Shown here: positions 1-26,526 of the stretch, piece by piece | Numbering within the stretch: the stretch's first letter is position 1 | How the letters are laid out: each line of letters starts with the position of its first letter | IMG/VR virus record: IMGVR_UViG_3300017706_001800 | Span: 1-26,526 of that record | Strand: one strand, 5' to 3' | DNA from: a virus | DNA length: 26,526 nucleotides | Translations under genes and position numbers: made by a program | Notes under the pieces: generated by a model | The model's database searches: none | The model's input: only the letters and a program-made list of their open reading frames with translations | Told to the model about the DNA's origin: nothing

Positions 1-1328
1 AAAGGTTCTCTTCCTTGAGGTTTATCAACTGCACCATTAAAATATGATGAGCCTATTTCTGAAAGTTGTAATTGTGTTGCACTATTTGGGTCTTCACTAA
101 CAATAAAGAAATATCTTCCATTGCCATCTGCACCTGTTATCTTACAATATCGTTGAATGTGTGAGCAATTCCATGCAGACGAATCCAGCGGTGCTGAAAC
201 TATGCTACCTGTTATATTTACCTGTTTAATTAGGTTTATCTTTTTCATTAGCTGATAGAAATATTCAAATATAACCTTTTCAGATGCTCTTTCATTATAT
301 TCTACAATCTGGAATGCACTTAACCATTCCTTTTCAGTTATATGTGCAAGAGGTTTATAGAATCCGTTGTTTTGAACTTTATAAAAGTTATCTATTACAT
401 TTAATTCTTTGTTTTCTGCAGCAACTCTAACACGTTTATCTATTTGTTTATATATACCTGTTATACCTGTAAATGTATTATGTGTTTTACCTGTATAACT
501 TAGAGTATGTCCATCATTTAAATGTAATACACCTTCTGAAGGAAAATCTATTGTTGATTCAACGTTTAAAATTGTTTCATTTTTGTTTGTTTGGTCTGTT
601 GTAAGTGTGTAATCAGAGTTATATACATTATTAAAGTTTTGACCAACTGAATGTAATATCTTTGATAGATTACTTTCATTACGTTTTATATATTGTGTAT
701 CTAATTCAACAGCATCCGTTCTCTCAGAAACATTCCAGTATCTTGGGCATTGATTCTTAATTGAAAGTGTTTTATCATTTCTTAATCTATGAACTACTTT
801 TAACGTATCACCAAACTCAAAGAATTCAACTCTACCTTGTCCGAAGAATATTCTTAATTTATAATCACCTTGCTCCATAACAGGAGTGCATAATGTAAGT
901 GATTTACCAGTTATGTCTGTATAAAGCTCTGTTTTATATGAAGATAATCCACTAAATGCATCATATTCTCTTCCACTTACATCTTCAGATATAAACTTAG
1001 CAAAGAAAGGACCAACAGGTTTTTCAAATTGAGGTGAAGGTATATTAAACGTATCAAATAATTGTCCGAATGGCCCTCTTAATTGTAAAACTTCTCCACC
1101 ATTATCAGGTAATAATAAATCTTCTTTGCCGAAGATAGTTGCTAAAACATTATCGTGAGGATCTCCAAAGAATCTTTCTTGATTATGTGCGTATGTATTA
1201 CCACTTGCGTCTGTTATACTTTGTGGAGCACCAAAGCCGCCACCTACAAACTCTGCTGAAGTTGCTAAGTTGAATGTTGTTGGAGATCCGAACCCCAGCT
1301 CGAGTCCATTTACGTCAAAATGTGCCAT
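1..1328 (-). CDS. Phage tail/baseplate-associated structural protein, 3' end cut by the window edge
   Basis: The frame opens with ATG at 1328 and runs 442 codons to base 1 with no stop, so the C-terminus lies outside the window. A GTGAGGT ribosome binding site sits about 8 bases upstream of the ATG. The N-terminus begins MAHFDVNGLELGFGSP. Near residue 280 is the stretch GVLHLNDGHTLSYTGKTHN followed by TFTGI, which resembles a G-x-L-x-(I/L)-x-x-(E/D)-x-(I/L)-x-YTG-x-T-x-x-TFTG pattern found in several phage tail structural proteins. Two Cys residues lie near each other late in the visible part. The gene follows the fibre-like gene (ends 1432) and is probably another fibre or baseplate-periphery component. 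I do not recognise a specific family. Real coding is supported by the long open frame, the start signal and codon use like the neighbours; the role is inferred from position. Confidence 0.8.
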   Translation of the reverse strand, partial: MAHFDVNGLELGFGSPTTFNLATSAEFVGGGFGAPQSITDASGNTYAHNQERFFGDPHDNVLATIFGKEDLLLPDNGGEVLQLRGPFGQLFDTFNIPSPQFEKPVGPFFAKFISEDVSGREYDAFSGLSSYKTELYTDITGKSLTLCTPVMEQGDYKLRIFFGQGRVEFFEFGDTLKVVHRLRNDKTLSIKNQCPRYWNVSERTDAVELDTQYIKRNESNLSKILHSVGQNFNNVYNSDYTLTTDQTNKNETILNVESTIDFPSEGVLHLNDGHTLSYTGKTHNTFTGITGIYKQIDKRVRVAAENKELNVIDNFYKVQNNGFYKPLAHITEKEWLSAFQIVEYNERASEKVIFEYFYQLMKKINLIKQVNITGSIVSAPLDSSAWNCSHIQRYCKITGADGNGRYFFIVSEDPNSATQLQLSEIGSSYFNGAVDKPQGREP

Positions 1329-1376
1329 TTAATATACCTCACTTAATTCTGTTTATGTTTTTATGATGTCGTTGAG

Positions 1377-1384
1377 TATTTATA
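1377..1384 (-). promoter_or_regulatory. Possible late-type promoter box upstream of the partial structural gene
   Basis: The minus strand reads TATAAATA here, 49 bases upstream of the ATG at 1328, in a 103-base gap. The sequence equals the T4 late promoter consensus, but no phage sigma factor is visible in the window and AT-rich DNA produces such boxes easily. No good -35 hexamer is seen. Confidence 0.3.
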
Positions 1385-1431
1385 CCTGTTTTTAAAAAAC
1401 ATTTAACTGGCATAAACCTCGTGATTAGCTA

Positions 1432-3531
1432 TTAAGCGAAACCTACGTTTGCCTCAAGCTCAAATTGAACTGATATCATTGAATCAGCGTGTCCTGTATT
1501 AGGTATAGTAGTAATAACAACACCTACATATTCACCGTTAGCAATAGTTGATGAAGTGGTTTGTTTGCTTTGTCCTTGACCTAAAGTTCCTCCACTCCCA
1601 CTTGAATTATTTACTGTGAATCCACTTCCAAGTTGTGTCCATGTATTAGCAAGTGCTGCAGAATCATTAGCTGCTTTTACTAAACTCATAGTTAAAGATG
1701 CATTCATCATTGACCCAACCATTACGTGTGTTTGTTTTAAATCTATTGAGTTCCCTGTGCAGTTTCTTGCAAAATATATGCAAGCTTGCGAATCAACAGG
1801 ATGAGATAGATTACTTCCACTGAAAGATGATACGCTATTTGTTCTTGTAAGACCACCTGTAGAATAAATAACTCTTTGTTTTATTGTTGCAAATTCTAAT
1901 GAAGTTTCATTTGTGCCAACAGAAGAAGCATACATAACAGAATTAGCAGCGCCACCTGCAGGAGGTAATAACATTGTATGTGAAACACCTTGTTTGGTTT
2001 GTGTTGATAGAATTATCTTATCTCCACTTGAATCAACAATACTTAATTTACCAGCAGTTGATGCTGTAGTTGCTCCAACGATTACTTCGTCTGATGTTAA
2101 GTCAATATGACCTGAAACTTGACCATTCTCACCAGCTTTAATCAATAATGTTCCAGCTGCTCCATCGTCTTGAATTGTTGCAAAATCTTCAAACATTGCG
2201 TTCCCTTGGATTATCGCAACGTCTCCTATAGTTACATCATCTGAAAAGTTCCCGTCTAATGCATAAACATTTCCATATCTATTTGAGCTTGATCCTAAAT
2301 GGACGCCAGTTGAAGCAGGGTCTAAGTCATATGCAGCATCTATAAGTAATTGATTACTTCCATTAGATGTTAAACCATCAATGCCTGCTGCAGAAACGTC
2401 TGCTTCTAATTGCCATCCACCAGCTGAAGAGTCATACTTAAGTATTTGATTATCTGCAGGAGTTCCGCTGAAATGTGGAATACTATTTGTGCTTTGAAAC
2501 TTTAATACGTTTGAATCAACAGATAAACCACTTGTTCCAAGATATAGATTACCATCACAGTATATATCTCTTACAGCATTCCCTGTGCTTCCTATATCAA
2601 AAGCATTGTTAGTCCCCGGTATGAAATCATCTCCTGAATCAATACTCCAGTTAGCTGCAGCGAATCCGTTAGAAGCATCAGCTATTTGTATTTGATATTG
2701 ATTACCTGCAGATGTTCCTCCACCACCTCCTAATGATAATTCAGCAGCAGACTTAGGCACCCAAGCACCTGTATCATTATCGCCACTATCATCAGTTGCT
2801 GTTGGATTCCAGACTAATAAGTCATTAGCTACAGGTGTATGAGTTGTTGTATCAACGTCAGCTAATTCTGTGATTGATACCTCATTCATCTTTTCTAAAG
2901 CAGCTGTTTTAACGTGATTACGTAATACGTTTGTTTGTGCGCTTGTTAGATTACCATTAGCTGAGTTGTTTTGTAATACAGCTGATAACTGCTCGGTTGT
3001 TATTGCTAAGAAATCATTGCCGCTTGTTGAATCAGTCGGTCCAGCAACAGTTGCTATTTCTGCTGCTGTCGCTATTTCAACATCACCACTTGCTAAGAAA
3101 GTTGCTGGTGTGCTATTTAATCCTTCAACAACATCAACAAGCTTCCAGTATTGAGGATGCCAATTGCGTTGTGATTTAGAAGGCTTTTCTAAGTCTTTAT
3201 TTGTTGATTCAACTCTTATGTCAAAGAATGAGTTAAGAGGTGCCTCAAGTGGGTTAGAAGTTGATGATTCATTCGTTGCAAGATTAGTTGCGATACAAAA
3301 TATTCTATATGAACCCCATAAATCAGCAGCTAATGAAACAGAAGAGCCGACTAAAGCTGATAATGTTGCTGTTGATGAAGGTGGCTTATCAATAATATGC
3401 CAACTAAAATTAAATGATGCTCCTGAATCACCACTATCAGTCCCAACCCCTGTTAGTGTTATTGTTTGTGGTAAATTTTCTTGTGATAATGGTTGAGCCA
3501 CGTCAGAAGAAATTGCTATTGTTACTGCCAT
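1432..3531 (-). CDS. Tail fibre-like protein with PKD-like N-terminal domain
   Basis: This 699-residue protein is probably a virion fibre or appendage. Residues about 20-85 look like a PKD/Ig-type beta-sandwich: FSWHIIDKPP, then a Ser-rich turn, then LAADLWGSYRIFCIATN, matching the W-x-x-x-x-x-P ... D-x-x-G-x-Y-x-x pattern. Residues 220-265 (DVDTTTHTPVANDLLVWNP) and 355-378 (PADNQILKYDSSAGGWQLE) are two copies of a short fibre motif. Residues 310-332 and 410-432 carry two copies of an (I/L)GS-x-x-N-x-x-(R/G)-x-(I/V)Y-x-x-GN motif that is common in tail fibres. A Gly run lies at 268-272. The C-terminal 130 residues are Ser/Thr/Asn-rich and likely beta. An AAAGGA site lies 9 bases before the ATG, and only 12 bases separate it from the preceding gene. 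No receptor-binding specificity can be read. Confidence 0.8.
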   Translation of the reverse strand: MAVTIAISSDVAQPLSQENLPQTITLTGVGTDSGDSGASFNFSWHIIDKPPSSTATLSALVGSSVSLAADLWGSYRIFCIATNLATNESSTSNPLEAPLNSFFDIRVESTNKDLEKPSKSQRNWHPQYWKLVDVVEGLNSTPATFLASGDVEIATAAEIATVAGPTDSTSGNDFLAITTEQLSAVLQNNSANGNLTSAQTNVLRNHVKTAALEKMNEVSITELADVDTTTHTPVANDLLVWNPTATDDSGDNDTGAWVPKSAAELSLGGGGGTSAGNQYQIQIADASNGFAAANWSIDSGDDFIPGTNNAFDIGSTGNAVRDIYCDGNLYLGTSGLSVDSNVLKFQSTNSIPHFSGTPADNQILKYDSSAGGWQLEADVSAAGIDGLTSNGSNQLLIDAAYDLDPASTGVHLGSSSNRYGNVYALDGNFSDDVTIGDVAIIQGNAMFEDFATIQDDGAAGTLLIKAGENGQVSGHIDLTSDEVIVGATTASTAGKLSIVDSSGDKIILSTQTKQGVSHTMLLPPAGGAANSVMYASSVGTNETSLEFATIKQRVIYSTGGLTRTNSVSSFSGSNLSHPVDSQACIYFARNCTGNSIDLKQTHVMVGSMMNASLTMSLVKAANDSAALANTWTQLGSGFTVNNSSGSGGTLGQGQSKQTTSSTIANGEYVGVVITTIPNTGHADSMISVQFELEANVGFA

Positions 3532-3543
3532 TTTATATGTCCT

Positions 3544-5079
3544 TTATGATAAATAATCTGGGTCTTCAAGCTCAACCTGAATTTGAACTGCGAATTTATT
3601 GTCTGTTGAATTTTCAAGAGCACTGAAATAAAATATATTGTTGAATGCTAATTTAAAAGCAGCAAGTTTGGTGTAAGGAACTCCAGTTGAATCCATACCT
3701 TTAGCTGCTTGTATCCTATTAACACTTGCATCACTATAAATTACTGTATCATCACCACTTATTGCTGACCCGTCGTTTGGAAGCTTAAAATAAGAGAAGC
3801 CACCCATATTAGGTTGAGTCCCACTATTGTTATTAGTATTTTTTAAAAATCCGTTTATATTATTTACTGGACCACCAGCTTCTGTAGTTATGAAATGGAC
3901 GTTTAAGTTTCTGATATGATAACCAGCAAATGAGTTAGCCATACTAACGATAACTCTTGAAAATATTTGTTTTCTCTGTAATGATGTATATCCACCTGAA
4001 GATGAGAATGCGTTTTTAGATGAAGCAACAGTATTTGGGTCAGAATCATTTGTATCACACCATGTATAGTCTAATGCAACAGCAAATTCTGCTATTTCAT
4101 TTCTATTATCATAAACCTGTTGAACTAAAGGTGATGAGCCAGTAAAGTCATAAACAATTGTTGCAGATGCTCTTTTTATTTTGTTTGAATTTTTTACGTT
4201 TGATGATGAAACTTCACCAATCTCATAAGTTAAACCCTGAAGAGATTTAAGTGGTCTTGCATTGTATCCGAGCAAAGTTGTTGCTTGCGAATCAGAAACA
4301 CCATAAGAAACAATACGATTTAATTGTCGTTCAAGTTTCTTAAAAGGAGTATTAAATCCTAATCCTTCAGTTCGTGTTGTTGAATATCCACCTACAGCAT
4401 TATCTCTGTTATTTGCAACATTAGGTAATGACGTATCATCAAATTCAATTTGTGGGTATGTAAAATCATAATACGATGCAGATTTAAAATTAGTCGGGAT
4501 AAAAGGTGAAGTGGAGTTTGTTGTTAATATATCAGCAGTTGCAACGTGCCCTATTCTTATAGGATAGAATCCATCACTATTCTGAACGTTAAAGGTTTCT
4601 GCAGTGTTTGCTATAAACTCAATAGATGATTGTTGTCTTGTATTTATAACTCTGTTTGTAGGAGCATTATCAACTAAAGAAAAGAATTCTCTACTCTCTG
4701 AATCAGTATTTTCAGATTTAGGATAAGCATAAAAATATATACCTCCTGGATCTGCCCCACCAGCAACAAGAGTTTGATGTGTAGCATATGCAGCATTCAT
4801 ATCAGCCTGTAATAAAGCGTTATCAATGTCTGTTTGGTCGAATGATAATGCTTCATTTTCTGCAGTCAATAACTCCATAGCAGAGAATCTTGCAATACCA
4901 TCAGATACGCCTACACAAGTTATTACACTTGTTGGACCACCTTGTGGAATTGAAGAAGAACGATTTGTATTTACAGAATTTGCAAGTGATTTAAGCTTAT
5001 TAAGCACACCTTGTTGAAGTTCATTTGCATCCTTTAAATCAAACCTTTGTAATGTTTCAAATAATATCTTTTTAATCAT
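3544..5079 (-). CDS. Unrecognised baseplate/tail-periphery protein (511 aa)
   Basis: I do not recognise a family. The gene sits directly after the baseplate J-like gene (14-base gap) and before the fibre gene, the place where contractile-tailed phages often encode a second wedge component or a fibre connector, so a structural baseplate role is inferred from position only. The N-terminus (MIKKILFETLQRFDLKDANE) looks helical. The rest is Asn/Ser/Thr-rich and likely beta-rich, ending in VQIQVELEDPDYLS. No signal peptide, membrane segment or enzyme motif is visible. The RBS is AAAGGAT 9 bases upstream of the ATG. Its last residues (FAVQIQVELE) resemble the end of the following fibre protein (ISVQFELEAN), which may reflect a shared terminal strand pattern. 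Confidence 0.75.
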   Translation of the reverse strand: MIKKILFETLQRFDLKDANELQQGVLNKLKSLANSVNTNRSSSIPQGGPTSVITCVGVSDGIARFSAMELLTAENEALSFDQTDIDNALLQADMNAAYATHQTLVAGGADPGGIYFYAYPKSENTDSESREFFSLVDNAPTNRVINTRQQSSIEFIANTAETFNVQNSDGFYPIRIGHVATADILTTNSTSPFIPTNFKSASYYDFTYPQIEFDDTSLPNVANNRDNAVGGYSTTRTEGLGFNTPFKKLERQLNRIVSYGVSDSQATTLLGYNARPLKSLQGLTYEIGEVSSSNVKNSNKIKRASATIVYDFTGSSPLVQQVYDNRNEIAEFAVALDYTWCDTNDSDPNTVASSKNAFSSSGGYTSLQRKQIFSRVIVSMANSFAGYHIRNLNVHFITTEAGGPVNNINGFLKNTNNNSGTQPNMGGFSYFKLPNDGSAISGDDTVIYSDASVNRIQAAKGMDSTGVPYTKLAAFKLAFNNIFYFSALENSTDNKFAVQIQVELEDPDYLS

Positions 5080-5093
5080 TTTAGTTTAATCCT

Positions 5094-6506
5094 TTATATT
5101 GTTGTATTTACTGCGATTGAAGATGAATCTGCTCTCAAGGTATGCTTAGCACTTGCAGGGAAGATGTCTTCTAAAACTGTATCTGTTGTTGCAACCTTTA
5201 ATCTACAAGATACTATAGGTTGTGTATTCATTAGATGCTGAACGAGTGTTGCTGTTCTTAATTCTTGACCGATATCAAGTTCATTTATATAGTCAATGCA
5301 AGCTAATCTAACTGCTTCTCTTAAATCTTCTGTATTTCTATCAGGTTGCACTATTATTGAAACATCGAATTTAGCAATCGTTAGCTCTGGATTCACGATT
5401 CTTACTCTTGTTCCTGCGGCTCTGAATCCAGTTAAAACTGCACCATTATTCACATTGCCTTCAATTTCTTCTTGAAGTTCTGCGATTAATCCTCTATGAA
5501 CGTTGATTCGTTTAATTTTTAAAATATCATCTGATTGTAAGAATCCATCCTTAAAGAATATTAGACCTCTTTCTGGGATTGATACGAAATCTTGCTCTCT
5601 TATCACAACTTCAGCACCGCCTCTTGTTATCTCAAGTTGAGATGCTCTAACAGGCTCTGTTGCAGGTCTTGCATGACTGAAATATCTACTTCCATCAAGA
5701 GAAACTGTATATTGTATATCGCCAACTCTTTCTGTCGGAGGTGAAGCTAATCCACTTCCATCATCAACAACCAATTCAGCGTATCCGGGTTGGGTTGGAT
5801 CTTCGAAGATTCTTGCAAACTTAAATGATACGTTTTGTGATGAAACAAAAGAAGTGCCTAAAAATTCAAGTGCAGATTTAGATACTCTTCCTAATGAGTT
5901 TATGTATCTTAATGCTCTGTTTCTTAGAGATATATCTGTTTCTAAATCAATACCGTTTCTAATAACTGCAGTGTTAGTTACAGCTATAATTTGTTCTGGC
6001 ATTGAAACGATAGTATCGATTGCACCAAGGTTTGCATTTGCAATAGCACCTGAAGAATTAGCAACAATATAAACGTTGTCTAAATCAGCAATTCCGCCTG
6101 GCATTGTTACTTGCTGTGCAGTTCTATATTGCTGGCCGCTATTACCTTGAGCTACAACACTTCCTGCAGGAATTATCAATGCTGTATTATAATCAGCATG
6201 AGTTGAATCACGAGTAATCTTTAATGAGCTCCCAGCAGCATTTGTGTCTCTCTTCCTTGAAATACCTATAGGAGGAAGCTCAGCACAACGTGCATCAAGT
6301 TCTGACCCTGTAGAGTTTTGTAAAGAAAAACCTCTGCGAAGATTAAACATTCTTGCTTCAGTATTTGCTACTTCCATTGAAATAGCATTTAGAATAGTAA
6401 AAAGTGTTGAGCCAACATTTACATCGGATAAATCAGTTCTTGATACTACCTTTGCTGTTAAATCTCTAAGCACTTGTTTTTGTGTTCTTGGAACGAATAC
6501 AGGCAT
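5094..6506 (-). CDS. Baseplate J-like (baseplate wedge) protein
   Basis: This 470-residue protein matches the baseplate J / gp47-like wedge family of contractile tails, including P2 gpJ and Mu gp47. Visible hallmarks are the N-terminal segment about residues 13-75 (VVSRTDLSDVNVGSTLFTIL, then AISMEVANTEAR, then NSTGSELDARC), the following beta segment with ALIIPAGSVVAQGNSGQQY near residue 110-130, IANANLGAIDTIVSMP near 160, and a DISLRNRALRYINSLGR helix near 190-205. The C-terminal third has the usual alternating beta-alpha ending (VRLACIDYINELDIGQELR). The length is normal for the family. It forms the wedge arms linking hub and periphery in the baseplate. AGGAGG lies 10 bases before the ATG, and a TATAAT-like box lies 21 bases upstream. 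Confidence 0.92.
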   Translation of the reverse strand: MPVFVPRTQKQVLRDLTAKVVSRTDLSDVNVGSTLFTILNAISMEVANTEARMFNLRRGFSLQNSTGSELDARCAELPPIGISRKRDTNAAGSSLKITRDSTHADYNTALIIPAGSVVAQGNSGQQYRTAQQVTMPGGIADLDNVYIVANSSGAIANANLGAIDTIVSMPEQIIAVTNTAVIRNGIDLETDISLRNRALRYINSLGRVSKSALEFLGTSFVSSQNVSFKFARIFEDPTQPGYAELVVDDGSGLASPPTERVGDIQYTVSLDGSRYFSHARPATEPVRASQLEITRGGAEVVIREQDFVSIPERGLIFFKDGFLQSDDILKIKRINVHRGLIAELQEEIEGNVNNGAVLTGFRAAGTRVRIVNPELTIAKFDVSIIVQPDRNTEDLREAVRLACIDYINELDIGQELRTATLVQHLMNTQPIVSCRLKVATTDTVLEDIFPASAKHTLRADSSSIAVNTTI

Positions 6507-6526
6507 CTTTTAGCTCCTCCTAACGT

Positions 6527-6536
6527 TATTATATAT
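6527..6536 (-). promoter_or_regulatory. ATATATAATA box upstream of the baseplate J gene
   Basis: The minus strand reads ATATATAATA, containing a perfect TATAAT, 21 bases upstream of the ATG at 6506 and just before the AGGAGG site. The identical 10-mer occurs upstream of two other units (15903-15912 and 23405-23414). No convincing -35 hexamer accompanies it. A transcript starting here would have a very short leader. Confidence 0.4.
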
Positions 6537-6570
6537 CATTTTGTTTTTGTTTTTTAAATATTTTTTGTGA

Positions 6571-8505
6571 TTAACCACAGCCACTGATAGGCACTCTGAC
6601 CTTTATAGTAATCTCATCTATAGCCGATACATCACAATTTACAACTACTGAGTCTTGTTCGTATTCAACGACTATGTTAGAAACTGATATTATTCTTGGG
6701 TCTTGCATCAATGTTTCTCTTAATATTGCAGCAACATATGCTTCATTACCTATTTGAGGAATAGCACCAAGTCCGAATCCGAATCCAGCTAATTCACCTC
6801 TTCTTGTTAGTAATGTATTTTTAATAATCTGCTCAATGTTTTCTTTATTGCCTATTAGCGTTACATCTAAATTTACATGGTCAATACATATATCATCAAA
6901 AGGCATATATAAATCTATTCCGATTGGGTCAAGAATTTCACCGAACGGATTCGTTTGTCCCATATTGTTTAAAGGGATTCTAATAGTTTGTCCTTGTTCT
7001 ATAAATCTACCTTCAGAATTTCTTCTATGGTCTCTAAAATCATTAAATTCAGCAATAACTCTCCATTTATCTGGATCTCCATAGAACTTCTTAGCAATGT
7101 TTGTTAAGTCTTCATTAGCACCTATTACATAAGCTGCTGTATTATCATTTCTAAAGTCGTCAATATTAGGTTCATTTATTAAACCTTTAGCTAATTTTGA
7201 TAGGTTTGCTTCGTTTGATAAGTATTCACCTAAGTTTAGTAAATTATTTTCGTTTTTAAGCATTCTGCTTTCAAAGAATTTTCTTGGAATAGACCCTCTT
7301 AAGATTTGTGCCGTTGATTCAACTCCTGAAAGACCTGCGATGATGCTGCCTAGTTGGTCTCTATACGTATCATCGCCTATAACAATAGGAGTTGAATGAA
7401 CCTCCAGAGCTTGTTGTGTGTTATCAAATGTAAGAGTTGTTACATAAGTTGTTTCAACTCGATGAAACTCACCTAAATTGCTTTTCCATACCTCTTCAAA
7501 GTTTTGTGCTGTTGAATCTTCACCGAATCCTGCTTCAAAACTTGAGGCAATAAACTTAGCACTGGCTCCAACATCAGCTAAGTCTGCTGCAATACCAGCA
7601 ACATTACTTAGTAAGCCGTCAAAAGCTGTTGCAAAATCTGCTGCTACTCTCATTGCACCTGCAACATTTCTAATTGTTTCTCTAACTCTTCCAACATAAT
7701 CATTTGAAACATTGTTTAATAAGTTATTTACTACTGAAATATTACCTGCCATTCCATTCATTATATTATCAACAGTATCCATAGCAAAGAAGAAAGGATT
7801 TGTATATTTAGTTGAATAACCATACGCATGAAAATCACAAGTCCAAGCATAATCAAATCTGTTTGTCTCCACTGACTTTTCCCATTTAAAATTTACAGGC
7901 TCAACCATTAAATGTAAATCTTCGTCTAAACATCTTAGCACCATATAGACTTGTTCTTGACCATTAGCTCCGAATTTTGATAATCTATCTTTGTTTCTAT
8001 CATGAGGTATAGAAGGCATTATGTTTTGTGTTAAACCAAATTCAGCTGCACATATTTCTTGATAACGCTTGAAAAACTCATCAAATTCTTGGAATACTTC
8101 TTCACCTTCGATGTATAATAGTTTTCCGTCTCTTGAGTATGCATTTCTTCTGCCTAAACCAGTCCTCCCTGAAAGACTTAAATCATGTCTTCTAATGCTT
8201 GAAGCTTCTCTAACAACTCCTCCTAATGTATATGTTATATTTGTAGGTTGTGGTCTTGAATAAGCTACAGATTGTGGGTCATATGGGAACTTCATTACTG
8301 CAATTACTTCATCACCTTTTCTAACTTCTAAAAAGTATCTTGCAGGAATCTTAGTTAAGTCTGAAAGAAATAACCCTACTCCACTTGATGTGCTCATTAG
8401 AGCAGCTTGATCCACAAAAGCAGCAATGGTTCTTGGAGCTCTTTCACCATCAAACTTGACGTCTTTGTATTTATTAGCAATAGGCCTATCTGAGTTTATA
8501 GCCAT
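6571..8505 (-). CDS. Baseplate protein with LysM and gp25-like domains fused
   Basis: The 644-residue protein appears to join three parts. Residues 55-240 form a baseplate/tail domain (YFLEVRKGDEVIAVMKFPYD, then YSRPQPTNITYTLGG) resembling the N-termini of LysM-type tail proteins. Residues about 457-511 are a LysM-like module: AYVIGANEDLTNIAKKFYGD, then a W-R-V-I-A-E-F-N core and a QGQTIRIP end. Residues about 522-640 match the GPW/gp25 wedge family, with an NTLLTRRGEL-x-GFGFGLG core and a C-terminal VVEYEQDSVVVNCDVSAID strand set. Separate LysM and gp25 genes are common in myoviruses, so this would be a fusion. The role is baseplate wedge assembly, with LysM here probably a structural contact rather than peptidoglycan binding. 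The RBS is AAAGGA. It lies downstream of a weak terminator and upstream of the baseplate J gene. Confidence 0.85.
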   Translation of the reverse strand: MAINSDRPIANKYKDVKFDGERAPRTIAAFVDQAALMSTSSGVGLFLSDLTKIPARYFLEVRKGDEVIAVMKFPYDPQSVAYSRPQPTNITYTLGGVVREASSIRRHDLSLSGRTGLGRRNAYSRDGKLLYIEGEEVFQEFDEFFKRYQEICAAEFGLTQNIMPSIPHDRNKDRLSKFGANGQEQVYMVLRCLDEDLHLMVEPVNFKWEKSVETNRFDYAWTCDFHAYGYSTKYTNPFFFAMDTVDNIMNGMAGNISVVNNLLNNVSNDYVGRVRETIRNVAGAMRVAADFATAFDGLLSNVAGIAADLADVGASAKFIASSFEAGFGEDSTAQNFEEVWKSNLGEFHRVETTYVTTLTFDNTQQALEVHSTPIVIGDDTYRDQLGSIIAGLSGVESTAQILRGSIPRKFFESRMLKNENNLLNLGEYLSNEANLSKLAKGLINEPNIDDFRNDNTAAYVIGANEDLTNIAKKFYGDPDKWRVIAEFNDFRDHRRNSEGRFIEQGQTIRIPLNNMGQTNPFGEILDPIGIDLYMPFDDICIDHVNLDVTLIGNKENIEQIIKNTLLTRRGELAGFGFGLGAIPQIGNEAYVAAILRETLMQDPRIISVSNIVVEYEQDSVVVNCDVSAIDEITIKVRVPISGCG

Positions 8506-8559
8506 TGTGCGTTATCCTTTCTTAGAACATTAAGGTGTATAATCATTTATTTAGTAAAA

Positions 8560-8576
8560 GTTTAACTGTGTTAAAC
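8560..8576 (-). terminator. Possible weak terminator after the spike-like gene
   Basis: A perfect 7-bp stem, GTTTAAC with GTTAAAC, encloses a 3-base loop. On the minus strand it is followed by TTTTACT. It lies 11 bases after the stop at 8587, in an 81-base gap. The stem is AT-rich, so termination may be partial. A dyad binding site is the alternative reading. Confidence 0.4.
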
Positions 8577-8586
8577 GTCATAACTC

Positions 8587-9435
8587 TCACGTTGGTGTTT
8601 TAGGTAATTTAATTGTTGTGCATAAAGCAGCAGCCTGTTCTTGTCCAGTCTGTTGTTTAGTTCTTAAAGGTAATCCTTGAAGTGTTGTGTTTCTGGATGT
8701 TGTTGATTGATGAGCCACGACTTGTGTATTATATGCAGCAGCAGCTGTTGTTGCTGCAGCAATCAAACCTGCAGGACCACCAGAAACACAAGCATCATAA
8801 AAAGCTTTTGCCGCTGCACTTTCAGTAGCTGTGAATCCAGAAATAATACTCATCATTTCTCTTAGGTCATCTTGTATATCTCTTATTTCATCAAGATAAT
8901 CATTTATAGCAGTAATATATGCCGCACCTTTCAGAGGATAATCTTCACATAAACCTTTTTTACTTATTCTAAGGATACCACTTGGCCCTAACTGTAATCT
9001 AATGTCTTGAGTAGAAGATTGTGTTATACCGTAATCTTGTGAAAGATTTATTTTGTTCCCTTTATTAGAAATAATATAATCACTTGCAACAACAGATTCT
9101 CTATCAAAAGAATTATCAGAAAACTCTACGTTTCTACTTACTTCAATTTTTGAAGGTTTATATACAGTGCCAAGTATATAAGGCTGAGCGTTGTGTGATG
9201 TTTGCATTATATATACTTCATTACCTACATCATAAGAAAGTTTTGTATATGAATCAGAAGAACCGCTACCTTGGACTATAGATTCAACGCTTTTATGAAA
9301 ATTACCCATCATATCAACAACATCACAAACAACCATATTATCAACATTTCTTATTGAAACACGTGTTATGTTGCCTCTAACAATTGTTGGTCTTGCTTCG
9401 TTTGTTTCTAATGGTCTGTTTTTATTATTTAACAT
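8587..9435 (-). CDS. Baseplate spike / central hub OB-fold-like protein
   Basis: This 282-residue protein is likely the membrane-piercing spike or its OB-fold base, as in gpV-type proteins. Residues about 20-95 show an OB-fold-like beta pattern: IVRGNITRVSIRNVDNMVVC, a DMMGNFHKSV turn, and YDVGNEVYIMQTSHNAQPYI followed by LGTVYKP. The middle (residues 110-165) contains IISNKGNKINLSQDYGITQ, like the switch into a beta-helical or gel-like spike. The last 110 residues are Ala/Thr-rich and predicted helical (AAATTAAAAYNTQ), which is unusual for a needle tip. Position after the hub-like gene and before the wedge genes fits. The RBS is AAAGGAG. The fold assignment is by pattern only. Confidence 0.65.
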   Translation of the reverse strand: MLNNKNRPLETNEARPTIVRGNITRVSIRNVDNMVVCDVVDMMGNFHKSVESIVQGSGSSDSYTKLSYDVGNEVYIMQTSHNAQPYILGTVYKPSKIEVSRNVEFSDNSFDRESVVASDYIISNKGNKINLSQDYGITQSSTQDIRLQLGPSGILRISKKGLCEDYPLKGAAYITAINDYLDEIRDIQDDLREMMSIISGFTATESAAAKAFYDACVSGGPAGLIAAATTAAAAYNTQVVAHQSTTSRNTTLQGLPLRTKQQTGQEQAAALCTTIKLPKTPT

Positions 9436-9444
9436 AAGTCTCCT

Positions 9445-12237
9445 TTATTCTTGTGTGCCATCTTGGTCCATTAAAGTATCTACTAATGCTTGGTCCATCG
9501 CAAATCTTGTCTTAACAGCATTAAACAAAGCCATGTCATCTTTAGGAATACCATCTGGATTCCCTGAATCAATTAAGTCTTTACCTTCTGAAGGTGTCAT
9601 TTGTCCTTGTTGGATTTTAGATATTGCATAATGTCTTAAAGCTTGCTCAGTAATTGATTCTTGCCTAACAATAGGTTCAATCTCTGGCACAATCTTTTCT
9701 TGAGTGCCAACTGGACGTCCGTTATCCTCATCATCATCAAAATTATAATCATCAACATCATTATCAAAATCATCACCTTCAGTTAAATCTACCTTTATAT
9801 GTGGTCCTTTAAAATAAGGGAAATCAGGTATTTGAGCTCCCATAGATCCTCGAGTAAAGTCTATGATTGTCCTCATAGTAATAAGACCATCTGATTGTCT
9901 AACATCATAATCATATGCTATACTTTCAACATAAATAAGCATGCTTTCTTTTGCATAAATATCAACATTATTACCTCCACCTAAGAAAACTTCAACCCAC
10001 TGACCGGGAGTTATACCTTTATCAATTAATGACATTGCAACTAAAGTCCCAGCAAAATATTTTTGGTCGTCTCCCATAATAAGATAACATCTCTCTGAAA
10101 GATGTGTATTTAACATTTTATAGTTAGGAGCTTCACTGGCTTCAGGCTTAGATGTTGGAGCACTTCTAAATTCATTATAAGGCCAGACTGGGTCATATGA
10201 ACGTAATCCATGTCTAACAGCACTCGGAACGTTTTGAATAGCATCTCCGTCTATAGCATATCTTAATTTAGAGCCCATATTTTTTGTCTGAGGATTTATA
10301 ACTTTAACGCTATTTACTCTTGCTCTATCATTTAAACCATATGACATTCTAATAATCTCATCCTGATAGACTTGAGGTGGTAATGAGTAAGCCCTAATAT
10401 AGTCAGGATGTTCTGAAGAAATCTGTGGATCTACATAGTAAGGTAAAGCTTCTCCATAAGAGCAATCTTTATATTCTGATAACTTTCTTCCGTTTAAAAC
10501 ATCTTTCATTTTTTCAGACGCTGTGTGATATTGTAATTCAGGATTTACATTAAAATTAGATGCGCCTAATGATGTCCTTCCTTTTTTCGTTGCAAAATCA
10601 ATAGTTCTCTTACTAATACCATGCTTACCCATCATTGGATGCATAGGCTTCATTCTAAGAATCAAAGTAGGAATTCCGCCTAATAATCTATGAATTCTTC
10701 TTACTTCTATGTTTTGTTGTTTGTAATAAGCTAAATCTCTTGCTGAAACTGATAAGATTGTCGGGAAGAACTCAATAATATTACTATCAGTTTGAAATGT
10801 TCCTTGCATTAAGTCCCAGACAGTTGTTGTCTCCATATTTACGTTTTTAATTCTATTTATATCAACAAAAGGTATATCATCATGAGGCATGCAACCCCAC
10901 ATTGGATGTGAAGGCGGAATATGGTCTCTTGTTGTTGCAATATGAACAATAGATGATATTTTTAAAACGCCACCTTTAGCATCAAAAAAGGTTGGATCCT
11001 CAAGATATCTTTTAAATATTTCTATTTCTTCAGTTGAATCATCGACTCCAAATATATTATTGTCATCACTAATTTTTTCTGCATAATATGCTGCAGCAGC
11101 TGTTTTTATCTGGGTATAATTTACAACTGGTGAATCAATAGCAAGTATTTCATAAACACTTAAAATACCATTAAAATAAAACTCTAAAATCTTAGGAGGA
11201 ACTATTAGTGCTAGTCTTCCTATTAACTCTTCAAGACTAAAATTACTCCCTGCATATACATTTAAAAAAGAAGCTAAATCCATGGGTTCTAAATTTACTG
11301 AAGGTGGTAATTGAGGATATGCAAGGGCATCAGTTAAGAGTCTTAGGCTTTTTCTTAGACTTACTTTTCCAGATGCTGCTTGTGATTCTTGTTGGATTAG
11401 AGCATACCAGTCAGGCCAGTTTATCATATAACTACTACTTTCTGCAGTCGCTTCTACTATAAACGTTTCTTCCTCACCCTCAATCTCAGAAATCGCTTGG
11501 TCTCTCATACCTGTTGGCTTAACTTTATATTCAGCATACATTAAATTATGAATAAATGAATTTGCTAACACTGATATTGAGCATACACTATTACCTTCAG
11601 AACTAGTTGTTATCTCATAGTCTATTCCTGTAATTGTCCCAATAAACTGTAAGTTATCCATTGCCATCCCAGCTGAAGCACCAAATATAGAATCATAAGG
11701 TGAGTTGTTTGGGTCATTAGGACGGTGTCTTATAATAAGCCATTGTCCCGGCTCTGGATGTCCAGATGGTCCAGAAAATAAACCTGTTGCTATGCTTACA
11801 GGAAGTTGTAATGTCATACTTGCTGATTGATATGGTGAATCTTTTGTGTTAGTCAGCTCAATTGAAGTTATAAACATCTGTAAAGGTATGGGAACTGGGA
11901 AGTTATAATTATGAAGATTCACTATAAAGTTATTTGCGTATGAATCTTCTATTCTATCAAACTTCATTGAACTCTGAATCAACTTAAATAATGGCGATAA
12001 TACTTTTTGTGTAGTGCTCTCGGGATTATCTGGGTCAAAAAAATCCCTAGTTTTAAAAGTAAGAGGATTATAAGGGAATGGTGGGAGTGGTAATTTACCT
12101 TTTCTATAATCATCAATATCATCATAACGACGTCCTTCAATGACACTCTCATCGAAATTATATGAGTCTCCAACATCTTGCTCAAATACAGATTTTTGGG
12201 CTTTATTATTGCCGGGCTTTGGGCCTGTCTTTGCCAT
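9445..12237 (-). CDS. Large baseplate hub / tail-tip-like protein (930 aa)
   Basis: The protein follows the tape measure gene and precedes the spike-like gene, the usual place of the tail hub (gp27/gpD-like). Residues about 115-240 carry a hub-like beta segment: PLQMFITSIELTNTKDSPYQ, GHPEPGQWLIIRHRP, then NLQFIGTITGIDYEITTSSE. A later beta domain includes YLIMGDDQKYFAGTLVAMSL and GQWVEVFLGGGNN, followed by VESIAYDYDVRQSDGLITMR, again resembling hub domains. A highly acidic linker (residues about 842-862, Asp/Asn runs) precedes a short helical tail ending in DQDGTQE. No lysozyme or peptidase motif is visible. It is much longer than the simple hubs, so extra domains are present. The RBS is AAGGA. 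The hub call is an inference from position plus this pattern. Confidence 0.6.
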   Translation of the reverse strand: MAKTGPKPGNNKAQKSVFEQDVGDSYNFDESVIEGRRYDDIDDYRKGKLPLPPFPYNPLTFKTRDFFDPDNPESTTQKVLSPLFKLIQSSMKFDRIEDSYANNFIVNLHNYNFPVPIPLQMFITSIELTNTKDSPYQSASMTLQLPVSIATGLFSGPSGHPEPGQWLIIRHRPNDPNNSPYDSIFGASAGMAMDNLQFIGTITGIDYEITTSSEGNSVCSISVLANSFIHNLMYAEYKVKPTGMRDQAISEIEGEEETFIVEATAESSSYMINWPDWYALIQQESQAASGKVSLRKSLRLLTDALAYPQLPPSVNLEPMDLASFLNVYAGSNFSLEELIGRLALIVPPKILEFYFNGILSVYEILAIDSPVVNYTQIKTAAAAYYAEKISDDNNIFGVDDSTEEIEIFKRYLEDPTFFDAKGGVLKISSIVHIATTRDHIPPSHPMWGCMPHDDIPFVDINRIKNVNMETTTVWDLMQGTFQTDSNIIEFFPTILSVSARDLAYYKQQNIEVRRIHRLLGGIPTLILRMKPMHPMMGKHGISKRTIDFATKKGRTSLGASNFNVNPELQYHTASEKMKDVLNGRKLSEYKDCSYGEALPYYVDPQISSEHPDYIRAYSLPPQVYQDEIIRMSYGLNDRARVNSVKVINPQTKNMGSKLRYAIDGDAIQNVPSAVRHGLRSYDPVWPYNEFRSAPTSKPEASEAPNYKMLNTHLSERCYLIMGDDQKYFAGTLVAMSLIDKGITPGQWVEVFLGGGNNVDIYAKESMLIYVESIAYDYDVRQSDGLITMRTIIDFTRGSMGAQIPDFPYFKGPHIKVDLTEGDDFDNDVDDYNFDDDEDNGRPVGTQEKIVPEIEPIVRQESITEQALRHYAISKIQQGQMTPSEGKDLIDSGNPDGIPKDDMALFNAVKTRFAMDQALVDTLMDQDGTQE

Positions 12238-12322
12238 TATCTAATCCTTTTCTCAGATAGTCTCTGTTTTATCTTTCTTGTAAATCCAAGAATATATATT
12301 GATTCTGCATAAAGATTTACGT

Positions 12323-12342
12323 AAGAACGTTATAACCTTCTT
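12323..12342. repeat. Dyad-symmetric AT-rich element between tape measure and hub genes
   Basis: The plus strand has AAGAA, then c, GTTATAAC, c, and TTCTT: a nearly perfect 20-base palindrome without a loop, in the 119-base gap upstream of the hub-like gene. It could be a protein binding site or chance. It does not look like a terminator, because no T-run follows on the minus strand. Confidence 0.3.
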
Positions 12343-12356
12343 TAAACGTATATCCA

Positions 12357-15053
12357 TCATGATTTTGGTGGCTTTTTCTCTTTAGCCTTTTTCTTAGGTG
12401 CTGGCGAGAATGTGTCTTTAAGGAATGCTTCAATATCCTTAAGTGTAGCTTTACTAATCTCATTTGCTTCCTTGTTTGCTTCAGCAGCTGTCATCATCCT
12501 GAAAGTTAATTTATTAAAATTCTCCATACGTTGAATCTCTTTTTCTGCTTTAGCACCACCAACAGATTTCTCTGCCATAGCTCCTAATGTGGTTCTTTCT
12601 TTTTGTGATAAATTCTCTAATCTATCAGGAGATTGTAATATTGTATCAACAGTATCAGGAGTCATACCTGGGAGTGATAGTAAAGCGTCTCTTAAACCTT
12701 TTCCACTGAATCCAGCAGCTTTAAAACGTCTTCTAGCAGATAGAGGTCCCATTTCATGCATTGTCCTCATTGAGCCTGCAATATCTCCATCATTTTCAGC
12801 TAATACTGATGCCATTAAAACATCTTCGCCGAATCCACCAAGAATGCCTTTGATGCCTGATGTTCCCTTTTCAGCAAATTGTCTCATTTCATTTGCTCTA
12901 TTACCAAAATTACCACCCATAAATGATTGAAGTCTTCTTGCTCGACCTCTATTTATAACTGTATTTATCTCACCTTCCATCTGCATCTGATCAGCACTAA
13001 ATCCTCTTTGAAATAACGTAGGAGCACCGGGACCATTTAAACCTATTTCAGCATTTCCTCCTACAGCCATAGTAAAGCCACCTGAACGAGGATTAAACCC
13101 GCCTTCAGACATTTTGCTAAAGAATTCTAATCTTCCTTTGATATGTTGTTGAGCTCCAGCACCTCTTAAATCCAAAAATGCTGCTTCATTTATTAAGTCT
13201 CTTGCATCTGCAGAGTGCATACCACCCATACCACCACGACCTATTTGTCCAGCTAAACCTATTGTTGATATAGAGAATCCACGTTGTCTTGCATTTAGAA
13301 CTGTATCAAGTCCCATTGCTCTATTATGATTATTTCTTCTTAAAGATGCTGGATCTCTAAAATCATTAGTTCCAGCTGCTAAAATATCTTGGTCTAATGC
13401 GCTACCAGAGCTTATCAATTTTAAAGGTGCTCTTCCATATGCAGCTAACTGTCGTGCTCCAGCACCGGTCATATTATCAGCAGCATTAGCATGTGGGTTT
13501 GCTGCCATACCTGCTAATATATCACCTTGAAAAGCTCCGATTGATCCATCACCCTCTAATGGTGAAGCAAGACCTCTAATTAAAATTCCGTCTGGGTCTC
13601 CTGCTCTTATTGTTTTTTTGAATATTCTTTTACGCCTCCGACGCTCGGCTCTGGTTCTTGGATTTAATATAGTATTTTCACCAGCAACAACATTATGTTC
13701 TATACCTCTAAATCCTTGAGCAGAAGCTATAGCATTCATTTCTTTAGTTGCTTGAACATTACCTATTCCTAAAGTGCTACCGAATGCTGCACTCATTTCA
13801 AGAACTGACCCTTCTTCGTTTATATCTAACAAACCTCCTTCGCCACTAGTGTTTATACGTCCTTGTGGATCCATAAATCTTGAATATCTACCTGTGCGCA
13901 TAGAAACGTTAGCCATAAACTCGAATCCAGCTTGCTCCATAGGCATCATCAGTTCGTTCCCTATTGATGCTAAAAGAGAGAATTGCCTTCCTTTTCTTTT
14001 AAATCGAGCTGCCCTTGAAACTGCATTAGCTCCTTCGCCTCCAGAAAAAGATGCTCTTCCCTGAAAGTATTGACCGACGTTAGTTGAACCTCTAACAGCC
14101 CCTCTTGCTCCAGCAGTAAATATTTCTCTATCCTGTTCTAATCTTCTTTGATATTCAGCTGAATTTTGATCATTGGATTCAACGCGAGCCGCCTCACCAG
14201 CATTAGATACTATTTTATTACCGAGCATGCTTGCGCTTCCACCGATACCCATTGCTCCTAATCCGTATCCTGATACTGTAAGCGAAGTCCCTGCTGTAAA
14301 TGGTGCTGCTGCAAGCCCTCCAATGACCGCTAAACCACCGAGCATCATCGTCCCAGCGCCAACACCAGAAACTATATTACCTGCACTATCTCTTTTCGCG
14401 TTAGCAACATTTTGATTGACACCCATAGACCTGAATTGACTGCCCATACCACCTAAGCTTTGTTTGAAAAACACTTCTTGATTCTGCGCGGCCATCGCAT
14501 TTGCTTGAAAACCCATTTGTTGCGTATCAAAATCAATCATAGCACCTGTGCCTGTGACCGCCATTCCAACTGCTTGTCCTAAAGCGTTCATTGAGAATTT
14601 ACCACCAAAGGGCCGTTGTTTTTGTCGTTGTGAAGGCTGACCTCCGCCTCCGCCACCACCTCCGCCAGGGCTTTTTTTACCTCCTCCCAATTTACTTGCT
14701 AAGTTATTTAATGCTGCAACTAACTTTTCATTACTTGCAACTATTTTTGCTGCTGAAGAAGCGATAGCAGCACCTGCGCCGCCGCCTCCTCCTCCCATAG
14801 AACTTCCTGCTCCACCAAATGATGGAAGATTAGCGCTAGCCGCAGCAGCACCTCCACTCATACCAAATGGATTAGCGCCGAATGATGTAGGAGAACCTCC
14901 CAAACCGCTTGAAGCTTGCGCCATTGGACTACCCTGAAATTGATTATTACGTGAAAAATCAGGGAGTTTTAATCCTGCTGCATTATTGCGCAAAGAATCT
15001 AAAGCAGTAAATCCGCTTTGTTGCCTCTGCATATCTGGTGTTCTTGGTGCCAT
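12357..15053 (-). CDS. Tape measure protein
   Basis: The 898-residue protein sits between the overlapping chaperone-like frames and the hub-like gene, the fixed position of the tape measure. The first 165 residues are Gly/Ser/Ala-rich and disordered, with two poly-Gly tracts around a helix (IVASNEKLVAALNNLASKLG). Residues about 225-285 form a long hydrophobic Gly/Ala segment (GTMMLGGLAVIGGLAAAPF and following), as is usual in tape measures. The remainder mixes helices and Gly-rich stretches, and the C-terminus is very basic (PAPKKKAKEKKPPKS). No lytic transglycosylase or peptidase motif is seen. By the general rule of about 1.5 angstrom per residue it would set a tail near 130-140 nm. The ATG at 15053 has GAGG 8-9 bases upstream. 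Confidence 0.82.
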   Translation of the reverse strand: MAPRTPDMQRQQSGFTALDSLRNNAAGLKLPDFSRNNQFQGSPMAQASSGLGGSPTSFGANPFGMSGGAAAASANLPSFGGAGSSMGGGGGGAGAAIASSAAKIVASNEKLVAALNNLASKLGGGKKSPGGGGGGGGGQPSQRQKQRPFGGKFSMNALGQAVGMAVTGTGAMIDFDTQQMGFQANAMAAQNQEVFFKQSLGGMGSQFRSMGVNQNVANAKRDSAGNIVSGVGAGTMMLGGLAVIGGLAAAPFTAGTSLTVSGYGLGAMGIGGSASMLGNKIVSNAGEAARVESNDQNSAEYQRRLEQDREIFTAGARGAVRGSTNVGQYFQGRASFSGGEGANAVSRAARFKRKGRQFSLLASIGNELMMPMEQAGFEFMANVSMRTGRYSRFMDPQGRINTSGEGGLLDINEEGSVLEMSAAFGSTLGIGNVQATKEMNAIASAQGFRGIEHNVVAGENTILNPRTRAERRRRKRIFKKTIRAGDPDGILIRGLASPLEGDGSIGAFQGDILAGMAANPHANAADNMTGAGARQLAAYGRAPLKLISSGSALDQDILAAGTNDFRDPASLRRNNHNRAMGLDTVLNARQRGFSISTIGLAGQIGRGGMGGMHSADARDLINEAAFLDLRGAGAQQHIKGRLEFFSKMSEGGFNPRSGGFTMAVGGNAEIGLNGPGAPTLFQRGFSADQMQMEGEINTVINRGRARRLQSFMGGNFGNRANEMRQFAEKGTSGIKGILGGFGEDVLMASVLAENDGDIAGSMRTMHEMGPLSARRRFKAAGFSGKGLRDALLSLPGMTPDTVDTILQSPDRLENLSQKERTTLGAMAEKSVGGAKAEKEIQRMENFNKLTFRMMTAAEANKEANEISKATLKDIEAFLKDTFSPAPKKKAKEKKPPKS

Positions 15054-15066
15054 ATTATATACCTCA

Positions 15067-15471
15067 TTACATTTTAAAAGCTTTTAACATTTCAGAAACG
15101 TTATTACCATTACCAGCTGCAAGTTGTTTCTCCATTTCAAGAATGAATGGGTCATCTTTAACACTTTGTGGAAGATTATCAATCTTTTTATCCATAGTGT
15201 TTCTTTTATATCTTGCAAGTTTTTGGTATTCTGATAATGATTTAGAATTTAGGTCTTCTAATTTTTGTTTTCGTTCTTTCCAGAGAATATTAAATTGAGT
15301 GTCCTCAAGTTTAAGCATACACAGCTCAAGGTTCTCCCAACAAGTAATATCGCTAGCGCTTAGAACAGGTAATGGTGTAATCTCTAAAGAGTTTCTAATC
15401 AATGGAAAACCTGGGCTTTCCCTCTGCTTTCTTATTCGTTCTACTACTGTTTCGAAAGAAACGGCTCTCAT
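15067..15471 (-). CDS. Second tail-assembly-chaperone-like frame (probable frameshift extension)
   Basis: The frame overlaps the end of the previous gene by 77 bases, in the +1 (equivalently -2) phase. It can be read from the ATG at 15471, but it is open back to 15489. AGGAGG at 15486-15491 lies 14 bases before this ATG, longer than optimal, so independent initiation may be weak. The product is 134 residues and mostly helical and charged (VVERIRKQRES, LWKERKQKLEDL). Location between tail tube/first chaperone frame and the tape measure is exactly where phages encode the G-T style extension made by ribosomal frameshifting. It ends 13 bases before the tape measure ATG. Whether it is expressed alone, as a fusion, or both cannot be decided by reading. 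Confidence 0.65.
   Translation of the reverse strand: MRAVSFETVVERIRKQRESPGFPLIRNSLEITPLPVLSASDITCWENLELCMLKLEDTQFNILWKERKQKLEDLNSKSLSEYQKLARYKRNTMDKKIDNLPQSVKDDPFILEMEKQLAAGNGNNVSEMLKAFKM
15395..15471 (-). other. Candidate programmed frameshift window between chaperone frames
   Basis: Upstream frame and downstream frame overlap here. Two codon pairs would allow a +1 slip that keeps codon-anticodon pairing. TTT-CGA at 15457-15452 moves from TTT to TTC with a slow CGA next. CCC-AGG at 15415-15410 moves from CCC to CCA with a rare-type AGG next. The first would join directly after the helix HESRFF. The usual -1 heptamer (X-XXY-YYZ) does not help, because -1 is the wrong phase. A -2 slip is also formally possible. 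Confidence 0.45.
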
Positions 15472-15871
15472 GATCGAGCAATTTACCTCCTATAGAAAAA
15501 CAAAACTCTAAGTCTTCACCTGCTTTTTCTAAGAGCCATTCAACTGGATCTACTATTTGACAAATCATTCTTGCAACACAGATATAACGATTTCTTGTAT
15601 CAACTGGAAGTGTATCAAAAGGAACTCCTCCGCTTAAATCGCTGATAACTCTATCATATCTAATTCTCTCTTCGTGATTCATGATTCGTGATGTTACAAC
15701 ACTTTCCATATCACCTTTTGCATCATCTGTGTAGGTTACTTTAAAGTTCTCAATACGTTTTGCATATTCAAAATCATCTTCTAACTCTTTTTGAGTCTTG
15801 ATGTTTTTTAAATCGTTTGGACTTGAAATCTTCTGATCTCGTGCTTCTTCTTTTAACTTTACTAAATCCAT
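15395..15871 (-). CDS. Tail assembly chaperone-like protein, upstream frame
   Basis: This 158-residue, highly charged, mostly helical protein lies between the tail tube and the tape measure, the conserved place for the tail assembly chaperone that coats the tape measure during tail building. The body has the usual features: a helical region with RYDRVISDLSGG, FDTLPVDTRNRYICVARMI, then VDPVEWLLEKAGEDLEFCFS and a final helix with DHESRFF. The last 19 residues (from RNSSRT on) are basic and low in structure, like the short tail that is lost when ribosomes change frame. The ATG at 15871 has a GGGAGATGAG ribosome site close upstream. The sequence is not one I recognise, so the call rests on position, length, helicity and the overlapping second frame. 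Confidence 0.68.
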   Translation of the reverse strand: MDLVKLKEEARDQKISSPNDLKNIKTQKELEDDFEYAKRIENFKVTYTDDAKGDMESVVTSRIMNHEERIRYDRVISDLSGGVPFDTLPVDTRNRYICVARMICQIVDPVEWLLEKAGEDLEFCFSIGGKLLDHESRFFRNSSRTNKKAEGKPRFSID

Positions 15872-15888
15872 TACTCATCTCCCGGAAA

Positions 15889-15901
15889 TATAGTTTCTAT
15901 A
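15889..15901 (-). repeat. Small hairpin just downstream of the chaperone-unit box
   Basis: TATAG, loop of three, CTATA. It starts two bases downstream of the ATATATAATA box and would lie at the 5' end of a transcript started there. It is only 5 bp and AT-rich, so it is weak. Confidence 0.25.
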
Positions 15902-15902
15902 G

Positions 15903-15912
15903 TATTATATAT
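15903..15912 (-). promoter_or_regulatory. ATATATAATA box upstream of the chaperone/tape measure unit
   Basis: The minus strand reads ATATATAATA, 32 bases before the ATG at 15871, and contains a perfect TATAAT. The box is identical to those at 6527-6536 and 23405-23414, and it lies after a strong terminator, so a promoter is needed somewhere here. No TTGACA-like hexamer lies 16-18 bases upstream. Confidence 0.5.
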
Positions 15913-16064
15913 ACAGTAAATACGCTTTTATATAAACATTTTAACATTAAACGAAAAAAAGTATAATCTACTTAACTTTTAATTAGTTATTTAAGCATAC
16001 AAACCCTTACCTATTAGCTATACAAGTAGAAAAGAGAAAAGCTAGCAGCACTTCCACCTTTTAC

Positions 16065-16087
16065 AAATAGGATGTGAGTTCCTATTT
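16065..16087. repeat. 8-bp perfect hairpin of unknown role
   Basis: AAATAGGA pairs with TCCTATTT around a 7-base loop. No T-run follows on either strand, so it does not look like an intrinsic terminator. It lies past the tail tube terminator, in DNA with no gene. Confidence 0.4.
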
Positions 16088-16110
16088 AAATCTTTCAGCG
16101 AATACTAAAA

Positions 16111-16150
16111 AACACCCACAGTTTAACATAAAGGAAAAGAGATGGGTGTT
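16111..16150 (-). terminator. Terminator after the tail tube gene
   Basis: On the minus strand AACACCCA pairs perfectly with TGGGTGTT, 8 bp including several G-C pairs, with a 24-base AT-rich loop. The stem is followed directly by a T-run (TTTTAGT). It lies 62 bases after the tail tube stop at 16212 and ends the neck-sheath-tube unit. Confidence 0.75.
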
Positions 16151-16169
16151 TAATCGGATAATAAGAGAT

Positions 16170-16186
16170 GTTTAAACAGAGATAAA
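16170..16186 (+). repeat. 17-base inverted repeat, trailer copy
   Basis: The plus strand reads GTTTAAACAGAGATAAA. The identical sequence is on the minus strand at 20970-20986. This copy is in the 3' untranslated stretch of the neck-sheath-tube unit, between the tail tube stop and its terminator. In the minus-strand mRNA the two copies are complementary. Confidence 0.85.
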
Positions 16187-16211
16187 CGTCGTTATCCCTA
16201 TTATATTATTA

Positions 16212-16775
16212 TCAAGGTCTAACTACTTCTGTTGGAGGTTTATGACGAATCAGATGAGTTGCATCGACTGTGCATTGAACGCCCATCATTGACCCTCTAT
16301 CAACAACAATGTTTTGTGAAGAAATTCTGCATCCTTTAAGAGTATAAATTTCAACATCATTAGCAGCAGCATCAGTCCCAACAGCAGTTGGTCGAGCAAG
16401 AGAATTTGCAGCATCATAAATTGTTAAGTCAAAAGTTGGGAATGTTAAAACATCGTCAGTTCTTTGTTGTCCTGTTGATGTGGTATTCACTGAAGAATTT
16501 ACTACAACAACTTCGTCTGTATCTGTTGTTGATTCTAAGCCGTCAAAGTTGTCATTATCAGTATTAAAGATACGAATGAAATTTACTGTTGCTGAAACAT
16601 TGCGTCCGATTGGAACGATTTCACGTGTATCTACAAAGCCGAGTGAATCAACACGACCATTAAAGGTTACTTCTGAGATAGAAATACCTGTGGCATAACC
16701 TGCAATCTTTTCTGTCCCACCTGTCGGTGTGATTTTGATTACGGCTTTAGCGCCTGTTATTACATTTACAGCCAT
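16212..16775 (-). CDS. Tail tube protein
   Basis: The 187-residue protein directly follows the tail sheath gene (18-base gap), as the tube gene does in contractile-tailed phages. The N-terminal MAVNVITGAKAVIKITPTGG and GYATGISISEV, then EIVPIGRNVSATVNFIRI, show the alternating beta pattern of gp19/gpFII-like tube proteins. Near the end, LKGCRISSQNIVVDRGSMM followed by VQCTVDATHL fits the closing strands of the tube barrel. The length is in the normal range. It polymerises into hexameric rings forming the inner tail channel. The RBS is AAAGGA. A strong terminator follows at 16111-16150. Confidence 0.88.
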   Translation of the reverse strand: MAVNVITGAKAVIKITPTGGTEKIAGYATGISISEVTFNGRVDSLGFVDTREIVPIGRNVSATVNFIRIFNTDNDNFDGLESTTDTDEVVVVNSSVNTTSTGQQRTDDVLTFPTFDLTIYDAANSLARPTAVGTDAAANDVEIYTLKGCRISSQNIVVDRGSMMGVQCTVDATHLIRHKPPTEVVRP

Positions 16776-16793
16776 TTTAATTTTCCTTTCTTA

Positions 16794-18542
16794 TTATCTT
16801 AAGATGGTCGCGTTGATGCGAATAAAGTTAAGTGGATTAGTAAGTTGAACTTCGTATGAAGCTGTTGCAGTATCGCCTGATATTGCTACAGAAACATTTT
16901 GAAAATCTCTTATGATTCCACGAGTTCGATGTAAGACTAATCTTTCTTCGATTAGCTTTTTAAGAGAACCTAATGTTGTGTTGCTTATAGTTGTTCCTAA
17001 TTTTTGTGAAACATAAGCTCTTAAGTCTCTAACGTTCATATCAATTGATTCTTTAGAAGAAATCTCAATATCCTGAAGAAGATTAGATGAAGCTTTAGAA
17101 GTAAGACCTCTAACAACACTTAGTTGATTGTTGCTATTTAAGAAGATTCCTAAGATGCTTCTTTTAGCTAAATCGTGAATATCTAAGTCTCGGCTCCAAG
17201 ATTCTTTTGTATCAAGGATGTTAGGTTGCTTATTTGTAAGAGGGATTGCTGCACCTAATGCACCTTGACCACACATCATCAATACAGCCATATCAACTGT
17301 GTTGCCTACTCTTCTATTACCTTGATAGTCTTCATAAACAATATCTTGTGCAACAACAGAAACTCTGCTGTCATCAAGAGGAAGAACGTATAGGTTATAT
17401 ACTGCATCCAGTGTTTGACTTGATGGTGCAGCAACGTAAGCATTTCTTTCTTTAAGTAATCCTTCAGATGCATTACAATAGTCTCTAAGTAATTTATGAA
17501 CTGAAGCTGTTGTGCTTTCGATTGTGCAAGATGTGAAATCTTTACCGATAATAGCTCCATCCTCAAGAACAGATCTGAAGTTAGCAGTTGTTGCATCACT
17601 TTGTGTGCCGCCTGTAAGACTTAGCATATTTAAAGGTGCTGCATCTGCATTACCAGCTGTTGCAGTAAGAGGACGATATCTATCATCACCTAATTCTAAT
17701 TTAACTGGGAAAGTTGTAAGACGCTCAAGACCTTCTTCTAAGGCTTTAACATGAGCATGAAATACAACCTCAACAGGAGTATTTGCTGCAGTATCATCGT
17801 TAAATGTTGCAGTTAATTCATCAAGCTCTTCAGGTTTAACATCATAATTTAAAACTGTTGCAGCAAAACGAGAGTCTGTTGATTCAATAACTTGTTGTAA
17901 ATCATTCATACCACCTAATTCAGATAGGTCAATAGTTGTTGAGCCTGCTGAAGTTGTGATTACCATTGAGCCAGATGCAATTACTATGGTTGCATCTTGG
18001 TCTTGAGCACTATCATCAGTATAAACTACTTTGAGTTGATTCGGATAACCGAATTCTTGTGATGATAAAGGAAAGCCTGGTGCAGAAGCTCTAACACGAT
18101 AGAACTTTGTTGTAGCTGAAAGACCGATACCAGCAGGGTCTCCTGTCCCAGTTGAAGGTGTTTCAATTCTTACTCGTGCTTGATTACCCTTTGTGCCGTA
18201 ATAACGAGCTTTAAACTCACTGTCATCAACAGTTACAGCAGCTTGAGCAGACGTACCACAGTTTATGAGTGATAGGCTGTCTGAAAAGTTATCGATACCG
18301 CTCAATGAGAGGCGCCATAACTTATCGTAGTTTCGAATTTTTGCGACGTTTGGGTAAAGCTCTGCTAATGAAGAGCCACCCTTAACAGAAGTATAAACTT
18401 TACCACTTTCTAACTCAGGGAAGTCTCCGAAAATTGCCAAAGATTTACCTAATGCTGAAGGTGCCACAAGCTCATTCTGAACGTCTATAATAGTTACAGG
18501 GGCAAAAAAAGTATTTCCCTTGTATGTTTGAAATGTAGGCAT
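16794..18542 (-). CDS. Contractile tail sheath protein
   Basis: This 582-residue protein is the tail sheath, which contracts on infection. The N-terminus (GNTFFAPVTIIDVQNELVAP) fits a sheath start. The central part is an Ala/Thr/Asp-rich insertion domain. The C-terminal 110 residues hold the conserved sheath core: DMNVRDLRAYVSQKLGTTIS, GSLKKLIEERLVLHRTRGII, and ATASYEVQLTNPLNFIRINA, which includes the strand used for subunit linking. Gene order sheath-tube-chaperone-tape measure is typical. AGGAG lies 8 bases before the ATG, and upstream is an A9 run in the mRNA that may help ribosome loading. I am confident of the family. Confidence 0.93.
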   Translation of the reverse strand: MPTFQTYKGNTFFAPVTIIDVQNELVAPSALGKSLAIFGDFPELESGKVYTSVKGGSSLAELYPNVAKIRNYDKLWRLSLSGIDNFSDSLSLINCGTSAQAAVTVDDSEFKARYYGTKGNQARVRIETPSTGTGDPAGIGLSATTKFYRVRASAPGFPLSSQEFGYPNQLKVVYTDDSAQDQDATIVIASGSMVITTSAGSTTIDLSELGGMNDLQQVIESTDSRFAATVLNYDVKPEELDELTATFNDDTAANTPVEVVFHAHVKALEEGLERLTTFPVKLELGDDRYRPLTATAGNADAAPLNMLSLTGGTQSDATTANFRSVLEDGAIIGKDFTSCTIESTTASVHKLLRDYCNASEGLLKERNAYVAAPSSQTLDAVYNLYVLPLDDSRVSVVAQDIVYEDYQGNRRVGNTVDMAVLMMCGQGALGAAIPLTNKQPNILDTKESWSRDLDIHDLAKRSILGIFLNSNNQLSVVRGLTSKASSNLLQDIEISSKESIDMNVRDLRAYVSQKLGTTISNTTLGSLKKLIEERLVLHRTRGIIRDFQNVSVAISGDTATASYEVQLTNPLNFIRINATILR

Positions 18543-18574
18543 TGTTTTTCTCCTAATATATTAAAAGTTTTTTT

Positions 18575-19150
18575 TTAGTTATTGACGCTAATTGGTGATA
18601 CCACCCATGGGAACGACTGATCTGCTGGGAGTATAGGTTTAGCGTGAAGTTGTTTCTGTGCTAAGTAAGTAATTTCTCTACCAAAAACGCTTACGCCTTT
18701 ACCTATGATATCCTCATCAGGTCTAAGTTCTGTAGAACTAATAAACTCAACGTTTAGATACCCAGATTTTAGAAAGCTTTGTTTGAAAATCAGAAAAGCA
18801 GACTGAATCATTCTGTGAAGTGCTCTCAAAACATCTTTATCAGATGTATATAAACTAACTATGCACTCTTGATTCAAAAATAGAACTTTCTTTTCATTAT
18901 ACCCTTGATTACCCAACATCTGGTCTGCATCTGTTGTTGATTCAGCAAGTGAAGTTGTAATTAAAGGATACGAATCATGAGTGTTTGAATATGCACTATC
19001 ATATTTTATATCGAGATTCTGTATTTTTGCATATAATTTATCTGAATATGTTTGAGATATGTCATCAAAGATAGCTCTGAACTCATCTTGATTTTCTTGA
19101 TAGTATTTGACGCCGTTAGCTATACCGTGTATTAAATGTAAATCAATCAT
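18575..19150 (-). CDS. Neck / tail completion protein
   Basis: I choose the ATG at 19150 (MIDLHLIHG, 191 residues). It lies one base after the stop of the preceding gene, with a GGAAGTGG site upstream. A longer reading from 19189 would overlap the previous gene by 38 bases and add a Trp/Lys-rich stretch that looks like shadow coding. The protein lies last in the neck group and directly before the sheath, where the tail completion (tail terminator) protein normally sits. Its mixed alpha-beta pattern (VLFLNQECIVSLYTSDKDVL, ALHRMIQSAFLIFKQ) fits but is not diagnostic. No enzyme motif, signal or membrane segment is seen. The function is inferred from order. Confidence 0.65.
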   Translation of the reverse strand: MIDLHLIHGIANGVKYYQENQDEFRAIFDDISQTYSDKLYAKIQNLDIKYDSAYSNTHDSYPLITTSLAESTTDADQMLGNQGYNEKKVLFLNQECIVSLYTSDKDVLRALHRMIQSAFLIFKQSFLKSGYLNVEFISSTELRPDEDIIGKGVSVFGREITYLAQKQLHAKPILPADQSFPWVVSPISVNN

Positions 19151-19151
19151 T

Positions 19152-19946
19152 TTATTTATCCACTTCCATTTTAGCTTCTGCCTGAACAAGCATTGGTGAA
19201 AACACTTCTTGATTGTTCGTTCTTAAGAAAGTATCTCTTAACGTATGAGGATATTCTATTATTACATATGTCGGATTAGCGTAATATGAAATAGTTAGAT
19301 TAGTTCCTGCAGCAGGCTCACTTCCATTTAAAAATGTTATTGAAGCACCACCGGCATTTATTTGTATATCTTCTTGATTCACTCCTCCAGCAATTCCTAA
19401 ACCATCCACTCCACTTTTTTGTATATATAATACGCCTACGGGTGTTTCACCGCTGGCAAGATTTAAGTTTCTTGTAATAATAGGCCTTGAAGGAGTTATA
19501 TTAACACCAGCATTAGGCATCTTAAGTGTTTCTCTAAAAACTATAACAGAATCTTTAAGTGTTATTCTATCACCATAACTTAATAAATGTTCTGGCTCTG
19601 TTGTAATTTTTATTTTTTCTTGTTTAAGTAATCCGTATTTACCACTTACTTCTTCACCTGAAGCTGATGTTATCAGTGCTTTTATTGTTTGTGCTGAATG
19701 TCTAACGATTCCTATACCGTTGCATATTGTGCAATCAGGAGCATAACCACTTGAATTTACGTCCGAATCAACAACTTCTAATAAGTCTAATCCATAGTTT
19801 GTTGATGATTTAATTGAGCAAGGACACTCTAATGCTTGTTCCCAAGTAATATTTAGTCCTTTTTGTTGTATAAGTTTTCTAAACTCAACAACTTTAAAAT
19901 CTGCACGTCCTTTATTAAGAAGTTGCGCTGGTAAAGGGAATAACAT
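19152..19946 (-). CDS. Head-completion / neck protein with a CxC...CxxC metal-site pattern
   Basis: This 264-residue protein follows the head-tail connector-like gene with a TAATG overlap and an AGGAGG-type site, so translation is probably coupled. Residues 36-80 hold Cys41, Cys43, Cys72 and Cys75 in EQALECPC ... DCTICNGIGI, a zinc-ribbon-like arrangement seen near the N-terminus of several phage head-closure proteins. Residues about 85-260 look beta-rich, with VGVLYIQKSG and NLTISYYANPTYVIIEYPHT. It probably seals the portal after DNA packaging. The zinc site is deduced from spacing only. Function is inferred from position. Confidence 0.65.
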   Translation of the reverse strand: MLFPLPAQLLNKGRADFKVVEFRKLIQQKGLNITWEQALECPCSIKSSTNYGLDLLEVVDSDVNSSGYAPDCTICNGIGIVRHSAQTIKALITSASGEEVSGKYGLLKQEKIKITTEPEHLLSYGDRITLKDSVIVFRETLKMPNAGVNITPSRPIITRNLNLASGETPVGVLYIQKSGVDGLGIAGGVNQEDIQINAGGASITFLNGSEPAAGTNLTISYYANPTYVIIEYPHTLRDTFLRTNNQEVFSPMLVQAEAKMEVDK

Positions 19947-20947
19947 TAGAATCCTCCTGCAATCTTAGGAACCTTATATTTCTTCTTTACAGAAGCTAAT
20001 GCCATTTTCAGTTGTCTTTCATAACTCAAGATACGAGCTCCATAACCAGCTGAAGTTGCTGAAGATGTGGATGCTATGTTTTGACTTAATCCATCAACTG
20101 CTAAACTAAATTGTCCTATACCTGCTCCTAATAGTAAATCACCTGCAGTGTCTAATGGAAGCATTGCTGATACGTATAAAATACATTTTACTAAAACAGA
20201 TGGCATAGTATGAATCTTTACTTTAATTATCATATCAGCAACTGCAGGAGTAATTGATGTTGTAGCAGAGAATCCTTCGTCTGATAGACCAAATGCTTTA
20301 ATCTTAGGAACGGGAGCACCCACGATGTTGCCGTTTCCATCATCTACAATCTCAAATATAAAATTAGGTGTATCTGTTAAAGTCTCACCAAACGTTAAAC
20401 CTGTTATCTCTGTTGAATTCTGTGGAATAGTTATTGTTTTCTCTATAAAGTTGAATCCAGAAGTATAGTCATATGAAAAATATCCAGGAACTCTTGAATA
20501 ATAAGCTCTTTCTGCCATCGGATCTAATAGAAGAGGTATAACGTTATTAAAGTTAAATGTCCCAACACTCTCTGCTGTCGGGATTAAATGAACAGACCCA
20601 CCTTCTGGAGATGTAATATTTATCCATACTTGAGGAATTTCAACTGGCTGGTAATTACCATAACTTATTGTAAGTTTATCAACACTTCTAAGTGGTCTTT
20701 TATCTAACTGATTCGGATAGAATCCACGTGCTTGGTCTGAATCTAAGTCGTGTCGTTCCTTTTTCGTGCTGAAAGGATTAATAGTTATTTCTAACTCTTC
20801 CTGCATCATAGAAATCGCTTGTGCTATAGATTGCTCGAATAAGTCATCAGGATATGCACTTCCATCATCTAACGTTAAATCAATACCAGCAAGCATTGTA
20901 TTTTTCAATAAATCAACTGTGATTATGTCGAAGACGTCGATTGCCAT
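19946..20947 (-). CDS. Head-tail connector / adaptor protein
   Basis: The 333-residue protein is the first gene after the capsid terminator. The N-terminus (FDIITVDLLKNTMLAGIDLT and FEQSIAQAISMMQEELEITI) is the helical part of gp6-type adaptor folds. The C-terminal portion ILYVSAMLPLDTAGDLLLGA, then FSLAVDGLSQNIASTSSATS and YGARILSYERQLKMALASVK, resembles a pattern (DGLSQ-x-I ... SA ... Y-x-x-R-I) I associate with virion neck proteins of large myoviruses. It likely docks on the portal. It shares a TAATG junction with the next gene. AAAGGA precedes the ATG. The family link is from memory of the pattern and is not certain. Confidence 0.7.
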   Translation of the reverse strand: MAIDVFDIITVDLLKNTMLAGIDLTLDDGSAYPDDLFEQSIAQAISMMQEELEITINPFSTKKERHDLDSDQARGFYPNQLDKRPLRSVDKLTISYGNYQPVEIPQVWINITSPEGGSVHLIPTAESVGTFNFNNVIPLLLDPMAERAYYSRVPGYFSYDYTSGFNFIEKTITIPQNSTEITGLTFGETLTDTPNFIFEIVDDGNGNIVGAPVPKIKAFGLSDEGFSATTSITPAVADMIIKVKIHTMPSVLVKCILYVSAMLPLDTAGDLLLGAGIGQFSLAVDGLSQNIASTSSATSAGYGARILSYERQLKMALASVKKKYKVPKIAGGF

Positions 20948-20969
20948 TGTAATCCTTTCGTTATTCTGT

Positions 20970-20986
20970 TTTATCTCTGTTTAAAC
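20970..20986 (-). repeat. 17-base inverted repeat, leader copy
   Basis: The minus strand reads GTTTAAACAGAGATAAA, 23 bases upstream of the connector ATG. It is identical to the plus-strand sequence at 16170-16186, so it is complementary to the trailer of the same transcript. It sits just ahead of the ribosome site, so pairing could affect translation start. Confidence 0.85.
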
Positions 20987-20997
20987 TTTAACAAACT

Positions 20998-21023
20998 TAT
21001 GTGTAATTTATCATACACACATA
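20998..21023. promoter_or_regulatory. Operator-like dyad around a TATGAT box
   Basis: TATGTGT and ACACATA, perfect 7-base arms, flank 12 bases whose minus strand contains TATGATAAAT, a possible -10. It lies in the leader region of the neck-sheath-tube unit, after the capsid terminator. It could be a binding site overlapping a promoter, or an RNA hairpin. Confidence 0.35.
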
Positions 21024-21065
21024 GAAGTAAAAACAGAGCTGCTTATAGATGTCGATAAAAAAATA

Positions 21066-21101
21066 GCCTCGTCGAATGGGGAGAGAAACATCCGTTGAGG
21101 C
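21066..21101 (-). terminator. Strong terminator after the major capsid gene
   Basis: On the minus strand GCCTC pairs with GAGGC, extended by further pairs to 13 positions with two mismatches and one G-T wobble. The loop is about 10 bases (TTTCTCTCCC). The stem is followed by TATTTTTTT. It lies about 90 bases past the capsid stop at 21192. Confidence 0.85.
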
Positions 21102-21191
21102 CTAAAAAAAGAAATTCATCTTGTTTTTAAAAATAAAATACATATTGAAGTTAGGCTGCATTGTCTCCCGAGCTTAGCATACCTAAATATG

Positions 21192-22709
21192 TTATTTGCT
21201 TACGTTTCGCAATACGAAGTTCTTGCGCGCAACCTTTACTGAAGGAGCACCGAACATCATCAAAAGGAATTGTTGAGCAGCGCCAACATTTGCCAAAGGA
21301 CGACGAATGAAATCGAGGAGACGAGCAAATTCGATACATTGTGGGTCCATTTGAGAGATAAGAACGCTTGAGCAATCATTTCTCTCAAATCCTGCGTCAA
21401 ACCAAGGAGCTGCAACAATTTCAGCAGTCTTAACTTCACCGATAAGCTGTGCCTGACGAAGACATTGTGCATCGCTAAGGTTGCCCTTACAACGATAGAT
21501 ACGAACGTAATCAGCAACACCAGCAGAAGGACCAGCAAGTTGGAACTTAGGAATTTGACCGTCGTGTGCATCAACAGAAGCACTCATAAATGGCGCAGAA
21601 TAACCTTTTTTATTAACATATACGAATACATAGCGATAATCACCTTGGTGCTCGCCATTACCAGTTGGATCCCAGCCTACACCAGTAGCAAGGTCAGCAT
21701 TGATTGCAGTTACAGCAGCACGATAATTACCGTCAGTATCAATACCTTGTGAAGTGAAATCATTACCAGCTGCATCACTTGGAAGAGTGAAATCAGATCC
21801 AGCAGACTTAACACGAGGTGGAGCAAGACGACGACTGATAAATGGAGCAGCTACAACAGGTACGGGTCCCATAGGTCCCATAATGTGGATACGAGGTCCA
21901 GCACCTAAAGTATGAACGCCTTGGTCTCCTTGTCCTACAAGAACCATAGAATCATGACGACCGTTAGCAGCTGAATCAGCAATCAATTTACTGTATGCCT
22001 TAGGAGACATAAAGATTGCGTCAGGAGCACCAAAACGAGGAGCTGAATATAACTCACCAAGAACTTCGTGTAGTTTGCTACCAGTTAAAGCAGCACCTTG
22101 TAGATCTTCTTGATTATCAGAGTAATCACGACCGAAGTTGAAAGGATTACGGACGCCAGCGTCGCTACGCTCAATTTGCTTAAGAACACCATCAAAAGCA
22201 AGAGGATTAACATCTTCATCACCGTGGAAAAGTTGAACTTCCATTTTGCGAAGAAGGCTCATTGTTCCGCGCTCGGTCTCTTCAGCTAAAGCGTCAGCGT
22301 TAGGTCCTACGATACCAACAAGAGTAGAAACATCAGAAATGCTTCTTTTCTCTGCTAAATATTTAATCTTTACTGATTTTCTTTCATACTGACTTGCAGA
22401 TGCACCGAATTCACTTCCACCACCTTCAGCGATGAATGGGTCAAGGTCTTCACCATGCTGTGAAATTACAGCATACTCATGAAGAGTATTACTTGCTTGA
22501 ATCTTAGGAAGCATTGGCCATAGAGCCAAATCACGCATAGTGTGAGCAGCAGAAGCTAAAGTTCCTTCGATTGATTGTGCTACGAGAGGAGCAAGTGAGC
22601 CGGAGCCCATTGAGTTGCTTTGATAACCAACTTGGCTATTTTTGCGTAAAGAGTCATTTAGACGGGTCAATTCATTGATAGTTACATTTTCATTGATATT
22701 AGGTAACAT
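21192..22709 (-). CDS. Major capsid protein (HK97 fold) with an Ig/FN3-like insertion
   Basis: The 505-residue protein is the shell subunit. An N-terminal arm with helices is followed by DLALWPMLPKIQASNTLHEY and a region rich in Gly (FIAEGGGSEFGASAS), then YERKSVKIKYLAEKRSISDV, the typical start of the HK97-type body. FGAPDAIFMSPKAYSKLIAD and PRIHIMGPMGPVPVVAAPFI belong to the A/P domains. Residues about 325-435 look like an inserted beta-sandwich: NYRAAVTAINADL, YRYVFVYVNKKGYSAPFM, VADYVRIYRCKG, then AQLIGEV, resembling FN3/Ig-like decorations. The body resumes near IEFARLLDFIRRPLANVGAA and ends with FVLRNVSK. It follows the scaffold gene by 12 bases, with AAGGAG upstream. Codons look more G/C-rich than its neighbours, as for a highly expressed gene. 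Confidence 0.9.
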   Translation of the reverse strand: MLPNINENVTINELTRLNDSLRKNSQVGYQSNSMGSGSLAPLVAQSIEGTLASAAHTMRDLALWPMLPKIQASNTLHEYAVISQHGEDLDPFIAEGGGSEFGASASQYERKSVKIKYLAEKRSISDVSTLVGIVGPNADALAEETERGTMSLLRKMEVQLFHGDEDVNPLAFDGVLKQIERSDAGVRNPFNFGRDYSDNQEDLQGAALTGSKLHEVLGELYSAPRFGAPDAIFMSPKAYSKLIADSAANGRHDSMVLVGQGDQGVHTLGAGPRIHIMGPMGPVPVVAAPFISRRLAPPRVKSAGSDFTLPSDAAGNDFTSQGIDTDGNYRAAVTAINADLATGVGWDPTGNGEHQGDYRYVFVYVNKKGYSAPFMSASVDAHDGQIPKFQLAGPSAGVADYVRIYRCKGNLSDAQCLRQAQLIGEVKTAEIVAAPWFDAGFERNDCSSVLISQMDPQCIEFARLLDFIRRPLANVGAAQQFLLMMFGAPSVKVARKNFVLRNVSK

Positions 22710-22721
22710 ATGTGTTTCTCC

Positions 22722-23264
22722 TTAAAAGTTTATTTTATCAATTGATACGCCTGCTTCTAAACGACTAATCGCTTTGAATAGCTGGCTTTTTCTTTGGTAG
22801 TCGGCAGTTGGAAGCTCTGCCATAGCTGTTTTAATTAGTTCATCACGAGTAGGCGCAAGAGTTTCAACAACTTCTTCTTCTACTTTTTCTACAACAACAG
22901 TTGCTGATTTGACAACAGGCTCGTTTTCAAGATCTTCTACTTTTTTAGAAAGCTCTTCAATTTCAACTTTGTGCTCTGCATCTTTTTCTTCAACTGTTTT
23001 ACTTAATTCTTCAGCCTTAACTTCGATTGCTTTTTCAATCTCATCCTGTGATGGAATGTTAAGTTCTGAAATAGTATTCAAAATGTTATCTAGTTTCTCA
23101 GAAACTGCATCAACAGATTTCGACAACACTTCGAATTTTTCAAGTTGTGCTGCAATTAAACCATCCGCTGATTTTGCTATTTCTGAAGAAACTTTGTTTT
23201 CGACTTCGAGATTCTCTTTGATTTCGTTGAGAATCTCTTCTACTTTATTAGTGTTCTCTAACAT
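22722..23264 (-). CDS. Scaffold-like coiled-coil protein upstream of the capsid gene
   Basis: This 180-residue, strongly acidic protein is nearly all heptad-like helix: KVEEILNEIKENLEVENKV, DAVSEKLDNILNTISEL, DAEHKVEIEELSKKVEDLEN. The C-terminal 40 residues (RDELIKTAMAELPTADYQRK, QLFKAISRLEAG) look like the short helix-turn that scaffolds use to bind capsid subunits. Position directly before the major capsid gene, after the protease, fits an internal scaffold that is removed during maturation. No family motif is recognised. AGGAG lies 6 bases before the ATG. A 5' hairpin and a promoter-like box lie 117-150 bases upstream. Confidence 0.65.
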   Translation of the reverse strand: MLENTNKVEEILNEIKENLEVENKVSSEIAKSADGLIAAQLEKFEVLSKSVDAVSEKLDNILNTISELNIPSQDEIEKAIEVKAEELSKTVEEKDAEHKVEIEELSKKVEDLENEPVVKSATVVVEKVEEEVVETLAPTRDELIKTAMAELPTADYQRKSQLFKAISRLEAGVSIDKINF

Positions 23265-23282
23265 AAGTTCTCCTGTTTTTAA

Positions 23283-23290
23283 TATTTATA
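23283..23290 (-). promoter_or_regulatory. TATAAATA box close to the scaffold gene start
   Basis: The minus strand reads TATAAATA 19 bases before the ATG at 23264. It equals the T4 late consensus but stands in an AT-rich region and is very near the ribosome site, so it may be coincidence. Confidence 0.25.
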
Positions 23291-23379
23291 ATAGCTAATA
23301 GCATAAAAGGGTAATGAACATTGTTTAGGAGTTTGCGCAAATAAAATACACTTCTATTGCTCAATCAATAAAAACATTC

Positions 23380-23395
23380 ACAGCATAAGTGCTGT
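23380..23395 (-). repeat. Perfect hairpin at the presumed 5' end of the scaffold-capsid mRNA
   Basis: ACAGCA pairs with TGCTGT around a 4-base loop. It begins 10 bases downstream of the TATAAT box at 23405-23414, where a 5'-terminal stem-loop of the transcript would lie. No T-run follows tightly enough for a good terminator (GAATGTTTTTATTG). Confidence 0.5.
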
Positions 23396-23404
23396 CCTCT
23401 ACAT

Positions 23405-23414
23405 TATTATATAT
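23405..23414 (-). promoter_or_regulatory. ATATATAATA box upstream of the scaffold-capsid unit
   Basis: The minus strand reads ATATATAATA, containing a perfect TATAAT, 141 bases upstream of the scaffold ATG. The third identical 10-mer in this window, each in front of a unit. The -35 position reads TAAAAA-like sequence, so a host vegetative promoter is not well supported. Confidence 0.5.
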
Positions 23415-23586
23415 CTGTTTCTCGGCCTTTTTTAAAAAAAAAGTTCGAAGATTATTTGTTTAGATGTCAATTTATAATGATGACTTAATAAATGTTAGGT
23501 TTTTTAAGTTTTCTTTATTTTTATTTAGAAATTAATTTTTATTTATTTTATATAAACCTATTAAAATCCTGTAAAGATTAAAACAG

Positions 23587-23604
23587 GAGCAATCTGGGTT
23601 GCTC
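23587..23604 (-). terminator. Terminator at the end of the protease gene
   Basis: On the minus strand GAGCAA pairs with TTGCTC around a 6-base loop, followed by CTGTTTTAATCTTT. The stem begins inside the protease stop codon region (stop 23606-23604). The T-run is interrupted, so it may be leaky. Confidence 0.55.
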
Positions 23605-24905
23605 TATTTATAATATTCTTTAATCTTTTCAAGAATCTTTTCGATAGGAAGATTCATTTTAAGCATTTCAATAATTAGTGCTTTTAAGTCTTCACGTGAT
23701 AATACATCTTCTTGGTCTTCTAAATCTAAATCTTCGACCATATCTTCTTCATAACCAATGTTCATATCACTTGAAGCTATTACATCATCTTCTAAACTCT
23801 CTGGCTGAATTGGCTTTAAATCAGATTGCTTTTCCATTTCTAATCGCTCACGGCATTTAGGACATTCTTCACAATCACCTTCGCAGTCTTCACAATCATC
23901 ACATTTTTTATCTGATTCAGCTTTTGATTCAGAATCCATGTAATCTTTTTTTAGACCTTCAAGGAATCTGATGTATTCAATAAGTTGTTTTGAATCCATT
24001 TTGTCCATTTCTTCGTCAGAATATTTCTTACTGATAAGATTGTGTATTTCTGTCATAATTTCTTCATCTTTCAATTCAGGGTGTCTTTCTAAAAGTTTCT
24101 TAGCTTTGTCTTCAGCACTTTCGCCGTCTTCATATTTAATCTCAGCTTTATCCATAGATAACTCATCTTTCTCTTTTTTGTCGTCGCTTTCAAGATAGTG
24201 ATAAACAGCCTGAACATAATCTAACGCTTTAGTGATTTTACTTTGTGTCCATTCTGGAAGATCTGCATCTTCACCCATTGAATCAAGCAATAAACATAAT
24301 TTATCAGAATATTCTTTAAGCTGCTCGGCTTGACGATAACTCATAGGCTGATCAGCATATTCACTCTTTACCATTTCTTCCTCTTTCTCTATATTAGCTA
24401 AAATACTTTTAACCATTGCAACAGTTGCTTCTGTATTACAAGGATTATGTGTTAAAGATACGTTAAGGACTCGAGCTCTTGTAATAATATGAGGTTGTTT
24501 ATTATCTCTTGTAAGGACTTGACCTTCAATTGAAAAACCTAAGTGTCTAATTTGACCAGCACTTTTCATTGCTTTATAGTTTTCTACTAAGTCTTGCACA
24601 ATTTGCTTACGAGCATAAAGCACACCTTTAATAGATGTAGCAGCTTTTCCATTATGAATCAACTTCTTAACAGATTGAGGAGCTCCCATAATAAACTTAG
24701 GCTCATTAGAATGGTCATAATTAAAGCTACCATTCTTTAGACAATAACTCCAATCTAAACCTTCCTGAAGGATTATCTCACCCGCAGTATCTTCATGCTC
24801 AGTTGTCGCAATGCCTTCTATTTCTATTGTATCTTTATCATCATCAGCTTTAGATAAATCTAATGTTAAAGGCTGAAATGAAGAGAAAACGTCTAATTTA
24901 CTCAT
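23604..24905 (-). CDS. Prohead serine protease with acidic Cys-cluster C-terminal extension
   Basis: The 433-residue protein begins with a herpes-assemblin/HK97-type prohead protease domain (about residues 10-165). Candidate catalytic residues are His65 in NYDHS and Ser125 in HLGFSIEGQ, with His153 in VSLTHNPCN as a third conserved position. The remainder (about 250 residues) is not protease. Residues 188-238 have a helical module ending in LPEWTQSKITKALDYVQ, a motif I know from small phage proteins. Residues 335-351 have six Cys spaced C-x2-C-x2-C-x3-C-x2-C-x2-C, a possible metal site, in a very acidic stretch, and the end is helical (LIIEMLKMNLPIEKILEKIK). The extension may act as scaffold or as a cleaved internal protein. 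The start overlaps the previous gene by 8 bases, with GGAG upstream. Position before scaffold and capsid fits. Confidence 0.85.
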   Translation of the reverse strand: MSKLDVFSSFQPLTLDLSKADDDKDTIEIEGIATTEHEDTAGEIILQEGLDWSYCLKNGSFNYDHSNEPKFIMGAPQSVKKLIHNGKAATSIKGVLYARKQIVQDLVENYKAMKSAGQIRHLGFSIEGQVLTRDNKQPHIITRARVLNVSLTHNPCNTEATVAMVKSILANIEKEEEMVKSEYADQPMSYRQAEQLKEYSDKLCLLLDSMGEDADLPEWTQSKITKALDYVQAVYHYLESDDKKEKDELSMDKAEIKYEDGESAEDKAKKLLERHPELKDEEIMTEIHNLISKKYSDEEMDKMDSKQLIEYIRFLEGLKKDYMDSESKAESDKKCDDCEDCEGDCEECPKCRERLEMEKQSDLKPIQPESLEDDVIASSDMNIGYEEDMVEDLDLEDQEDVLSREDLKALIIEMLKMNLPIEKILEKIKEYYK

Positions 24906-25818
24906 CTTTGTTCTCCGTATATTGTGTATTTAACGCAACATTCAAATCTATTCCTTTATTTAAAAGCTGTTTTAAATGTGCCATTGGCTCTCCGCCTACA
25001 AGTTTGTAGTTTATGTTTTTATTATGCGAGAATCTATCCTGCATTTTAAAACATTTTTGAAGCTCAGAATGTGTTATATGTCCTTTTGATAATTTATTAG
25101 CTAATCTTTTTGCTGCATTTACGTTTTTCAATGCTTTAGAGCTTTTTATCGCAGCGGTTGATTCAGCTATGATTAAATCACCTAATGTAATTGTTTTTTT
25201 TAGAGTGTCTGTGTTATTCTCTGTTAATATTTCTTTGTCTTTAGGTATATTACTATTAGTTTCTTCGCTTTTATTTACTGACTTATTTCTCTTATTCTCT
25301 AAATGTTTATCCCATAAGTCCTTGTCAGCTTTACGAGCACCACTCTTTGAATCAAACAAAAAGGCATATACACGGGCCCTCGACCACGACTGTGGTGTTT
25401 GACCCGGTCTATGTCCTGAAGTGGCATATGCTGCTAATCCTTTATCATAAACTGTTTCAATAATCTTTTTAGAAACACCTGAAACTTTACTGCATGCTCT
25501 AATAAATTCAGCTTTGCCAGGTTTCTTTATTTCTTCTCTTACTTCATCAGCTTTCTTAGACTTAGTGCCTTTATTTTGTTTAGCCTTATCTATATCTTCG
25601 TCTCCAGGTAAAGGACCATAAACTGGCTTTCCTGTTTCTTCATATATTTTTTTACGGCGTTCCATTTCTTTTTCACGCTTACGTTTAGTCTCTTCATCAA
25701 GACCTTCGAAGTATTGAGCAGGATGTGATTCACCGTCGCCATCTAAATCAACTTTACGTTTTTTTAAATCAGCCTTAGCTTGTTCTCTTGATTTTTGTAA
25801 TAATTCTAAAAAACTCAT
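24898..25818 (-). CDS. Modular head-region protein with GHRPG/ARVYxF domain
   Basis: The 306-residue protein shows several small modules. Residues 22-75 (KVDLDGDGESHPAQYFEGL ... PVYGPLPGDED) resemble a charged module seen in phage structural proteins. Residues about 98-165 have IKKPGKAEFIRACSKVSGVS followed by YDKGLAAYATSGHRPG and SWSRARVYAFLFDSKSG, a pattern I believe is the phage domain catalogued as DUF5824. Residues about 231-290 (NAAKRLANKLSKGHITHSEL ... YKLVGGEPMAHLKQL) look like a diverged copy of the module in the neighbouring upstream gene. The biochemical function is unknown. Its ATG shares ATGA with the stop of the small upstream gene, and its end overlaps the protease start by 8 bases, so this is a tightly coupled head operon. 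It may be an internal head protein. Confidence 0.75.
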   Translation of the reverse strand: MSFLELLQKSREQAKADLKKRKVDLDGDGESHPAQYFEGLDEETKRKREKEMERRKKIYEETGKPVYGPLPGDEDIDKAKQNKGTKSKKADEVREEIKKPGKAEFIRACSKVSGVSKKIIETVYDKGLAAYATSGHRPGQTPQSWSRARVYAFLFDSKSGARKADKDLWDKHLENKRNKSVNKSEETNSNIPKDKEILTENNTDTLKKTITLGDLIIAESTAAIKSSKALKNVNAAKRLANKLSKGHITHSELQKCFKMQDRFSHNKNINYKLVGGEPMAHLKQLLNKGIDLNVALNTQYTENKDE

Positions 25819-25970
25819 TTTGGATTCCTACTTGTATAGCTATAGGGAATGGTATTTATGTATATATTGTTATTATATTCTGAAGGATATACTTTATCTG
25901 TTTGTTTATTAGATAGTGATTCCCACAAATCAATTTGTTTTTGTAATTCGTCGTATTGTTTTTGTGTCAT
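25815..25970 (-). CDS. Small 51-residue protein, translationally coupled
   Basis: ATG at 25970 has GGAGAG 7 bases upstream, and the frame runs 51 codons to TGA at 25817-25815. The stop overlaps the next gene's ATG as ATGA, a typical coupling junction. The N-terminal half is helical and polar (MTQKQYDELQKQIDLWESLS); the second half is Tyr/Asn-rich (YNNNIYINTIPYSYTS). No family is recognised. It may be a small head protein or may mainly keep ribosomes on the message. Good RBS and exact overlap make it likely real. Confidence 0.7.
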   Translation of the reverse strand: MTQKQYDELQKQIDLWESLSNKQTDKVYPSEYNNNIYINTIPYSYTSRNPK

Positions 25971-25989
25971 AAATCTCTCCACTTATTTA

Positions 25990-26526
25990 TTACTTATCTT
26001 TTGATTCTTGTTGATTCATTATTTTTTCACACCACTTAATAGCTTCTTTGCCGCCCCACGCGTCATACATTACTGCACCTTTATCTTCGTGGTATTCTTT
26101 GCCTTTACCTATTTCAGCGTTCTTTTCATGTCTTTTTAAGAAACTATACATACGTTTTACTGTATCATATGATATTACTTCTCTATTTGCTAATTGACGT
26201 GCTCTTTTCCATCCTACTGGTGTGCCGTAATCTTTTAAATCATATTTTTCTTTAGCATCTAATGCTTTTTGTGCATTATCAGCAATATATTGAGGAGGAA
26301 TGATTGATTCGCTGCGAGCTTTTTCAAGTTCGGCCATGTATTTATCCATATCTTTGTCTTCTGAATCAACAGAAACAACGTCAGATTCTTTAGATACATC
26401 CTTGTCTTCTCTTTCCTCTTTATCTTCAACAGCTATTTCTAATCCTACTTCGTTATCATCATCACCAAATTCTTCAGCAACTAAAACGCCTTCTTCTTTA
26501 ATAACAGTGTTTTTAATTTTATCGTA
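25990..26526 (-). CDS. C-terminal part of a head-region protein (possibly portal), 5' end outside the window
   Basis: The frame is open from the right edge (26526) to the stop at 25990, at least 178 residues, so an internal Met at 26349 is not the start. The visible part begins with an acidic, Glu/Asp/Val-rich linker (EEFGDDDNEVGLEIAVED and similar), then a module of about 90 residues: YIADNAQKALDAKEKY, GTPVGWKRARQLANREVIS, YDTVKRMYSFLKRHE, and VMYDAWGGKEAIKWCEKI. This G-x-x-x-AR-x-LAN-R ... S-x-DTVKRM-x-SF-x-x-RHE ... WGG-x-x-A-x-x-W pattern recurs in phage head/protease-region proteins. Order (first in a head operon, before protease, scaffold and capsid) suggests the tail end of the portal protein or of a portal-associated protein. 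No portal core is visible, so this is an inference. Confidence 0.75.
   Translation of the reverse strand, partial: YDKIKNTVIKEEGVLVAEEFGDDDNEVGLEIAVEDKEEREDKDVSKESDVVSVDSEDKDMDKYMAELEKARSESIIPPQYIADNAQKALDAKEKYDLKDYGTPVGWKRARQLANREVISYDTVKRMYSFLKRHEKNAEIGKGKEYHEDKGAVMYDAWGGKEAIKWCEKIMNQQESKDK

Follow-up and report, generated by a model that had tools for sequence, protein, structure and literature searches.

Genes, terminators and the 17-base inverted match

The window analyzed here, a 26.5-kb virus record, carries on its minus strand a major capsid protein gene (21192..22709; PHROG 752, E 3e-39), a gene in the connector position (19946..20947), a tail sheath gene (16794..18542; PHROG 279, E 1e-20), and a putative tail-tube gene (16212..16775). 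An initial annotation had named the last three genes as connector, sheath, and tube. The sheath label agrees with the PHROG match, but the other two labels stand less firmly. The connector-position gene is related to SPO1 gp6.3 and also matches a family labelled tail fiber. The putative tube gene found no match in the family search; its product is assigned from gene order, as the gene is kept beside the sheath gene, and from a beta-rich, low-confidence structure model (mean pLDDT 55), which was not strong enough to support a fold search. Between the tube gene and the next large gene lie two overlapping minus-strand genes (15067-15471 and 15395-15871), at the usual site of frameshifted tail assembly chaperones, for which a family search also gave no match.

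The initial annotation placed a terminator at each end of the connector-to-tube unit, and inspection finds both. The intrinsic terminator of the capsid unit lies at about 21066..21102 (minus strand), and a second, AACACCCA...TGGGTGTTTTTT, lies at 16107..16150 (minus strand). Both are missing from the list of our automatic scan because that scan accepts loops of at most 8 nt. The terminator stems are kept in relatives although the sequence has changed. A separate observation concerns the CTCTCCC loop of the capsid terminator, which complements an upstream GGGAGAG (window minus strand, 21190-21066, and the capsid trailers of relatives); changes in the two motifs apparently match in relatives, and a pseudoknot or antiterminator 3' of the capsid gene is possible.

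The 17-mer GTTTAAACAGAGATAAA occurs at 16170-16186 (plus strand), in the trailer of the tube gene, and at 20970-20986 (minus strand), in the leader of the connector gene, exactly where it had been reported. A search of the whole window with up to 3 mismatches returned these two sites and no third. Shuffled sequences gave 0.29 expected matches, and two were reached in 5 of 100 shuffles. No other pair in the list of the window's 25 longest inverted pairs is fully exact. An exact inverted match of at least 17 bases appeared in 4% (order-2) to 9% (order-3) of simulated windows and is thus no more than mildly unusual. The position of both copies in untranslated gaps is another matter: in 200 trials with simulated stretches of leader and trailer size, the longest common match was 12 nt, and a chance match between the two gaps is therefore unlikely. 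That chance, aided by the self-complementary GTTTAAAC, produced the pair is hardly credible to us. The frequency of such matches in whole simulated windows speaks for it, but the two copies both sit in gaps, and both fit an independently defined element, described below, at its standard spacing. The 17-mer is also carried by a 147-kb contig (L033) unrelated to the group, most likely by chance.

A dispersed two-box element

IMG/VR scans and alignments of the capsid and tube proteins identified about 20 contigs, all of them fragments, that share gene order with the window. In L004 the leader of the connector gene is identical to the window's. A composite pattern scan of IMG/VR returned eight loci, four of them group members and four with neither protein similarity nor a box. 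No DNA relative of the window was found in the GenBank phage collection, and of three proteins tried, the connector alone matched GenBank phages, which were SPO1-like, at about 26% identity.

We think it probable that both 17-mers are boxes belonging to two copies of a dispersed intergenic element of about 88 bp. The element consists of two inverted boxes of about 26 bp, with core CTCTGTT / AACAGAG, and a TATAAA(C/T)ATAT-like centre. The first box approximates CACGASGTTTANCTCTGTTTAAACTT; the second is its inverse, with core AACAGAG or AACTGNG. Strong copies number 34 in 15 contigs. A weight matrix of the trailer box gave 57 matches, 39 of them in the 12% of DNA that is noncoding, versus 1 for the reversed matrix. 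A 60-column matrix gave 67 matches versus none, and in it the TATAAA(C/T)ATAT-like centre stands at a fixed index; 11 of 42 copies carry TATAAACATAT at a single index.

The geometry of the element is equally regular. A search for box pairs 45-94 bp apart, which made no use of complementarity, found all 13 clean intergenic facing pairs at 62 or 63 bp, a count that, like the other distance and placement counts given here, overstates the number of independent events because sites in orthologous gaps are non-independent. No outward-facing pair appeared in that search, and when the second box was tested less strictly, the best distance was 62 or 63 bp in 19 of 21 cases. Anchor distances peak at 57-58, with a second peak at 67-69, one helical turn away. 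Among the orthologous connector leaders, both distances occur in the window and in L023, and only the longer in L025, L026, and L021. Spacings that differ by about 10.5 bp favor a protein bound to a single face of the DNA. Some copies have no clear second box.

Four copies lie in the window, all on the minus strand. Copy 1 (16105..16193), 3' of the putative tail-tube gene, consists of a first box (16193-16168), the centre GATTAAACAC, and a degenerate second box (16130-16105) whose AACTGTG core falls within the terminator, which overlaps the second half of the copy. The minus-strand form of the trailer 17-mer, TTTATCTCTGTTTAAAC, is the core of the first box. Copy 2 (20963..21050), in the connector leader directly downstream of the capsid terminator, has boxes 62 bp apart: half a first box (21050-21025; partial CTCTGTTTTTACTT) and a second box (20988-20963) whose core is the leader 17-mer. 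Copy 3 (1335..1423) starts 8 nt past the stop of the gene at 1432-3531 and has its boxes (1423-1398 and 1360-1335) 63 bp apart, with a perfect TATAAATA in the centre. Copy 4 (8557..8582) is a first box only, 4 nt past the stop of the gene at 8587-9435. The match between leader and trailer would then follow from the shared consensus of the boxes, read in one direction in the first box of copy 1 and in the opposite direction in the second box of copy 2.

The initial annotation had favored a different account, in which the 17 nt of leader and trailer pair across 4.8 kb of a single mRNA, circularizing or masking the message. The exact complementarity within the window and the 200 simulated leader-trailer pairs, none matching over more than 12 nt, speak for this account. 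The relatives, however, argue strongly against a conserved long-range pairing and largely refute it. They keep the genes and the trailer copy (directly 3' of the tube stop in eleven lineages, as ACGACGTTTATCTCTGTTTAAAC or variants), but their connector leaders hold at most AAACAGATAAC-like remnants, and neither a complementary leader nor a compensating change is seen. When their gaps were compared for covariation, as the annotation had suggested, each relative's own leader and trailer were complementary over 7-10 nt, the same as mismatched leader-trailer pairs. The window leader, moreover, matches the trailers of L025 and L026 over 20 nt, versus 17 nt for its own, and the leader box has a partner close at hand, CTCTGTTTTTACTT, which lies 57 nt upstream within its own element. 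A single 4.8-kb mRNA would have two terminators to respect as well. Given that own pairs do no better than mismatched ones and that foreign trailers fit better, we regard the long-range pairing as very improbable. The annotation's second suggestion, a duplicated protein-binding site, comes close to the data, with the difference that the sites are members of a two-box family dispersed through these genomes. More generally, long exact complementarity can stem from two copies of a repeat rather than from RNA pairing.

An antisense RNA derived from the trailer and acting on the connector leader was also considered and rejected, as it has no conserved complement among relatives. A second inverted match in the window is a matter of its own. 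Positions 15996-16032 (plus strand), a stretch 3' of the tube terminator, match 25825-25860 (minus strand) at 31 of 37 positions (89% against L004) and thereby complement the DUF5824 gene's leader and ribosome site. In L022, a sequence different from, yet related to, the window's (15326, plus strand) is exactly complementary over 27 and 22 bases to leaders of the corresponding region, at 6064-6090 and 6144-6165 (minus strand). Because complementarity is kept despite the changed sequence, this match is a candidate for a trans-acting antisense RNA or another repeat family.

Paired boxes as possible RNA or DNA signals at gene ends

If the two boxes do not pair across an operon, they could pair with each other. 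A local RNA hairpin between the first and second box of a transcript might affect termination, stability, or the next ribosome site. Single copies can indeed fold strongly: complementarity is strong in several (for example, G011+56296, G019+12346, and L020+2600), a strong hairpin is predicted in the window leader, and box positions 9-12 covary (p=0.001, post hoc). Over 22 sites, however, the boxes as pairs score no better than swapped ones (own 13.9 versus swapped 14.2, p=0.72), with the outer positions below chance; RNAalifold predicted no consensus pair across 17 copies, among them the two that hold the 17-mers; and the box distances are fixed to helical turns. We accordingly rejected the hairpin between boxes as a common feature of the family and consider a local RNA role improbable, although the strongly folding copies may have one. 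A small hairpin within one box was likewise rejected, as it showed no covariation (p=0.32). Since the boxes show neither overall covariation nor a consensus RNA fold, the best reading appears to be a paired protein-binding site on DNA, located at the boundaries of transcription units.

The placement of the copies bears on what such a site might do. In co-directional gaps, 19 of the 20 sense copies start 2-20 nt past a stop codon, versus 3.1 expected under an even distribution within gaps. In 33 divergent gaps there are no copies, where 6.8 would be expected by length on the same assumption, and convergent gaps contain several (one listed as convergent, G005+20603, is actually a tube gap). The gene calls behind these counts come from a simple longest-ORF script, which may have overlooked small genes. 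Copies stand downstream of genes from about 15 unrelated families, with the tube position common to 11 lineages, and intrinsic terminators lie within or just 3' of many copies.

The 3'-end placement, the avoidance of divergent gaps, and the fixed helical phase together suggest that a putative protein may bind the paired boxes on one face of the DNA and that the bound element would form a boundary between transcription units. As the centre is -10-like, the element may also be, or contain, a promoter. A version in which it is chiefly a promoter cassette would combine a T4-late-like -10 (TATAAA(C/T)A) with an activator box at about -38 and would yield operon transcripts or short ones. The fixed index of TATAAACATAT or TATAAATA and the perfect TATAAATA of window copy 3, with CGACATC just downstream, are consistent with this. 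It fits poorly, however, with the absence of copies from all 33 divergent gaps and their presence between convergent genes, with a distance to the next start that varies from about 25 to 470 nt when that to the preceding stop stays within 2-20 nt, and with G017+49722, where a ribosome site directly follows the centre. We find a promoter cassette somewhat unlikely, and the boundary version holds a small lead over it. Our tentative proposal is thus that these uncultured tailed phages may mark the ends of transcription units with a two-box element whose boxes, six and sometimes seven turns apart, present one helical face to a putative protein that would act as a directional boundary, or as a boundary plus promoter. 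If the proposal holds, a specific DNA-binding protein and particular transcript ends are to be expected, and the positions of the elements indicate how the late genes of the phage may be divided up. The elements offer a searchable regulatory code for a group that lacks close relatives in the GenBank phage collection searched.

Further signals lie in the same gaps. On the sense strand, CGACATC is overrepresented in gaps and often follows a terminator closely (window minus strand, 21054 and 1371); 28 of 35 sense occurrences fall in the 9% of DNA that is noncoding, versus none of 7 antisense, and it could be a transcript-start or leader signal. A conserved ATGnnGATACCC...GGTGGAGCC is found 3' of an inverted element copy at G005+8156, L011+1308, G011+13093, G018+18292, and G015 position 344; it resembles a structured RNA, and no Rfam match to it was present in the relatives searched. 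Irregular AACTTAAAT-type repeats follow a convergent-gene terminator in G018 and G019 (G019-4124 and G018-9136).

Relation to known dispersed elements

The element is apparently undescribed. Rfam gave 0 matches above the gathering score in the window and 140 kb of relatives, and our literature searches returned papers on analogues and none on the two-box element. A BoxA/nut-like antitermination site, suggested by a resemblance of CTCTGTTTAAAC to boxA, was considered and set aside.

Several known systems share some of its features. The attC sites of integrons, also found in phages, are likewise inverted-repeat sites past stop codons (PMC9892861). Unlike them, the element has a fixed length, and the outer attC boxes are missing in nearly all copies, on which ground we rejected this assignment: 3 of 34 first boxes have RYYYAAC in place and 3 of 22 second boxes have GTTRRRY, and no copy has both anywhere. 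The integrase IntI (TIGR02249) is absent from 13 partial contigs, although attC sites can occur without it. The REP/BIME repeats of bacteria are, like the element, extragenic and quasi-palindromic; they too form facing pairs and are found between convergent genes as well as at 3' ends (PMC2817692). The element, in contrast, has few copies per genome; the GTAG foot at the base of the REP palindrome occurs in 0 of 34 copies and the REP-associated Y1 transposase (RAYT, PF01797) is absent from 12 partial contigs, and this assignment was also rejected.

Two other systems come closer. The L5-type stoperators of mycobacteriophages are, like the element, asymmetric, scattered among short gaps, and aligned with the direction of transcription, and they have been proposed to halt elongation; each is a single site of 13 bp to which the monomeric repressor of a temperate phage binds (PMC9283540). 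Many oriented copies in short gaps are found here as well, but the element, unlike a single site, has two inverted boxes at a fixed 62-63 bp. The PeSL cassettes of T4-type phages, reportedly described by Arbiol in 2010, are said to be dispersed and intergenic, to join a terminator stem-loop to a promoter-like segment, and to have strong sigma70 early promoters. In our system terminators overlap many copies and the centre reads TATAAA(C/T)A, with no -35 box seen. The element differs from a PeSL in its paired box, in that centre, and in its location at 3' ends, mostly in structural-gene regions. By analogy, then, the element would work most like stoperators or PeSL cassettes, and we assign it to neither.
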